From the NCBI RefSeq assembly GCF_013299165.1, contig NZ_JAAFKD010000002.1, positions 265,405-329,404 on the forward strand: a stretch of 64,000 nt of DNA. The letters are read 5' to 3'. Shown piece by piece: positions 1-64,000 of this stretch; within the stretch, counting starts at the first letter, position 1; each line of letters begins with the position of its first letter. This DNA is from Microcoleus sp. bin38.metabat.b11b12b14.051 (GTDB lineage Bacteria > Cyanobacteriota > Cyanobacteriia > Cyanobacteriales > Microcoleaceae). Position numbers and translations under genes: made by a program. The notes beneath the pieces are model-generated. The model was not told the origin of the DNA. It ran no database searches and worked only from the letters and a program-made list of their open reading frames with translations.

Positions 1-716
1 GTATGGGTTTGTAGTGAGGACTTCAGTCCGCAATAAAGAAGGACTAAAGTCCTCACTACGAACCTTTTGTATGGGTTTGTAGTGAGGACTTCAGTCCGCA
101 ATAAAGAAGGACTAAAGTCCTCACTACAAACCTTTTGTATGGGTTTGTAGTGAGGACTTCAGTCCGCAATAAAGAAGGACTAAAGTCCTCACTACAAACC
201 TTTTGTATGGGTTCGTAGTGAGGACTTCAGTCCGCAATAAAGAAGGACTAAAGTCCTCACTACGAACCTTTTGTATGGGTTTGTAGTGAGGACTTCAGTC
301 CGCAATAAAGAAGGACTAAAGTCCTCACTACAAACCTTTTGTATGGGTTTGTAGTGAGGACTTCAGTCCGCAATAAAGAAGGACTAAAGTCCTCACTACA
401 AACCTTTTGTATGGGTTCGTAGTGAGGACTTCAGTCCGCAATAAAGAAGGACTAAAGTCCTCACTACAAACCTTTTGTATGGGTTCGTAGTGAGGACTTC
501 AGTCCGCAATAAAGAAGGACTAAAGTCCTCACTACAAACCTTTTGTATGGGTTTGTAGTGAGGACTTCAGTCCGCAATAAAGAAGGACTAAAGTCCTCAC
601 TACGAACCTTTTGTATGGGTTTGTAGTGAGGACTTCAGTCCGCAATAAAGAAGGACTAAAGTCCTCACTACGAACCTTTTGTATGGGTTTGTAGTGAGGA
701 CTTCAGTCCGCAGAAA
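1..716. repeat. 68-bp tandem array of a palindromic element, about 10.5 copies
   Basis: Copies begin at 1, 69, 137 and so on, giving a 68-bp period with very few differences (mainly TTTGTAG versus TTCGTAG, and ACAAACC versus ACGAACC). Each unit is an inverted repeat: GTAGTGAGGACTTCAGTCC, a short spacer GCAATAAAGAA, then GGACTAAAGTCCTCACTAC, so each could fold into a roughly 19-bp hairpin. The array is cut by the window's left edge and ends in a half unit just before the next gene. The same palindrome family recurs, singly or as an array, at 6284, 11931, 21200, 21420, 30663 and 57020. No unique spacers lie between copies, so it is not a CRISPR array. Confidence 0.95.
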
Positions 717-730
717 TCATCCGATATTTG

Positions 731-1147
731 TTAAGGCAATTGATAACTACTCGATCGCACAATCAATTTACCTTGACTCGGGTTGCGACTAAAAATAAAA
801 GCTCCTTCTTTAGTTTCGCCACTTGACAAAAAATCAATTTGCTGGTCTCCCGATTCCAAAACTTCGCCGTTGACGCGCAGCTCGGCTATAACTTGCACTG
901 ATTGGGCCGTTTCGCCGCCCGTGTTAGTAACTGTAAACGCGACGTAAAATTGCCCTTGGGTGGCGCGAATTGGGGCGTTGCGAGTCACAGAAATCACCGG
1001 AGGTTCCTGCTTTTTAGTCACCCAGTTGTAGAGTACGAGTCCAGTGAGGGTTGACAGGATCGAACAGGCGATCGCAAATGTCACCCATTCAGCAAAAGTT
1101 CTTTTTTGTGGCTGTTCCTTCTGACTTTCCGTATTACTGTCACTCAT
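731..1147 (-). CDS. TIGR02588-type small membrane-anchored protein
   Basis: The 138-residue product has a short hydrophilic N-terminus, one membrane segment near residues 20-42 and an exported domain with a beta-sandwich look (FYVAFTVTNTGGETAQSV). This matches the TIGR02588 family as I remember it, which is characteristically encoded beside a TIGR02587 protein, exactly as here. The ATG overlaps the stop of the upstream gene by four bases (ATGA), indicating translational coupling, so I chose this start over one 26 codons upstream inside the neighbour. The molecular function is unknown. Family assignment is from memory of the pair; the gene itself is secure. Confidence 0.8.
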   Translation of the reverse strand: MSDSNTESQKEQPQKRTFAEWVTFAIACSILSTLTGLVLYNWVTKKQEPPVISVTRNAPIRATQGQFYVAFTVTNTGGETAQSVQVIAELRVNGEVLESGDQQIDFLSSGETKEGAFIFSRNPSQGKLIVRSSSYQLP

Positions 1148-1998
1148 ACCGCCAACCTCCCCGCCGCGCCGCCAACAGTCGCAGGTAATCCCAATACTAA
1201 CGTATAGCTCAACCAAACAGACCAAGGGTCATCAAAACTGAGTTTTTGGAAGAAAAACAGCATAAATGCAGAAGCCACCAGCGATACTAAATACGCCATC
1301 ACAGTTTCGCTGAGGGGACTCTGAAAAATTCCTTGCTGCTGCTGGCGTTTTGCTTGATAAGTAAAGCCGGCGGCGAATACAATACCGTAGGAAATTAGCA
1401 GCGAAGCGGCGATAATTGCTAATTGCCAAGGTGGCGAAATAGCTGATGCTAGCATGGGAATTTCGTCAGTTGGGGCGATGTTGAAAGCGATTATCATCGC
1501 GCCGATTAAAGTAGCGCCGATATCTGCTACAGTTGGATTAATCATCGGTTCGCTGTCGCTGTCTGAGGTTTGATAGCGATCGCCACTCAAGAAACCGCTG
1601 GCTAGGGCCACTCCCAAAGCAAAGGGCAAGCCTTCAAACACAATTTTTCCCAAAGCTTCTTGCAGCGGAGTATCCGGCTTAATTTCCCTGAGCAAAAACA
1701 GGATAACAGCGGCGCAGACAATGCCAATCGCGATCGCTTCTACGGTATCGATTGCAGCATCTCGCCAGCGGATGTCCTTAGTTTTGCGAAAGCCTTCAGT
1801 GCGAGTCAGCAAGAAAACGACGATAAAAGTAGTTGCAATGGCGATCGACATTTGTGCTGGTTTAGTCGAGGAACCGATCCACCAAACCTCCATCGTATAA
1901 AGCAGCGGAATTCCGAACAAAAAGCCGCCCGATGCACCGCGAATGATGTCGTTTAGTTCATTTGACCACTGATTTTTGCGTCTTTTTGACTTGTTCAT
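1144..1998 (-). CDS. TIGR02587-type integral membrane protein
   Basis: A 284-residue polytopic membrane protein with about seven hydrophobic segments, including FLFGIPLLYTMEVWW near residues 27-41, IAIATTFIVVFLL near 52, IAIGIVCAAVILFLL near 90 and LVSLVASAFMLFFF near 237. The length and the N-terminal pattern with a conserved MEVWW fit the TIGR02587 family of uncharacterised inner-membrane proteins. It is the first gene of a two-gene operon and its stop codon overlaps the start of the TIGR02588 partner. Function is not established for the family; a joint membrane complex of the two products is an inference from the coupling. Confidence 0.8.
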   Translation of the reverse strand: MNKSKRRKNQWSNELNDIIRGASGGFLFGIPLLYTMEVWWIGSSTKPAQMSIAIATTFIVVFLLTRTEGFRKTKDIRWRDAAIDTVEAIAIGIVCAAVILFLLREIKPDTPLQEALGKIVFEGLPFALGVALASGFLSGDRYQTSDSDSEPMINPTVADIGATLIGAMIIAFNIAPTDEIPMLASAISPPWQLAIIAASLLISYGIVFAAGFTYQAKRQQQQGIFQSPLSETVMAYLVSLVASAFMLFFFQKLSFDDPWSVWLSYTLVLGLPATVGGAAGRLAV

Positions 1999-2052
1999 AT
2001 TTCGGCTAAACGGCGAATCAAAAAATTATAAATTATGGCTTTGTTAACAACA

Positions 2053-2586
2053 TTACGCAGTTGGTGATTGAGTTTCTATCTGCTTAACTTGATTCTGCAA
2101 CTTTTCAACTTCATCAATTAACTGCAACACTGTAATTGCAATATCTGGTCTAATTGCTGGTTGGGCACTATTGTCAATCTGTGAATGCGCCCAATCTTGC
2201 AGTTGCTTTAAACTTCTTAGTTTGCTAAAGATAGGATTTCCGTCATGTTCAGCAATACTCGCAACTTCATGACTAAATTCAGCTAACCTAGCAAATAGTT
2301 CGTCCTTCCAGGAACCTACCAAAATGCACTGATTCACTGTGTAATGTACCAGATTAGGAGCCGTGAATCTCACATTAGGCTTAGCTAAAAAGTTATTATC
2401 TAAACCTAGCGATGAATCAAAAGTTTCGCAAACACTTTTGAAAATTTGTGTAAATTGTTCCTGCTTTTCAACTGTCAGCGGACGATCAAACAACACAGTG
2501 TGAGTATGTGCAGTAATGCCATTATCTGTACTTGTGCGATTTGTAGAACGAATTGTTAAATCGTTAATAGTGTATTTTTTTTTCAT
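2053..2586 (-). CDS. Hypothetical protein, 177 aa
   Basis: I do not recognise this protein. It starts with a basic MKKKYTIND segment, has a mixed alpha/beta body (THTVLFDRPLTVEKQEQF; LVHYTVNQCILVGSW) and ends in a predicted coiled coil (VLQLIDEVEKLQNQVKQIE, about residues 148-171). There is no signal peptide or membrane segment, so it is probably cytosolic. It lies between the TIGR02587 pair and VapBC on the same strand, with about 55 and 100 bases of spacer, so an independent transcript is likely. A single long frame with normal codon use supports a real gene; function is unknown. Confidence 0.65.
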   Translation of the reverse strand: MKKKYTINDLTIRSTNRTSTDNGITAHTHTVLFDRPLTVEKQEQFTQIFKSVCETFDSSLGLDNNFLAKPNVRFTAPNLVHYTVNQCILVGSWKDELFARLAEFSHEVASIAEHDGNPIFSKLRSLKQLQDWAHSQIDNSAQPAIRPDIAITVLQLIDEVEKLQNQVKQIETQSPTA

Positions 2587-2686
2587 TAATCCTGCTTCCT
2601 GGCAAGGTTGAAAGTCAGCTTTTTTATTTAAAAAATCAAAGGCCTTAATTGAAAACCATGCTCCTTTATTTTTATACTAACTTAAT

Positions 2687-3073
2687 TCACCACATTCGGG
2701 CGATCGCATAAGCATCAAAAATAGCATCCACGCTCAAAACGGGTATCTGTTCCGCCATAGACTGGGCAATTATCAGCCTGTCAAATGGATCGCGGTGGTG
2801 TAAAGGAAGTGAAGCCACAACCTCAATGTGGTCAAAACTTATTTCCAGTATCTCAATCCTATTAACTGCGATCTGCTCCTTGATAAACTCCATAAAAGGC
2901 ATACTAAAATTTAGCCGGCTTATGCTGTGCTTAATCGCCATTTCCCAAACGCTAGCTGTGCTGAGGAGAATATCGTTATCTCCGTTGTCAATTAGCGATC
3001 GCCCTGTTATGCTGAGGCTTGAACTGTCTGTCGCGTACCAAATAAAGGCATGAGTGTCCAACAATAGCCTCAT
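2687..3073 (-). CDS. vapC: VapC-type PIN-domain ribonuclease toxin
   Basis: A 128-residue PIN-domain protein, the usual length for VapC. The acidic residues that bind Mg2+ in this family are visible: Asp6 in LLLDTHAF, the Glu of SVWEMAIK near residue 43, and the Asp pair in HRDPFDRLIIAQ near residues 94-97, plus a later Asp in LSVDAIFDAYA. PIN toxins cleave RNA, classically tRNA or rRNA, and are inhibited by their cognate antitoxin. The ATG overlaps the stop of the antitoxin gene by four bases, the typical antitoxin-first arrangement. All expected active-site residues look intact, so it is probably functional; the RNA target is unknown. Confidence 0.92.
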   Translation of the reverse strand: MRLLLDTHAFIWYATDSSSLSITGRSLIDNGDNDILLSTASVWEMAIKHSISRLNFSMPFMEFIKEQIAVNRIEILEISFDHIEVVASLPLHHRDPFDRLIIAQSMAEQIPVLSVDAIFDAYAIARMW

Positions 3074-3300
3074 TCCATGTACTCCTTAAACTCTTCTAGC
3101 GGTTCATCAAAATCATCGGACATCCAAACCATGCCTTTAGCACTTCCTGCTTGCCGATTGGGTTTAGCTTTTTTAGGGATTACTACCAATTTTACAACAG
3201 GCTCGTTATCCTTAGCGATCGCAACTTCTTCACCTCTCATCGCCGCTTCGATTAATTCCAGAAGTTTTTCTTGGGCTTCAACAATATCTACTTGATACAT
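3070..3300 (-). CDS. vapB: VapB/Phd-type antitoxin
   Basis: A small acidic antitoxin of about 76 residues. The N-terminal half (MYQVDIVEAQEKLLELIEAAMRG) has the Phd/YefM layout, a DNA-binding and dimerisation domain, followed by AIAKDNEPVVKLVVIP. The C-terminal tail (DDFDEPLEEFKEYME) is the acidic segment expected to wrap around the toxin. A GGAGG ribosome-binding site sits eight bases before this ATG and overlaps the ATG five codons upstream, so I chose the inner start. By family behaviour it should repress its own operon; no operator was identified. It overlaps vapC by four bases. Confidence 0.88.
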   Translation of the reverse strand: MYQVDIVEAQEKLLELIEAAMRGEEVAIAKDNEPVVKLVVIPKKAKPNRQAGSAKGMVWMSDDFDEPLEEFKEYME

Positions 3301-3330
3301 AATTTTTGCCTCCATACTCTTGATTTATCT

Positions 3331-3433
3331 GTCAACAGTCAACAGTCAACAGTCAACAGTCAACAGTCAACAGTCAACAGTCAACAGTCAACAGTCAACA
3401 GTCAACAGTCAACAGTCAACAGTCAACAGTCAA
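3331..3433. repeat. Heptamer tandem repeat (GTCAACA)n
   Basis: About 14 to 15 perfect copies of the 7-bp unit GTCAACA fill the gap between the antitoxin promoter region and the end of radA. The same heptamer in the other orientation (TGACAGT/TTGACAG) recurs at 5908, 13360, 27064 and 36897. Such short tandemly repeated repetitive (STRR) heptamers are known from filamentous cyanobacteria. Strand slippage would make copy number variable. Confidence 0.95.
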
Positions 3434-3450
3434 TACATCACCATTCTAAC

Positions 3451-5007
3451 TCAACTCGATAAATCCTCTTCTTCCAAATCAATAGACGGCAACTCCATAT
3501 CATCAGAGTTTAACTGAGCCGGAGTAGCTGGAATCGCCGCAATAATTGCATCGATTACTCTAGCCACCGGAATAATCTCCATCCCCAAATCTGGCACCGA
3601 TTGATTCTTAGGAATAATCGCCCTTTTGAAACCCAATTTCGCCGCCTCCCTGATCCGTAACTCTAACTGGGAAACAGGCCGAACTTGTCCGCCCAAACCG
3701 ACTTCTCCGAGCAAAACTGTGCGCGCATCAATTACCCGATCGCGAAAACTGGCCACAATTGCGATCGCCACCCCCAAATCTGCCGCCGGTTCCTCCACCT
3801 TCAACCCGCCCACCGACGCCACAATCACATCCAATTTAGATAAAGGAATCCCCACCCTTTTCTCCAAAACAGCCAAAATTTGCTGCAATCTACCAGTATC
3901 CACACCAGTAGTAGAACGGCGTGGCGCACCAAAACTCGCAGGGCTGACTAACGCCTGAATCTCCACTAAAATCGGTCTAGTTCCCTCACAAGCAACCGTC
4001 GTCGAAGTACCCGGAGAAAATTCATCTTTATTGCCTAAAAACAACTCCGACGGATTATCTACTTCTCGCAAACCATTTGCTACCATCTCAAAAACACCGA
4101 TTTCATGAGTCGCGCCAAAACGGTTTTTCATCGATCGCAAAAGCCGATGAGAAGCAAAGCGATCGCCCTCAAAATACAGTACAGTATCTACCAAATGCTC
4201 CAAAACCCTCGGCCCCGCCAAAGATCCATCCTTAGTAACGTGGCCAACCAAAAACAAAGTAATATTTTCCCGTTTCGCAACCTGCATCAAAGCAGACGTA
4301 CATTCCCGCACCTGAGCCACCGAACCCGGAGCCGATGTTAAATTAGCAAAATAAATAGTTTGAATGCTATCAATCACCGCCACATTCGGTTTCAGTGATT
4401 CCAACTCCCGCAAAACAACTTCTAAATCCGTCTCTGGAAGCAAGTAGAAATTCTCGGCTGAATTGTCCTCGGAATCGGTTTTAGCTTCCCGATTGCTATC
4501 AGATATCTTTCCGCCATTACTTGACAAATTAACCGGATTAGCCACGCCCAAACGCTGCGATCGCAATTTCACTTGCTGGCCAGACTCCTCCGCACTCACA
4601 TAGAGTATTCTATCCTTACGAGCCAACATATTCGCCATCTGCAACAGCAGAGTCGATTTCCCGATTCCCGGTTCCCCACCAATCAACACCAGCGAGCCCG
4701 GAACAATCCCACCTCCCAAAACTCGATCGAGCTCCCCGTAACCAGAAGGCCAGCGAGACTGAGTTTGGTCAGAAATCTGCGATAATCTAAAAGATACCTT
4801 TGGTTGACCCTTCGACTTATCAGGAGGCGAACCGTGCAGTCCCTTACTTGTCACCCCAGTCAAACCAGCCCGCGGCCCACCAGCAGCATGTGGTTCTAAC
4901 TGCTCGTCAAAAGAATCCCACTTGTGACAGCTAGGACACCTGCCAAAATATTGTGGTGAATCATACCCGCATTCCCGACAAATATATTGTATTCGAGGCT
5001 TAGGCAT
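3451..5007 (-). CDS. radA: DNA repair protein RadA (Sms)
   Basis: RadA is a RecA-like ATPase that drives branch migration of recombination intermediates. The 518-residue protein has the N-terminal four-cysteine zinc finger (Cys10, Cys13, Cys24, Cys27), a Walker A motif GGEPGIGKST near residues 110-119, the RadA-specific KNRFG motif in the middle, and a C-terminal Lon-protease-like domain (LDVIVASVGGLKVEEPAADLGVA). It is longer than the usual ~450-460 residues partly because of a hydrophilic serine/asparagine-rich insertion at about residues 157-187, directly before the conserved YLLPETDLE. It is divergently transcribed from rpaB across about 170 bases. Confidence 0.97.
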   Translation of the reverse strand: MPKPRIQYICRECGYDSPQYFGRCPSCHKWDSFDEQLEPHAAGGPRAGLTGVTSKGLHGSPPDKSKGQPKVSFRLSQISDQTQSRWPSGYGELDRVLGGGIVPGSLVLIGGEPGIGKSTLLLQMANMLARKDRILYVSAEESGQQVKLRSQRLGVANPVNLSSNGGKISDSNREAKTDSEDNSAENFYLLPETDLEVVLRELESLKPNVAVIDSIQTIYFANLTSAPGSVAQVRECTSALMQVAKRENITLFLVGHVTKDGSLAGPRVLEHLVDTVLYFEGDRFASHRLLRSMKNRFGATHEIGVFEMVANGLREVDNPSELFLGNKDEFSPGTSTTVACEGTRPILVEIQALVSPASFGAPRRSTTGVDTGRLQQILAVLEKRVGIPLSKLDVIVASVGGLKVEEPAADLGVAIAIVASFRDRVIDARTVLLGEVGLGGQVRPVSQLELRIREAAKLGFKRAIIPKNQSVPDLGMEIIPVARVIDAIIAAIPATPAQLNSDDMELPSIDLEEEDLSS

Positions 5008-5175
5008 TGTTTACAGATATGATAAATAGTCAACCTTAACATTTGAAAAAGTCTGAGTTAAAGCAATTATCAAGCTTTCAGACCGATCGCCACAGGCCAA
5101 TGAGTTTGTGTCTTCTATGATAGGGTAAAAAAAAATAACATTATCTGAAATGTAACTTAAGGAGTGCTCGGTAAC

Positions 5176-5907
5176 TTGGAAAACCATAAAGAAAAAATTC
5201 TGGTAGTCGATGACGAAGCCAGTATCCGCCGCATTCTGGAGACTCGCCTTTCCATGATTGGCTACGATGTCGTCACCGCTGCTGACGGCGAAGAAGCTCT
5301 CGAAACATTTCGCAACACCGAACCCGACTTAGTGGTTTTGGACGTGATGATGCCAAAACTCGACGGTTACGGCGTCTGTCAGGAGTTGCGTAAAGAATCA
5401 GACGTACCCATCATCATGCTAACCGCTTTGGGAGACGTAGCCGATCGCATCACCGGTTTAGAATTGGGCGCCGACGATTACGTAGTCAAACCCTTCTCTC
5501 CCAAAGAGCTCGAAGCCCGCATCCGTTCGGTACTCCGCCGGGTTGACAAAAACGGCGCTTCCGGCATTCCCAGTTCTGGAGTCATCCAAGTCACCAACAT
5601 TAGGATTGACACCAACAAGCGCCAAGTTTACAAAGGCGACGAACGAATTCGGCTCACGGGCATGGAATTTAGCTTGTTAGAACTGCTTGTCAGCCGTTCT
5701 GGAGAGCCTTTTTCGCGATCGGAAATTTTGCAAGAAGTTTGGGGATATACGCCAGAACGCCACGTAGATACCCGCGTTGTAGACGTTCACATCTCCCGGC
5801 TGAGGGCAAAGTTGGAAGACGACCCCAGCAACCCCGAATTAATTCTCACCGCCCGCGGTACCGGCTATCTCTTCCAGCGAATTGTCGAAATTGGTGAAGT
5901 CGGTTAA
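5176..5907 (+). CDS. rpaB: OmpR-family response regulator RpaB (Ycf27)
   Basis: RpaB is the essential cyanobacterial regulator that binds HLR1 sites at high-light and photosystem genes, partnered with the histidine kinase NblS/Hik33. The receiver domain shows the acidic pair Asp12-Asp13, phospho-acceptor Asp56 in VVLDVMMPK and Lys in VVKPFSP; a winged-helix DNA-binding domain follows (GYTPERHVDTRVVDVHISRLRAK). I chose the TTG start: it gives the usual MENHKEKILVVDDE N-terminus and lies 12 bases after TAAGGAG. The GTG four codons upstream directly abuts that Shine-Dalgarno and is unlikely. The kinase is not encoded nearby. No HLR1 site was identified with confidence. Confidence 0.96.
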   Translation: MENHKEKILVVDDEASIRRILETRLSMIGYDVVTAADGEEALETFRNTEPDLVVLDVMMPKLDGYGVCQELRKESDVPIIMLTALGDVADRITGLELGADDYVVKPFSPKELEARIRSVLRRVDKNGASGIPSSGVIQVTNIRIDTNKRQVYKGDERIRLTGMEFSLLELLVSRSGEPFSRSEILQEVWGYTPERHVDTRVVDVHISRLRAKLEDDPSNPELILTARGTGYLFQRIVEIGEVG

Positions 5908-6110
5908 CAGTTGACAGCTTGCGCGCTCGCGACTTGCCCGCCCGCGAAGTCGAGGGGAGTCGAAGAGTTGACAGTTGACAGAAGAGCCCGCCCGCGGAGT
6001 CGAGGGGTTGACAGCTTGCGCTGAGCGAAGTCGAAGAGTTGACAGTTGGCAGTTGACAGTTGACAGTTGGCAGTTGGCAGTTGACAGTTGACAGTTGGCA
6101 GTTGTTAAAC
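5908..6110. repeat. Mixed STRR heptamers and GAGCGAAGTCGA-type interspersed repeats
   Basis: Directly after rpaB, short tandem TTGACAG/TTGGCAG heptamers alternate with copies of a GC-richer element containing CTGAGCGAAGTCGAAGAG or CGCGAAGTCGAGGGGAGTCG. The same alternation is found at 13360-13600 and 46160-46280. No gene is supported; minus-strand open frames here are translated repeat. Confidence 0.9.
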
Positions 6111-6150
6111 TACCAACTACTAATTTATAGAACTTAAGCACGGGTGTCCA

Positions 6151-6217
6151 GAAACCGGGTTTTTTAAGCAAAATACTTGGTTAAAACCCTCAATCTCGTT
6201 AAAAAACCCGGTTTCTT
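6151..6217. repeat. Paired AAACCSGGTTT inverted repeat
   Basis: GAAACCGGGTTTTTT and, about 50 bases on, its complement AAAAAACCCGGTTTCTT form an inverted pair. Three similar pairs occur at 24701, 29427 and 36810, always in intergenic DNA. Confidence 0.8.
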
Positions 6218-6283
6218 GGTGAGCAAGTGCGTCAGCCTAAATGACCAATGATATCATCTCAGATCAATTACCATAACAAACAT

Positions 6284-6439
6284 GGTTCGTAGTGCGGACT
6301 TCAGTCCGCAGCATGAGAGCGGACTGAAGTCCGCGCTACGAACCTTACTGATTGCGGTCACGGTTCGTAGTGTGGACTTCAGTCCGCAGCATGAGAGCGG
6401 ACTGAAGTCCGCGCTACGAACCTTACTGATTGCGGTCAA
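6284..6439. repeat. Two 78-bp palindromic repeat units
   Basis: Two nearly identical 78-bp units, each built as GTAGTGCGGACTTCAGTCC, a short loop containing GCATGAGA, and the inverted arm ending in CGCTACGAACC. They belong to the same family as the arrays at 1-716 and 30663-31134. The remaining spacer up to the next gene is AT-rich and holds only a weak ribosome-binding region. Confidence 0.9.
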
Positions 6440-6481
6440 TCGATCGGCATGATATGACCAATGACCAATTCCCAATGAGTA

Positions 6482-7132
6482 ATGACAAAATCTGATCCAA
6501 ATAGAGTTTTACGGCAATTGCCCTTAGTTGCGGGAGGATTAGCAGGTACGCTGCTGATGGTCAACCGCTTGCTGACGCCGCAAATTACAGACTCTCAAGC
6601 TCGATCGGACGTTTTGGGAGTAATTATCAGCGCCCTGCTGATTTTAACAGGTTTGCTGTGGCAACAAGTGCAAGCGCGATCGCCCGATTCCGTGCAGCTT
6701 ATCGGCTCTGAAGGGTTCGAGTTAGCGCCGGATTTGCCCGAGGCTGTCAAGCTAGAATTAGCCTGGGCGTCGCGTTTGCTGTTGACAAATACGGCCACAA
6801 GGGCGATCGTCATTGTATATCAAGGAAAAGTCCTCTTGCGCCGGGGCATCTTAGGCATCAATCCCGAAGTCAAACCAGGGCCAATATTGCAGCGAGTCCT
6901 AGACAAAAACAAACCAGTTTATTTAGTAAATCTGAATATTTATCCCGGTAAAATTGAATTTGATTACTTACCAGAAAACACCCAAGGAGTCATCTGTCAG
7001 CCCATTGGCACCCAAGGCGTTTTAATCTTAGGTGCCAACGCCCCCCGCAGCTACACAAAACAAGACGAAAACTGGGTAGAAGGCATTGCTGAAAAACTAG
7101 AAAATACGATCGCTCAGCACCTAAATGATTAA
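6482..7132 (+). CDS. Cofactor assembly of complex C subunit B (CCB2/CCB4-like)
   Basis: A 216-residue membrane protein with two N-terminal membrane segments (LPLVAGGLAGTLLMVN near residues 13-28 and VLGVIISALLILTGLLW near 44-60) followed by a soluble domain (EGFELAPDLPEAVKLELAW... PIGTQGVLILGANAPRSY). This layout matches the cyanobacterial CCB2/CCB4 family, involved in covalent attachment of haem c-i to cytochrome b6. It stands alone, downstream of palindromic repeats and 87 bases from a convergent gene. Family assignment is from overall sequence character; the role in b6f maturation is family knowledge, not shown by the sequence. Confidence 0.8.
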   Translation: MTKSDPNRVLRQLPLVAGGLAGTLLMVNRLLTPQITDSQARSDVLGVIISALLILTGLLWQQVQARSPDSVQLIGSEGFELAPDLPEAVKLELAWASRLLLTNTATRAIVIVYQGKVLLRRGILGINPEVKPGPILQRVLDKNKPVYLVNLNIYPGKIEFDYLPENTQGVICQPIGTQGVLILGANAPRSYTKQDENWVEGIAEKLENTIAQHLND

Positions 7133-7219
7133 AATTGTAGGTGCGGATTACGCACCCTACTAACTAAAAAATCACAATTCGTAGAGTACGCAATCCGCAT
7201 ATAACAGAACTCAAAACCA

Positions 7220-7897
7220 CTACCTAGCCCAATCAGTACCGCGCCAGATTGTGAAAAACAAAACGCTAGAAATCAGCGCGCCCAGCAGCCACTTAATAGA
7301 ATTTTTAAATAACCCCATCCGCTGATTAGACTGCACCGCAGCGCTTTGCGTCTGCAACCGTTCCTTAGCCGGAGTAATTCTCGAAAGAATTTGGTTTTTC
7401 AATTCCTGCGGGTTTTGCGTATCCGCTGGTACTCCCAAACGTGTAAGTTCCCCCGCCAAATTCTTTAAATCTTCAGGAGTACCCTTGTTCAGCCGTTCTT
7501 CCACCTGTTGCAATTGAGCTAATTGTTGGTTGGCTTGAGTAGTAATTTGCTTGTTGTTTTGGTTGTTGACGTAAATCGTGCCAAAAATTCCCAAAGGCAT
7601 CATCAACAGAAAAATTACCGCCAGCAGCAGAGAAATCCACGACAACGCCTTCAAAAACAAATCTTCAAAACTTCGGCGATCGTATCCTTCGCCAAAAAAT
7701 ATTAGCGCCATTGCTAGCAAAGGAACTGGTACTCGTTCCACTATAGCGCCAATAGTCTGCAATTCCCAGACGCGATTGCCAAAATTTGGTGGTATCAAAA
7801 CTGCGATCGTATCTAATAAAGATAGAATTAATAGACCGTAGCCAATCCAACGCAGCCTGTAAATAGAAAAACCTTGTTCGCCTTGTACGTCATTCAT
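7220..7897 (-). CDS. HpsJ-like membrane protein, exosortase-associated
   Basis: A 225-residue protein with three N-terminal hydrophobic segments (WIGYGLLILSLLDTIAVLI near 17-35; VPVPLLAMALIFFG near 55-68; WISLLLAVIFLLMMPLGIFG near 87-106), a long glutamine-rich coiled-coil loop (QANQQLAQLQQVEERLNK), and a C-terminal membrane segment before IWRGTDWAR. This fits HpsJ-like proteins, named after a hormogonium polysaccharide secretion gene. It lies 44 bases after the exosortase-associated gene on the same strand, so it is probably the last gene of that operon. A link to polysaccharide secretion is inferred from the name family only. Confidence 0.8.
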   Translation of the reverse strand: MNDVQGEQGFSIYRLRWIGYGLLILSLLDTIAVLIPPNFGNRVWELQTIGAIVERVPVPLLAMALIFFGEGYDRRSFEDLFLKALSWISLLLAVIFLLMMPLGIFGTIYVNNQNNKQITTQANQQLAQLQQVEERLNKGTPEDLKNLAGELTRLGVPADTQNPQELKNQILSRITPAKERLQTQSAAVQSNQRMGLFKNSIKWLLGALISSVLFFTIWRGTDWAR

Positions 7898-7941
7898 AAA
7901 TAATCACAATTGTGGTTCCAAAAAATCTCTTTTGACTAGAA

Positions 7942-8610
7942 TTAAGGTTCGGGAAATCGCGGTTGCCACCACCCATGCCAAGAAACCCAAGCATTCTCTA
8001 GAATTTTTGTGGCCTCTTTTGGAGTGGTTTTATCCAAAGGTACAGACATTTGAGTCCACAAACAGCGTCTGTCTTGAATGTTTCCCCTACCCAAAAGCCA
8101 AAACAGAATGCGGTTCGGCTGCCAATCGCTAGTATTTCGATTGTATCTAAACTGTTGGGAAGTGACTGTAGCAGGGCCGCGAGGGTTGATACAGGAACTC
8201 AAATACAGTCGATTTTGCAGTTGCAAAATTCCGTGATATCCACCACCTGGAGTGTTAGCTAATGCTAGTTTACCAGGAGATGACTTGAGAACAGTATTTC
8301 CCTTCATCATAGCTTCCACATCCCCAATGGTGTTGACCGCGTAGCGCATTTCTATTTCGAGATTCGTGCCATTTTTTTGATATTCATATTTCCTGGCAGC
8401 TTTGAACTCGGAATTGTCAGTAATTGCCAGCGGCGCGCTCTTCTCCTGTTTCCAGTCTGCTAGAGGCACCGCCGGGGGAAAGTCAAAGTTGGTTGCCGCT
8501 GTGTTGGGTGCGGAGGGATAAAATATTAATTTTCCGGTCACCAACAAAACCCCTCCCAAAGTAACAGCCAACAGGGAAATTCTCAATGGTTTCCAATAAG
8601 TAATAGCCAT
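7942..8610 (-). CDS. Cyanoexosortase A system-associated protein
   Basis: A 222-residue protein with one N-terminal membrane anchor (ISLLAVTLGGVLLVTGKLIFY near residues 11-31) and a periplasmic domain (YHGILQLQNRLYLSSCINPRGPATVTSQQF). The layout resembles the EpsI-like accessory proteins of exosortase systems and the cyanobacterial family annotated as cyanoexosortase A system-associated. Its ATG overlaps the TAA of the exosortase gene by one base, indicating translational coupling. It probably assists the exosortase or substrate handling at the inner membrane; the biochemical role is unknown. Confidence 0.87.
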   Translation of the reverse strand: MAITYWKPLRISLLAVTLGGVLLVTGKLIFYPSAPNTAATNFDFPPAVPLADWKQEKSAPLAITDNSEFKAARKYEYQKNGTNLEIEMRYAVNTIGDVEAMMKGNTVLKSSPGKLALANTPGGGYHGILQLQNRLYLSSCINPRGPATVTSQQFRYNRNTSDWQPNRILFWLLGRGNIQDRRCLWTQMSVPLDKTTPKEATKILENAWVSWHGWWQPRFPEP

Positions 8611-9464
8611 TAGAAATTTTGTTTTTCCTTATTTTTCGGTTCGTCTTTCAAAATTGCAAACCAGCAGAACAACCCGAAAATGAATACAGCAATCATCGAA
8701 AAGACTACCGAACCATTTCCTTCGTGCCAGTATTTAAATGCTTGCGGTTGAGATAGCGATACCAGCACGGCCATGAGAGCAACTCGCGCGGCATTGACCA
8801 CAAATGCAATAATTATTGCCAGGATTGGTACTACAATTTTTTGACCCGTAGTTGTCGGAAACATCAGCAAGAAAACCAGGGCTAGTCCTAACAATTGTAG
8901 AATCGCATTCACGCCCGAACAGCCGTGATACACTTCGACGCTGCCTTTTTCTAGGATGAGAAATACTCCTTGCCGCACCACTTCAAATCCTAAGTAGTGC
9001 AGGATGAAAGCGGAAAATTTTGCTGTTAATTTGGCTACGTCAACGAATACTCCAATCAATCCGGGAGGAATAGCTGTGTAGCCAAGAATTAGCAGTTCCT
9101 GCCAGTATTGTTTCAGTCCTTTTGTGCCGGATGCTAGCAACGCCAGACTTACTCCTGTCAAGAATGGCGAAAGTCTGATGAAAAAGTCGTATCCACTAGG
9201 TATCGAAGAACTTTTGAGTAAGATGAAAGCAATTAACGATGCTCCAAAAAAGCTGGCGAAAATTCCGCTTTCAAAGGTTAAGGATTCGTGTCTTTCCCAA
9301 ATGAGAAATGCTACGACTCCCCAAAACAGTAACATGGTGCCAAATAGGTCAGTGTCGTTGGTTCTGGAAGTCAGAGTCAGGTGGAGGGCAATCAAACCGG
9401 AGCCGATGCCTAACAGCCAGTATTTAGGTTCTTGGACTTGTTTGAGCCAGTTGATTTCGGTCAT
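8610..9464 (-). CDS. crtA: Cyanoexosortase A (CrtA-type transpeptidase)
   Basis: Exosortases are polytopic transpeptidases that process proteins carrying a C-terminal PEP-CTERM signal. This 284-residue protein has about eight membrane segments and the family's catalytic triad: Cys182 in HGCSGVNAIL, Arg227 in NAARVALMA and His247 in KYWHEGNGSVVF. I chose the internal ATG (MTEINWLKQ) because the 26 upstream codons are not exosortase-like; the ribosome-binding site is weak either way. It heads a three-gene operon with the associated and HpsJ-like proteins. No PEP-CTERM substrate was found in this window. The symbol here means the exosortase, not the carotenoid gene. Confidence 0.93.
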   Translation of the reverse strand: MTEINWLKQVQEPKYWLLGIGSGLIALHLTLTSRTNDTDLFGTMLLFWGVVAFLIWERHESLTFESGIFASFFGASLIAFILLKSSSIPSGYDFFIRLSPFLTGVSLALLASGTKGLKQYWQELLILGYTAIPPGLIGVFVDVAKLTAKFSAFILHYLGFEVVRQGVFLILEKGSVEVYHGCSGVNAILQLLGLALVFLLMFPTTTGQKIVVPILAIIIAFVVNAARVALMAVLVSLSQPQAFKYWHEGNGSVVFSMIAVFIFGLFCWFAILKDEPKNKEKQNF

Positions 9465-9688
9465 TGCTGCTTTCTGTTTTTTACTAAAAGCTTTTAAAAT
9501 GCTTAATACTCTAACTCTATTGAAATTATCAGCGACAAGCACTTAAATTTAGGCGTTGGCGATGACTGTTAACTAAATCTTCACAAAGATTGACAATTGT
9601 CAATCTTTGTGATATTGACTTCTAGCTAATTAAATCAGAGTAGTTTGTAGGGTGCGCGCTGCCCACCCGAATTAGCAATTACCAATTA

Positions 9689-10795
9689 CTAATTAGCGTA
9701 AACTTTGCGGTAGTAATTTTGATATTCCTCCGAAAGCAGGGGTTCCCACCATTCGCGATGGGCTAAGTACCATTCCACAGTTTGTCGCAAACCTTGTTCA
9801 ACTGTGACTGAGGGAGTCCAACCTAACTCTGTTTTAATTTTGTTGGCATTAATAGCGTAACGCCGATCGTGCCCGGCTCTGTCTTTGACAAATGAGATCA
9901 GTTGTTCGCAAGGACGTGCTGGCAATTCAGGAGCTAATTCGTCCATTAACTCGCAGAGCATTTTGACTAAATCGAGATTTTTTACTTCGTTGTTGCCGCC
10001 AACATTGTAGGTTTCCCCGGGCTGACCGCGGTTGATAACGGCATCTAAGGCGCGGCAGTGGTCGAGCACGAACAGCCAATCTCGGACGTTTTGACCGTCG
10101 CCGTATACTGGTAGCGGTTTGCCCAATAGCATATTGATGCACATTAACGGAATCAGCTTTTCGGGGAAGTGATAGGGGCCGTAATTGTTGGAACAGTTGG
10201 TGATAATTGTTGGCAGCCCGTAGGTGTGGAAATAGGCGCGGGCGAGGTGGTCGCTGCCGGCTTTTGAGGCTGAGTAGGGACTGTTGGGCGAGTAGGCGGT
10301 GGTTTCGGTAAATGCCGGGTCGTCGGGGCCCAGACTCCCGTAAACTTCGTCGGTAGAAACGTGGAGGAAGCGCATTTGGGCTTTGACAGACGAGTCATCA
10401 ATGACTTCCCAATGCTTGCGGAAGGCTTCTAAGAGTGTGAAGGTGCCGACTACGTTGGTTTGAACGAAGGCGCCGGGCCCGATAATTGACCTGTCAACGT
10501 GGGATTCTGCGGCAAAGTGGGCGACTGTGTTGATGTTTTCTTCTTTGAGCAAGCTATCGACGAGGGTACGATCGCAAATATCCCCTTGGACAAACCGAAA
10601 ATTTTCTCCTCCTTCCAAACTTGCCAGGGTTTGTCTGTTACCGGCGTAGGTTAAAGCGTCGAGTACGATTACTCGCGAGCCCGGATAGCTGCTGCACCAG
10701 TGATGCACAAAATTCGAGCCGATAAATCCAGCTCCGCCCGTCACCAACAATCTATGAGGCTCTCGCTCAATGCCTTGATTCCCGCTGTCTGTCAT
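9689..10795 (-). CDS. rfbB: dTDP-glucose 4,6-dehydratase
   Basis: This NAD-dependent short-chain dehydrogenase converts dTDP-glucose to dTDP-4-keto-6-deoxyglucose, the second step to dTDP-rhamnose. The 368-residue protein has the nucleotide-binding GGAGFIGSNFVHHW motif near residue 20, STDEVYG and a YSASKAGSDH catalytic Tyr/Lys motif in the middle, and the characteristic LPVYGDGQNVRDWLFV and AGHDRRYAIN segments. The length is normal. Other rhamnose genes (rfbA, rfbC, rfbD) are absent here. It lies upstream of the exosortase operon on the same strand but about 225 bases away, so co-transcription is uncertain. Confidence 0.97.
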   Translation of the reverse strand: MTDSGNQGIEREPHRLLVTGGAGFIGSNFVHHWCSSYPGSRVIVLDALTYAGNRQTLASLEGGENFRFVQGDICDRTLVDSLLKEENINTVAHFAAESHVDRSIIGPGAFVQTNVVGTFTLLEAFRKHWEVIDDSSVKAQMRFLHVSTDEVYGSLGPDDPAFTETTAYSPNSPYSASKAGSDHLARAYFHTYGLPTIITNCSNNYGPYHFPEKLIPLMCINMLLGKPLPVYGDGQNVRDWLFVLDHCRALDAVINRGQPGETYNVGGNNEVKNLDLVKMLCELMDELAPELPARPCEQLISFVKDRAGHDRRYAINANKIKTELGWTPSVTVEQGLRQTVEWYLAHREWWEPLLSEEYQNYYRKVYAN

Positions 10796-11156
10796 AAAAA
10801 TAAGAGTTTTTCCAATAACGAAGTCTTTTCAAAAGTAGCCTTAAAAGTAGTTTGTCATCAAGTGTTTCCCTCACTGTGATTAAAATTTCTATTGTCTGGC
10901 TTCAGATTTTCTAATGGGAGCGCGATCGCCCGCGCGGGGAGCGCCTGATTTTTTTTTTACCTTTTTTTTAAGCTAAACGCTTGCGTCACAACGGTTTCAA
11001 ATTTGAAAAACTGGAATTTGAAATGATAATTGCGATCGGGCGAGCGCTGAGATTTGCGATCGATCTGTGATTTGGGGCCGCCCTTCGAGTTGATACATTT
11101 GTAAAGAGCTGTTACCATTTATTTTTTAATTATCCTTTACCAAATCGCTTGGCACC
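10796..11156. other. Divergent intergenic region with no gene
   Basis: The gap between rfbB and the next gene holds homopolymer tracts (nine T's at 10950-10958 and eight more shortly after), several CGATCG motifs and an AT-rich segment just before the downstream ATG. No RNA gene or clear repeat is visible. It presumably carries both divergent promoters. Confidence 0.6.
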
Positions 11157-11654
11157 ATGAAGAAGTTTCAAGTGTTCGCTGGCATTGCTTCCACCATCGC
11201 GATCGCGAGCAGCATCGCACTATGTGAGGCCGCATCTGCTTTTCCCTGTTCCTACCAGAAATCTGGGGGTGGGGTAACTCAATCTAGTTCTGCGCCAACT
11301 GTTCTAGGTTCCGGTGGCTCGGATGACATGAATCCGTGGAGATCCAACAAAATATTAGCTCTCGGTTTCCTGGGTTTGGCTGGGGTTTTGGGCTCGGGTG
11401 CAGCTTACATGAGCTATCGCGCCGGCCAGCGCGTTTCTGCTGCTTGCGCTGCGATGAGCGATAATTTTGAAGTTTTTGAGGAGCCGATCGAGCCGATCGC
11501 AGATGCAGGTGTTGCTGAGCCAGCAGATGCGGTTACAGGCGTTCGCGAACACCCGGAAGCCCCTGGCGGCGAACTGGATGTGCCAGTTTCGCCAGTTGCC
11601 GAGTTAAGTTCGGAAATTGCGATCGAACAAGTGGATCGGGCGATCGTCAAATAG
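11157..11654 (+). CDS. Hypothetical exported or membrane protein, 165 aa
   Basis: I do not recognise the family. The N-terminus is a clear Sec signal peptide (MKKFQVFAGIASTIAIASSI... ending ASAFP), followed by a glycine/serine-rich segment, a hydrophobic helix (ILALGFLGLAGVLGSGAAYM, about residues 66-85) and an acidic, proline-rich tail. The helix is followed by an arginine (SYRAGQR), and more than 70 residues follow, so it is not a PEP-CTERM sorting signal. It is probably periplasmic with a membrane anchor. A strong terminator hairpin lies right after it, supporting a monocistronic transcript. Confidence 0.7.
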   Translation: MKKFQVFAGIASTIAIASSIALCEAASAFPCSYQKSGGGVTQSSSAPTVLGSGGSDDMNPWRSNKILALGFLGLAGVLGSGAAYMSYRAGQRVSAACAAMSDNFEVFEEPIEPIADAGVAEPADAVTGVREHPEAPGGELDVPVSPVAELSSEIAIEQVDRAIVK

Positions 11655-11685
11655 TTATTTGCAACCAAAATATTCGCGAGCATCG

Positions 11686-11713
11686 CCTCCAGTCGCAAGG
11701 CTGGAGGTTTTTT
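11686..11713 (+). terminator. Rho-independent terminator
   Basis: A perfect 7-bp stem (CCTCCAG / CTGGAGG) with an 8-base loop is followed immediately by six T's, 31 bases after the stop codon of the small exported protein gene. Confidence 0.9.
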
Positions 11714-11820
11714 GATTGGAAATTATTGACTCGTACACCAAATCGCGATCGTGCGCAATAACCTACAACGTTGGTATTTTTATCGTTGGAATCCGGTTGC
11801 TGCGTCAGCTATTTCTACAA

Positions 11821-12111
11821 CTAATACCATTTTTCTAAAGATGCAATAGAGAGCAACGACCGTTGGACATTGTAATTATCTCCTTGACCTTTTCATAAAA
11901 CTCTATCATAACTTTAAAAAAATGGTATAAGGTTCGTAGTGTGGACTTTAGTCCGCTCTTATTGCGGACTAAAGTCCACACTACGAACCATTTTTGTTAT
12001 GGTCATACCATTTTTCAAATATCTGGTAGAGATACAGGACAATTGGGCTTTGTAATTATTTACTTTACCTTTTAATGAAAGTTTCTCACCACATTAAAAA
12101 AATGGTATAAC
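11821..12111. repeat. Two diverged MITE-like copies flanking a palindromic repeat
   Basis: Two related ~107-110-bp elements each begin with ATACCATTTTT and end with AAAAAAATGGTATAA, so they have terminal inverted repeats. Their interiors share GACATTGTAATTAT versus GCTTTGTAATTAT and CCTTTTNATNAAA. Between them (11931-12003) lies one palindrome of the GTAGTGTGGACTTTAGTCC family. Similar termini bound elements near 21263-21412 and 39047-39152. No transposase is encoded, so they would be non-autonomous. Confidence 0.75.
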
Positions 12112-12359
12112 TAACTCAATAGGCTTGAATTGCCCAAATTTTTGATAGTAGAAGTAAAGCGCAGATGAAAGCTGATTAACGCCAGAGAATTTTCCAATTG
12201 GAGGGCGAATGCTGGCAATTGGACTATCAACGATACTTGAAGTTGAGTTGAAGCGAGACAGTGCGGCGAGCCGATCGCTCAAAATACTCCTTGATCTCAA
12301 TCTGAGGTTAGACGGCAAGAGTTCCAATTGCCTGCTACGGTTGGAGATATAGCCCTACA

Positions 12360-12751
12360 AATTAGAAAGTATAGGTTGTCAGTAACTCAGCCCTTTAGGG
12401 ACTGAGCTTGTAAGATAAATCGAGCAAGCTGTACTGACCAGACCCCTCGATCGCGAGGAGCCGTTATTTAGGTCACGACACCGAAGAATGCGACGCCAGT
12501 TTTTCGCTCTGTCATCTGCAATTAAACAGTTTTAAAGTCACTGAAACAGTGTTGCAGGTCTAACAAGCCTTTATAACCAGGTCGAGGCCAACATTACCCC
12601 GCAAGGGAGAAAGGAGACCACAATATCTCCATTGGAGGGGCAACCATACCCTTCCAACCCCGCAAGGGGGTTCACGGGGACTAAAGTCCCCCGGGTCGTT
12701 TCCCTCTCGGGACTAAAGTCGCCGAGTTTCCCACTTACCGTATTTCTTTTT
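12360..12751. other. Non-coding region rich in potential hairpins
   Basis: No convincing gene is visible, yet the segment is unusually structured: a near-perfect hairpin around CTCAGCCCTTTAGGGACTGAG-like sequence, CCCCTCGATCGCGAGG, two GGGACTAAAGTCCC-type palindromes, and repeated CCCCGCAAGGG blocks. It resembles the structured ends of IS200/IS605-type elements or a structured RNA remnant, but I cannot assign it. It sits directly upstream of the DUF1517 gene and might also act as its leader. Confidence 0.4.
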
Positions 12752-13357
12752 ATGAATGCTTGGCGCGATCGATTCAATCAATTTACAGGTAAAACTCGAT
12801 TGGCAGTTTGCCGCATCTTCGTTCAGCTAACAGGCGAAGAAGTGGCACCGCTGTTAGGAGTTCTCAACCGCACCGCCAGAGAAGGGATAGATGCCGATGG
12901 CGACGTAGTAGCGTTAGGAGAAGGGCTGGTAGAAATTTGCAATCACCTGTTGCAGTATGACAACTACTGGCAAGCAGCGGCCAATGAGGGCGATGTTTTT
13001 TGGGATGAAGGCGAAGCCGGCGATTATGTCGATGAAATTTTTACTGATTCAGCCGATCGCTATCTCAGCGAGCCTCAATACAGCACATCTGTTTATGATA
13101 AAAATTCCCCCTTGTCTTTACCAGTAACGAGGAATGTCGTGGTGATGCTGACTGTCGCCTATGAAGGCGAAGTTCCGGCCCTGGAAACTGACCTCGCTGA
13201 GCTCGGCGCCCTGAAAGTCGGTTTAAAAGCACTGATTAATTTACATTACCAAGAAAGGCTGCGAGCCGTGCAAGTTCACTTTTCTCCCGCACAGTTGGGA
13301 GATGAACTCACTAACGACCAAGTTTTGGTCAATTTCCCAGAACTCATTCCCCTTTAA
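12752..13357 (+). CDS. DUF1517-type protein
   Basis: A 201-residue cytosolic protein. The C-terminal half has the DUF1517 pattern: VVVMLTVAYEGEVPALE, then a helix-rich stretch, LRAVQVHFSPAQLGDELTND and the closing NFPELIPL. The N-terminal half (FTGKTRLAVCRIFVQLTGEEVAPLLGVLNRTA) is helical and acidic later on. I chose the ATG beginning MNAWRDRFNQF because the 40 codons upstream translate the structured repeat region. Family members are widespread in cyanobacteria and chloroplasts with no established function. The gene after it, a lipoprotein, is on the same strand but separated by 380 bases of repeats. Confidence 0.75.
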   Translation: MNAWRDRFNQFTGKTRLAVCRIFVQLTGEEVAPLLGVLNRTAREGIDADGDVVALGEGLVEICNHLLQYDNYWQAAANEGDVFWDEGEAGDYVDEIFTDSADRYLSEPQYSTSVYDKNSPLSLPVTRNVVVMLTVAYEGEVPALETDLAELGALKVGLKALINLHYQERLRAVQVHFSPAQLGDELTNDQVLVNFPELIPL

Positions 13358-13359
13358 AA

Positions 13360-13735
13360 CAGTTGACAATTGACAGTTGACAGTTGGCAGTTGACAGTTG
13401 ACAGCTTGCGCTGAGCGAAGTCGAAGAGTTGACAGTTGACAGCTTGCGCTGAGCGACTTGCCCCGAGCGAAGTCGAGGGGAGTCGAAGAGTTGACAGTTG
13501 ACAGCTTGCGCTGAGCGAAGTCGAAGAGTTGACAGTTGACAGCTTGCGCTGAGCGAAGTCGAAGAGTTGACAGTTGACAGTTGACAGTTGACAGTTGACA
13601 ACTAAAAAACAGATACTGCGATTGCTTCGTTCCTCGCAATGACAAACAAAAAAAGCGTTAAGTTCAGTGAATTGATGACAAATGACTACTGACAAATGAC
13701 TACTGACAAATGACTACTGACAAATGACAAATTAT
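13360..13735. repeat. Long block of STRR and GAGCGAAGTCGA repeats
   Basis: The block alternates TTGACAG heptamers with at least four copies of an element containing TTGCGCTGAGCGAAGTCGAA. It ends with three to four copies of the 14-bp unit TGACAAATGACTAC just before the next gene. It yields several spurious minus-strand open frames of 85-134 codons. Confidence 0.93.
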
Positions 13736-13736
13736 T

Positions 13737-14627
13737 ATGATGCTGCGAAAATTGACAATTTATTTAATGGCTTTAACTTTTTTGTGGACGACAACTGCCT
13801 GCGGTTCTCCTCGCACGGAAACACGTGTAAATGAGCCACAGAATCCTCCGGCAAATCGGAGTGTTAACACAGTGCCTCAGGCACCGAGCAATAACTTGAC
13901 TCAAGGTCAATATTCCGTACAGCAAGCTGCCTACGATGATAGTGATGGCGAATACAGTTTGATGTTGCTGAATACTCCCCCCGGCACAACTCCGGTTTAC
14001 CGCACTACCGATTTGCAAATGGCTCGCTTGACGGAGGAAGAAATTTCGGCAGGTAAGAAAAGTTATCTAAGTCTGGATAACAATAAAGCAGTTTTGCATT
14101 TAACAGAAGATTTTAAAATAGAGTACGTTCACAACGTTACTGAAACTGTTAACAATTCTCAAACAGGTCAGCAGGAAACGGTGGTAGTTCGGCAGCAATC
14201 AGGCTTCTGGGCGCCGTTTGCAGGGGCGCTGGCCGGTCAGGCGATCGGCAGTTTGCTATTTACACCGCGATATTACGTGCCGCCGTTCTATCAGCCGGGT
14301 GTGATGGTAGGCTATGGGGGGTACGGCAATACTTACCGCCAAGCTGTGGTGCAATATCAAACTCGCTACCAAGCACCGCCTCCGGCTGTGAGAAACCGTC
14401 AAGTTTTAAGGACGACTGGCCGCTTGCGATCGCCCACGTCGAACGTGCCAGTAAGACGCCCAGTACAGCCAGGGGCCAATCGCTCGACTGGTTCGGGTTA
14501 CGGTGGCAGCGATTTGAGGCGATCGCAGCCGGGCCAAAATCAAAACAGGCGGAGTCCGAGTTTTGGTAGCGGCAGGAGTTCTCGTCAACCGAGTCGCAAT
14601 CGCTCTTCCGGCGGTAGAAGGCGGTAA
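13737..14627 (+). CDS. Putative lipoprotein with basic low-complexity tail
   Basis: A 296-residue protein with a lipoprotein signal peptide ending in a lipobox-like WTTTACGS (Cys22), so probably membrane-anchored outside the cytoplasm. A central domain (YSLMLLNTPPGTTPVYRTTDLQ... SYLSLDNNKAVLHLTEDF) is followed by a hydrophobic glycine-rich stretch (FWAPFAGALAGQAIGSLLF). The C-terminal third is tyrosine-, then serine-, glycine- and arginine-rich, ending SSGGRRR. I do not recognise a characterised family. It is convergent with the next gene, with only five bases between the stops. Confidence 0.7.
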   Translation: MMLRKLTIYLMALTFLWTTTACGSPRTETRVNEPQNPPANRSVNTVPQAPSNNLTQGQYSVQQAAYDDSDGEYSLMLLNTPPGTTPVYRTTDLQMARLTEEEISAGKKSYLSLDNNKAVLHLTEDFKIEYVHNVTETVNNSQTGQQETVVVRQQSGFWAPFAGALAGQAIGSLLFTPRYYVPPFYQPGVMVGYGGYGNTYRQAVVQYQTRYQAPPPAVRNRQVLRTTGRLRSPTSNVPVRRPVQPGANRSTGSGYGGSDLRRSQPGQNQNRRSPSFGSGRSSRQPSRNRSSGGRRR

Positions 14628-14632
14628 GAATG

Positions 14633-15205
14633 TCATGTTTGAAACTCAGGCAAAATGTATCCTGGCCTTACATCAGTGCAAATTCGAGGATTCCACTCTG
14701 GATTTAATGTCAGCAATTTAGGCCAAGGCTGTAAAGAATTCTCCCTCAATTCCTGATGATAAAAATAGAGAACAAGACAAAATAGACCTGAAACTGAAAA
14801 CAAAGCATTCTTTAGATTAGCCTCTTTGTAAAATTTGTGGCGCTCATGTTTTATATTATTATAAAGCTTCCACCAGTCTGGGTTCTTAGCTGAAACCCAG
14901 GAATCCCAAGGGGTGAGGCTAAGGTTATATCGAGGAATAAGTACCTTCAGATCGGGAATAAACTTATATTGTGAGTGAAGGATTTCTCTGTAATGGTTGA
15001 TATTTTCTGCCTTGCTTGTGGGTTGCACCTTATTGCAAAGAAGCTTGCTGACAACATCAACTTCAGACCCAGCACTTAAGATAATTTGAGCATAAGCAAC
15101 CGAATAGGTGTTATAGTTCTCTTCGCAGCACTCAACGTATCGAGTGGTAGCCTCTAAATCGGATTCAAGAGCAACAAAGAATTGCCAATAAGGATAAGAC
15201 ATCAT
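14633..15205 (-). CDS. Hypothetical protein, 190 aa, possibly HEPN-like
   Basis: I do not recognise this protein. It is largely helical, rich in tyrosine and tryptophan, and has a segment LYNNIKHERHKFYKEANLKN followed by a hydrophobic helix (ALFSVSGLFCLVLYFYHQE). Arg and His at that spacing recall HEPN-domain proteins, but I cannot establish this. It stands just upstream of a HigBA module in an accessory patch, on the same strand, with about 65 bases between them. A two-ATG start (ATGATG) leaves the exact initiation codon uncertain by one residue. Confidence 0.6.
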   Translation of the reverse strand: MMSYPYWQFFVALESDLEATTRYVECCEENYNTYSVAYAQIILSAGSEVDVVSKLLCNKVQPTSKAENINHYREILHSQYKFIPDLKVLIPRYNLSLTPWDSWVSAKNPDWWKLYNNIKHERHKFYKEANLKNALFSVSGLFCLVLYFYHQELRENSLQPWPKLLTLNPEWNPRICTDVRPGYILPEFQT

Positions 15206-15269
15206 TACACCTTTCGTCTTGAGTAACTACATATAACCACAAAATACCGCGTCAAGACACGTAAGATTT

Positions 15270-15647
15270 TTACGCGGGGATTTTGACCGACTTATAGGGT
15301 TGGATGAGAATTTCAGCCGGAATCCCCAGTTCTTGATTCAACTTCCGAATCATCTCCAAGGTCAAGGAACGTTTACGAGATAAAACCTCGGATACCCTAG
15401 CCCGACTACCGAGACATGACTCTAAATCGCGACGAGACCATCCGCGAGTTTCCATGTAATAATAAATCGCTTCGATCGGCTCGGGGATTGCGATCGGAAT
15501 GTGTTTCTTCTCGTAGGCTTCCACTAAGGTGCTGAGTACATCTAATCGATCGTACTCAGGAGTGTTTGGGGCTGCATTAAACAGTAACTCGATTTCTCGA
15601 ATGGCTTCCTGATAGTCGGTTTCATTTCTAATTGGGCGCAATTCCAT
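15270..15647 (-). CDS. higA: HigA-type antitoxin (helix-turn-helix)
   Basis: A 125-residue protein whose C-terminal half is an XRE-type helix-turn-helix: GWSRRDLESCLGSRARVSEVLSRKRSLTLEMIRKLNQELGIP. The N-terminal half (DYQEAIREIELLFNAAPNTPEYDRLDVLSTLVEAYEKKH) is the segment typical of the longer HigA group. It should neutralise the toxin encoded just upstream and repress the operon. The gap from the toxin gene is 14 bases, consistent with the toxin-first order of higBA operons. Confidence 0.9.
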   Translation of the reverse strand: MELRPIRNETDYQEAIREIELLFNAAPNTPEYDRLDVLSTLVEAYEKKHIPIAIPEPIEAIYYYMETRGWSRRDLESCLGSRARVSEVLSRKRSLTLEMIRKLNQELGIPAEILIQPYKSVKIPA

Positions 15648-15661
15648 ACATCCACCTCTAT

Positions 15662-15955
15662 TTAGACTATTTCTGCATCTACTTTGTCATATTCGGCATG
15701 AGTGCCAATAAATCGGATGAAAATAATACCCAGGTCATAACGAATTGCCACAATCAGCCGATAGCTGTTGCCTTTAATATTGAAAACGACACGGTTGTTT
15801 GCAATGATGCTGGCATTACGATGAGCAGTTTTCACATCTACCGGACTCTGCCAGTCGGCGTGAGATGCTTCGTAGTACCAAGTTTTCAGTGCTTCTTCGG
15901 TATCTGGATGAGATTCCCAGAAGTCTCGTAGGGTGCTGCGGGACAAAATACGCAT
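15662..15955 (-). CDS. higB: HigB-type mRNA interferase toxin
   Basis: A 97-residue RelE-superfamily toxin that in characterised relatives cleaves ribosome-bound mRNA. Visible features are the N-terminal helix (STLRDFWESHPDTEEALKTWYYEA), ANNRVVFNIKGNSYRLIVAIRYD and FIRFIGTHAEYDKVDA, which match the HigB family end to end. I chose the ATG giving MRILSRSTLRDFW, the family's usual start, 12 codons inside the longest frame; no good ribosome-binding site is visible for either. It is the first gene of the pair. Confidence 0.9.
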   Translation of the reverse strand: MRILSRSTLRDFWESHPDTEEALKTWYYEASHADWQSPVDVKTAHRNASIIANNRVVFNIKGNSYRLIVAIRYDLGIIFIRFIGTHAEYDKVDAEIV

Positions 15956-16069
15956 AGCGTCTATAATAGCGCGCTCCCATTTGGGGAGCAAGAGGCACTT
16001 GAAGAAATGCTAACTTTTTTCCCAAACTGGCTAACGTAAAGTTTTGCAATGAGCTTCAACCTGGAAGCA

Positions 16070-16134
16070 TTGCTGGCAATGGGTTTAACCGTAGAGCAAG
16101 TGGCTCAGGCTTTGTCAGTGGAAGATGTGCAGAA
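16070..16134 (+). pseudogene. Fragment of a Uma2-gene 3' end
   Basis: These 65 bases are almost identical to the last codons of the Uma2 fusion gene ending at 18593 (they encode LLAMGLTVEQVAQALSVEDVQ-like residues), but have no upstream domain. A shorter 31-base copy of the same tail lies at 17193-17223. They mark the ends of a tandem duplication. The rest of the gap between higB and the next gene shows nothing else. Confidence 0.85.
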
Positions 16135-16260
16135 ATCCTGTTGTTTGCTTTTTATCCAAAAACTATTGCCATCGGGCTAAACTCATGGCAATATAGTATA
16201 TAAGATCCAGAGGGTTAACCTCATGGTGAATTATAAATTAACTCAATTGAGGGTCTCCTG

Positions 16261-17157
16261 ATGTCCAACAAATTAAGAATTGAAGGTGTCAAAAGCAAGG
16301 ATATTACAATTGGTGGAATCCCTATACCCGTGTATATGGATTTGGATGGTGAATATCGCTGGTCGATGCGTCAAGCAAGTATGACAGTTGGGTTTAATGA
16401 AGGATGGTTAAGCGACACATTGCGTACCGACGGTAATGCTCTCAATACGCTAAAAGGCTATGGCTTCAAAGGAGATATAGTTGAGTTTCAGGGGAAAGGT
16501 TTCATTGAAGGTAATCTGATTTCAACTGAGGATTTCATGGCAATGATTATGTACGCGGCTGTAATTGGTAGACGGAGACAAGCAATTGCTCTGCTTGCTG
16601 CCGCTTTCTACGAGACCTTGGAGAGACGTGCCGATCATGCCTTCGGAATCATTAGAGATGAAGATGAATACATTCAAAAGTTTGAGTTCCGCCATGCCTC
16701 CATCCTTTTGAACAAGGATCTGCGCTCGGCAATTGGAGAATGGATTGAAGAAAATCAAGACTCTCTCCCAGTTTACATAAAAGAGTATTCAATTAAAGGA
16801 GGACAGAGGGGAATTTATGCTTCCGCTTTGGGTAAGATTAACCAACTCATTTTTGGTATGTACAAAAAATCGATCAATGAAGCTTTGGATGTGAAATACT
16901 ATGAAACACCAAAAAATAATGTTCATGTAACTCAACTTCAGCGTATTGCACAAATTGAGGATCTTGCTTCTAAATACATTCGACGTAAAAGAATGAACCC
17001 AATTGAGGCAATTAATGCTGCCGCTGAGGCTCTGATGATTGAGACCGAAGAACCGCGACTCGGCGACCGGATTACTCGACAAGATGTATACCGAGTCTTA
17101 GGAGCAAAGAAACAGTTGGGAGGTGCAAAACAAAAGAAGAAATTAGATGTTCACTGA
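16261..17157 (+). CDS. Hypothetical protein, 298 aa, duplicated downstream
   Basis: I do not recognise the family. The N-terminal 168 residues (SMRQASMTVGFNEGWLSDTLR... TEDFMAMIMYAAVIGRRRQAIALLAAAFYETLERR) look like a helical, possibly DNA-binding module. The C-terminal part (YASALGKINQLIFGMYKKSINEALDVKYYETP) is lysine-rich and ends KKKLDVH. A GAGGG ribosome-binding site precedes the ATG at good spacing. The first 168 residues and the leader are repeated almost identically in the next gene, where they are joined to a Uma2 domain. Phage-antirepressor-like organisation is possible but not demonstrated. Confidence 0.7.
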   Translation: MSNKLRIEGVKSKDITIGGIPIPVYMDLDGEYRWSMRQASMTVGFNEGWLSDTLRTDGNALNTLKGYGFKGDIVEFQGKGFIEGNLISTEDFMAMIMYAAVIGRRRQAIALLAAAFYETLERRADHAFGIIRDEDEYIQKFEFRHASILLNKDLRSAIGEWIEENQDSLPVYIKEYSIKGGQRGIYASALGKINQLIFGMYKKSINEALDVKYYETPKNNVHVTQLQRIAQIEDLASKYIRRKRMNPIEAINAAAEALMIETEEPRLGDRITRQDVYRVLGAKKQLGGAKQKKKLDVH

Positions 17158-17258
17158 CTTAAAAGTCAAAGTAGGGGTGATTTTCACTGGAAATGCTGGC
17201 AATGGGTTTAACTGTAGAGCAAGGTGAATTATACATTAACTGAATGGAGGGTCTCCTG

Positions 17259-18593
17259 ATGTCCAACGAATTAAGGATTGAAGGTGTCAAAAGCCAGGAT
17301 ATTACAATTGGTGAAATCCCCATCTCCGTGTATATGGATTTGGAGGGTGAATATCGGTGGTCGATGCGCCAAGCAAGTATGACAGTTGGATTTAATGAAG
17401 GATGGTTAAGCGACACATTGCGTACCGACGGTAATGCGCTCAATACGCTAAAAGGCTATGGCTTCAAAGGAGATATAGTTGAGTTTCAGGGGCAAGGTTT
17501 CATTGAAGGTAATCTGATCTCAACTGAGGATTTCATGGCAATGATTATGTATGCGGCTGTAATTGGTAGACGGAGACAAGCAATTGCTCTGCTTGCTGCC
17601 GCTTCCTACGAGACTTTGGAGAGACGTGCCGATCATGCCTTTGGAATCATTAGAGATGAAGATGAATACATTCAAAAGTTTGAGTTCCCCCATGCCTCCA
17701 TCCTTTTGAATAAGGATCTGCGCTCGGCAATTGGAGAATGGATTGACGAAAATCAAGACTCTCTCCTACCCGCAATATTACCTCCCGCCTTTCCCGATCA
17801 CACCCAACTACCTGACTCCGACGGCACGTTTGTGAAAAACTTCCAAGAACATCCCCAGAGTATCCTACTCACCGACTCCCTGGAAACTACGCTGCAAACC
17901 CTCCACCCCGACGGACAATATGCGATCGGGCAAGATTGTGGCATTTACTGGCGCGAAACCGACCCACCCGAACGCGGAGCCGAAGCACCTGACTGGTTCT
18001 ACGTTCCCAACGTTCCGCCCCTAATAGATGGGGAAATTCGCCGCTCTTACGTAATTTGGCGCGAGTATATTGTGCCATTGATTGCCATCGAATTTGCTAG
18101 TGGTAATGGCTCTGAAGAACGAAACAATACTCCCTTATCTCGCTTACCAGAAGGTGTCAACCAGAAACCCGGAAAGTTTTGGGTATACGAGCAGATTATT
18201 CACATTCCTTACTATGCGATATACATCATTAAAACGAGCGAATTGGAAGTCTATAACTGGGTGAATACTCGTTATCGCCGTTTGCAACCGAACGATCGCG
18301 GACATTATCCGATCGACCTGATGGGAGTAGAGTTAGGTGTGTGGGAAGGTAGCTATCAAAATCAGCATCAGCGATGGTTGCGTTGGTGGGATAATGAGGG
18401 TAATTTGTTGTTAACTGGTAGCGAACAAGCTAGACTCGAACGCCTCCATACCGAACAGGAACGCCAAAGGGCCGATCGCGCAGAACAAACCCAACGGGAT
18501 GCGATTCCCCAACTGCTGGCAATGGGTTTAACCGTAGAGCAAGTGGCTCAGGCGCTGTCGCTGTCGGTGGAAGATGTACAGAGATTGGGTTGA
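17259..18593 (+). CDS. Fusion: duplicated N-terminal module plus Uma2-type nuclease domain
   Basis: The first ~168 residues nearly duplicate the upstream gene; sequence then switches right after ENQDSL into a Uma2 (DUF820) domain of the PD-(D/E)XK nuclease superfamily. Nuclease-type landmarks are visible: GAEAPDWFYV, PLIAIEFASGNGSEE, GKFWVYEQIIHIPYYAIYI and the cyanobacterial tail LLTGSEQARLERLHTEQERQRADRAEQ. The final residues (LLAMGLTVEQVAQALSLSVEDVQRLG) form a small helical tail. GGAGG eight bases upstream selects this ATG over one five codons earlier. Uma2 proteins are numerous in cyanobacteria and their in vivo role is unclear. The fusion appears to come from recombination within a tandem duplication. 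Confidence 0.85.
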   Translation: MSNELRIEGVKSQDITIGEIPISVYMDLEGEYRWSMRQASMTVGFNEGWLSDTLRTDGNALNTLKGYGFKGDIVEFQGQGFIEGNLISTEDFMAMIMYAAVIGRRRQAIALLAAASYETLERRADHAFGIIRDEDEYIQKFEFPHASILLNKDLRSAIGEWIDENQDSLLPAILPPAFPDHTQLPDSDGTFVKNFQEHPQSILLTDSLETTLQTLHPDGQYAIGQDCGIYWRETDPPERGAEAPDWFYVPNVPPLIDGEIRRSYVIWREYIVPLIAIEFASGNGSEERNNTPLSRLPEGVNQKPGKFWVYEQIIHIPYYAIYIIKTSELEVYNWVNTRYRRLQPNDRGHYPIDLMGVELGVWEGSYQNQHQRWLRWWDNEGNLLLTGSEQARLERLHTEQERQRADRAEQTQRDAIPQLLAMGLTVEQVAQALSLSVEDVQRLG

Positions 18594-18605
18594 CAGTTAA
18601 CTTTG

Positions 18606-20054
18606 ATGATTCAGAAACAAAATCTCTTTTCTCGAATTGCTGGTATTTCTACGATCGTCCTTTGTGCAGTCGGCGGATTTTTTTTACTCAAACAACCCGC
18701 ACAATCTATCCCCACCAAACCGACACCGGAAGAAATTGTACAAGTGACTGAAGTGCGATCGCTCCCCGGCCAACTCGACAACATTCCCCTCTTCAACAGC
18801 GACAGTCCCGAATGGGTAAAAAAAGAAGGGATTTTGCTCTCAACCTTTCCCCCAGAAGGCAAAAAAGTCCCCGCCGCGCACCTCAACTTTCCCTTGCAAG
18901 GGCAATTTAACTTGTTTGCTCACCATTTTTCTCACACTCCTCCCAATTTACCGACATTATATATAGGCGCGATGCTATACAATCCGGGAACGGAGCCGAT
19001 AACGGTGGAAGTGTTGCAGGCAGAGAGTTATCTCATGGAACCAGACCCGCCTTTCAAACAGAAACCAGAACAAAGTGAGAGTCCCAACGGTGAAGTATAT
19101 TCCGGCCCGGGAATTCGGGCTGTCGATAACGTGTTGCGGGGAATGCGGCAGTCGGATTTTCCCGAAAAACTGGTAATTCCAGGCGGCGAAAGCGCAATGC
19201 TGATGAATCGTCCGATTCCGGTGCGGGGTCTGGAAAAGCCGATAAATGGTCGTTCTACCTTTATGCGCCTCAACTTTAGGGGCGGTGCCCCCGTGCCCGC
19301 CCACCCCGTGTCCGCCCCAGCCAAGGTTTATGCGGCTACTTTGGCGATGTACGCGAAGCAAAATCCTGATGGGAGCGATCGCCCGCCGACTCTGCAAGAA
19401 TGGCAGGAATTGCTCGATAACGGCGGTTTGGCAGGCCCGCGCGACAAAACGCCGACGCCCCCCGGCGGTGCTGGTAATTTGATTTACGGGCGCGTGGCGG
19501 GGGTGCAGCAGGGTTCTGGGTGGCAGGCTCAATTGGTCGATCGCGATTCCACCGATCTCAAAATTCCTGAGATGGGGAAAGGGATATCTTTTGCGATCGC
19601 CACCTTGCGCGGAGGCAAATTGGGAACCGAACAAGTGCAAGCAGCCAAACTGCTGGCGCGCTATCCTGACACCGCCTGCGAAGCCCGCGGCAACTACGGC
19701 GTTTACTACGATCTGGCTTTGCAACGGTACAATGCTGGTGACAAACTGCAAACGGTAGGGCTGAGTTTGGCAAAGCCTTTAAAAGAAGATGTGCTGTCAA
19801 AAAATGGCTGGCGCTTTCGCAAACCGTCGCTGGATTTTCCTTATTTTCGAGGCACTGTGCGGCTGCGCTACCAAGACGGTGGCGGTGTAAATACGACTCG
19901 TTACGTGCATTTGTGGCACCGCGTGGGTCAAGTTGTGGAACCGATGGTAAAGTTGAAGTTAGCTGCGGGTGAAAGCCGATCGATCAAGGTTGATTTTATC
20001 TATCCTCCCGATGCTACGCCGCCGCAGGTATTGACGGTGAGAACTTTGGAATAG
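18606..20054 (+). CDS. DUF3370-type exported protein
   Basis: A 482-residue protein with an N-terminal signal/anchor segment (IAGISTIVLCAVGGFFLLK, about residues 10-28) and the DUF3370 body, recognisable from VRSLPGQLDNIPLFNSDSP, LPTLYIGAMLYNPG and YFRGTVRLRYQDG. DUF3370 proteins are cyanobacterial and presumably act in the cell envelope. It begins 12 bases after the Uma2 fusion gene; I chose ATG over the adjoining TTG. Near residue 225 a copy of a 26-bp intergenic repeat encodes GGAPVPA within the frame, which may be an insertion relative to family members. Confidence 0.85.
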   Translation: MIQKQNLFSRIAGISTIVLCAVGGFFLLKQPAQSIPTKPTPEEIVQVTEVRSLPGQLDNIPLFNSDSPEWVKKEGILLSTFPPEGKKVPAAHLNFPLQGQFNLFAHHFSHTPPNLPTLYIGAMLYNPGTEPITVEVLQAESYLMEPDPPFKQKPEQSESPNGEVYSGPGIRAVDNVLRGMRQSDFPEKLVIPGGESAMLMNRPIPVRGLEKPINGRSTFMRLNFRGGAPVPAHPVSAPAKVYAATLAMYAKQNPDGSDRPPTLQEWQELLDNGGLAGPRDKTPTPPGGAGNLIYGRVAGVQQGSGWQAQLVDRDSTDLKIPEMGKGISFAIATLRGGKLGTEQVQAAKLLARYPDTACEARGNYGVYYDLALQRYNAGDKLQTVGLSLAKPLKEDVLSKNGWRFRKPSLDFPYFRGTVRLRYQDGGGVNTTRYVHLWHRVGQVVEPMVKLKLAAGESRSIKVDFIYPPDATPPQVLTVRTLE

Positions 20055-20133
20055 TTGATGGGAGCGATCTCTGCCTTTGCCAGACTCAAAAAATATGTGA
20101 TTTAATTGCTACATTGATATGTAGGTGACAAGT

Positions 20134-21150
20134 ATGTCTTCTTCAATACCCCCGTCAGGGAAAAGAAACCCTTTAGGATTCGATGAATTGATTGCGATCG
20201 TGGTCACTTTCGGCACGATGGGAGCAATTTTCTTTTGGATAACTGGCAGAAATCCCGATCGATTGAATGCCAGAAGTTGGCAATTTCCAGCGGTTTTTTC
20301 TCAGCCTGCTGCTGCGCCAGACAATCTGAAAATATTAACGCCTGTACCGCCGAGTTCGGATTTGCGATCGCCCGCTACAATCCTCCTTCCCTCGCAACCA
20401 GATATCGTCCCTGTCGCACCTTTAGCGCCAGTTGTACCAGTAGTTCCTCCCATGGGGACGATCGTAGTTCCCGAAACGCCAATCCGCGGCGAGACTGTCC
20501 CTCCAGTCATTACCAAACCGAAAGCGGCTACACCAAAAGCCGGGCCGGCTAAACTCTCGGATGTCCCTGAAAAATATTGGGCGCGTCCGTTCATTGTAGC
20601 TTTAGTCGATCGCAAAGTCTTTACTGATGTCGCAGACAACAAGTTTCGTCCCGACGAACCGATGACGCGAGCCGAATTAGCGCGCTTAATTGAGCGAATA
20701 GGCGACAAAGAAGCGCGGCGAAAACCAGTTGATTTTAAAGACGTAAAAGACAGCAGCCCGATCGCTGGGGCGATCGACCACAGCGTCAAAACTGGATATC
20801 TTAAAGGATACCCAGACAATGCCTTCCGTCCCGATAAAGAAGTTCCCCGCGTGGAAGTCATAGCATCTTTAGCTAGCGGTTTAAACCTGAAACCGTCAGC
20901 AAAACCCAACCAAACATTACAAGTTTATACAGATCGGAAAAAAGTCCCTAAATGGGCAGTCAACAAAGTAGCAGCCGCAACCGAAGCGGGCATTGTTGTC
21001 AACCATCCGACACCCACACTTTTGCAGCCCAATAAAATAGCAACTCGCGCGGAAGTAGCAGCCATGATTTACGAAGCTATGGCAAAACAAGGAAAAGTGC
21101 CTGTTAAGCCTTCAGAGCGTGTTATCAAGCCTGTAAAGCCGTCTAAATAA
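20134..21150 (+). CDS. S-layer homology (SLH) domain protein
   Basis: A 338-residue envelope protein: one membrane anchor near residues 19-36 (LIAIVVTFGTMGAIFFWI), a long proline/valine-rich linker (VAPLAPVVPVVPP), then about three SLH repeats from residue ~150 (YWARPFIVALVDRKVFTD; FRPDEPMTRAELARLIERI; GYLKGYPDNAFRPDKEVPRVEVI; WAVNKVAAATEAGIVVN). SLH domains bind cell-wall polymers, in cyanobacteria often linking the outer membrane to peptidoglycan. I chose the ATG after AGGTGA over a GTG three codons upstream that overlaps that ribosome-binding site. Lysine-rich C-terminal tail. Confidence 0.9.
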   Translation: MSSSIPPSGKRNPLGFDELIAIVVTFGTMGAIFFWITGRNPDRLNARSWQFPAVFSQPAAAPDNLKILTPVPPSSDLRSPATILLPSQPDIVPVAPLAPVVPVVPPMGTIVVPETPIRGETVPPVITKPKAATPKAGPAKLSDVPEKYWARPFIVALVDRKVFTDVADNKFRPDEPMTRAELARLIERIGDKEARRKPVDFKDVKDSSPIAGAIDHSVKTGYLKGYPDNAFRPDKEVPRVEVIASLASGLNLKPSAKPNQTLQVYTDRKKVPKWAVNKVAAATEAGIVVNHPTPTLLQPNKIATRAEVAAMIYEAMAKQGKVPVKPSERVIKPVKPSK

Positions 21151-21154
21151 GATT

Positions 21155-21561
21155 TTTGGGGCGCAGCAGAAGCAACGCCCCAGAATAAGATTTAATCGTT
21201 AGGGTTTGTAGTGAGGACTTGAGTCCTTTTTTTTGTATTTTCTGAGGACTGAAGTCCTCACTAATACCAATTTAAAAAAACCTTGCTACAAAAAATAAAT
21301 TAGAGGTTGTTACCTGTAGGGACTTAGGCCAAGCCGTATCCGGCAATTTATGATGATGACAGATAATTTATATACTTAATGGGCGTAGCAACATTTTTTT
21401 ACCCATGGTATAACAACCTGGTTTGTAGTAAGGAATGCGAGTCCTATTTCTGGATTTTTTGCGGACTGAAGTCCTCACTACGAACCTGGTTTTTAGTAGG
21501 GAATGCTAGTCCTATTTCTGGATTTTTTGCGGACTGAAGTCCTCACTACGAACCTGGTAGA
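21155..21561. repeat. Palindromic repeats and a MITE-like element
   Basis: The gap holds one GTAGTGAGGACTT palindrome (about 21204-21262), an AT-rich element bounded by ATACCAATTTAAAAAAA and TTTTTTTACCCATGGTAT (21263-21412), and two tandem copies of a ~68-bp unit with GGAATGCGAGTCCTA and GCGGACTGAAGTCCTCACTACGAA-type arms (21418-21555). A GGGGCG/CGCCCC hairpin lies just after the SLH gene without a downstream T-run. No gene is supported. Confidence 0.85.
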
Positions 21562-23154
21562 TTAATCTTGGAATACCATAATGCTGCCTGAATAACAAGC
21601 TACCCAAACCTGATTAGTTTCCGGATCGTAAGTAATGCCGATCGGACTTGAATTAACATTCACTGTTTGCAGAATTCTCAAGTCGCTAGTTCTGACTTTA
21701 CTAACCGTATTCGAGAAATAGTTAACCACATAAATCAATTTTCCATCACCAGAAATTGTCATGCTGCGAGGTGCATTTCCAGTCGAAACTTTATCTACCA
21801 CTTCACCTGTTTTTAAGTCAATTTTTGCCACATTCCCTTCACCGTTCAAAGTAGCATACAGATACTTGCCGTTAGGATCGATCGTCAAATGACGCGGCGC
21901 ATTGCCAATATTTTTCAGCCATTCTACTGAAAAGTCTAGGAGATTGACTTTGGCAATATCGGAAGAACCCATCACAGCAATATAGGCATTTTTGGAGTCG
22001 GGAGTGACAACAATACCGCGAGGGTATGCACCTAGTTTTACTCGCTCGATTTCGCGGTTTTTGTTGATGTCAACTACGCTCAAATCCCAACTGCACCAAT
22101 TAGTAGCGAGTACGAAACGATTGTCAGGCGAAACAGCATTAAATTTCGGAACCGCACCTACAGGAATTATCTTTTCTATTTTTAATGTTTGGGTGTTGAT
22201 GCGGTACAGGAAACTTTGGTCGTGTTTTGCTGATGGAGAACATTTGTCGCTACCAGGATTGTCAAAGCCTGAACCGTACATTTGATAGTTGGATACGTAG
22301 CCATACTTACCATCTGTTGAAAAAGCGGCTTCTACGGGAGAACCTTGATAATTGCCTTTGAATTTAGAAAAGCCGAATTTTGACAAGTTTACTGTATCGG
22401 AAATAGTCTTGACTAATTTAAATTTGCGATCGTAAACTGTGATGCTGTGGCTGTACATCATATTTTGAGCAAAAAACAAACCCGCTCCGGAATAAACTAT
22501 TGATTTCGGCGATATTTTGCCGTAAATTGTTTTTTTCAAAGTCATTTTACCTTCTGTGTTGACAAGCCTTTTCCCTGGTGATTCATTTTCTGCTTGTTCA
22601 GGGCTTGGCGCTGAAGTTTCTGTTTTAAATGGTGGTAAAAAAGGTTTTTGAAATAGAGGTTGTTTTGGCGGATTTTGAGTGTTATCTTCGAGTTTGTTGC
22701 TGTTTTCTGTGGCGGTAGGAGATGGCGAAGGTCGATCGACTTTTGACGATGTTTTTTCTGTATATGCTTCGTCAGCGCTGGCGGCGGGCGACTTGCCTTT
22801 GAGGGCTGAGATGGTTTGAGGGCCGACTATTCCGTCAACTTTCAGGTTGTTCTCTGCTTGGAACTTTTTCACCGCAGCCTGGGTGAGTGAACCGTAAAAT
22901 CCTGTAGCCCTCCCGCCAAAATGTCCTGATGCTTGTAGGGTTTTCTGTAGTTCGACAACTTCCGGGCCCGAATCGCCTTTTGTGATTTTAATGGCGAGGG
23001 CGGGATAGACTAAATTTAAAATTGTGAGACAGATTGTAAAGAAAAGTAAAGGAGTGGAAGCTAAATTTAGGTGATTTTTCGAGTTGGGCGATCGAGTTTG
23101 AGCTGGGGGTGTTTCCCAAGTTTCAGCTAAATGCAGGTAAGCCAGTCCGTCCAT
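21562..23154 (-). CDS. Peptidoglycan-binding / YVTN beta-propeller protein
   Basis: A 530-residue protein with a membrane or signal segment near residues 34-54 (LLFFTICLTILNLVYPALA), then a PG_binding_1 domain (VVELQKTLQASGHFGGRATGFYGSLTQAAVKKFQ, residues ~65-115). A serine/proline linker follows, then a C-terminal seven-bladed-type propeller of 40-residue YVTN/YncE repeats (GIVVTPDSKNAYIAVMGSSD; HLTIDPNGKYLYATLNGEGN; SMTISGDGKLIYVVNYFSN). It is probably a wall-associated periplasmic scaffold; no enzymatic residues are evident. The propeller ligand is unknown. Confidence 0.88.
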   Translation of the reverse strand: MDGLAYLHLAETWETPPAQTRSPNSKNHLNLASTPLLFFTICLTILNLVYPALAIKITKGDSGPEVVELQKTLQASGHFGGRATGFYGSLTQAAVKKFQAENNLKVDGIVGPQTISALKGKSPAASADEAYTEKTSSKVDRPSPSPTATENSNKLEDNTQNPPKQPLFQKPFLPPFKTETSAPSPEQAENESPGKRLVNTEGKMTLKKTIYGKISPKSIVYSGAGLFFAQNMMYSHSITVYDRKFKLVKTISDTVNLSKFGFSKFKGNYQGSPVEAAFSTDGKYGYVSNYQMYGSGFDNPGSDKCSPSAKHDQSFLYRINTQTLKIEKIIPVGAVPKFNAVSPDNRFVLATNWCSWDLSVVDINKNREIERVKLGAYPRGIVVTPDSKNAYIAVMGSSDIAKVNLLDFSVEWLKNIGNAPRHLTIDPNGKYLYATLNGEGNVAKIDLKTGEVVDKVSTGNAPRSMTISGDGKLIYVVNYFSNTVSKVRTSDLRILQTVNVNSSPIGITYDPETNQVWVACYSGSIMVFQD

Positions 23155-23397
23155 ACTTTTTACCGGGTATTTTTGTTGCTATGATACACCAGCAAATACC
23201 ATTTTAGATGTTAGATGTTAAATTTTAGATTTGAGATTTGGGAAGGACTGATGACTTAACGGTTGGGAGGTGTCTGGTGTTGCAAGATTTTTGGGAAGTG
23301 CATAACATTGATTAAAGGCAAAATTTAATTATAATTACACCGAGGGTGCAATCTCCGAGCAGTTTTTAATGGTGCTAGCAAGTAGGAGCGATCGACA

Positions 23398-24600
23398 ATG
23401 TGGAGTGGGGAACAAACAACCGCAGCATCAACGACCAAAGAATCCCGCCAGACGGTGCTGTGGGAAGATGACGGCGGACTTTGCCAGCGGGCTTGGGTTG
23501 AAATCAATTTAGCAGCTTTAACTCACAATGTAAAACAGCTTAAAAATCTCTTATCTCCCCATACACAACTGATGGCTGTTGTGAAAGCTGATGCTTACGG
23601 ACACGGTGCTGTTGCAGTCAGTCAAACAGCTTTGCAAGCAGGTGCTAGTTGGCTGGGAGTGGCGACAATTCCCGAAGGCATAGAATTGCGAGAAGCTGGG
23701 ATAGAAGCGCCGATTTTGCTGTTGGGGGCAACTCATACAGCGGCGCAGGTAAAGGCGATCGCCCAATGGCACTTGCAGCCTACTATTTGTACCGCCAAAC
23801 AAGCCCTAATTTTTTCGGAAGTTCTCGTCAGTCTCGATCGCTCTTTGCCGGTTCACGCTAAGTTAGATACGGGAATGTCTCGTTTGGGTACGCCCTGGCA
23901 AGAAGCAACAGAATTTGTGCAATTAGTCAATAGTTTGCCAAATTTAAAATTAGCCAGCATTTACTCTCACTTGGCGACAGCCGACAGTCCCGATCCCGCC
24001 GCTATGCAAGAGCAGCACCAGCGGTTCAAAAATGCAGTCGCCCAAATTCAAACAGCAGGAATTAACCCCCGCAGCCTGCACTTGGCAAACTCTGCTGCCG
24101 CCCTCACAGACGCGGATTTGCACTACGATTTAGTGCGCGTCGGTTTGGCTACCTACGGTCTTTATCCTGCTCCTCACTTGCAGGCGATCGCTTCTTTGCA
24201 GCCCGCAATGCAGGTAAAAGCCCGCGTAACGCAGGTAAAAACAATTACAGCAGGTACTGGCGTCAGTTACGGCTATAAATTCATCGCTGCGCGCGAGACA
24301 CAGATTGCGGTAGTTGGTATCGGTTATGCCGATGGGATTCCCCGCAATCTTTCTAATAAAATGCAGGTTTTAGTTAGGGGCAAATTTGTGCAGCAAGTCG
24401 GCGCCGTGACGATGGATCAATTAATGCTCGATGTTACCGAGATTCCCGATTTAGAAGTCGGTGAAGTCGTGACTTTGTTGGGTAAAGATGGAGAGAATCA
24501 AATTACTGCTGATGATTGGGCGGAAACTTTAGGGACAATTTCGTGGGAAATACTCTGCGGTTTTAAACATCGATTGCCCCGCGTTGCACTAAACTCTTAA
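23398..24600 (+). CDS. alr: Alanine racemase
   Basis: A PLP enzyme that interconverts L- and D-alanine for peptidoglycan. The PLP-binding Lys63 is in VVKADAYGHG and the second catalytic residue Tyr291 is in GVSYGYKF. The KLDTGMSRLG and HLANSAAAL motifs and the C-terminal beta domain (VVGIGYADGIPRNLSN; VGAVTMDQLMLDV) are also present. At 400 residues it is slightly longer than usual because of a ~30-residue N-terminal extension. It is transcribed alone, divergent from the propeller gene. Confidence 0.97.
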   Translation: MWSGEQTTAASTTKESRQTVLWEDDGGLCQRAWVEINLAALTHNVKQLKNLLSPHTQLMAVVKADAYGHGAVAVSQTALQAGASWLGVATIPEGIELREAGIEAPILLLGATHTAAQVKAIAQWHLQPTICTAKQALIFSEVLVSLDRSLPVHAKLDTGMSRLGTPWQEATEFVQLVNSLPNLKLASIYSHLATADSPDPAAMQEQHQRFKNAVAQIQTAGINPRSLHLANSAAALTDADLHYDLVRVGLATYGLYPAPHLQAIASLQPAMQVKARVTQVKTITAGTGVSYGYKFIAARETQIAVVGIGYADGIPRNLSNKMQVLVRGKFVQQVGAVTMDQLMLDVTEIPDLEVGEVVTLLGKDGENQITADDWAETLGTISWEILCGFKHRLPRVALNS

Positions 24601-24700
24601 CTAGCGGTATCTGGAGGCGGGTAGGCTGCGTATAATTGCGGGCGGGAATTTGATATTATTACATATTACTTACCAATTACCGAGGGCTTACGGATGGGGC

Positions 24701-24768
24701 AAGAAACCCGGTTTCTACGAAAAATTTGCGAAGGTAAACGATAAATATAGGAAGAAACCGGGTTTCTG
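24701..24768. repeat. Paired AAACCSGGTTT inverted repeat
   Basis: AAGAAACCCGGTTTCT and, about 50 bases later, AGAAACCGGGTTTCT form an inverted pair just before the MscS gene, the same element as at 6151, 29427 and 36810. Confidence 0.8.
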
Positions 24769-24823
24769 AGGTCTGCGCGCATGAGTCCTGTTACAAGTGA
24801 CAAATTACCAATTACCAATTGAC

Positions 24824-25666
24824 ATGACAGCGATCGGCACATTTCTACAAATAGCTCAAAGTCTGCCACTAAATGCAGAAAGAATACAGGCGATGCAAGT
24901 AGCCCAAGAATTAACGAAAAAATCCGTAGAATTGGGGTTTAAAATTGTACCTCAAATGCTGTGGGCGATCGGCATTTTGTTAATTACGCGATTTGCTATC
25001 GATCTTGCGGGCCGCGTGACTCGCCGCACCCTCAGTCGCACGGAAGCCACGCTGCGGAAATTTTTAGTTCAAGCTGCGGAAATTGTGATTTTGATAGTGG
25101 GAGTAGTCGCCGCTTTGAATCAGTTAGGGATTCAAACTACTAGCGTCGTGGCTGTTGTGGGTGCGGCGGGTTTGGCGATTGGTTTGGCGTGGCAAAATAC
25201 TCTATCTCACTTTGCTGCTGGGGTAATGTTGATTAGTTTACGGCCTTTTGAAGTCGGAGATGCGATCGAAGCAACGGATGTTAAGGGAGTTGTCGATAGC
25301 ATCGGGATTTTTTCGACAACCGTCGTGACGGACGATCGCATAAAAATTATTGTTCCAAATAATAATTTATTTAACGGTACACTGAAAAATACCACGGCGA
25401 TGGGCACGAGGCGGGTAGACTTAAAAATTGATATTGGCGATCGCCCGATCCGTCCGATGATGGCTGAGTTGTTAGAAATTGCTCACTCTCACCCGCTGGT
25501 ATTGGAGAATCCGCCCCCGACTTGTTTGGTAATCGAGATCACTCCAGATACAACTATTCTATCTCTCCGACCCTGGTGCGCCTCGGTGGCCTACGAACAA
25601 GTGCGATCGCAAGTTCAAGAACAGGTCAAAGAAGCCATGAATGCCAACAAAAATCAAGCACAATAA
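24824..25666 (+). CDS. MscS-family small-conductance mechanosensitive channel
   Basis: A 280-residue inner-membrane channel that opens on hypo-osmotic shock. Membrane segments lie near residues 36-54 and 74-96, followed by the pore helix with glycine/alanine pattern (VVAVVGAAGLAIGLAWQNTLSHFAAGVMLI) and the beta domain (RPFEVGDAIEATDVKGVVDSIGIFSTTV, PNNNLFNGTL). The preceding nine codons (MTNYQLPID) are translated ACCAATT repeat, so I placed the start at the second ATG. The protein is of the minimal three-helix type. Confidence 0.93.
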   Translation: MTAIGTFLQIAQSLPLNAERIQAMQVAQELTKKSVELGFKIVPQMLWAIGILLITRFAIDLAGRVTRRTLSRTEATLRKFLVQAAEIVILIVGVVAALNQLGIQTTSVVAVVGAAGLAIGLAWQNTLSHFAAGVMLISLRPFEVGDAIEATDVKGVVDSIGIFSTTVVTDDRIKIIVPNNNLFNGTLKNTTAMGTRRVDLKIDIGDRPIRPMMAELLEIAHSHPLVLENPPPTCLVIEITPDTTILSLRPWCASVAYEQVRSQVQEQVKEAMNANKNQAQ

Positions 25667-25895
25667 AGCTCAATCAAACCTGAACCTGCATCACATCGAC
25701 TCAGTTTATGAATAAATGTCTCGTCACCGAATGCCAAATATTTTATAAAAACGAAATCTCTTTCAATCAGCTATAATCATTCCCAAATCCCCAAATTCCC
25801 AATCCCTAATCTACAATCCCCAATCTACAATCCCCAATCCCCAATCCCTCAATCTACAATCCCTCAATCCCTCAATCTAAAATCTAAAATCTAAA

Positions 25896-27023
25896 ATGAC
25901 CAAGTTAAATCCCCAGCAAATTTTGCAAGAACCCGGTGTCAGGATGTCCGCCACCGATAAAGACGAAATTCTCAAAAAATTTCCGCCTCCCGACAAAGAC
26001 GGTCAAATTTATGCAGACGCCATTTTTGAAGGTGGTGGCGTGCGCGGAGTTGCCTTTTTAGGAGCACTCAGATGCTGTCACGATTTAGGCATCCGCTGGC
26101 GAAAACTGGCCGGTACTTCTGCGGGTGCAATTACAGCAGCCGTATTGGCAACAGACTTGTCAATGGATAAGTTAGAGGAGTTGTTAGGGAACCTGGACTA
26201 TAGCATATTTTTAAGTCAAAAAAATAGTCCTCTAATTCTAAATGGCGACCCAGCAGATGACTTGCACTCTCCTGCTTGGACGCTACTTTTCCTCACAGTG
26301 AGTCGTCAGATGGGAGAATATTCTACTCAGCCTTTCCGCCAGTGGTTGGAAGAAACACTTGGTCAAGGTCACTTGCGTACTTTTGCCGATGTCAAAAAAC
26401 TCGTAAAAGACCGGGAATTAAAAGTAGTAATATCCAACCTAACTCGCGGTGAAATGTTGGTACTGCCCGATGACTTGCGGCGTCAAGAGTCGGCTGATTC
26501 CGATGCTTTGTACCAGCAGTTGCGGCTGCAAAATCCCGAAGACTTTAGCGTAGCTGAAGCGGTGCGGCTGTCGATGAGCATTCCGCTATTTTTTGAGCCG
26601 GGAAAACTGGGAAATGACTTAATTGTCGATGGTGGAATTCTGAGCAATTTCCCGCTGTGGATTTATGACAAACAATCCGTAGGTTCGACTCCGGTTGCGC
26701 CCCGCTGGTTTACCTTTGGGTTTCGATTGGTTGATACAGGCATTGAAAATCAAGTTAAGATTGATAGTCCGCTGTCGATGCTGGCGGCGATGTTCCGAAC
26801 GATGATGAAAGCAAGAGACCGCTATCACCAGCGGGAAATGGATAGAGGCCGAGTTATTAATATTGATGTGACTGAGGCTGCGGTGACGGCGACGGATTTT
26901 AATCTAGATGGCGATCGCAAGGCGAAACTTTACCGATTGGGGTATTTGTCTACTAAGAGGTTCTTTTTGAGTTCTAATTTTAGCTGGGAAAAGCACTTGA
27001 AGGCCAGAGGCTTTGGGGAGTAG
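25896..27023 (+). CDS. Patatin-like phospholipase
   Basis: A 375-residue protein with the patatin Ser/Asp dyad: the oxyanion-hole glycines in FEGGGVRGVAFLG, nucleophile Ser75 in GTSAG and Asp245 in LIVDGGILSNFP. Patatin-fold enzymes are lipid acyl hydrolases; the substrate cannot be told from sequence. There is no signal peptide, so a cytosolic or membrane-peripheral location is likely. The upstream 110 bases are tandem CAATCTAAAATC/CAATCCC repeats reaching almost to the ATG, and no clear ribosome-binding site is visible. Confidence 0.92.
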   Translation: MTKLNPQQILQEPGVRMSATDKDEILKKFPPPDKDGQIYADAIFEGGGVRGVAFLGALRCCHDLGIRWRKLAGTSAGAITAAVLATDLSMDKLEELLGNLDYSIFLSQKNSPLILNGDPADDLHSPAWTLLFLTVSRQMGEYSTQPFRQWLEETLGQGHLRTFADVKKLVKDRELKVVISNLTRGEMLVLPDDLRRQESADSDALYQQLRLQNPEDFSVAEAVRLSMSIPLFFEPGKLGNDLIVDGGILSNFPLWIYDKQSVGSTPVAPRWFTFGFRLVDTGIENQVKIDSPLSMLAAMFRTMMKARDRYHQREMDRGRVINIDVTEAAVTATDFNLDGDRKAKLYRLGYLSTKRFFLSSNFSWEKHLKARGFGE

Positions 27024-27122
27024 TTTCGAGTTGGGAGAGTGGAATATTGGGATATTTATTTCAGTTGACAGTTGACAGTTGACGGTTGACAGTTGACCTA
27101 AAAGGAAGAGGATTGGAGTAAT

Positions 27123-27242
27123 AGACCTCTTGCAAAAGTCCTTTTAATCAAATTTTCGGACGGGCAAGATGCCCATCCCACAAGAGAATTTTTTTTTGTG
27201 GGATGGGCATCTTGCCCGTCCCAGGTATTTTTGCAAGAGGTC
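27123..27242. mobile_element. MITE with GACCTCTTGCAAAA termini
   Basis: A ~118-bp element with terminal inverted repeats GACCTCTTGCAAAA / TTTTGCAAGAGGTC flanked by TA on both sides. Inside is a second long palindrome: GACGGGCAAGATGCCCATCC, a CAAGAGAATTTTT loop, and its complement. It has no coding capacity, so it must be mobilised in trans. The TA duplication suggests an IS630/Tc1-type transposase, an inference. The remaining gap before tRNA-Ser holds a short STRR block at 27064 and nothing else recognisable. Confidence 0.85.
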
Positions 27243-27451
27243 TAATGAATAGTTTTCTTTTAATTTCTCCCGATCAGGGTTCCGGCTTTAAACCAATTCT
27301 TTCTGGTAAATCCGTTAGATTCTATCAAGTAGTTCGTAAACGAACTACCTTCAGCCGTGGTCAAAAGCATACAAGGTAAGGGATTGAGGAATTTTTCAAT
27401 AAGGGGTTGCAAGACGAAGATGTGTATGGTATAGTTAGTTACTGTCATCTT

Positions 27452-27540
27452 GGAGAGGTGGCTGAGTGGTCGAAAGCGGCAGATTGCTAATCTGTTAAGG
27501 GTGTTATCACCCTTCGGGGGTTCGAATCCCCCCCTCTCCG
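27452..27540 (+). tRNA. tRNA-Ser (anticodon GCU)
   Basis: An 89-nt sequence folds as a class II tRNA: acceptor arms GGAGAGG / CCTCTCC with discriminator G, D-arm GGCTGAGTGG, anticodon loop TTGCTAA giving GCU (27486-27488), a long variable arm (GGGTGTTATCACCC) and the T-arm GGGGGTTCGAATCCCCC. No CCA is encoded. It reads AGC/AGU serine codons. Confidence 0.97.
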
Positions 27541-27581
27541 TTCTAAAACTTCTAAGAAACAATTCATTTTAATGAATCTTT

Positions 27582-27604
27582 GGGACGGGCTTCTAGCCCG
27601 TCCC
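27582..27604. repeat. GGGACGGGC palindrome
   Basis: GGGACGGGC, a 5-base loop TTCTA, then GCCCGTCCC, followed by AATTATTTTT. It may terminate the tRNA-Ser transcript, but the same GACGGGC motif occurs inside the MITE at 27123, so it may simply be an interspersed repeat. Confidence 0.65.
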
Positions 27605-27656
27605 AATTATTTTTACAATTCAAGTATTGTGTAGCCACAATCATCAGCTACTCAAT

Positions 27657-28595
27657 CTAACCAAGTGCCTTCATTGCTTCGACAAACTGCCGCGAGATAA
27701 AAGGCAAAATCTCTTCATTCTTGCTATTCTCTTTCCCCTCGGTAAATACAACTAACAAATACGGCCGCGAACCCGGTATTTCAATATAAGCAGCATCGTG
27801 ACGAACTTGACTTGTCAGTCCAGCTTTTGACCACAATTTTGCATCTTTTGGCAATCCGCCGCCTAAAAAACCTGTAACTTGATTTTCGGGATCTGCTGCT
27901 AATTCTGCTGGTTCCAAACTGCGTTTCATTAAACCCATCATGTCTTGCGATGCTTTGGGAGAAACAGCTACACCGCCGATGATGCTGTGCAGCAAACGCG
28001 CCGTTGCATTTGTAGTGAGCATATTTCTATTTTCCATTAATTCTCCCAGAAATGCTCGCTCGCGCCCGTAGGGGCCGTCGCACCAGGTTTTTTGATTGGC
28101 GTTAATATTTTGTAATTCCGGCCAATCTAATGATTGAAAGTAACGGTTGATCAGGTTTCGCTGCTGTTTCCAAGTTTCAAAGGGGCCTGGTGATAATTCT
28201 GGGCCGCTGGTGGTGCCGGTGAGGGCGTCTACTACTAAACTGGTGGCGTCGTTGCTGGAGTCAACTATCATATCTCGGACGGCACGTTCTAATTCTGGCG
28301 ATGTTTGAATCATGCCTTTTTGTGCCCATTCCCAGATGGCGACGAGGTAGAATAGTTTGACGATGCTGGCGGGATAAATTCGTTCGGATTCTCTGGCGCT
28401 AAAGCCTCGCGGTTGATATTTCCAAAATTCTTGTGCGCTGAGGGCGCCGCCTGTGTTGACTCGGACAGGCGGATCGTAGACGATCCAGGTTATTGCTGTA
28501 CGATCGCCCTTCAATCCTGTAAATTCTGCCAGGGCGGAGTCTATAATGCTACTGCCGAGGGTTTCTAACTGTTCGTCTTTGTGGAAAAATGTCAT
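27657..28595 (-). CDS. Serine hydrolase of class A beta-lactamase fold
   Basis: A 312-residue protein with the three penicillin-recognising motifs: SxxK (Ser77-Lys80 in YPASIVKLFY), SxN (Ser113-Asn115 in VDSSNDATS) and a KTG-type KAG in LWSKAGLTSQV. There is no obvious signal peptide, unusual for a true beta-lactamase, so cytosolic or non-classical placement must be considered. It may be a D,D-peptidase-like or esterase enzyme instead of a resistance determinant. A larger paralogue with a membrane anchor lies at 57276-58604. It is divergent from the NlpC/P60 gene, with about 100 bases between. Confidence 0.85.
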   Translation of the reverse strand: MTFFHKDEQLETLGSSIIDSALAEFTGLKGDRTAITWIVYDPPVRVNTGGALSAQEFWKYQPRGFSARESERIYPASIVKLFYLVAIWEWAQKGMIQTSPELERAVRDMIVDSSNDATSLVVDALTGTTSGPELSPGPFETWKQQRNLINRYFQSLDWPELQNINANQKTWCDGPYGRERAFLGELMENRNMLTTNATARLLHSIIGGVAVSPKASQDMMGLMKRSLEPAELAADPENQVTGFLGGGLPKDAKLWSKAGLTSQVRHDAAYIEIPGSRPYLLVVFTEGKENSKNEEILPFISRQFVEAMKALG

Positions 28596-28697
28596 GGTTA
28601 ATGGCTGACTGCTGACGATTAACGGTTAACGGCGGTTGGCTAATGGCAATAAATCGTTAAGTGCGAACAATTAACAGCAAACAATTAGCAATTAGCA

Positions 28698-29399
28698 ATG
28701 GTCAATTATCAATTATCTGATGGTGTGGAGTATCGGGCGCGATCGCACATAAATATTTACGATTCCCCAAAGTGCGATCGTTTGGCGACTCAAGCCGCGC
28801 TGGGACGGCATTTGCGTGCCTTTAACCAGACCCGAAGCGAGGTAAATTTGGAGACAACGGCTGTGATGGTGCGGCTGTGCGAAGACGATTATCCGGGTTG
28901 GCTGGATTTTCGAGATATTGAGTTGCTCGAAGTTACAGAGATAGTGTATCATCCTCTGGTGCTTTCTGAGGAAGAAATTAGAGATAAATTGCCAATAGTA
29001 ATTAATTTCACTCGCGAGGCGATGCAGCAATCAAATTATTATCTTTGGGGCGGTACAGTCGGGCCAAATTATGATTGTTCGGGATTGATCCAAGCTGCTT
29101 TTGTGGCTGCGGGCATCTGGTTGCCGAGGGATGCGTATCAGCAAGAAGCTTTTACTACATCTATTAATATAGATGATGTAGAACCGGGAGATTTAGTTTT
29201 TTTTGGCACGCCGGAAAAAGCCACTCATGTAGGATTGTATCTCGGAGAGAGTCGCTACATTCACAGTTCTGGAAAAGCACAAGGTCGCGACGGTATCGGT
29301 ATTGATATTTTATCGGATAATGGCGATGCAGTCAGTCAAGCTTATTACCAGCAATTGCGCGGATATGGTAAGGTTGTGGCAAGTTATCAACCTAGTTAG
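28698..29399 (+). CDS. NlpC/P60 cell-wall endopeptidase with N-terminal SH3-like domain
   Basis: A 233-residue papain-like cysteine peptidase. The first ~80 residues form an SH3b-like domain (ARSHINIYDSPKCDRLATQA) and the catalytic domain carries Cys127 in YDCSGLIQAAF, His177 in ATHVGLYLG and His189 in RYIHSS. The layout matches the cyanobacterial gamma-D-glutamyl-L-diamino acid endopeptidases of known structure, which cut muropeptides with free N-terminal L-Ala and act in cell-wall recycling. No signal peptide is seen, consistent with a recycling role in the cytosol. The start codon lies inside a CAATTA-type repeat, so the first few residues (VNYQLSD) may be repeat-derived. Confidence 0.93.
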   Translation: MVNYQLSDGVEYRARSHINIYDSPKCDRLATQAALGRHLRAFNQTRSEVNLETTAVMVRLCEDDYPGWLDFRDIELLEVTEIVYHPLVLSEEEIRDKLPIVINFTREAMQQSNYYLWGGTVGPNYDCSGLIQAAFVAAGIWLPRDAYQQEAFTTSINIDDVEPGDLVFFGTPEKATHVGLYLGESRYIHSSGKAQGRDGIGIDILSDNGDAVSQAYYQQLRGYGKVVASYQPS

Positions 29400-29426
29400 C
29401 TTAATTGGCGATCGCACTACCAACAA

Positions 29427-29596
29427 AGAAACCGGGTTTTTATCGAGATTGAGGCTGGGAAAAAATGATTTTCGTAAACAACCCGGTTTCCGCCCACCCA
29501 CGCTTAAGCTATGTAGTTGTTAATTAATGACAACTGACAACTGACAACTAACAACTAACAACTGACAACTGACAACTGACAACTGACAACTGACTA
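29427..29596. repeat. Paired AAACCSGGTTT repeat and TGACAAC heptamers
   Basis: An inverted AGAAACCGGGTTTTT / ACAACCCGGTTTC pair (29427-29490) is followed by about nine copies of the heptamer ACAACTG/ACAACTA ending immediately before the glycosyltransferase start codon. Confidence 0.85.
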
Positions 29597-30622
29597 ATGA
29601 TCTTATCTAACAAAGCAATGGACGCTGCATTATTTTTGGAAAAATTGGCACTACAGCAGGCTGCAACTGAAGTTGCGATCGACATTTCGGTCGTAGTGCC
29701 CGTGTATAATGAGGTAGAAAGTTTGCCTCATCTGGTTGAGGCGATCGCCTCTGCGATTCAACCATCTGGACTCAGCTATCAAATTATCTGTGTAGATGAC
29801 GGTTCTAAAGACGGTTCTGCTGACCTTCTCAAACAGCTAGCCGGCAGTCGCGATGACCTTTGTGCTGTGCTTTTGCGCCGCAATTACGGACAAACTGCTG
29901 CCATGTCCGCAGGTTTCGATCGCGCGACAGGTCGTGCTATTGTTACCCTAGACGGCGATTTGCAAAATGACCCGGCTGATATTCTGATGTTGCTGGAAAA
30001 GTTAAATGAAGGCTACGATTTAGTTAGCGGCTGGCGCAAAAATCGGCAAGACAATACTATTAGCCGTCTGATTCCTTCTAAAATTGCTAACTGGTTAATT
30101 GGTCGAGTTACTGGCGTAACTTTGCACGACTACGGCTGTTCTTTAAAAGCTTATAAATCCGAGTTAGTTGCAGACTTGAATCTCTACGGGGAGTTGCACA
30201 GATTTTTGCCGGCTTTGGCGTTTATTGAAGGAGCGAGAATTGCCGAGATTCCGGTGCGACATCACGCGCGGCGTTTCGGTCAAAGTAAGTATGGAATTTG
30301 GCGGACTTTTCGGGTGTTGATGGATTTGTTAACTATTTCTTTTATGAAGAAGTTCCTAACTCGACCGATGCACGTTTTTGGACTTTTGGGTATGAGTTCG
30401 ATGGCGGTGGGAACGGTGTTAGGGATTTATTTGACATTCGTAAAATTGGGTTTAGGTCAAAGTATTGGTAATCGTCCTTTGCTGATTTTGGCTGTGGTGT
30501 TGTTGTTAACTGGCGTGCAGTTATTTTGTTTCGGTTTGTTAGCGGAAGTCATGATGCGGACTTATCACGAGTCGCAGGGAAAACCGATTTATCGAGTGCG
30601 TGAAGTGTTTGGTTCTAAGTAA
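29597..30622 (+). CDS. Family 2 glycosyltransferase (DPM/GtrB-like)
   Basis: A 341-residue membrane-anchored enzyme. The GT-A domain shows VVVPVYNEVESLP, VDDGSKDGSADLL, the DxD-type TLDGDLQNDPAD and the RRFGQSKYG motif of the dolichol-phosphate-mannose-synthase-like group. Two C-terminal membrane helices follow (near residues 257-280 and 293-315). Such enzymes usually transfer a sugar from a nucleotide donor to a polyprenyl phosphate for later use outside the membrane. No partner flippase or polymerase is adjacent, so the pathway is unknown. A second ATG seven codons downstream is also possible, because the first lies next to the repeat. Confidence 0.92.
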   Translation: MILSNKAMDAALFLEKLALQQAATEVAIDISVVVPVYNEVESLPHLVEAIASAIQPSGLSYQIICVDDGSKDGSADLLKQLAGSRDDLCAVLLRRNYGQTAAMSAGFDRATGRAIVTLDGDLQNDPADILMLLEKLNEGYDLVSGWRKNRQDNTISRLIPSKIANWLIGRVTGVTLHDYGCSLKAYKSELVADLNLYGELHRFLPALAFIEGARIAEIPVRHHARRFGQSKYGIWRTFRVLMDLLTISFMKKFLTRPMHVFGLLGMSSMAVGTVLGIYLTFVKLGLGQSIGNRPLLILAVVLLLTGVQLFCFGLLAEVMMRTYHESQGKPIYRVREVFGSK

Positions 30623-30662
30623 GATAATAATTGGTCTTGAATAAAATTTAGTCCTGCGAACA

Positions 30663-31134
30663 GGTTTGTAGTGAGGACTTTAGTCCGCATTCAAGAAGGA
30701 CTGAAGTCCTCACTACAAACCCCAATCAAAAGGTTTGTAGTGAGGACTTTAGTCCGCATTCAAGAAGGACTGAAGTCCTCACTACAAACCCCAATCAAAA
30801 GGTTTGTAGTGAGGACTTTAGTCCGCATTCAAGAAGGACTGAAGTCCTCACTACAAACCCCAATCAAAAGGTTTGTAGTGAGGACTTTAGTCCGCATTCA
30901 AGAAGGACTGAAGTCCTCACTACAAACCCCAATCAAAAGGTTTGTAGTGAGGACTTTAGTCCGCATTCAAGAAGGACTGAAGTCCTCACTACAAACCCCA
31001 ATCAAAAGGTTTGTAGTGAGGACTTTAGTCCGCATTCAAGAAGGACTGAAGTCCTCACTACAAACCCCAATCAAAAGGTTTGTAGTGAGGACTTTAGTCC
31101 GCATTCAAGAAGGACTGAAGTCCTCACTACAAAC
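30663..31134. repeat. 69-bp tandem array of palindromes, seven copies
   Basis: Seven essentially identical copies at a 69-bp period. Each has GTAGTGAGGACTTTAGTCC, a GCATTCAAGAA spacer, the inverted arm GGACTGAAGTCCTCACTAC and a linker AAACCCCAATCAAAAGGTTT. The period is 23 codons, so an accidental seven-repeat open frame runs through the array; it continues into unrelated sequence antisense to the next gene and is not a real protein. The array lies between convergent genes. Confidence 0.95.
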
Positions 31135-31174
31135 CAATTTTATTGTAGGCGCTCCACAAAACAAGATATTATTA

Positions 31175-32344
31175 TTAACTCATGACTTTTTGAGCTTGGC
31201 GCAGAGATTGAATAGTCGCGATCGCGTGTTGAGACACTGCATCGATTTCAGCAGCAGTATTGAACCGGCCAATCCCGAACCGGATTGAAGCGTAGGCTAA
31301 TTTGTCCGATCGCCCGATCGCTGCTAAAACATGAGAGGGAGATATCTTAGCCGAAGTACAAGCAGAACCCGAAGAAACCGCAGCCGCCGGTTGCATACCC
31401 AACATCAACGCTTGACCGTCAACGCCGCCTACACTAATATTCAGATTTCCAGGTAATCTCTTCGTTGCGTGACCATTCATCACCACATCACCCAATTCAC
31501 TTAAATTTTCCCACAAACGCTGCCGCAAACTTACAACTCGTGCGGTTTCCGACTCCATTTCAGCAAGGGCTAATTCTACTGATTTGGCAAATCCTACTAT
31601 TTGCGGTGGGTAAAGAGTACCCGATCGCATTCCCCGTTCATGGCCTCCTCCGTGCATTTGTAGGGCCAACTGTACCCTCGGCTTATTCCGGCGCACGTAG
31701 AGAGCACCGATGCCTTTTGGGCCGTAGATTTTGTGCGCCGTCAACGACATCAGATCGATGTTCATTTCGTCTACATCCAGGGGAATTTTGCCGATCGCCT
31801 GGGCCGCATCCGTGTGAAATAGAATGTCATTTCCGCGACAAATTGCAGCAATTTCAGCGATCGGCTGAATCACACCAATTTCGTTATTAGCCGTCATCAC
31901 CGAAACTAAAATTGTCTCAGCCCGAATCGCTTTGATCAAATCGCCGATATCAATCAGCCCGTCGCTTTTGACTGGTAAAACAGTAATGTCAAACCCCAAT
32001 TTTTGTAAATAGGTACAGGGATCGAGAATTGCATTATGTTCAGTTTTGACTGTGATAATGTGCTTTCCTTTACTGAAATAGGCTTCAGCGACGCCTTTAA
32101 TCGCTAAATTATTTGCTTCCGTTGCGCCGCTGGTAAAAACAATTTCTTCTGGAGAGGCATTGATCGCTTCTGCGATGATTTGTCGCGACTGTTTTACCGC
32201 TGCTTCTGCTTCCCAGCCGTAGACGTGGTTGATGCTGGCTGCGTTGCCGAATTGTTCGGTAAAATAAGGCAGCATCGCATCAACTACTCGTTTGTCTACA
32301 GGGGTTGTGGCGTGGTTGTCGAGGTAGATAGGACGTGCGGACAT
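31175..32344 (-). CDS. iscS: Cysteine desulfurase (IscS/NifS group)
   Basis: A PLP enzyme that takes sulfur from cysteine for Fe-S clusters and thio-modification. The 389-residue protein shows YLDNHATTPVD at the N-terminus, HTDAAQ, the PLP lysine Lys205 in SLTAHKIYGPKG and the sulfur-accepting Cys329 in SSGSACTSAK on the long flexible loop of group I enzymes. No scaffold or regulator gene (iscU, iscR, nifU) is adjacent, so which Fe-S pathway it serves is not clear; the symbol is by group similarity. Confidence 0.93.
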   Translation of the reverse strand: MSARPIYLDNHATTPVDKRVVDAMLPYFTEQFGNAASINHVYGWEAEAAVKQSRQIIAEAINASPEEIVFTSGATEANNLAIKGVAEAYFSKGKHIITVKTEHNAILDPCTYLQKLGFDITVLPVKSDGLIDIGDLIKAIRAETILVSVMTANNEIGVIQPIAEIAAICRGNDILFHTDAAQAIGKIPLDVDEMNIDLMSLTAHKIYGPKGIGALYVRRNKPRVQLALQMHGGGHERGMRSGTLYPPQIVGFAKSVELALAEMESETARVVSLRQRLWENLSELGDVVMNGHATKRLPGNLNISVGGVDGQALMLGMQPAAAVSSGSACTSAKISPSHVLAAIGRSDKLAYASIRFGIGRFNTAAEIDAVSQHAIATIQSLRQAQKVMS

Positions 32345-32440
32345 AGTGGGATTTTGGTTAAAAAAGGTGTTAGGTTTATTGTAGACGAGCCCTTTGTTCT
32401 ACAACCAAACTTTATATTTAACAAATATTTGTAAAGATTT

Positions 32441-33088
32441 ATGCGAGCTGACATTCAGGGATTAGAAATTACTGTCGGTGAGCTCAAGCACCTCAGCGGC
32501 GCGGGCCCCGATCGCGTATACCGGCCTGCAACTAAGACTAAATTTGCCCGGGAAGCTTTGAAAACAGTCGGTTTAATTGTTTTGGTTTCGATCAGTTGTT
32601 GGTTGCTGGTGGGGATATTTCCGAGAGCTTATTTGTTGTGGTTGGCCCTGCATCTCGGTGCGATCGTTGGTTTGCTCTTCGAGGATGCGTGGAAAATTTG
32701 GTGCAGCCAAAACAAACATTTAGTCAATCTTTTTGATGGTGTCGATCGCTATAATGGTATAGTTAAGGCGATCGAAATTAATGACCAGATAGAAGAGGCT
32801 GGCAATGCGTCCGTCAAAATAGGCGATCGTCCACAAGTCATTAAAGCCTTGCAGCTAATCAGAGAAGATTTAGTGCGAGCTTTGAAAACTGAGAAAATTC
32901 TCAGGAAAAACCAGAAATTTGTTGATACTAACTCAGAACTATTTGCTAATAATTTGAAAACTTTGAATACTCTGCTGATTAGCGATCGATCGAGCCAGTC
33001 GGGGCGATTGCTCAACGAAGCTTTGCAGTTAGCTGTCGGAGTCCAAGCAGAAATTAAAAAGTTACAAGAGCGAAATGCAGCCAAGTAA
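32441..33088 (+). CDS. Hypothetical membrane protein, 215 aa
   Basis: I do not recognise a named family. Two adjacent membrane segments (ALKTVGLIVLVSISCWLLVGIF about residues 39-60 and YLLWLALHLGAIVGLLF about 64-80) are followed by a charged, helical C-terminal domain with likely coiled coils (VIKALQLIREDLVRALKTEKILRKNQKF... AVGVQAEIKKLQERN). This suggests a membrane-anchored protein with a cytosolic helical domain. It is divergent from the cysteine desulfurase gene, with about 95 bases between. Confidence 0.75.
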   Translation: MRADIQGLEITVGELKHLSGAGPDRVYRPATKTKFAREALKTVGLIVLVSISCWLLVGIFPRAYLLWLALHLGAIVGLLFEDAWKIWCSQNKHLVNLFDGVDRYNGIVKAIEINDQIEEAGNASVKIGDRPQVIKALQLIREDLVRALKTEKILRKNQKFVDTNSELFANNLKTLNTLLISDRSSQSGRLLNEALQLAVGVQAEIKKLQERNAAK

Positions 33089-33289
33089 AAAAATAAAAAA
33101 TATTAACGTGGTGCCCACGGCTCACCTTATTTGGTAGCAAGGCGCACTTTACTGAAGCGATCGAACTCAAACACATTTTAAAATTTATGAGTGATGAGAA
33201 TTGTTAAGAAAAATCAGGATTGTAAATTTTTACCTGTTAGGTAACAGGTAAGGATATCTTGGAAAGGTGACGTTAACAACCAGGTCAAT

Positions 33290-34621
33290 ATGTCTTCTAC
33301 CAAACCTAAGATTATAGTTCTCGATGACGATCCGACAGGTTCTCAAACCGTCCACAGTTGCTTGCTGCTGACACGCTGGGACGAAGAAACCCTGCGTTTG
33401 GGACTGCGGGACAAGTCCCCGATTTTTTTTATACTGACAAATACTCGATCGCTAACTCCCGAAAAAGCAGCCGCCGTCACCCGCGAAGTGTGCCAAAATC
33501 TGAAAAAGGCGATCGCCAGCGAAGAAATCTCGGACTTCCTAATCGTTAGCCGTTCCGATTCTACCCTGCGCGGGCACTATCCGATCGAAACCGACGCGAT
33601 CGCCGAAGAACTCGGCCCCTTCGACGCGCATTTTCTAATTCCCGCCTTTTTTGAAGGAGGCAGAATTACCCGCAACAGCGTACACTACCTGATGGTGAAC
33701 AGCGTCGAAACCCCCGTTCACGAAACCGAATTTGCCAAAGATTCAGTCTTCGGCTATAGTCACAGTTACCTGCCCGACTACGTAGAAGAAAAAACCAAAG
33801 GTCGCATCCATGCTGATGCAGTCGATCGCATTTTACTCGCAGACATCCGCTACGGAAGTTTAGATCGGTTGATGGAGATGACAGACAATCAATGTGCAGT
33901 TGTTGACGGCGAAAGCCAAGGCGATTTAAACACATTTGCCAAACACATTCTCGATGCAGCCAGTCAAGGCAAAAAGTTTTTATTCCGCAGCGGGGCGAGT
34001 ATTTTAACATCTTTAGCTAACCTCAGTCACCAGCCTGTAGCCGCCGATGAAATGTCAAAATACGTCAAAGACGGCAAACCAGGTGCAGTAATAGTTGGTT
34101 CCCACGTTAAGAAAACCAGCGATCAATTGGAACGCTTGTTAGAAGAACCAAATACAGTTAGCATTGAAATAGACGTATCTCACTTGCTAGAAGATTCACC
34201 TGAGGATCGCAGCAAAATTCTGGATGCAATCCTCGAAAAAGTCCGCACAGCTCATGCAGATGGCAAAACGCCTGTAATTTATACCAGCCGCGAGGAACTG
34301 CAATTTGAAAATGCAGAAATGCGGTTAAAATTTGGAGAAGCCGTTTCTGCTTTGTTGATGGATGTCGTGCGGGGATTGCCTGCGGATATTGGCTTTTTAA
34401 TTAGCAAGGGCGGCATTACTTCCAACGATGTTTTGAGTACAGGTTTGTCGCTGACAAATGTCAGGCAAATCGGTCAAATTATCCCAGGTTGTTCGGTGGT
34501 AAAAACAGAGCCAGACCATCCTCTGTTTCCCGATTTACCCGTGGTTTTGTTTCCGGGAAATGTGGGGGACAGCAATGCTTTGGCGACGGCTTATAAGCGC
34601 CTGATTAAGCAGGATAGCTAG
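33290..34621 (+). CDS. Four-carbon acid sugar kinase family protein (DUF1537)
   Basis: A 443-residue protein of the OtnK/DtnK type. The N-terminal domain starts with IIVLDDDPTGSQTVHS and contains SRSDSTLRGHYP, both typical substrate-binding motifs. The C-terminal nucleotide-binding domain has LISKGGITSNDVLSTGL and VVLFPGNVGDSNALATAY. Characterised members phosphorylate four-carbon sugar acids such as threonate or erythronate for catabolism. No aldolase or dehydrogenase partner is adjacent here, so the physiological substrate in this organism is unknown. Confidence 0.93.
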   Translation: MSSTKPKIIVLDDDPTGSQTVHSCLLLTRWDEETLRLGLRDKSPIFFILTNTRSLTPEKAAAVTREVCQNLKKAIASEEISDFLIVSRSDSTLRGHYPIETDAIAEELGPFDAHFLIPAFFEGGRITRNSVHYLMVNSVETPVHETEFAKDSVFGYSHSYLPDYVEEKTKGRIHADAVDRILLADIRYGSLDRLMEMTDNQCAVVDGESQGDLNTFAKHILDAASQGKKFLFRSGASILTSLANLSHQPVAADEMSKYVKDGKPGAVIVGSHVKKTSDQLERLLEEPNTVSIEIDVSHLLEDSPEDRSKILDAILEKVRTAHADGKTPVIYTSREELQFENAEMRLKFGEAVSALLMDVVRGLPADIGFLISKGGITSNDVLSTGLSLTNVRQIGQIIPGCSVVKTEPDHPLFPDLPVVLFPGNVGDSNALATAYKRLIKQDS

Positions 34622-35498
34622 TTGATTCGTAAATTGATGCAGATTAATTAACTTTTAGTCATGGAGGAGACATTGATATCAACATCAGGCTAAAACCGTT
34701 GAAAAATTCTGTTTTCTACTCGTCTAATCGTTACCAGGCTGTGCCTGGTAGTGCAGATATAGAGGCTTTGCCGATCTAATTCTGTGCAGAGGCTGAGCAA
34801 TGATATAGGTTCCCAGGCTGTGCCTGGGAACCAGTTAATTTACTTTTTTTTTGCCAAAACTACCCAAATATGTTATTGTAGGAGATTGGCTTTAAAAATT
34901 GTCACCAGTAATGCTCAATCTAAAATCTGAAATCTAAAGTCTAAAATCCTATAAAGCCGATCGCCCAATCTCCAAATCGCCCCTCAGCAGCTCTCGAAAA
35001 AATCAAATTTAGAAAAAAAAATTTCCGGCAGAACTCTACATATAGATCCAACAGCGCCAGAGCTACTGCTATCAGTAGCGTTGCCAGCTTGTATCAACCG
35101 ATTTTAAAACTAAGTAAAAATTTTCATATAGTAATTTTTAGCTAAAAGGATTAGCATATAAGGGTTCGGTGCTGGCAGGTAATATATCCGTAGAGCTGTG
35201 CGAATGTGTGTAGCAATACCCAGATATTCATGCCATAATAAGAGTACGCTTGATTAGTGCGGGTTGTTAAAGCTTAGTTGGCATGAAAACCAAACAAACA
35301 CTTGACACTAACTAATCATCAAAAAATTGAATACTCAATAGTCTCGTACTGAAATTCGTTTCAGTATCTCTAACTGGGGATTAGTGGTCAAGGAACTTGA
35401 GTCACGAGGCAAGGGAACCAAGTAGAAATACGCTTCTAATCGAGCGAACTTAAACCGTAGAGTTGAACTTGCCCGTATTTACGGATTTATGCCCAGAT
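34622..35498. other. Long intergenic region with palindromes, upstream of ldpA
   Basis: No gene is supported in about 870 bases. It contains two related hairpins, TACCAGGCTGTGCCTGGTA (34733-34751) and GGTTCCCAGGC-TGT-GCCTGGGAACC (34809-34833), a short run of AATCTAAAATC-type repeats near 34920, then AT-rich DNA. A TTGACA lies at 35302-35307 and a small hairpin ACTGAAATTCGTTTCAGT at 35350-35367. The last ~400 bases have low repeat content and could hold the ldpA promoter, a long leader or an unannotated small RNA. Confidence 0.6.
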
Positions 35499-36674
35499 AT
35501 GCGTAGGTTTTTAGAAGCGGTGCCAGAACATTATCATCCACTAAACTCATTAAAAGATGGTCATTGGTTCAAGCTGATATGTGGGGCGAGCTTTCAACAC
35601 CTGCCGGCGGTTCGGAATCTCACATTGGCTTACACCTTAGCAGGTGCTGACTGTATTGATGTCGCGGCAGATCCCGCCGCCGTCGCAGCAGCGAAAGAAG
35701 CCCTACAAGTTGCCAGCGAATTACAGGCAAAAACTCAAAACCGCAGGTTTGGCGGCACAGGGTTGCCCTTGCTGATGGTGAGTTTAAACGATGGGGAAGA
35801 CCCGCATTTTCGCAAAGCCGAATTCAACCCAGCCGATTGTCCGACGGACTGCTGGCGGCCGTGCGAAAAAATATGTCCAGCCGAAGCAATAGTTTTTCAG
35901 GGTGCTAGCGGCGGTGGTTTTTCCGGGGTGATAGACAAGCAGTGCTATGGCTGCGGTCGCTGTCTGCCTATTTGTCCGAGCCAACTGATTTACACTCGTT
36001 CTTACGTGTCTGCTCCGGCGGCGATCGCACCTTTAATCTTACAATCCGGTGCGGACGCCCTAGAAATTCACACGCAAGTAGGCAGAGAGGCAGATTTTGC
36101 ACGACTTTGGTCGAGCATAGCTCCGTGGGTCGATCGACTCAAGTTAATCGCAATTAGTTGCCCCGATGGAGACGGTTTGATTGATTATTTGCGGACACTC
36201 TATCAAATAATTTCCCCCCTTCCTTGTCCTCTAATTTGGCAAACCGATGGTAGGCCGATGAGTGGAGATATTGGAATCGGAACTACTAGAGCCGCGGTCA
36301 AACTCGGTCAAAAAGTTTTGGCTGCCCGGTTGCCGGGATACGTCCAACTTGCAGGCGGTACTAACGATCGCACTGTCAGCAAGCTCAGAGCCTGCGGACT
36401 GCTTTTGGATGGCGGAAAAAATTTGTCGGTTCCTCCTGTCCAATACATTGCAGGTGTAGCTTACGGCAGCTATGCCAGGGTTTTGCTATCGCCAATTTTA
36501 GAACAATTAGAAACAATGCAAACCGATCGAGCTTGTGCCGTTCCGGTAGCAGTCCCTTGCGGCGCAGCCGAAGTTCAAACACCTCGGTTGACTCAGCTCG
36601 AAGCCGTCCCAGAACTTCTCTCGGAGGCGGTGAGTTTAGCTCGTTCTCTAGTTTCTCAAATCAAAAGTTATTAG
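35499..36674 (+). CDS. ldpA: LdpA, light-dependent period iron-sulfur protein
   Basis: LdpA is the Fe-S protein of the cyanobacterial circadian system that relays redox/light state to the clock in Synechococcus. The sequence shows the conserved start HPLNSLKDGHWFKLICGASFQHLPAVRNLTLAY, and two ferredoxin-like clusters (CPTDCWRPCEKICP and CYGCGRCLPICP) near residues 118-170. The LdpA C-terminal domain follows (VQLAGGTNDRTVSKLRACGLLLDGG). I place the start at the ATG (MRRFLEAVPEHYH); an in-frame TTG 12 codons upstream would add MNLPVFTDLCPD and cannot be excluded. kai genes are not in the window. Confidence 0.93.
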   Translation: MRRFLEAVPEHYHPLNSLKDGHWFKLICGASFQHLPAVRNLTLAYTLAGADCIDVAADPAAVAAAKEALQVASELQAKTQNRRFGGTGLPLLMVSLNDGEDPHFRKAEFNPADCPTDCWRPCEKICPAEAIVFQGASGGGFSGVIDKQCYGCGRCLPICPSQLIYTRSYVSAPAAIAPLILQSGADALEIHTQVGREADFARLWSSIAPWVDRLKLIAISCPDGDGLIDYLRTLYQIISPLPCPLIWQTDGRPMSGDIGIGTTRAAVKLGQKVLAARLPGYVQLAGGTNDRTVSKLRACGLLLDGGKNLSVPPVQYIAGVAYGSYARVLLSPILEQLETMQTDRACAVPVAVPCGAAEVQTPRLTQLEAVPELLSEAVSLARSLVSQIKSY

Positions 36675-36957
36675 TTGTTAGTTGGTAGTTGGTAGGGGCG
36701 GTGCCCCCGTGCCCGCCCTCTCTTAGTTGTTAGTTGTTAATCAAAAAAACTGACAACTGATAGCGAATAACTGTTGTTTGCGATTTCGCGATCGCACTTG
36801 CACCCTGGTGAAACCCGGTTTCTTAGTATATTTCTCGTTCCAGTTCGCAAAACTCGTAGAAACCGGGTTTATAACCCCACGCGCAATCCGCGAACTGTCA
36901 ACTGTCAACTGTCAACTGTCAACTGTCAACTGTCCACTGTCCATTGTCCACTGAACC
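36675..36957. repeat. Repeat-filled spacer: 26-bp GC-rich repeat, AAACCSGGTTT pair, heptamers
   Basis: TTAGTTG heptamers surround one copy of a 26-bp repeat starting TAGGGGCGGTGCCCCCGTGC (36693-36718). An inverted GAAACCCGGTTTCT / AGAAACCGGGTTT pair follows (36810-36870), and then about seven copies of CAACTGT, the last of which run into the region before the ycf45 start codon. Confidence 0.88.
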
Positions 36958-36973
36958 GAACACACCGAGGCGA

Positions 36974-38755
36974 ATGCAGATTACAGACGACCTCAACAGA
37001 CTATTAGACATCGTGCCAGATGAGATCCGGCAGCCCTTAGAGCAGCACCCGCAGCGCAACAATCTCATTGAGGTTGTGATGGATTTGGGCCGCCTACCAG
37101 AAGCTCGTTTTCCATCCTTGGCCGAACCTCTTTCCCAAACACCAGTTTCCAAAGCAGACCTTAGCTATTGTATCGATCGAGTCGGCAACTTCGGCGGCGA
37201 CAATCGAGCCGGTATCGAGCAAACCCTGCACCGAATTAGCGCCCTTCGCAACCGCAGCGGCGAGATTATCGGCTTGACTTTGAGGGTGGGCCGCGCTGTG
37301 TTCGGGACGATCGGCATTATCCGCGATTTAGTCGAAACCGGTCAATCAATTTTGATGCTCGGCCGCCCGGGAGTAGGCAAAACTACGGCTTTGCGGGAAA
37401 TCGCCCGCGTGCTCGCCGATGACTTGGAAAAACGGGTGGTAATCATCGACACCTCCAACGAAATTGCTGGAGATGGAGATATCCCGCATCCGGCGATCGG
37501 CAGAGCCCGCAGAATGCAAGTTTCCCGTCCCGAACTCCAGCACCAAGTCATGATCGAAGCAGTGGAAAACCATATGCCGGAAGTGATCGTGATTGACGAA
37601 ATCGGTACGGAATTAGAAGCTTTGGCCGCTCGGACGATCGCGGAAAGGGGCGTGCAATTGGTCGGTACCGCCCACGGGAACCGGATCGAAAACTTGATGA
37701 AAAATCCAACTCTGGCCGACTTAATTGGGGGCATCCAAGCGGTGACGCTGGGAGATGACGAGGCCCGGCGCCGCGGTTCTCAAAAGACAGTTTTGGAACG
37801 CAAATCACCGCCAACTTTTGAAATTGCGATCGAAATGCTCGAACGCCAAAAGTGGGTAATCCACGAACGAGTCTCAGATTCGATCGACAGCCTGCTGCGG
37901 GGACGCGAACCGAACCAGCAAATCAGAAGCGTCAGCGACAGCGGAGAAGTAATTATCGAGCGGGAATCAGCATCTCCCCCCGCCCGGTTCCCAGGGATGC
38001 CAGCTTCCGCCTCAGGCCCCGCTGCGGTATCAGCAATGCGGCCAGTCACACCGATTTCTGGGTGGCGGAGTGCCGGGAAAATGGTGCCGATGCCGCCTCA
38101 AAACGAGAAATTCGCTGCTGCTGCTAACAGCGCGCCGGTAGCTCCTGAGACTCGGTATTTCGAGCAACTCCTCGAAGAATCCCTGTCCGTGGAACCTGTA
38201 CCGCAGCAGCGGGGTCGTTATTCCCAGAATGTCGGCCCTAACGGGGAAGATTTGCCCCTCCACGTTTATCCTTACGGCATAGCTCGCCACCAGCTCGAAC
38301 AGGTGATTTCCACCCTGAACCTGCCGGTGCAGTTGACGAAGGATATTGAAAGTGCTGACGTGGTGTTGGCTTTGCGATCGAACGTGCGGAACCAGTCAAA
38401 ATTGAGGCAGTTGGCAAAAACTCGCCAAGTTCCCTTGCACACAATCAAAGCTGGTACTATTCCCCACGTAGCGAGAGCTTTGCGGCGCCTGTTGGACATG
38501 GATGACCCGGGTACCCCAGAAGTGGCAGACCTCGCCTTGTTCGCCCGCAGCGGTACTTCTGACGAGCTCGAAGCTCTCGAAGAAACCCGTTTAGCCGTGG
38601 AGCAAATTGTCATTCCCAAGGGACAGCCGGTGGAACTCTTACCCCGTTCTCCCAATGTCCGCAAAATGCAGCACGAACTTGTGGAACACTATCACCTAAA
38701 ATCCCACAGTTTTGGGGAAGAACCCAACCGCCGCCTGCGGATTTTTCCAGCTTAA
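36974..38755 (+). CDS. ycf45: Ycf45-like AAA ATPase with R3H domain
   Basis: A 593-residue soluble protein. It has an N-terminal domain ([20 protein letters not shown]), a P-loop ATPase with Walker [10 protein letters not shown] near residue 135, Walker [15 protein letters not shown] and [20 protein letters not shown], similar to SpoIIIAA-type ATPases. A variable proline-rich linker and a C-terminal single-stranded nucleic acid-binding R3H domain ([25 protein letters not shown]) follow. Homologues are encoded in red-algal plastids as ycf45. I chose the ATG after GAGG over a TTG ten codons upstream that arises from the CTGTCAA repeat. The cellular role is not well established. Confidence 0.92.
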
Positions 38756-38784
38756 CTGTTGGAAATTCCCCTGTGTGAATGCAG

Positions 38785-38818
38785 AAGGTAGAAGACAAAC
38801 GGCTTTCTACCTTTTGCC
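38785..38818 (+). terminator. Probable terminator after ycf45
   Basis: AAGGTAGAA and TTCTACCTT form a 9-bp stem with an 11-base loop, 30 bases past the stop codon, followed by a mixed T-rich run (TTGCCTTTG). The T-run is imperfect, so efficiency is uncertain. Confidence 0.65.
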
Positions 38819-38830
38819 TTTGAAAATTTT

Positions 38831-39152
38831 CGATGTTCGGACTTGAGTCCTCTAATGTAAAGATGAACGCTCAAATCCGAACATCGAACCTATATCAGTT
38901 CCAGCTCTCACATGAGGTATTGATTAGTCAATCCTTCAATTTTTACCCTCCGAGCGAAGCCGCTCCGGGCCAATCCCCCAATCCTTCAATCCTTCAATCC
39001 TTCAATCTAAAATCAAAACCTCACCTTTTTGAGACTCGGCCATAGTTAATACCAATTTTATAAAGATTTGCTAGAGATGAACTCTTAGCCCCCCCTTAGT
39101 AAGGGGGGGTTGGGGGGGGTGATTGTATAACACTACTTTAGAAAAATGGTAT
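38831..39152. repeat. Inverted repeat and MITE-like element before cheR
   Basis: An imperfect hairpin (CGATGTTCGGACTTGAG ... CTCAAATCCGAACATCG) lies at 38831-38887. ATCCTTCAATC-type short repeats follow at 38930-39010. A MITE-like element at 39047-39152 starts ATACCAATTTTATAAAG, ends TTTAGAAAAATGGTATAA and contains a C-tract/G-tract hairpin around CCCCCCCTTAGTAAGGGGGG. No gene is supported up to the cheR start. Confidence 0.75.
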
Positions 39153-39327
39153 AAGTAGCCCAGAACCGAATTTTGGGGTCGATCGCCCCTACATGATATT
39201 ATTTCCGTTGGTATGATTTTTGTTTGTGAGTGCGATCGGCTCAAATCCTAGCCAATTCGCAATTCTCCATCCATCACCAACCCCCTATAATTACACATTA
39301 TACTTAAACACATTTACCAGATTTGAC

Positions 39328-40992
39328 ATGAATGATGCACAAGTTGAGCTATTTATTCAATTAATTGCAGCTCGCACAGGTTTACAAATTCGGCCGCAAG
39401 ACCGAGCGGCTTTGTGTCAAAAAATTTTGAGTCGGATCGACGCTGCCCAAATAGCATCTCCCGAAAAATATCATCAAATATTAGCCGCTCCCAGTCACAA
39501 AAGTGAGACAGAATGGCGCGAATTAACGCTGTTGCTAACAACGAATGAAAGTTATTTTATGCGGGATAAAGGACAGTTTTCAATATTAAAAAAAGTTATT
39601 TTACCTGAATTAATAGCACACAAAATAAAGTCATATAAAACATTAGGAATTAAGCCAACATTACGAATCTGGAGTGCAGGATGTTCGACAGGTGAAGAAG
39701 CTTATTCTTTAGTAATTATTTTAAAACAGCTCATTTCTGATTGGCAAAATTGGACAATTTTAGTTTTAGGTACTGATATCAATCAATCAGCCCTAGAAAA
39801 AGCCCAGCGCGGAATTTATAGCCCTTGGTCGTTTCGCTTAGTTGACCCGGAACTGCAAAGACAGTATTTCGATCGGCGGAAAACCGAGTGGGAAATCGAC
39901 CCGAAATTGCGTCAATCGGTCAGATTTAGCGGTGTCAATTTAGTGACGGATAATTTTCCTAATATTTACACAGATATTCATAACATCGATTTGATTTTGT
40001 GCAGAAATGTTTTTGTTTATTTTGAAAAAAAGTATATTTTACAGGTATTGAAAAAGTTTGCCAAGACGCTCAGGCCTGGAGGATATTTAATGACGGGTCA
40101 CGCTGAGGTTCACAATCACGTGACGAACGAGTTTCAATCAAAGGTTTTTCCGGAATCGGTTGTTTATCAAACCAAGAATGTCCAAGGCGAGGAACCAGCT
40201 AAAATAAATTGTTTGATGGGGCATAAATCAAAAGCAACACCGATATTTGGAGGAGATAGAAACAAAAAAAAAATCAGCGAAGACAGCGGTCAGTTGCTAG
40301 AAAAAGAGAGGCGGTCAGCTAGTTTTTGTAACGGCTATTTGGGGCAAATAGAGTCGGTGTTGACGGCAGGTAGCGGGCTGGGAAAAATAATCAGAAATTG
40401 CTATGTCGAGGCGGATATTGTGAGCAACAAAGTCTCGGGTTTACAGGCAGAACCAGCAGCAGAAAAAGCCGATAGCCCAACCTCTGGTATACTGGTTTTA
40501 GAGGCAAAAGCTTGTTTTAAAAATCAAGCTTATTTTCAGGCGATTCACAAAGCAAAACAGGCGATTGACCTGCAAGCTCATAATTTTGAAGCTAATTATT
40601 TGCTGGCTCAAATTTATGCAAATTTGGGAGAGTATTCTCTCGCGATTGAATACTGCAATCGAGCTAGCCAAGTAGATACAATGTCAGTATTTCCTTATTA
40701 TTTGCAAGCTCAAATCGCCGAAGAACAGGATGACTTAGAAACAGCTAAATTTTTTATTAAAAAAGCTATTTATATTTGCCCATCTTTTGTTTCTGCTTAT
40801 CTGGAACTCGGGAATATATACAATAAAGAAGGTAAGCTAAATAAAGCTATTAAAATGTACAATTCATCTTGCGATCTTCTCAAAAAACTACCGCCCCATA
40901 CTCCGATCGAGCAACAGGGAAAAATGACAGCTACTCAATTACTGATCGATATTAAAAAAAAATTGGTAAAATTGTACAGCCAACCAAACTGA
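39328..40992 (+). CDS. cheR: CheR-type chemotaxis methyltransferase with C-terminal TPRs
   Basis: CheR methylates receptor glutamates with S-adenosylmethionine. This 554-residue protein has the N-terminal helical domain (LIAARTGLQIRPQDRAALCQKIL), the SAM-binding domain with IWSAGCSTGEEAYSL, LGTDINQSALEKAQRGIYS and the ILCRNVFVYF motif, a low-conservation spacer, and TPR-like repeats from about residue 395 (HNFEANYLLAQIYANLGEYSLAIEYCNRA). Upstream codons in the longest frame are not CheR-like, so I begin at MNDAQVELF. It is the first gene of the chemosensory locus; the TPRs probably tether it to receptors or partners. Confidence 0.95.
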   Translation: MNDAQVELFIQLIAARTGLQIRPQDRAALCQKILSRIDAAQIASPEKYHQILAAPSHKSETEWRELTLLLTTNESYFMRDKGQFSILKKVILPELIAHKIKSYKTLGIKPTLRIWSAGCSTGEEAYSLVIILKQLISDWQNWTILVLGTDINQSALEKAQRGIYSPWSFRLVDPELQRQYFDRRKTEWEIDPKLRQSVRFSGVNLVTDNFPNIYTDIHNIDLILCRNVFVYFEKKYILQVLKKFAKTLRPGGYLMTGHAEVHNHVTNEFQSKVFPESVVYQTKNVQGEEPAKINCLMGHKSKATPIFGGDRNKKKISEDSGQLLEKERRSASFCNGYLGQIESVLTAGSGLGKIIRNCYVEADIVSNKVSGLQAEPAAEKADSPTSGILVLEAKACFKNQAYFQAIHKAKQAIDLQAHNFEANYLLAQIYANLGEYSLAIEYCNRASQVDTMSVFPYYLQAQIAEEQDDLETAKFFIKKAIYICPSFVSAYLELGNIYNKEGKLNKAIKMYNSSCDLLKKLPPHTPIEQQGKMTATQLLIDIKKKLVKLYSQPN

Positions 40993-41109
40993 CGCCCCAG
41001 GAGAATCTAAACACCGAGTTTTTTTGTAAGTGCCTTGCTGGCAAAACCTATACAATCCTAAAAACCAGTTTTTTTTTCAAGTCCTACTAGATAAAGTGTC
41101 AGAGTCAAT

Positions 41110-42231
41110 ATGGAAACTAAGCCGTATCTTATATTTGAACAGAACGGTTTGCTGTGCGGTGTAGAAGTCGCCTGTGTTCGGGAAATTTTCTTTTTGCCGG
41201 AGTTGACACCGATCGCCCAAGCGCCTCAAGATATTGTCGGGGCGATCGATCTCAGGGGCTCGATTCTGCCCGTGATGGATCTAAATCTCCGTTTTGGGTA
41301 CGTTTGGGAGGAGTATTCTGTGACAGATAGTGCGATCGTCATAGAATGGCAAGAGGTTAGAATTGGCATTATTGTCGATCGAGTTACCGAAGTTAAGCAC
41401 ATCCCCGCAGACGCCATAACTCCCCAGCTATCTTACGGGCGAGACAATGCAGAAGCCCCGCATCATTTTTTAGCTGGATTTGCCCGCTGTGAAGCAGATA
41501 TGATCGCGCTGATAGATATCGATCGCCTAATTCGAGATTCTCCCGAAAAAACACAAACCAAAATCCCAATTTCTGCAAGCGATGTAGAAAATTTAACCGC
41601 AGCAGACAATCTAGAAACCTCAAACTTGCAGTTAACAATAGAGCCAAAATTGCTAGCGAAAAATCATCAATTTTTGGGCAAACCGCAGGTTTTTGTTCCC
41701 AATGCTACACCGGAACAAAAAGCAATTTTTCGAGAGCGAGCCCACAATTTGAGGCAGCAGGACGAGCCGGAAAATTCTGCCGCAATTAATATGTCACTAG
41801 CCGTAGTTCTTTTAAACGGCGAATACTTTGGTATTAATCTAGCGGTAGTGCGCGAATTTACTGACATTCGCCAAGTAACTCCGATTCCTTGCACTCCCGC
41901 TCGCATCATTGGAAATATGAATTTGCGGGGCGAAATTCTGACGCTACTGGACATTCGCAATGTTTTAAATATGCCGTCGGCCCAGGTCAAATCTCTATCT
42001 AAGGCGATCGTTGTGGAAATTGAAGATTTGGTCGCCGGTATAGTCGTTGACGAAATCTTAGATATTATACATTTAAATGTGGCAGAGATTGCGACTATTC
42101 CTGCGGCACTAAATTCCGCTAACCGCGAATATCTGCGAGGCACCGCTTTTTACCAAGAAAAACTGATCGCTGTTCTGCACTTGCACAAACTGTTAACAAA
42201 AGGAGGAGTTGTTGTTGATGAGGAGGTTTGA
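41110..42231 (+). CDS. cheW: CheW-type protein with two CheW domains
   Basis: A 373-residue adaptor with two CheW modules. The first covers residues 5-140 (LIFEQNGLLCGVEVACVREIFFLPELTPIAQAPQDIVGAIDLRG), the second residues ~235-365 (AVVLLNGEYFGINLAVVREFTDIRQVTPIPCTPARIIGNMNLRG), separated by a ~90-residue linker. CheW couples receptors to CheA; a tandem version could bridge two partners or two arrays. It lies between cheR and the first receptor gene on the same strand, with spacers of about 120 and 375 bases. Confidence 0.95.
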   Translation: METKPYLIFEQNGLLCGVEVACVREIFFLPELTPIAQAPQDIVGAIDLRGSILPVMDLNLRFGYVWEEYSVTDSAIVIEWQEVRIGIIVDRVTEVKHIPADAITPQLSYGRDNAEAPHHFLAGFARCEADMIALIDIDRLIRDSPEKTQTKIPISASDVENLTAADNLETSNLQLTIEPKLLAKNHQFLGKPQVFVPNATPEQKAIFRERAHNLRQQDEPENSAAINMSLAVVLLNGEYFGINLAVVREFTDIRQVTPIPCTPARIIGNMNLRGEILTLLDIRNVLNMPSAQVKSLSKAIVVEIEDLVAGIVVDEILDIIHLNVAEIATIPAALNSANREYLRGTAFYQEKLIAVLHLHKLLTKGGVVVDEEV

Positions 42232-42605
42232 ACAAAGATTTTACCGCGAAATCGGCGTCGCACTTGCAAAAACGATGTCAGCGCCACCCGAAACTAAAGA
42301 AAAGAGAGTAAGAGAACAGAATTTGCTATGATACTATTTTCTACTGTCACGGCACGGCATCGATTCCACAAGTGGCCGGCTGATTTCGGTTGCGAACGCC
42401 GGACGGGAGCAGCTCAGTTTGGTATTTGTAGTGCGAGCTCGCAAGGAATCGCGAATCTTATATATCACCAAGGGAGGCGTGACGCTCGTACTGTAAAAAA
42501 TACTTTTTGCTCTCCGCAAAGATCCTCCTACGCCGGACTCCTAAGGACTATCACAAGGTCACAACCTTACTCAGGGAAATGCTATCTTAAGTTAACCCCA
42601 AAAAT
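42232..42605. other. Gap between cheW and the first receptor gene
   Basis: No gene is supported. The stretch is not made of the usual heptamer repeats, and its GC-rich centre looks like decayed coding or leader sequence without a usable start or domain. It may carry an internal promoter or an RNA leader. Confidence 0.5.
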
Positions 42606-44066
42606 ATGTTTTATAAAATTAAAAAAATAAATATTAGAAACAAGATGCTGCTCGGATACCTAGCGCCAGCAGCTATCTACTTAGCGTTACCAGTCATAGT
42701 TATTGCTACTACCAATAAGGTTTTTGAAACTTTTAAAGAAGTAGAAAGGGTAGAAAATTTCATCGGAGAAACAAGTAATATGTCCGTAGGTGCTGAGCAA
42801 ATGGTACGGGGGATGCGCGGCTATTTAATTAATAAAAATCCACAGTTTTTAAATGATTTTAGAATAGGTGCAGATTTAGCTCGTAAGTCGGCGATTAATG
42901 TAGAGCCCATCGTTAAAAATCCCCTACAAAAAGCCCGTTTGCAGAGAATGAGGGAGCTGGTCAACGAATATTATGATGGTTCTAACCAGATAGTTCGCTT
43001 ATTTCAAGAAAATCAAACAGCCCAAGCCCTTGCTATATTTAATACAGGCAAATACACAAAATTTGTGAATGAATTTGTGGAAGTAAACCGAGACTTTCGA
43101 GAAACAGAATTACAAATTATTAAACAAGAAACGCAAATTACGAAGGAAGCTTTAAGCTTTTTGGTATCAATGCTGGTGGTGGGTTCGGTGGTGTTAGTCC
43201 TGTTTGGTGCGAGTGTTGCTTGGCTGATTTCCTTAGGAATTGCTGGAACGATCGATCGCGCAATTAGTTCGATCGCCAGTTCTTCCTCCGAGATTGCCGC
43301 CACAATTGAACAACAGGAACGGATGGCCAGCCAGCAAGCAGTCTCAGTCAATCAAACCACTACAACAATGGACGAATTGGGTGCATCTTCTAGGGCGACT
43401 TCACAGCAGATAGAAGCTGCCGCATCTCAAGCAATGCAAGCTTTAATGTTAGCTGGTGGCGGCACAAAAGCTGTCGAACAAACTTTAGAAGCAATGGCAA
43501 CACTGAAAACCAAAGTCCAGGATATGCAAGGGCAAATTATGCAGTTGAGCGAGCAAACCGATCGCATTGGCAACATCTCAACTGTAGTTAGCGATTTGGC
43601 AAATCAAACTAATATGTTAGCACTAAATGCGGCTGTCGAAGCAGTGCGAGCGGGCGAACACGGCAAAGGTTTCGGCGTTGTCGCCTCAGAAATTCGCAAA
43701 CTTGCCGATCGCAGTAAAAAATCTGCCGCACAAATAAATCTCTTAGTCGCTGATATTCAGCGGGCGATTAACTCAACCGTAATGGTAACAGACGAAGGAA
43801 CTAAAACTGTGGACTCTGGCGTAAATATTGCTGAGGAAACCGCAGCGGCATTTGCTGGGGTAGCTGATGCAATTAACAACGTGGTTTTGAGCTCTCAGCA
43901 AATTTCGCTGAATGCCAAACAGCAAGCAATTGCGATCGAACAAGTGGTAGAAGCTATGAACTCCCTCAACCAAGCAGCAGCACAAACGGCTTGCGGTATC
44001 ACTCAAACTAAAATCGGTACACAAAAATTGAATGAAGCTGCTTTAGATTTAAAAGCAGTTGTGTAG
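42606..44066 (+). CDS. Methyl-accepting chemotaxis protein, helical sensor, no HAMP
   Basis: A 486-residue receptor. TM1 is near residues 16-36, a helical periplasmic domain of about 140 residues follows (four-helix-bundle type, [29 protein letters not shown]), and TM2 is near 182-210. The signalling domain starts almost at once, with no recognisable HAMP. The hairpin tip is well conserved ([41 protein letters not shown]). First of three receptors in the locus; the ligand is unknown. Confidence 0.94.
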
Positions 44067-44240
44067 AAGAGTTATCATTTATGAGAGTTTATTCAAAAAA
44101 TGCAAGTGCAAGCAAGATCCCAAACCAGATACTGAGCATTCCTTCGGCAAATCCGCAAATCCGCAAATCTGCAAATTTGCAAATATTCAAATCTAAAATC
44201 TAAAATCTAAAATCTAAAATCCCATGAGTTATTAATAATT

Positions 44241-46046
44241 ATGCTCCCAAAAATCAAAAAATTGTCTTTAAGAATTAAAGCGATTGTTTTTGCGATCGCC
44301 CTCAGTACCGTCCCAGTTATATTGACAGGAACGATGACTTATGTATTTGCCAGCCAACACCTGACTAACTACGTAATTAAGTATCAAGAATCACGGGCGG
44401 TCTCTACTGCAAATCAGGTGAAAAACTTGATATTAGAACGCTATCATGAAGTTGAGGATATGGCTAATCTAAGTATACTGAACGACCCCCGAGTCAGCCA
44501 AACCACATCACCAAATCAAAAACAAGCTGTGTTAGATAAATATATCACAGCAGCGGATGGCTATGACAGTATTGCAGTCGCCGACTTGCAGGGAAATACT
44601 ATTTTGCAATCGAGCGGAGAAAAAATTATAGATATCGAGAAGCGCGAGTATTTTCAGGAAGTCATCAAAACTAATCGTCCTACAGTTGTGCAACCCAGAA
44701 AGTCATTTATTAATGGCAAATACGCCATTTTTGCTGCGGCTCCCGTGATCGAATTAAACACAGGAAAAACTATCGCAGTTATCAGAACTCGCACGCCTAC
44801 AACTTATTTAGAGCAAAGTTTTCATGAAAACCAAGCACAATTAACGAGAGAATCGAAGGGATTACAACAAGAGCAATACCATTTAATTGATGGCAATGGC
44901 AAGTTTTTTTCCGCAACAGAAACTGACCAAGTGAGCAGAGATGCAAGGTCAGACTTTAGTGTTTTCAAAAGAATGCAATCCCTGAGAAGAATTGACAGTG
45001 CCATAGATATAGATCGCATTAATGGAGCTGAGCAACTAATTACTTACGCCCCTATTGAAACATCCAAAGAACTGCCAGAATTGGGTTGGAGCGTGATTAT
45101 TGCCAACGACAAAAAAGAGGTATTTGCTCCGCAAAATGAGTTGCTGTATGCTTTGATGGCAGGAGTTGGCATAACTGTTGCTGTTGTTAGCGCGATCGCA
45201 ATTTTTATAGCTAGTCGCACTACTCGCTCGGTAAATAACATTGTGCGGGCGATCGCCTCTTCTTCCTCACAAATTGCTGTCAGCATCGAACAACAGGAGC
45301 GCATCGCCAGCCAACAACTATCTGCTGTCGATCGCACTGCGACTACAATGGACGAATTGGGCGAATCAAGCCAAGCTTGTGCCTCGCAAGCCGAAGCCGC
45401 TGCTTTCGGGGCAGCCCAGGCTCTGCAACTCACGGTAGGAGGGAGTCAAGCGGTAGACAACAGCTTGAAACAAATGGCAAATTTGACAGAAAATGTCGGA
45501 GCAATTCAAAAGCAAATTTTGCATTTGAGCGAGCAAACCGATCGCATTGGCAATATCTCCAGTTTAGTCAGTGATTTAGCCAACCAAACAAATATGCTCG
45601 CCCTCAACGCTGCTGTCGAAGCAGTTAGAGCGGGTGAAAGCGGCAAAGGATTTGCTGTAGTTGCGAGCGAGATTCGCAAATTAGCCGATCGCAGTAAGGA
45701 ATCTGCCAGCAAAATTAATGCCTTAGTTGCCGACATCCAGAAAGCGATTAGTTCGACAGTAACAGTGACGGATGACGGCACAAAAACAGTGGAAAATGGC
45801 GTGAAAATTGCCCGCAAAACTGCCGACGCATTTGCTGGAGTCGCCTCGGCGATCGATCGCATTGCTTTGAATAGCAAACAAATTTCTGTTACATCCAAAA
45901 ATCAGGCGATCGCCATTCAGGATGTAGTTGAAGCCGTCAACTCTCTCAACCTCGCCGCCCGGGAAACGGCCTCCGGCATTTCTCAAGTCAAACTCGGCAT
46001 TTCTCAGCTCAACCATGCAGCACAAAATCTAAAATCAGCAGTGTAG
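44241..46046 (+). CDS. Methyl-accepting chemotaxis protein with dCache-type sensor
   Basis: A 601-residue receptor with TM1 near residues 14-36 and a ~270-residue extracytoplasmic domain of double-Cache character ([59 protein letters not shown]). TM2 is near 300-325 and the signalling domain carries the tip [43 protein letters not shown]. No HAMP is visible. Cache domains bind small molecules; the ligand is not predictable here. The signalling half is closely similar to the preceding receptor, indicating duplication. Confidence 0.94.
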
Positions 46047-46459
46047 TGGAAGGAAGAGGGCATCAAAGACTATATTATAGCAATCGCCACAGCGGTGAGG
46101 ACATAAATAACCTGATGAATAGAGCCTAGAGCCCATAGCAGAAACCGTTTGATTTCCTTGACGAAGCAACTCTTCGACTCCCCTCGACTTCGCTCGGGGC
46201 AAGTCGCTCAGCGCGCAAGCTGTCCACTCTTCGACTCCCCTCGACTTCGCGGGCGGGCAAGTCGCTTTTCGCGCTCTTCTGTCAACTGTCCCAGGTCAAC
46301 TGCTATAAAGGCTACATCAAAGGCAGGTGATCTTCGGAGAAGTCGCGAGCAAGCAGGCGATCGGGTAAACAGAGGCAATTTTTATCATCAATAAATAAAA
46401 TTTATTTCCCATTAGCGATTACCAATTCCGAATTACCGATTACCAATTCCTAATTACCC
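46047..46459. repeat. Gap with TCGACTCCCCTCGACTTCGC repeats
   Basis: Between receptors two and three are two copies of an interspersed element (TTCGACTCCCCTCGACTTCG, 46165-46265), also found in complement at 5930 and 13440. A run of ATTACCAATTCC-type repeats reaches the next start codon. No gene is supported. Confidence 0.8.
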
Positions 46460-48343
46460 ATGCTCAATAAGTTTTTCCAAAAAATCCAACACCGAGTGCT
46501 ACTGCTTTTAATTTTAAGTACCTTGATTCCAGTATTTCTGGTAGGCTGGTATGGAATTTCTTCTTCCGCAGCAGCACTGCAAACTTTAGCATTAAGCAAT
46601 CTTGATGAAAGTGTAGCTTCTAGCGGAGAGAAAATCGTTAACAATTTGCAAAATATCAGTTACGATGTTTTAATTCTCAGCAAATCTCCCCCTATTCAAG
46701 GAATGATTAGAGCCAAAGAGGGCAATGGAGTAGACAAAGAAACTAATTCAACTTATCAAAATTTGGCACAGCGAATGCAAATTATATTTTCATCAATGAT
46801 GGAAGTCAAGCCATATTATATGCAGTTGCGCTACATAGATGAGAAAGGTAATGAACTCGTGCGCCTAAATTATGATGGAAAACAAATCAAAATAATTCCC
46901 GAATCCCAACTACAAAATCAAGCTAATAGAGATTATTTTTCGGCAACCATGAATATCAAAGCTGGAGAAATCTATGTGTCCCAATTCAATCTGAATCAGG
47001 AGCGCGGTAAAATAGAAATTCCTTACAAGCCAACCATTCGCCACGCTACTCCAATTTTTGATGCCAAAGGAGAAAGAAAAGGTATTTTAATTGCTAATTC
47101 CTTCGGGCAGAATTTGATCGATATAGTTAAAAATATCAATCACGAAGGTTCAGAGCAAGCTTTTATATTCAATCAAAAAGGTAACTATATATACCATCCC
47201 AATCCTAAAAAAGAATGGGGCTCGGAAATAAAAACAAATGAAAATATCACAAAAGATTATTCAGCAGAGATAGTGAATCTACTTCTTTCTGGCGGCCAAG
47301 GAAATATTGATGTCGGTGACTTAGTGATTGGTTACCATACAGTATTTTTGACAAAAGACAGCCACAAAAATTTTGTGGTAATTGTCAATGAAGCACAAAA
47401 AAAATCGCTCTTTGCTTCAGTTTTTGCTTTAAAAAAAATCGCCACTCTTATTACTGTATTTTCCCTAGGTACTGTACTGGCATTAGGATTTATTGTCCTG
47501 CAACAACTAATTAAGCTGATCCGAGGAATAATCTACGAAATATCGTCATTTTCCCTGCAAATATTATCTAATATGAACCAGCAAGAGCAAGTAGTGGGCC
47601 AGCAATTTCTGTCTGTCAATGAAACAACTGCAACTCTAGAAAAATTGGGCATATCTTCTCGACACACAGCCGAGCAAGCTGAGGCTGTTGCAGCAGCAGC
47701 TCTCCAAGCTTTAACACTAGCCCAAGAAGGTACTCAAATGGTTGACCAAACTCTCAATCAAATGCTGAGTCTCAGACAAGCTGTGACAGCAATTTCTCAA
47801 CAAAATCAGCGCTTGGGGGATAGCACGAGTCAGATTGGTAATATCTCGGCTTTGGCAAACTTAGTTAGCGATTTAGCTGCTCAGACAAATATGCTGGCTC
47901 TGAATGCCGCTGTCGAAGCAGTGAGAGCTGGGGAGTATGGCAAAGGTTTTGCGGTGGTAGCCAGCGAGATTCGTAAATTAGCAGATGAAAGCCAACAAGC
48001 CGCACAAAAGATTAATGGTATTATTCCAGAGATTAAGGGCGCGATCGAATCGACAGTGAAAGCAACCGAAGAAAGTCGCAAAATAGTCGTGGCTGGGGTA
48101 AAAACGGCGCAGGATACGGCAGAAGCTTTTACGGGGGTTCGGGAAGCTTGCAATCTGGTGTTTGCTAGCAACCAGCAAATTTCTTTGAATATTAAACAGC
48201 AGGCGATCGCTATTGGGCAAGTAGCTGATGAAATGAACTCTTTGAACCGTACTGCATCTCAAACTATCAGCGGCATTAGTCAAGTCAAACTAGGCACTCA
48301 AAAACTCAATCAAGCTGCTTTAAATCTTAAGTCTGTAGTCTAA
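46460..48343 (+). CDS. Methyl-accepting chemotaxis protein with Cache-type sensor
   Basis: A 627-residue receptor with TM1 near residues 14-33. A ~300-residue sensor domain with Cache features follows ([58 protein letters not shown]). TM2 is near 325-350, and the signalling tip is [48 protein letters not shown] domain is again absent. Third and most diverged receptor; it has [14 protein letters not shown], a small insertion before the tip compared with the other two. Confidence 0.94.
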
Positions 48344-48345
48344 GA

Positions 48346-48667
48346 AGTCAGTAGTCATTAGTCATTAGTCATTAGTCATTAGTCATTAGTCATTAGTCAT
48401 TAGTCATTAGTCATTAGTCATTAGTCATTAGTCATTAGTCAGTAGTCAGTAGTCAGTAGTCAGTAGTCAGTAGTCAGTAGTCAGTAGTCAGTAGGTAGGG
48501 GCGGTGCCCCCGTGCCCGCCCTCAGTAGTAAGTAGTCAGTAGTCATTAGTCAGTAGTCATTAGTCATAAACAACAAGAAAGAGGTAATATTAATTACCAA
48601 TTACCAATTACCAATTACAATTACAATTACCAATTACCAATTACCAATTACCAATTACCAATTCCCC
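48346..48667. repeat. Dense STRR block before cheA
   Basis: About 12 copies of AGTCATT run into about eight of AGTCAGT, then one copy of the 26-bp TAGGGGCGGTGCCCC-type repeat (48496-48521), more AGTCATT units, and finally about 10 copies of ATTACCA ending a few bases before cheA. The block separates the receptor genes from cheA. Confidence 0.93.
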
Positions 48668-48679
48668 AAATAAATACCT

Positions 48680-51169
48680 ATGATTGAAGATGAAGAACTC
48701 CGAGGTGTATTTAAAGTTGCTAGTGAAGAACACTTGCAGAAACTCGACGATGGATTGCTGTACTTGGAACAACACCCCGGGGACTCAGCTAAGCTAGAAG
48801 AATTGCTGCGGGAAACCCATTCTCTTAAAGGCGATGCGGGGATGCTGGCGGTTAAAAATGTCGCCTCTTTAGCTCATCAAATAGAGCATATTTTGGGAGG
48901 TATCAAGCGGGGAGAGACTCAACTAAATCCAGAGATTAGCGATCGACTTTCCCAAGGTTTAGACGCCATCCGCAAACTCGTTGACGAAGCCGTAACGGGT
49001 AAAGACTCTGGTGTCAATACATTTTACGTCCTCGCTAGCATGATGGGCGCTTCTAACAAGCCCCAGCCCGCCGCCCCCACAGCAGAGCCAAAATCCTCAG
49101 AAATACCAGAAGAAGCATTAATAACAACGGAATTTACTGATTCGGAAACTGCTCCAATCGAAAGCAATAGTGAAACTTATTGGCCCACTAACTTAGATAA
49201 TAATTACTCTGTTTCGACGCTACAATCAGAGCAAGAACTGCTGCTGCAAGCTCAAAAAAAATCTGTCGCTAATGGCTCGGTTACAGCACCGACTTCCCAA
49301 ACAAATGTTACCGCTTCGTCTAGCTCATCCTACCGCATCGAAACAATCCGCGTTGCTACGGAAAATTTAGACGATTTAATGACTCAAGCTGGGGAACTAA
49401 CTGTTACCAAAACTAGGCTAATTCACCGACTTAACGATATCGAAAAACTTACCAATCTGTGGGAAAATTGGAGCAGGGAAGCTTTTATGAATCGGTTGGT
49501 TTTTCATCAGATAGCATCCGAAAAAAATGGTATTCAACAAAACGCCCTGATCGTGCAGCTACAGAGTTATTACCAGCGTACTGAAGAAAGTTTAGAACGT
49601 TTGGGAATTCTAGCAAATCGATTGAAAACTAGAGTAGATGAAGATACGACTAGACTCGAATTAATTGCCGAGGAATTAGAATCAGGAATTCGCACTCTCA
49701 GATTGCTGCCTTTGTCTACTATTTTTAATCTATTTCCCCGAGCGGTGAGAGACTTGGCTAAGCGGGAAGGGAAAGAGGTTGAATTAGTCATTGAAGGTGG
49801 AGAAACTAGAGCTGACAAACGCATTTTAGAAGAAATGAAAGACCCTTTAATGCACATGATTCGCAATGCGATAGACCACGGGATAGAGACGCCCGTGGAA
49901 CGAGAAAATCTCGGCAAAAATCGCGCAGCTACTCTCCGAATTAAAGGCTACCAGACTGCTAGCAATATAGTCATTGAAATTTCTGATGACGGCCGGGGTC
50001 TGAATCTCGATCGCATTAAACAAACTGCTGTAAGACGCAACATTTGTACGCCTGAAGAACTCGCGGTTATGACAGAAAGCCAAATCCAAATGCTGATTTT
50101 TGCTCCGGGTTTTTCTACCCGAACATTTGTGACTGAAATCTCGGGACGCGGGGTGGGTTTAGATGTAGTTCGGACGAATGTTGAAGCACTAAAAGGTAGC
50201 ATTCAAGTTGAGTCTTTATCCGGTAAAGAATGCACTTTTTGCCTGCAAATAGGCACGTCACTAGCTACTGCTAATGTATTAATTGTAGCTGTTGATGGTA
50301 TTGCTTATGCGCTGCCAATAGAGTTTATTGAAACTGCAAAATTTGTGGTAAATTCGGAAATATTTTCCCTGGAATCTAAGGCAACTATAATTTATGAGGC
50401 TCAACCACTATCTGTAGCTTATTTGGCGGATTTACTCGATGTGAATAATAGAGAATTGCTGCAAAAATATCGCGTTCAGAGACCGGATAGTTGGATAAAA
50501 TTTAAGAGAAGAACGGAGGGAGAATCCCTGACATCAGACGATCGGAAAATGTCTTGTATTGTTTTGAAAGTTGGGGAGGAAAGATTGGGATTATTTATAG
50601 ATGCTTTGATTGACGAACAGGATGTGGTAATTAAACCTCAAAGTCAATTGCTCAAACGGGTGCGAAACGTTTCAGGTGCAACGATTTTGGGGACGGGGGA
50701 AGTTTGTATGGTGCTCAATCCCCACGATTTGATCAAGTCTGTACGCCAGCAAGTTTTGTCGCGCGGGGTGGCTGGCGCGCGATCGCCCATTGAGACCGTC
50801 AGCCGCAAACAAGTTATACTTTTAGCGGAAGATTCGATCGCTACCCGCACTCAAGAAAAGCGCATCCTCGAAGGTGCAGGGTATGAAGTGGTGACAGCAG
50901 TAGACGGATTGGATGCTTTCAACAAATTAAAAACTCGCTATTTTGATGCTCTGATTTCTGACGTACAAATGCCTAATTTGGACGGTTTGGGACTGACTGC
51001 TAAAATTCGAGAGCAAAAAGAATATAGTGAGTTACCGATTATTTTGGTGACATCTTTGGCCTCGGATGAAGATAGAAAAAGAGGCGCTGATGCTGGGGCT
51101 AATGCTTATATTCCTAAAGGTACGTTCAATCAAGATGTATTAATCGAAACTTTGAAAAGGTTAGTTTAG
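48680..51169 (+). CDS. cheA: Hybrid CheA histidine kinase with C-terminal receiver
   Basis: An 829-residue kinase. The P1 domain carries the phospho-histidine His47 in ETHSLKGDAGM. An unstructured proline/serine linker replaces a clear P2, P3 follows (LDDLMTQAGELTVTKTRLI), and the P4 catalytic domain shows the N box MIRNAIDHGIE and G boxes EISDDGRGL and GRGVGLDVV. A P5/CheW-like domain then binds receptors and CheW. The C-terminal receiver has Asp761 in LISDVQMPNLDG. Fusion of the receiver is typical of cyanobacterial chemosensory kinases and may serve as phosphate sink or output. Confidence 0.96.
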   Translation: MIEDEELRGVFKVASEEHLQKLDDGLLYLEQHPGDSAKLEELLRETHSLKGDAGMLAVKNVASLAHQIEHILGGIKRGETQLNPEISDRLSQGLDAIRKLVDEAVTGKDSGVNTFYVLASMMGASNKPQPAAPTAEPKSSEIPEEALITTEFTDSETAPIESNSETYWPTNLDNNYSVSTLQSEQELLLQAQKKSVANGSVTAPTSQTNVTASSSSSYRIETIRVATENLDDLMTQAGELTVTKTRLIHRLNDIEKLTNLWENWSREAFMNRLVFHQIASEKNGIQQNALIVQLQSYYQRTEESLERLGILANRLKTRVDEDTTRLELIAEELESGIRTLRLLPLSTIFNLFPRAVRDLAKREGKEVELVIEGGETRADKRILEEMKDPLMHMIRNAIDHGIETPVERENLGKNRAATLRIKGYQTASNIVIEISDDGRGLNLDRIKQTAVRRNICTPEELAVMTESQIQMLIFAPGFSTRTFVTEISGRGVGLDVVRTNVEALKGSIQVESLSGKECTFCLQIGTSLATANVLIVAVDGIAYALPIEFIETAKFVVNSEIFSLESKATIIYEAQPLSVAYLADLLDVNNRELLQKYRVQRPDSWIKFKRRTEGESLTSDDRKMSCIVLKVGEERLGLFIDALIDEQDVVIKPQSQLLKRVRNVSGATILGTGEVCMVLNPHDLIKSVRQQVLSRGVAGARSPIETVSRKQVILLAEDSIATRTQEKRILEGAGYEVVTAVDGLDAFNKLKTRYFDALISDVQMPNLDGLGLTAKIREQKEYSELPIILVTSLASDEDRKRGADAGANAYIPKGTFNQDVLIETLKRLV

Positions 51170-51291
51170 TTGGAAAATGGGTAGGGAATTGTCAAAAGTC
51201 ATGAGGCTCAAATCCTGATTTTCAATTACCAATTACCAATCACCAATTACCGAAAACAATCTAAAATCTAAAATTTAAAATCTTAAATCCT

Positions 51292-52386
51292 ATGATATTA
51301 TCGCCGATTAAAGTTTTGTTAGTAGAAGATTCCCCAGTAGCTACGATCGTTCTCAAGCGAATTTTGGATGGTTCGCCAGAAATCCAAGTTGTGGGAACGG
51401 CTTGTAACGGCTTAGAAGCGCTAGAATTAATCCCGAAACTTCAGCCACAAGTCATCTGTACCGATTTGAATATGGCACAAATGAACGGGTTAGAATTCAC
51501 CCAGGAAGTGATGAAGAGATACCCGCTACCGATTTTAATCATTAGTGCTTCTGTCCAAGCAAAGGATACTCAAAATGTCTTTGAACTGATGAAAGCAGGT
51601 GCATTAGATGTTTTCCCGAAACCTATTGGCGGGTTGGCGTCTGACTACGATCGCCTCGCAAATGAATTAATCGCTAAAGTCAAAGTTTTGTCGGGAGTTA
51701 AAGTATTTACTCGGCATCAAAAGCTGGGATTAATCGAAACAGGCGATCGCCGCCCCAGGCAAAATTTTCATCAATTACCAATTCACAATTACCAATTATC
51801 CAGCAAAAATCTCAATTCTCAAACTATTAAGTTATTGGCTGTGGGGGCGTCTACGGGCGGGCCGCAAGCGCTGCACTCGATTATTTCGCAGTTTCCGGCT
51901 AATTTACCAGTGCCGGTAATTTGCATCCAGCACATCAGTGAGGGATTTTTGCAGGGATTGGTTGACTGGTTGGGTTTTGAATCTAAACTGCCGGTCAAAA
52001 TAGCGGGTTGTGGGGAATTCCCGCAAGCTGGTATTGTTTATTTTCCGCCGGAAAAACGTCATTTAGAATTGGATGCTCAAGGACGATTTATTTATTCGGA
52101 AGCTGCTCCTGTCGCGGGACATTGCCCCTCTGTTACGGTAACATTTGAGTCAGTTGCTAATTTTTACGGTCGCGGGGCGGCGTCCGTGTTACTAACGGGA
52201 ATGGGCCGAGATGGTGCTGAGGGTATGTTAGCGATCGCCCGAGTCGGCGGCTTGACAATTGCTCAAGATGAGGCGAGTTGCGTTGTGTTCGGAATGCCGA
52301 AAGAGGCGATCGCCCTGGGTGCGGCCCAGCACATTTTGCCCGTCAGCGCGATCGCTCCTCTGCTGTTGGCGAAGTTAAAACTTTAG
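51292..52386 (+). CDS. cheB: CheB-type receptor methylesterase
   Basis: CheB removes receptor methyl groups when phosphorylated. The receiver has Asp58 in VICTDLNMAQMNG. The methylesterase has Ser187 in VGASTGGPQAL, His214 in CIQHISEGFLQGL and Asp307 in LTGMGRDGAEGM, the complete triad. The linker near residues 155-172 (FHQLPIHNYQLSS) is encoded by copies of the ATTACCAATT intergenic repeat, which seems to have invaded the gene in frame. Last gene of the co-directional chemosensory locus. Confidence 0.96.
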   Translation: MILSPIKVLLVEDSPVATIVLKRILDGSPEIQVVGTACNGLEALELIPKLQPQVICTDLNMAQMNGLEFTQEVMKRYPLPILIISASVQAKDTQNVFELMKAGALDVFPKPIGGLASDYDRLANELIAKVKVLSGVKVFTRHQKLGLIETGDRRPRQNFHQLPIHNYQLSSKNLNSQTIKLLAVGASTGGPQALHSIISQFPANLPVPVICIQHISEGFLQGLVDWLGFESKLPVKIAGCGEFPQAGIVYFPPEKRHLELDAQGRFIYSEAAPVAGHCPSVTVTFESVANFYGRGAASVLLTGMGRDGAEGMLAIARVGGLTIAQDEASCVVFGMPKEAIALGAAQHILPVSAIAPLLLAKLKL

Positions 52387-52539
52387 GATTTAAATAAAAT
52401 ATCGCGGTTTGCACTTACATCAGGTAGGGGAATTAGCAACTAATCAAATAAGGTTTTACTCGCGGATTCTAGCGCTTTTGGTGCTGGCAGCACACCCTAC
52501 ATATAAAGGACTGTTTCTTTGATGTAGGGCGGGTAAATT

Positions 52540-52929
52540 TTATGATTTTAGATTGATAAACTTACCAATTACTTCGCGCAACTTCTCAGCATCAAACGGC
52601 TTAGTAAGATACTCGGTTGCTCCCGCCAAACGTCCCTGTACCTTATCAAAGGCTCCATCTCTGGCTGTCAGCATGACGATCGGCAAATTCTGAAATTGAG
52701 GCAAGCTACGCACCGTCCGGCAGAGTTCCAATCCGTCAATTCCAGGCATCGAAACATCAAGCAACAAAACCGAAATTTGTTCGTGATAAATCGTTGACAA
52801 GGCGTCCACTGCATTGTCTGTCACCAGAACTCGAAATTCTTTGCTTAAAGCTTGTTTGACAAGTCCTTGCATCACAACGCTATCATCAACTGCCAAAATA
52901 GTTGGTACTTGACTGCTATTTGCAGACAT
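52540..52929 (-). CDS. Single-domain response regulator (CheY-like)
   Basis: A 129-residue receiver domain with no output domain. Visible are the acidic pair in ILAVDDSVVM, phospho-acceptor Asp near residue 58 in VLLLDVSMPGIDG, Thr in VMLTARDG and Lys in LTKPFDAEKL. It faces cheB tail to tail, so it has its own promoter. It could be the diffusible output regulator for the adjacent chemosensory genes, which otherwise lack a CheY, but stand-alone PatA/PilG-like roles are possible. Confidence 0.92.
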   Translation of the reverse strand: MSANSSQVPTILAVDDSVVMQGLVKQALSKEFRVLVTDNAVDALSTIYHEQISVLLLDVSMPGIDGLELCRTVRSLPQFQNLPIVMLTARDGAFDKVQGRLAGATEYLTKPFDAEKLREVIGKFINLKS

Positions 52930-54040
52930 ATGATTCTCCCGGTTTATTTATATTTCTTGAAAATAGCAAACATAATTCCCGCCGTCATTCGATTTGAGAT
53001 TGAATAATTTTAGATTTCCTCCACTGATGAATCTGGAAGCTGGAAACTTATAGCATTTCTCAGAAAGATTCGCGGACGTTTGCGGTAATTGGTAATCGGT
53101 AATCGGTAATCGGTAATGAAAGAAAGGCAATCAATAAACAGCAAGGCTCGTTGGGCATCTGGTGTAGTGCTTTCTTACCCCCCTTCGGCAACGCGCGCGA
53201 GGGTAAAATTACCCATTACCCATTACCCATTACCCATTACCCATTACCCATTATCAGACATACCTAATCTTTTTGAGACTCGGCTATATCTCTAAAATTG
53301 GGATCTAAATCTTGATGAGTGTCGGGGGCTTGCATCCATTTTTGGGTCGGTCAATTTTTGAGAGTTGCCTCTACGAAATAACTGCCAACCTTGACGCGAG
53401 CGTTAGTAGAAACCCCAGCCCTGTTTCTTTGCCCTCAAACTCGAAAATAGGGATTGCCAGAGGGGGCGATCGGCGATTACAAGAGTTGCCAAATGTGCAT
53501 CCGATCCCAGAAACCCTCGACGCTGGAGTTTGAACAACTATTGTTACAAAGTTTAACATTTGGGTAATCTTTCGTAGTTCATTTTTTGACTGTAGTTGAG
53601 CTACGTGCCGCACAGCCCGGTAAACCGCACTGGTATTGTGGCACAAACCAATTATTTTAATCTACCAGCAACCCTGCTACCCACGATTAGATAAGTCTGT
53701 TAAAATACAATTAAACTTTTTATGAAATTCTATGTAAGGTATGCGGTATTTATTTTTGAAGGGTGCTTCCTCCCAACCGAGGCAATACGGTTCACCCAGC
53801 CGGAGGCATTCTAAAGCATAGTCAACTCGAAGTATACTTTCTACAGTATTAGATTTGTGGTGCTCTCTAACTCCCATAACTCAAAAGTTTTCATGTCAGT
53901 CAAAAGGTAGGCCCGAGTTGGCGCAAGCAGTCTGGGCGAGACTTGCGCCTACAGTAGTCTCCCTGGACAAAATTCATAGCTCGTTTTTATCGGTCAGTAT
54001 TGAGAATGGCGGTTGCCAGCAATTAGATGGGCAGTTATAC
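52930..54040. other. Long gap without a supported gene
   Basis: Contents seen: GGTAATC heptamers (53090-53115), about six ACCCATT heptamers (53212-53252), and AT-rich DNA. There is a palindromic segment at 53908-53955 (GTAGGCCCGAGTTGGCGCAA ... TTGCGCCTAC). A 66-codon minus-strand frame at 53677-53877 reads like plausible protein (LGWEEAPFKNKYRIPYIEFHKK) but has no known relatives in my knowledge and no ribosome-binding site. The longest frame of the downstream kinase also extends into this region, but those codons are not conserved-looking. Confidence 0.55.
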
Positions 54041-56824
54041 ATGATGAAAGCACCCTTGTCTTTTGGTAAAAAAGTCTTCGATCTCGATCGCATCAACTTG
54101 TATCAACTTTTGGGATCTGCTCCGGAGGATTGCTTTGACGATTTGGTGGGCTTGGCAGCTCAAGTGAGCCGAACTCCTATTGCTTTTTTGAGCTTGATTG
54201 ATGCTAGCCGCCACTGGTTGAAGTCGCTCTTAGGTATCGATCGAACTTTTGCCCACCGTTACCTAAATTTTTGCGATCGTGCGAGCGATCCAACTCCGGC
54301 AGATATAGCCATCAGCTCAAACTCTCTCTCGGAATGTGACCGGGCAAATTCCCTGCAAAAACCTGCGGTTGCTCCCGCACCAGCAACCGCGCTCCCTGCA
54401 AATTCCTTCCGGGAACCGCCCGCCGCCGTCATTGTCCCAGACGCTTCCACAGATGTGCGATTTATCGATCATCCGCTCATGGTTTCCGATCCCTTCGTGA
54501 AATTTTATGCCGGCATCCCAGTCGTTACCTCAAGCGGACAGATGCTGGGAGTGCTGTGTGTGATGGACTCCGCACCAAAAGACTTGACAAAGGAAACCAT
54601 TGACAGCCTGCAAACTTTGGCGCGGCAAGTTGCGAATTTAATAGAGCTGCGCTGGCAATTAGTCAAAGCGCAGAAAGAGGCAGCAGAGTTAGAAAATATC
54701 ACCTCCCAAGAGCAGCAAATCTCGGAATTAGCTCGCTCAAACCAGGACTTTTTGTGGGCAGTACAGACGCCACAGAGCAGGACGAGAATATTTCCCACAC
54801 CAAAGCTCGCGATGCTGGGGGAAACAGGCAAATCTCCTGATTTGCCCGAAACTTCAGCCTGCATCGGGTACGATACCAAAGAAATCCCCGAAATATCGCC
54901 CCTAGGCCAGCCAACGCCAGACTTGCTGAGCGAGCGATCGCCCCTGGCAACCCTGCAAGCAAAAATCGGTGCAGCCCTCCGGCAAGGCGGGACAATATCG
55001 GCCACCCTCAGCCGCTGCACCGACGCAATGGTAGACGATATGGACGCCTCTGGGGCGAGTATCTGGACGTTCAACCCCCAGACAGAGCGGCTAGAATTGC
55101 AGGCGACTTCAGGACTCAGCAGCCAAGAGTGGGAAGCGGAAATAGAAGATTGGGTGCGAGCCGAACTGGGAAAAATCCCAGCAGCTCCGGTGTTCCTGCT
55201 TTCGCTGCCGTCCCTTTGGGCCATTGCCTATCCGCTGATTGTGGAGGAGCGGCTAGTGGGAGTGATGGCTCTGTCTAGCAGCCAAGCCTTAGCCGTCGGA
55301 GCTTTAGAAGTTCTGGGATGGATGGCTAACGCCCTCGCCGTAGCGATCGATCGCCTCAAGGCCCGACAAGAATTGTTGAGCCGCCGCGAAGGCTTGCTGT
55401 TTGGCCTCGCCAGCCAGATGCGAAATTCCCTCGACCTCGACAAAATTTTAGATACGGCTGTTAACGAGATTCGCAACTTGTTGCAGGTTGACCAGTGTTA
55501 CTTTTTGTGGTATTCAGTATCGCGACACGGACAGCCGAGCTTTGCGATGACCCACGAGGCGGCAAATCCCGAACTCAAGGAGCGGCTCGCAGAATATCCG
55601 ATCGACCAAGTAACCCTGCTAGCCGAGAAAATTCGCCACCGCCAAACCCTGCGGATCGGCGACGCTGCTACAGCACCCTGCATCGAACCCCTCACACGAG
55701 ATTTTTTGACCGATGCTGGGATTGTTTCTAAGCTGCTGTTGCCGCTCAAGACTCGCTCGGGTCAAATGGGGGCGGTAGTTTGCAACCATTACAGCAGCAG
55801 CCGTTCCTGGGCGGCGAGCGAAGTGGAATTGCTGCAAGCGGTGGTGGATCAACTGGCGATCGCGATCGACCAAGCCGAACTTTACGCCCAAACCCGAGCA
55901 GCCGCCTTAGCCGCTCAAACTCAAGCCCGCCAACTCACCGAAACTTTGCAGAGTTTGCAGCAGAAAGAAGCTCAGCTCATCCAAAACGAAAAAATGTCCT
56001 CTCTCGGTCAAATGGTCGCCGGCGTTGCTCACGAAATCAACAATCCCGTTAATTTTATTTACGGCAACTTGACTTATTGCGAGCAGTACGTCAAGGATCT
56101 GCTGGATTTGCTGCGCTTGTATCAAAAGCACTACCCGGAGCCGGCCCCGGAAATTCTTGACAAAAGCGAAGAAATCGATATTGATTTTGTAGTGCCGGAT
56201 TTGCTGAAAATTCTGTCTTCCATGGAGATGGGAGCCGAACGCATCCGCCAAATAGTCCTATCTCTGCGGAACTTCGCGCGGCACGACGAAGCCGAGATGA
56301 AGCCGGTGGACATTCACGAAGGGATTGACAGCACGCTGCTGATTTTGCAGAGCCGTTTGAAGTCAAACGGGCTGATACCGGGAATTGAGATAATTAAAGA
56401 CTACGGCGCTTTGCCGAAGGTAGAGTGCTATCCCGGACAGCTCAACCAAGTATTTATGAATATTTTGGGGAACGCGATCGACTCTTTGGAACCTCAGCCC
56501 GCACCCAAGACGATCGCCATCTCGACGGCGGTGGTGCCCTGTGACTCCCAGGATCGTCAGTCAGGAAAGTCGATCGGTCAACTTGCCGTGATTCGGATTC
56601 GCGACAACGGGCCAGGATTGGCCCAAAAAGCCAAATTGCGCTTGTTTGACCCTTTCTTTACCACCAAGCCAGTAGGTAAGGGCACCGGACTCGGCTTGTC
56701 GATCAGCTACCAAATTGTGGTGGAAAAACACGGCGGCACTTTGACTTGTATCTCAGAACCAGGACAGGGAGCCGAGTTCAGGATAGAGATCCCGCTGTAT
56801 CGCCCCGTGGGCCTCAAGCAATAA
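54041..56824 (+). CDS. Multi-GAF sensor histidine kinase
   Basis: A 927-residue cytosolic kinase with no membrane segment. It starts with a GAF-like region interrupted by an alanine/proline-rich loop (residues ~10-220; LVGLAAQVSRTPIAFLSLIDASRHWLKS ... DPFVKFYAGIPVVTSSGQMLGVLCVMD), followed by a linker and two further GAF domains (~300-450 and ~470-630; LLQVDQCYFLWYS). The kinase core has the phospho-acceptor His664 in GVAHEINNPVNFIYGN, then N box ILGNAIDSLE, and G boxes IRDNGPGL and KGTGLGLSISYQIV. The first GAF resembles those after which sensory histidine is lost, so its ligand is unknown. I begin at MMKAPLSFGKK; upstream codons include repeat DNA. No cognate regulator is adjacent. Confidence 0.93.
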   Translation: MMKAPLSFGKKVFDLDRINLYQLLGSAPEDCFDDLVGLAAQVSRTPIAFLSLIDASRHWLKSLLGIDRTFAHRYLNFCDRASDPTPADIAISSNSLSECDRANSLQKPAVAPAPATALPANSFREPPAAVIVPDASTDVRFIDHPLMVSDPFVKFYAGIPVVTSSGQMLGVLCVMDSAPKDLTKETIDSLQTLARQVANLIELRWQLVKAQKEAAELENITSQEQQISELARSNQDFLWAVQTPQSRTRIFPTPKLAMLGETGKSPDLPETSACIGYDTKEIPEISPLGQPTPDLLSERSPLATLQAKIGAALRQGGTISATLSRCTDAMVDDMDASGASIWTFNPQTERLELQATSGLSSQEWEAEIEDWVRAELGKIPAAPVFLLSLPSLWAIAYPLIVEERLVGVMALSSSQALAVGALEVLGWMANALAVAIDRLKARQELLSRREGLLFGLASQMRNSLDLDKILDTAVNEIRNLLQVDQCYFLWYSVSRHGQPSFAMTHEAANPELKERLAEYPIDQVTLLAEKIRHRQTLRIGDAATAPCIEPLTRDFLTDAGIVSKLLLPLKTRSGQMGAVVCNHYSSSRSWAASEVELLQAVVDQLAIAIDQAELYAQTRAAALAAQTQARQLTETLQSLQQKEAQLIQNEKMSSLGQMVAGVAHEINNPVNFIYGNLTYCEQYVKDLLDLLRLYQKHYPEPAPEILDKSEEIDIDFVVPDLLKILSSMEMGAERIRQIVLSLRNFARHDEAEMKPVDIHEGIDSTLLILQSRLKSNGLIPGIEIIKDYGALPKVECYPGQLNQVFMNILGNAIDSLEPQPAPKTIAISTAVVPCDSQDRQSGKSIGQLAVIRIRDNGPGLAQKAKLRLFDPFFTTKPVGKGTGLGLSISYQIVVEKHGGTLTCISEPGQGAEFRIEIPLYRPVGLKQ

Positions 56825-56925
56825 ACCCGCAGGCGATCGGTTGGAAAAACATTTTTTAAGTTTTCTTGTCAAAATGCTTGACAGATTCTGGTGGTTGAAT
56901 GTTAAGATGATGAAGGTTAAGACAT

Positions 56926-56997
56926 TGGGGCGTCGCCAAGTGGTAAGGCAGCTGGTTTTGGTCCAGCCATTCAGAGGTTCGAATCCTTTCGCCCCAG
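56926..56997 (+). tRNA. tRNA-Gln (anticodon UUG)
   Basis: A 72-nt cloverleaf: acceptor arms TGGGGCG / CGCCCCA with discriminator G, D-arm TCGCCAAGTGGTAAGGCA, anticodon arm GCTGG-TTTTGGT-CCAGC giving UUG, and T-arm AGAGGTTCGAATCCTTT. No CCA is encoded. It is 101 bases downstream of the kinase stop codon. Confidence 0.97.
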
Positions 56998-57021
56998 TTA
57001 AATTGTTTTTGCGATGGTGAA

Positions 57022-57222
57022 TCAAGAAGGACTAAAGTCCTCACTACAAACCTAATTAATTGGTTTGTAGTGAGGACTTTAGTCCTTCTTCATCTCAGGA
57101 CTAATACCAAATCCGGGATTTCTACCCCCTTTATTTCTTAGCCCGCGGAGGCTGGCTTCGTTTGTATAGAAGCGGTTTCAACCGCCGAATCATAAAGGAG
57201 ATGCCTAACTCGGATTTAGTAT
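57022..57222. repeat. Palindromic repeat plus MITE-like element
   Basis: One inverted AGGACTAAAGTCCTCACTAC / GTAGTGAGGACTTTAGTCCT palindrome lies at 57029-57092. A ~113-bp element at 57110-57222 begins ATACCAAATCCGGG and ends CTCGGATTTAGTAT, giving terminal inverted repeats of about 14 bp with two mismatches. It has an internal palindrome around AGAAGCGGTTTCAACCGCC. No coding capacity. Confidence 0.8.
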
Positions 57223-57275
57223 AAAGTCCGAACGCTCAAACCAATTTGATTTTGGTTGTTCGATCGCACATCATA

Positions 57276-58604
57276 TCACTTTGAGCTACCCGGGCCGCGA
57301 GCGTTGAGCCGATCGAACACGTATCGCGAAATCGCCGGAAAAGCTGTTTCGTCCTGGGCATAAGCCGGATTGTCGGCAAAAACGACTAAAATATAAATCG
57401 CGCGATCGTCTAAAGTTCTGACAAAAGCAGCTTCGGTACGGGAACGAGAAGTATAGCCAACTTTGGAACCAAAATAAATATTAGTTGGTAAAGATTCGCC
57501 GATAAATCCCTGTATCGAGTTGTTAGGGTCATTTTTCCACACCTTAGGGTCTAAATCTCTCGTCAGCAAGTAAGCCATTTTGCGGCTGGCAATACTCGAA
57601 ACAGCTTGTCTTGTATATATTTCATACATTAATCTGGCGGCTTGGTCAGTAGTTACTTGATTGCGAATCGGCTGAGAAGGATCGCCCCGCAATTGCAAAT
57701 CGCGACCGATTGGCTCTTCTTGCCTTAAATAGTATATGGGATAATTTTTGGTAGTTATACTAATATTGTTGTAGCCGGCTGACTGGAAAAATGTGTTAAT
57801 TTGATTACGTTTTTTCAGCCATGTTTGTAACTGTTCTCCTGCGAGCTGTCCGCCGGATTCTGTAGCTGTAATTTGGTCTACTATTCTGCTAGCCGCATCG
57901 TTGTTGGAGATGCGAATCATTTGTTCTAGGTCATTCTTAAAGGCAGATTCTCTTTCCGTAATTAAGCCTTTTTCCATGGCTGAATAAAAGGCAGCCATCC
58001 AAAATAACTTAGCAACGCTAGCCGGAAATCTGAGAGTTTGATTTTGATATCCGGCGAAGGTATGGTTTTTGGAATTGCTGACATCAATTAAACTAATTGA
58101 TAGCGATTCTGCGGGCAATCCTTTGTTGGTTGCAATCTTCACAGCTTCATCAACAATCCCTTGCAATTCTTGAGAGTAAACAGGATTGGGAGGTGTTTTA
58201 ATGTTGTAGCTGAAGGTAGGCTCGCTTTGACGATCGACTAAATTTTCCGATGCTTCAATTGTCGGCGGCGACAAAGCCTCTTGAGTCAAAATCACTGGAG
58301 GTTCTGGGAGAGGGCGGCTTCTGAAGGGTATGGTGAGAATCCAACCAATCGCCAGCGCCCCCGCAATTAAACACATGATGTTACGGTATTTTAACCGCGA
58401 AAATTTAGCCCTGACTCGACGCCGCGACGGGGCTGGGCCAGCAGTTTGACGCCGCGACGGGGCTGGGCGATTCCCTACGGGATAGCTGGGCTTCACGGCA
58501 GTTTGACGCCGCGACGGGGCTGGGCGATCGCTGCTGGGGCGTCTGGGGTTGATTGGGCTGCGGGGCTCGATGGATCGCTGGCGTCGTCGTCGGTCTATTT
58601 GCAT
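57276..58604 (-). CDS. Membrane-anchored serine hydrolase of beta-lactamase fold
   Basis: A 442-residue protein. The N-terminal 75 residues are arginine/proline-rich with an internal repeat (NRPAPSRRQTA, APSRR), then a membrane anchor near residues 76-93 (IMCLIAGALAIGWILTIPF), then a class A-like domain. The domain carries SxxK Ser196-Lys199 in FPASVAKLFW, SxN in ISNNDAAS and KVG in FGSKVGYTSRS. The cytosolic basic tail and outside catalytic domain suggest a periplasmic D,D-peptidase-like or beta-lactam-binding enzyme. The N-terminal repeats come from tandem 60-66-base DNA copies containing GCCGCGACGGGGCTGGGC. Confidence 0.87.
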   Translation of the reverse strand: MQIDRRRRQRSIEPRSPINPRRPSSDRPAPSRRQTAVKPSYPVGNRPAPSRRQTAGPAPSRRRVRAKFSRLKYRNIMCLIAGALAIGWILTIPFRSRPLPEPPVILTQEALSPPTIEASENLVDRQSEPTFSYNIKTPPNPVYSQELQGIVDEAVKIATNKGLPAESLSISLIDVSNSKNHTFAGYQNQTLRFPASVAKLFWMAAFYSAMEKGLITERESAFKNDLEQMIRISNNDAASRIVDQITATESGGQLAGEQLQTWLKKRNQINTFFQSAGYNNISITTKNYPIYYLRQEEPIGRDLQLRGDPSQPIRNQVTTDQAARLMYEIYTRQAVSSIASRKMAYLLTRDLDPKVWKNDPNNSIQGFIGESLPTNIYFGSKVGYTSRSRTEAAFVRTLDDRAIYILVVFADNPAYAQDETAFPAISRYVFDRLNARGPGSSK

Positions 58605-58782
58605 TACAGTCTTCTGGTATCAAACTCGCACGATCAGTTTATAATAGGTCGGCATCTAAATGACAAGTGTGTCGATCGAGTCCGCTGTTGCCGATTTTAG
58701 CTGTCTTCCAGGCTGATTGATACTTCTATAATTGTAAAAATTTCAGGATAACACTGAGTTGAAGCAAAATTCTTTAAAAAAC

Positions 58783-59901
58783 ATGAGAAATTTTTGGAGT
58801 CTGGCTGTTTTAGGATTGGCGATCGCCAGCACGAATAATTATTTGATACCTCATGTTTGGGCATTTGGGTCCCAGCCAGCAGGCACAGAAGTTATCTCCA
58901 CACAAACAGAAAAACACGGCCAGGATGCAGCGACTCAGTTGACGGGAGAAAGCGAAAATCCCGAAGCAACAAAAAACCAAACTGTTTTGGGTTTGCCGAC
59001 TCTGTTTTGGGATTTCAACCATTTAGCCGAAATTTCCTCTTCCCAATTGCTGGAGGTGTTGGCGGGACGACCGGACTCAAGTAATCCCGAGAGGATTACC
59101 GAGACACATACCGCTGCCATACCCGAAGACATAGCACGTTTTGAAAAAGTTGTACAGTATGCAAAGCAACAAAATTTGCCCGATCGCCCGCTGGGAGAAA
59201 TCGTACAGGCGATCGCCGATAATTTCCTCGGAAAACCCTACACCGAAGGTTTGCTCGACAAATCCGGCGAAGAAAAGTTAATCGTCACCTTGAATCAATT
59301 TGATTGCGTTTTGTTTGTCGAAACAGTGGTAGCGATCGCCAGAGGTGTAGCAGTCAAAGATTACGACTATCAAAATTTTGTAAATCGCTTAGAATCACAG
59401 CGGTATTTAAACGGTAAACTCAACGGTTATTGCAGCAGATTGCACTATTTTTCAGAATGGATTAACGACAATCAAAAACGGCAAACCGTAGAAAACATCA
59501 CCGTTGAATTGGGCGGAGTACCCATGAACAAACAACTAAACTTCATGAGCCAGCACCGCAGCAGCTACCCGCAAATGGTGAAAGACGAAGCGACTTATCA
59601 GTGCATTGTGGGTGTTGAAGCAGAATTAGCCAAAACAACTGTTAATTACATCCCCACCAATCAGATAAAAAGTATTTATTCCCAGTTAAAACCTGGGGAT
59701 ATTGTAGCGGTAGCCACCGATGTCAAAGGACTCGATGTCACCCACACGGGTTTTGTGTACAGGAATGCAGACGGGAATCTCGGCTTCATTCACGCTTCGC
59801 CGGCTGGGGCTGTGACAGTTGCTTACGACTTGCACAGATATATTAGCAGAGTCGAAAGTGCGATCGGCATCGTAGTAGCTAGAGCAAAAACACCCAATTA
59901 A
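58783..59901 (+). CDS. DUF1460-type amidase-like protein
   Basis: A 372-residue exported protein. The N-terminal hydrophobic stretch (LAVLGLAIASTNNYLIPHVWAFG) looks like a signal peptide. The DUF1460 domain begins at about residue 115 with ARFEKVVQYAKQQNLPDRPLGEIVQAIADNFLGKPY. It includes the candidate catalytic cysteine in NQFDCVLFVETVVAIARG, plus the later histidines in DVTHTGFVYRN and LGFIHASPAGA, an NlpC/P60-like Cys-His layout. Structural work on the family points to peptidoglycan amidase activity. I chose the ATG; a TTG eight codons upstream is possible. Confidence 0.9.
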   Translation: MRNFWSLAVLGLAIASTNNYLIPHVWAFGSQPAGTEVISTQTEKHGQDAATQLTGESENPEATKNQTVLGLPTLFWDFNHLAEISSSQLLEVLAGRPDSSNPERITETHTAAIPEDIARFEKVVQYAKQQNLPDRPLGEIVQAIADNFLGKPYTEGLLDKSGEEKLIVTLNQFDCVLFVETVVAIARGVAVKDYDYQNFVNRLESQRYLNGKLNGYCSRLHYFSEWINDNQKRQTVENITVELGGVPMNKQLNFMSQHRSSYPQMVKDEATYQCIVGVEAELAKTTVNYIPTNQIKSIYSQLKPGDIVAVATDVKGLDVTHTGFVYRNADGNLGFIHASPAGAVTVAYDLHRYISRVESAIGIVVARAKTPN

Positions 59902-59920
59902 TAAATTGGTTTGTATTCCT

Positions 59921-59981
59921 AGGGTGCGTCAGCTTGCATTATTGTAGCTGCAAAATCAACATCTCTCTGCTGACGCACCCT
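59921..59981. terminator. Inverted repeat between convergent genes
   Basis: AGGGTGCGTCAGC and GCTGACGCACCCT, 13 bp each, are separated by 35 bases. Position between two convergent genes suggests a bidirectional terminator, but GGTGCGTCAGC is also a common interspersed repeat core. Confidence 0.6.
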
Positions 59982-60405
59982 ACCAACTAATTTTCCGTTT
60001 CAGCCAAACCACCAAAACCCATCCCAAAGTACATCCCAAAAAATAGCCAATAAAATCCTCCCAAGAAAAACCGCTACCCAGGAACAAACGTCCGAATAAT
60101 GTAGCGCGAATAGCTTGTAAAAAAGCAGGCCGCCACAGTTGGCTAAATTCAATTATGCAGTTAAAAATGAAAACTCCCCCCGCAATTTTGCTCGGCTCAA
60201 CTTGCGGGAACATCAAAACAATTAGCAGAATCAAGAAAATTTGGTAAAGAAAATCACCAAAATAATCGTTAAAAAACTCTCGCCCGGGCCCAGAATAAAA
60301 TTCGCTGCTTAAACCGACAAAGAAAATGGGGATAATGCTGAGAACAAGAGCAACTCGATAGTTAAAAAAGGGATGTGCGCGATTAAAAGGTGATAACGTC
60401 TTCAT
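59980..60405 (-). CDS. DUF2809-type small membrane protein
   Basis: A 141-residue polytopic protein with about four membrane segments (YRVALVLSIIPIFFVGL near 16-32; YQIFLILLIVLMFP near 55-68; IAGGVFIFNCIIEFSQLW near 75-92; FIGYFLGCTLGWVLVVWL near 119-136). It has the family-type motif EFSQLWRPAFLQAIRATLFGRLFLGSGFSWEDFIGYFLG. DUF2809 proteins have no established function. The longest frame begins at a TTG two codons earlier; I use the ATG. Confidence 0.82.
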   Translation of the reverse strand: MKTLSPFNRAHPFFNYRVALVLSIIPIFFVGLSSEFYSGPGREFFNDYFGDFLYQIFLILLIVLMFPQVEPSKIAGGVFIFNCIIEFSQLWRPAFLQAIRATLFGRLFLGSGFSWEDFIGYFLGCTLGWVLVVWLKRKISW

Positions 60406-60411
60406 TGGCAA

Positions 60412-61105
60412 AAAAAATAAAAATTAGTTCCACTTGTCAATCATTAGTATTACTCAAAAGACTGCTTTTTTGTGATAAAGATTTATCGACCGAGGCGTGA
60501 ACGCTCATAAATATTGCACTTTTCACGATATTAATTACATAAAATATCAACAGTTTCAACCCCTCATTCAGTAAGTCCCCCTCCGACTTCCTAAGTTCTG
60601 GGGCGATGTTTCATACATCAGTCGTTGCTCGGAATATATTAAGCGTGTGGGGGCTAGCACGGAGGCAAATCAGCGCAAGTATAAAGCCGAATCAGTGCAA
60701 GTACGGGGCGCATCAGGGCGGGTACGGGGGCGAATCAGCACAACTACAAGAACACCGCCACGATAGTTACCAATTCCTACCTGCTTCACCTACGTGAAAT
60801 CCGCTGTATGTGAAACTTTCGTAAAGATGCCGGACAGCTATTGACACGTTATAACAGTTATTAGTAAGCTCAAAAAAGCAACAAAACAGCCGACAACAAC
60901 AAAAAGAGCGATCGGCACAAACATTTACTTCATCAGAGCGTCGATCATCAGAGCGCAAATGACAGTTTAACGCTGAGTGTAGCGTTTATATTCACGCTGC
61001 ATAAAACTAGATCGTTGACAAATACATTCCAAGAAACAAAAGTCAATACTATCCTTAAATGTCCAAGGAAACGCATTAACATTTGAAAAATCAGGGAGCC
61101 AGCGA
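60412..61105. other. Long gap with a degenerate GAATCAG-type repeat
   Basis: No gene is supported in about 690 bases. At 60650-60750 about four imperfect copies of a 21-24-base unit occur (GAATCAGTGCAAGTACGGGG, GCATCAGGGCGGGTACGGGG, GAATCAGCACAACTAC). The remainder is AT-rich with nothing recognisable, and presumably contains the promoter of the long protease gene. An AGGGAG ribosome-binding site lies at 61093-61098. Confidence 0.6.
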
Positions 61106-64000
61106 ATGTTATCAATCAACTCACTCACCCCCAGCACAACTACCAGCACATCCATAATTCCTGACACAGAAAAGACACAGTTAGGAAACATTACCAGCAC
61201 TAATCATTTCCCCCCCCCCACAAAAAACATACAACCAAGCGAATTAGACACCAGTAACATCAGTCCAGAATTGTTGAACAAAAGCCAATTATCAGTTGAT
61301 AGCAGCACATATTCACAGATAAAAATAACAGAAATAGACGCTTTACTGATTGAAAATCCCGGAACGACAATCGATAATCTACCTAAAAAAGACCCAACAA
61401 CCACCTCCCAAATCGATCCAATTACTGGCAGCAATACAAAATATGAAACTACCAATAACATCAAAATAGACTCCAGCACATTCACAGAAGAAACAAAAAA
61501 TGGGAATGTTTCCGATATTACCAATTCAGTGACAACTCCCGCCGAAGTCAAACCAAATGCCTCCGCAACAGAGACTAAAAACGCGACAGTCTCAGAAATT
61601 CCCGACAGCAACGCAACAACAGCAGATACAACTTCAGAAAAGTGTAAATGTACGGAAGAGACAGACACTAAGAATACGACTGTTTCAGAAATTCCCAATT
61701 CCACGACAAAGCCTGTCGAGGTAAAAGCAGATTCTCCAGCTACAGACACTAAAAACACGACTGTCTCAGAAATTCCCAATTCCACGACAAAGCCTGCTGA
61801 GACAAAACCAGATTCTCCAGCGACAGACACTAAAAACACGACAAAGCCTGTCGAGGTAAAACCAGATTCCTCAGCGACAGACACTAAGAATACGACAGTT
61901 TCAGAAATTCCCACTTCCACGACAAAGCCTATCGAGGTAAAACCAGATTCTCCAGCCACAGACACTAAAAACACGACAAAGCCTGTCGAGGTAAAAGCAG
62001 ATTCTCCTGCGACAGAAACTAAGAATACGACAATCTCAGAAATTCCCAATTCCACGACAAAGCCTGCTGAGACAAAAGCAGATTCTCCAGCCACAGAGAC
62101 TAAAAACACGACAAAGCCTGTCGAGACAAAACCAGATTCTCCAGCCACAGACACTAAGAATACGACAGTTTCAGAAATTCCCAATTCTGCGACAAAGCCT
62201 GCTGAGACAAAAGCAGATTCTCCAGCTACAGACACTAAGAATACGACAGTCTCAGAAATTCCCACTTCTGCGACAAAGCCTGCTGAGACAAAAGCAGATT
62301 CTCCAGCGACAGCCACTAAAAACGCGACAAAGCCTGTCGAGACAAAACCAGATTCTCCAGCCACAGAAACTAAGAATACGACAGTCTCAGAAATTCCTAC
62401 TTCCACGACAAAGCCTGTCGAGGTAAAACCAGATTCTCCAGCGACAGAGACTAAAAACGCGACAGTTTCAGAAATTCCCACTTCCACGACAAAGCCTGTC
62501 GAGGTAAAACCAGATTCTCCAGCTACAGAAACTAAAAACGCGACAAAGCCTGTCGAGACAAAAGCAGATTCTCCAGCCACAGAAACTAAAAACGCCACAG
62601 TTTCCACTGCTGCGACAAATCCTATCGAGGTAAAACCAGATTCTCCAGCTACAGAAACTCAAAACACGAGTGTTTCTACTGCTGCGACGAATCCAGTCGA
62701 GAAAAAACCAGATTCTCCAGCCACAGAAACCAAAAACCCGACTGTTGCGACAAAGCCTATCGAGGTAAAACCAGATTCCTCAGCCACAGAAACCAAAAAC
62801 GCGACAATTTCCCCAAATCTACTCCCAACAATCTCAGAAAACACTCAATCAGCAGTCGCAGTTATTCATTCAATCGACGAAATAACAGGTGAAAAAACAG
62901 AAACAACAGCCATTCCCTCAGCCTCTACCCAAACAGAAACCACCGAATTACCAGGAATACCAGCAGCAGCAACAGACATTATCACCGGAGAAATTCAAAA
63001 CATCTCCTTAAATCTCCCCAATACCTCCGTCAATGCAGACATTACCGAAACTACCAGCCAAACCGATCAAAGTTTCCCACTAATTTATGATGAGGAAATT
63101 TCCCCACAGCTTGACACTCTCAACCGCACATTACCCGCAGCAGAATTCACCGACAACCATCCACCATCCGAGTCAGAATACATAATTGCCAACTTTGACA
63201 CCGACTCGGAAAACCTCACCGATATTCCCGAAACAGCCACCACTCAAAATTATCTACCGTCAGACTCAGCAAATATCATTCCCTACACAGACAATCACTC
63301 ACAAACAACCATTGACGAGTATGCAAACCCTAACTTTGACACCAACTCCGAAAAAACAACCGTTATTCCAGAAATAGCATCACCCGCAAATAATCAGCCA
63401 GAAAATTCTCTTCATATCATCCCCGAAAGCCAAAGCAACTCCCAAACCCAAATTAACGAATACCCAGTTGCTAACACAACTACCGAATTAGAAACAACTC
63501 CCAATTCCCCCCAACCAACCCAACCACTAATCGGCATCATCGACACCGGCTTCACCACCAACAACCCCAACATCGACTACAGCAAAATCATCCTCGGAAA
63601 AGACTTAATCGACAACGACAACAACCCCCTACTCCAAGCAAACGAAGGCAACCAACACGGAAGCGCCATCCTTGAAATTATAGCCGGCGATAAAAACAAA
63701 AACAATCGCGAAACACCAATCTGGTTGGGAAGAGCAACAGGTTCCGGCAACTGGCACGAATCCTTGATAGAATTTGTAGACGCAGCAAAATCATCAAAAC
63801 AACCAAACGCCGTAGTTAACCTCAGCTTCGACTTAACCCAAATAAGTCCAGATGGCAGAGAAACCACACGCTACCAATTGACAGAACCAGAAAAATCAGC
63901 ACTCAAGTACGCCCAAGACAACAACATCCTGATTGTAGCAGCCTCCGGCAATCAAGGGGCAAAATCCTCAGCCCTAGGACAAGCCTCAACAGAATTCAAC
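61106..64000 (+). CDS. S8 (subtilisin-family) protease with long Thr/Pro/Lys repeat region, 3' incomplete
   Basis: The frame is open for 965 codons from an ATG seven bases after AGGGAG and leaves the window. Residues 1-145 are Thr/Ser/Asn-rich with no signal peptide. Residues ~148-570 are about 18 tandem repeats of 27 or 18 residues with the core DSPATETKNATVSEIPTSTT and KPVEVKP. A second low-complexity stretch follows to ~805. The protease domain then starts with Asp813 in IGIIDTGFTTNNPNI and His851 in GNQHGSAILEIIAG, followed by AVVNLSFD and VAASGNQGA. The catalytic Ser lies beyond the edge. Lack of an N-terminal signal suggests type I (C-terminal signal) secretion, an inference. No stop codon occurs in the frame. 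Confidence 0.93.
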   Translation, partial: MLSINSLTPSTTTSTSIIPDTEKTQLGNITSTNHFPPPTKNIQPSELDTSNISPELLNKSQLSVDSSTYSQIKITEIDALLIENPGTTIDNLPKKDPTTTSQIDPITGSNTKYETTNNIKIDSSTFTEETKNGNVSDITNSVTTPAEVKPNASATETKNATVSEIPDSNATTADTTSEKCKCTEETDTKNTTVSEIPNSTTKPVEVKADSPATDTKNTTVSEIPNSTTKPAETKPDSPATDTKNTTKPVEVKPDSSATDTKNTTVSEIPTSTTKPIEVKPDSPATDTKNTTKPVEVKADSPATETKNTTISEIPNSTTKPAETKADSPATETKNTTKPVETKPDSPATDTKNTTVSEIPNSATKPAETKADSPATDTKNTTVSEIPTSATKPAETKADSPATATKNATKPVETKPDSPATETKNTTVSEIPTSTTKPVEVKPDSPATETKNATVSEIPTSTTKPVEVKPDSPATETKNATKPVETKADSPATETKNATVSTAATNPIEVKPDSPATETQNTSVSTAATNPVEKKPDSPATETKNPTVATKPIEVKPDSSATETKNATISPNLLPTISENTQSAVAVIHSIDEITGEKTETTAIPSASTQTETTELPGIPAAATDIITGEIQNISLNLPNTSVNADITETTSQTDQSFPLIYDEEISPQLDTLNRTLPAAEFTDNHPPSESEYIIANFDTDSENLTDIPETATTQNYLPSDSANIIPYTDNHSQTTIDEYANPNFDTNSEKTTVIPEIASPANNQPENSLHIIPESQSNSQTQINEYPVANTTTELETTPNSPQPTQPLIGIIDTGFTTNNPNIDYSKIILGKDLIDNDNNPLLQANEGNQHGSAILEIIAGDKNKNNRETPIWLGRATGSGNWHESLIEFVDAAKSSKQPNAVVNLSFDLTQISPDGRETTRYQLTEPEKSALKYAQDNNILIVAASGNQGAKSSALGQASTEFN

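What the first reader, a model, noticed from the sequence alone, without database searches (positions are those of the whole stretch)
61106..64000. A very long, repetitive S8 protease gene that runs off the window
The + strand frame is open for 965 codons with a strong AGGGAG ribosome-binding site, yet nearly half of it is 27- and 18-residue tandem repeats; the 18-residue form is exactly the 27-residue form minus nine residues (TVSEIPxST). A mucin-like stalk of this kind in front of a subtilisin domain, with no N-terminal signal peptide, suggests a large cell-surface or type-I-secreted protease. The repeats are in phase with codons and vary between AEV/VET and T/N positions, so they evolve as protein.
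Basis: partly seen in the sequence, partly recalled or inferred. Interest (0 to 1): 0.72.

Follow-up and report, generated by a model that had tools for sequence, protein, structure and literature searches.

The report
Shuffling cyanobacterial toxin with built-in protease
A giant gene in a mat-forming type of cyanobacterium carries a protease and, at its far end, a part that its relatives exchange; that part is likely a cell-wall-cutting weapon and the gene right behind it likely makes the matching antidote, so the gene probably belongs to a swap-the-warhead system for fighting neighbouring bacteria.

The parts
61093..61098 (+). AGGGAG ribosome-binding-site-like sequence, 7 bases before the ATG
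61106..64000 (+). First 965 codons of the toxin-like gene. The whole gene has 2,087 codons and runs beyond the window (contig C2:326510-332773; L003:6511-12774). Beyond the window: rest of the S8 domain to about L003:9750; linker about L003:9778-11610 (residues 1090-1700); exchangeable C-terminal domain about L003:11731-12771 (residues 1741-2087); WG-repeat partner gene L003:12795-14162; stop-broken S8 remnant L003:14438-14611
   Evidence: domains; partner; remnant
61106..61225 (+). Short N terminus (residues 1-40) shared with other full-length relatives; no signal peptide
   Evidence: 10 N-termini compared by eye; hydropathy 0.13-0.65
61703..62830 (+). Repeat stalk, residues about 200-575, 16 repeat cores
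63518..64000 (+). First part of the S8 protease domain (residues about 805-965 of about 805-1080) with Asp813, His851 and Asn949; Ser1011 lies beyond the window
   Evidence: PF00082 E 6.9e-27 on the domain alone; subtilisins in PDB, best E 4.2e-12; residues checked

Best explanation
The gene encodes a member of a protein family whose C-terminal domain is exchanged between relatives; here that domain is likely a toxin that cuts peptidoglycan glycan strands, the WG-repeat protein encoded next to it is predicted to be the immunity protein, and the in-built S8 protease would free the toxin part. Shown by sequence: one intact frame, a complete S8 triad, a repeat stalk, a conserved linker, a sharp junction after which relatives differ, tail-specific downstream genes, and orphan tail-plus-partner cassettes. 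Predicted from family and fold: the tail is a GHL10-type TIM barrel close to Cwp19. Inferred and untested: that the tail is toxic, that it acts in the periplasm, that the WG protein neutralises it, that S8 cleaves the protein itself, and how the protein leaves the cell.
Against: No experiment. The window's own tail gives no Pfam hit; of 10 sequences scanned (relatives and copies of this tail) 2 pass the GHL10 cut-off, 3 score below it, 5 show none. The arginine proposed as a catalytic partner in Cwp19 (Arg132, five after Trp127; passages) has no counterpart five residues after Trp1838, where this tail has Gly (compared by eye). Immunity proteins are typically small; this one has 455 residues. 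One same-tail pair (L058/L061) has different partners. The compartment pattern was noticed before it was counted, and one tail (NCWEM) is called wall-type only by eye. Self-cleavage by S8 has no direct support here. No export route was identified.
Confidence: 0.74

Rival explanations
1. A secreted or surface S8 protease whose variable C-termini are wall-anchoring or wall-remodelling modules for the producer itself; the downstream genes would be accessory proteins, not antidotes.
For: S8 domain and stalk are real. Several tails look wall-directed (PG_binding, CHAP, GHL10-type). A paralog in the same genome fuses S8 to an M23 peptidase without a close downstream partner.
Against: A CdiA_C toxin-type tail sits in the same slot, tails change while cores stay 84-88% identical, tails go with their own partners, and orphan cassettes without the S8 domain exist.
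Confidence: 0.15
2. A polymorphic toxin as in the best explanation, but with the tail acting on a polysaccharide other than peptidoglycan (sheath, exopolysaccharide or PNAG-like polymer), as PgaB-type barrels do.
Against: Cwp19 scores about 4 Z units above PgaB, near relatives of the tail match GHL10, and DigH, which I recall as GHL10, cuts denuded peptidoglycan glycans (PMC12288456, passages).
Confidence: 0.07
3. Cargo of a contractile injection system (PVC/eCIS), for which subtilisin-containing cargo and cyanobacteria have been listed.
For: Table 1 of PMC3482391 lists subtilisin and cyanobacteria for the PVC pathway (passages).
Against: The tube family PF06841 gives no match in the window's genome (99.85% complete) and matches in 4 of 29 genomes of the genus; 10 of the 13 genomes with the linker lack it.
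Confidence: 0.04

Closest known systems
Polymorphic toxin systems (Zhang et al. 2012, PMC3482391; passages seen)
   Same: Conserved carrier, exchangeable C-terminal domain, adjacent tail-specific partner gene, orphan cassettes, in-built protease (definition).
   Different: Carrier built from a repeat stalk, S8 domain and a genus-specific linker, with no signal peptide. The two carbohydrate-acting toxin domains described in that paper's passage (FlgJ-type glycohydrolase and an aldo-keto-reductase barrel) are not GHL10.
Cwp19 of Clostridium difficile (GHL10)
   Different: 18% identity; the proposed Arg132 is not found at the matching offset; Cwp19 is the cell's own surface enzyme with a signal peptide and wall-binding repeats, here the domain is the exchangeable end of a giant protein.
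CdiA-CT/CdiI of contact-dependent inhibition
   Same: C-terminal exchange with a downstream partner; one family member carries a CdiA_C domain.
   Different: No two-partner secretion domain was found on this protein (none of the 9 TPS places in the genome is this locus).
S8/subtilisin peptidases, including mycosins
   Same: Complete domain with triad; best NCBIfam match mycosin, E 1.7e-18 but far below its cut-off.
   Different: Embedded inside a 2,087-residue multi-part protein.

Membership tests
Polymorphic toxin system | Conserved N-terminal carrier with unrelated, exchanged C-terminal domains | tested here: met
Polymorphic toxin system | Adjacent partner gene specific to the C-terminal type | tested here: met
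   21 of 22 same-tail pairs share the partner family, 0 different-tail pairs do
Polymorphic toxin system | Stand-alone (orphan) toxin cassettes | tested here: met
   L043_10347, L048 and L053 start in the linker without an S8 domain; L054, L055, L057 and L058 are cut by the contig end and cannot be told from truncated genes
Polymorphic toxin system | C-terminal domain is toxic and the partner neutralises it | not testable with these tools
   needs expression experiments
S8 peptidase | Asp/His/Ser triad in the S8 fold | tested here: met
   D813, H851, S1011; PF00082 E 6.9e-27
GHL10 (PF02638) | Score above the Pfam cut-off | tested here: inconclusive
   not reached by the window's own tail; reached by 2 near relatives of 10 sequences scanned
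GHL10 (PF02638) | TIM barrel closest to Cwp19 | tested here: met
GHL10 (PF02638) | Proposed active-site residues of Cwp19 | tested here: inconclusive
   Asp-Asp at the end of strand 4 present; Arg at the Arg132 offset absent; no direct residue alignment to Cwp19 was made
Type I secreted RTX protease | C-terminal RTX repeats | tested here: not met
   the C terminus is the barrel domain; a weak RTX-like stretch was seen in a relative, L049 (E 6.6e-4, below cut-off)
PVC/eCIS cargo | Contractile-tube genes in the same genome | tested here: not met
   PF06841 without a match in this genome
T6SS effector | T6SS sheath genes in the same genome | tested here: not met
   PF05943 without a match in this genome
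CDI (T5SS) | N-terminal TPS domain on the toxin protein | tested here: inconclusive
   no Pfam hit on the protein (a scan that also missed its S8 domain); none of the 9 TPS places in the genome is this locus

The most novel reading that the evidence does not exclude
A genus-restricted class of polymorphic toxins in mat-forming cyanobacteria that uses none of the contractile routes tested: an S8 protease and a giant beta-sheet linker (modelled as about 22 long antiparallel strands) form a protease-opened casing for interchangeable warheads, one of them a GHL10 lytic transglycosylase held in check by a periplasmic WG-repeat immunity protein, with a slippage-prone C10 tract near the start switching the gene on and off.
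Probability: 0.2. Interest if true: 0.78.

Novelty: new variant of a known kind. Interest (0 to 1): 0.6.

Why it matters
Mat-forming filamentous cyanobacteria live in dense communities, yet my literature searches turned up little on protein weapons in this group (open-access text, listings). If right, this gives a set of toxin/antidote pairs to test for kin recognition in such mats, a wall-directed toxin domain type (GHL10) that I did not find described as a polymorphic toxin, a WG-repeat protein as a candidate antidote, and a large protease-bearing carrier with an unknown way out of the cell. It would also correct database names: where a source names these genes, the names shown are mostly S8 family serine peptidase or hypothetical protein.

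Tried and rejected
Plain surface protease: rejected as the main reading once the C-terminal exchange was seen. RTX/T1SS C terminus: not present in this protein. eCIS and T6SS: no marker in this genome. T1SS adaptor as a co-occurring marker: uninformative, 7 of 13 against 8 of 16 genomes (against the 13 genomes). Sequence search of the tail against solved structures: no usable hit (best E 0.55 with a profile; none for P0055), so the fold comparison carries the Cwp19 link. Pfam on whole P0001 and P0002 returned nothing, not even S8, while the 301-residue S8 piece scores E 6.9e-27; whole-protein null results are therefore weak. Linker fold: the model shows 22 long strands, mostly at pLDDT 70-94, but its S8 part, which is certain by sequence, is mostly under 50, so I treat the model as unreliable; its fold matches are mainly outer-membrane barrels and ApoB at rmsd 8.5-31 Angstrom in the second look, no meaningful relative. 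Rhs repeats gave no Pfam hit, which does not exclude a resemblance. Aromatic/aliphatic periodicity of the linker is weak (z 3.4 at 25 residues); my frame picker chose a wrong frame for 8 of the 10 loci in that alignment; only L067 and L072 were informative. WG repeats as immunity in print: searches (20 of 1,581 papers listed; 10 of 11 listed) showed no such case; PMC8855297 (passages) only mentions a WG-repeat lipoprotein among regulated genes. GHL10 as a polymorphic toxin domain: none among the 4 papers listed.

Rows dropped before the pairing count: 23 open frames matched the junction pattern in 21 loci; 4 were skipped (L045: no downstream frame before the contig end; L052: frame broken after the junction; L056_11446 and L016: cut by the contig end). 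L046 and L060 do not reach the junction in one frame and never entered. Among the kept units, L043_10347 has a truncated-looking tail and the partner in L057 is split into two frames.

Full report
OBSERVATION. The open frame at 61106-64000 is real. The window lies at 265405-329404 of contig C2 in a 7.07-Mb assembly (99.85% complete). In the contig the frame continues to a stop at C2:332773, giving 2,087 residues. The stalk holds 16 repeat cores spaced 27 (x7), 18 (x5), 24 (x2) and 21 (x1) residues; no signal-peptide-like or membrane segment was found by a simple hydropathy scan.

ANATOMY. Residues 1-40: short N terminus shared with full-length relatives. About 200-575: repeat stalk. About 805-1080: S8 domain (PF00082, E 6.9e-27 when scanned alone) with Asp813, His851, Asn949 and Ser1011 (roles by knowledge of the family). 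About 1090-1700: linker, 48% Ser/Thr/Asn. About 1741-2087: C-terminal domain. Twenty bases after the stop begins a 455-codon gene with 11 WG repeats (PF14903, E 3e-116) and a hydrophobic N terminus. Further on lies a stop-broken remnant of another S8 core.

RELATIVES. A protein search with residues 790-2087 returned 45 proteins (only the 7,976 candidates sharing most words were scored); the best named ones are Microcoleus or Oscillatoria/Oscillatoriales. 28 of the 45 align over 64-84% of the query and one (P0013) over all of it; the C-termini differ or, in some partial records, are missing. Tails seen include CdiA_C (Pfam E 9.9e-18) and PG_binding_1 with CHAP/DUF7689. Others I read by eye as deaminase-like (HAE and CxxxC), REase-like and NlpC/CHAP-like; those had no supporting Pfam match.

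EXCHANGE TEST. Identity by segment: L044 is 84-88% identical from residue 800 to 1720 and has no match in the tail. L048 has no match below 1560, 100% at 1572-1640 and 83-96% in the tail; its DNA matches at 88-89% from the linker end through tail and WG gene, in two adjoining pieces of 1,900 and 1,606 bases. P0016 is 47-77% identical in the core and 84-85% in the tail. So tail and partner gene can move apart from the core. Of the 65 rows collected (62 distinct), all match the core and 5 carry this tail; several rows are truncated.

PAIRING TEST. In 21 loci, 19 tail/next-gene units could be scored and 4 were dropped (told under Tried and rejected). They form eight tail clusters. 21 of 22 same-tail pairs share the partner family; no different-tail pair does; none of 20,000 label shuffles reached this. 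Members of a cluster are related, so the shuffles overstate independence. The exception is cluster T7 (L058, L061), which shares a helical stretch (by eye) but has different ends and different partners. The tail of the window's protein has the WG gene behind it in 3 of 3 units. Close homologs of tail (420 bits or more) and of WG protein (688 bits or more) occur in the same 3 of 29 genomes.

COMPARTMENT. Partners of the three wall-type tails (this one, the NCWEM tail, PG_binding+CHAP) have hydrophobic N-termini (2.41-2.97, 11 of 11 units). Partners of the other tails do not (0.31-1.51, 8 of 8). The toxin reading predicts this, but the pattern was noticed before it was counted and NCWEM is called wall-type by eye.

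MECHANISM. Most likely, the giant protein is exported by an unknown route, the stalk holds it at or beyond the producer's surface, the S8 domain processes it, and the freed barrel cuts glycan strands of a neighbour; sister cells would survive through the periplasmic WG-repeat protein. Only the anatomy is shown; every step of this sentence is inferred.

DISTRIBUTION AND EXPORT. The linker occurs in 13 of 29 genomes of the genus and 0 of 32 from ten other genera of the family at E 1e-15. The eCIS tube family gives no match in this genome and matches in 4 of 29; the T6SS sheath gives none in this genome. A HlyD-type adaptor is present but does not track the toxin. The route is open.

NOVELTY. Polymorphic toxins, and subtilisin as a processing protease in some, are known (PMC3482391, passages). 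In some searches (open-access papers, listings) I did not find this carrier, a GHL10 toxin tail or a WG-repeat immunity protein. I rate it a new variant of a known kind.

LIMITS. All functions are predicted. The linker model is unreliable. Repeat copy number is not confirmed by long reads. The 29 genomes are one per species and several are drafts, so cut cassettes at contig ends may be truncated full genes.

Noticed in passing
window 61210-61219: A run of ten C inside codons 35-38 of the gene, the longest C or G run of the window. Such tracts can slip and switch genes on or off. One of eight relative rows has a similar run (C9 in L047); the other seven have none of six or more, and two pairs of rows are probably the same locus.
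   Followed up: partly
L004:7500-10934 (own genome, contig C15): A paralog with an S8 domain (about 51% identical) fused to an M23 peptidase, without a close downstream partner gene; related S8 proteins with CHAP, M23 or amidase domains are listed for other cyanobacteria.
   Followed up: partly
L043:2318-18127: Three successive tail/partner units in one locus (barrel tail with WG gene, NCWEM tail with 415-aa gene, PG_binding+CHAP tail with LRR gene), which looks like an arsenal island.
   Followed up: partly
L058:2740-3198, L061:7389-7877, L047:13610-14140: A small HAD-like gene (FDLDDTL motif, by eye) recurs near toxin units, in L058 directly behind the tail; perhaps a leftover antidote gene.
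   Followed up: no
window 1-712, 30662-31135 and many shorter arrays: 68-69-base tandem arrays with internal inverted sequence and many 7-base arrays, typical in my recollection of filamentous cyanobacterial intergenic DNA.
   Followed up: no
window 61204-62607, minus strand: A 467-codon open frame antisense to the stalk, probably a by-product of the repeat's codon pattern.
   Followed up: no
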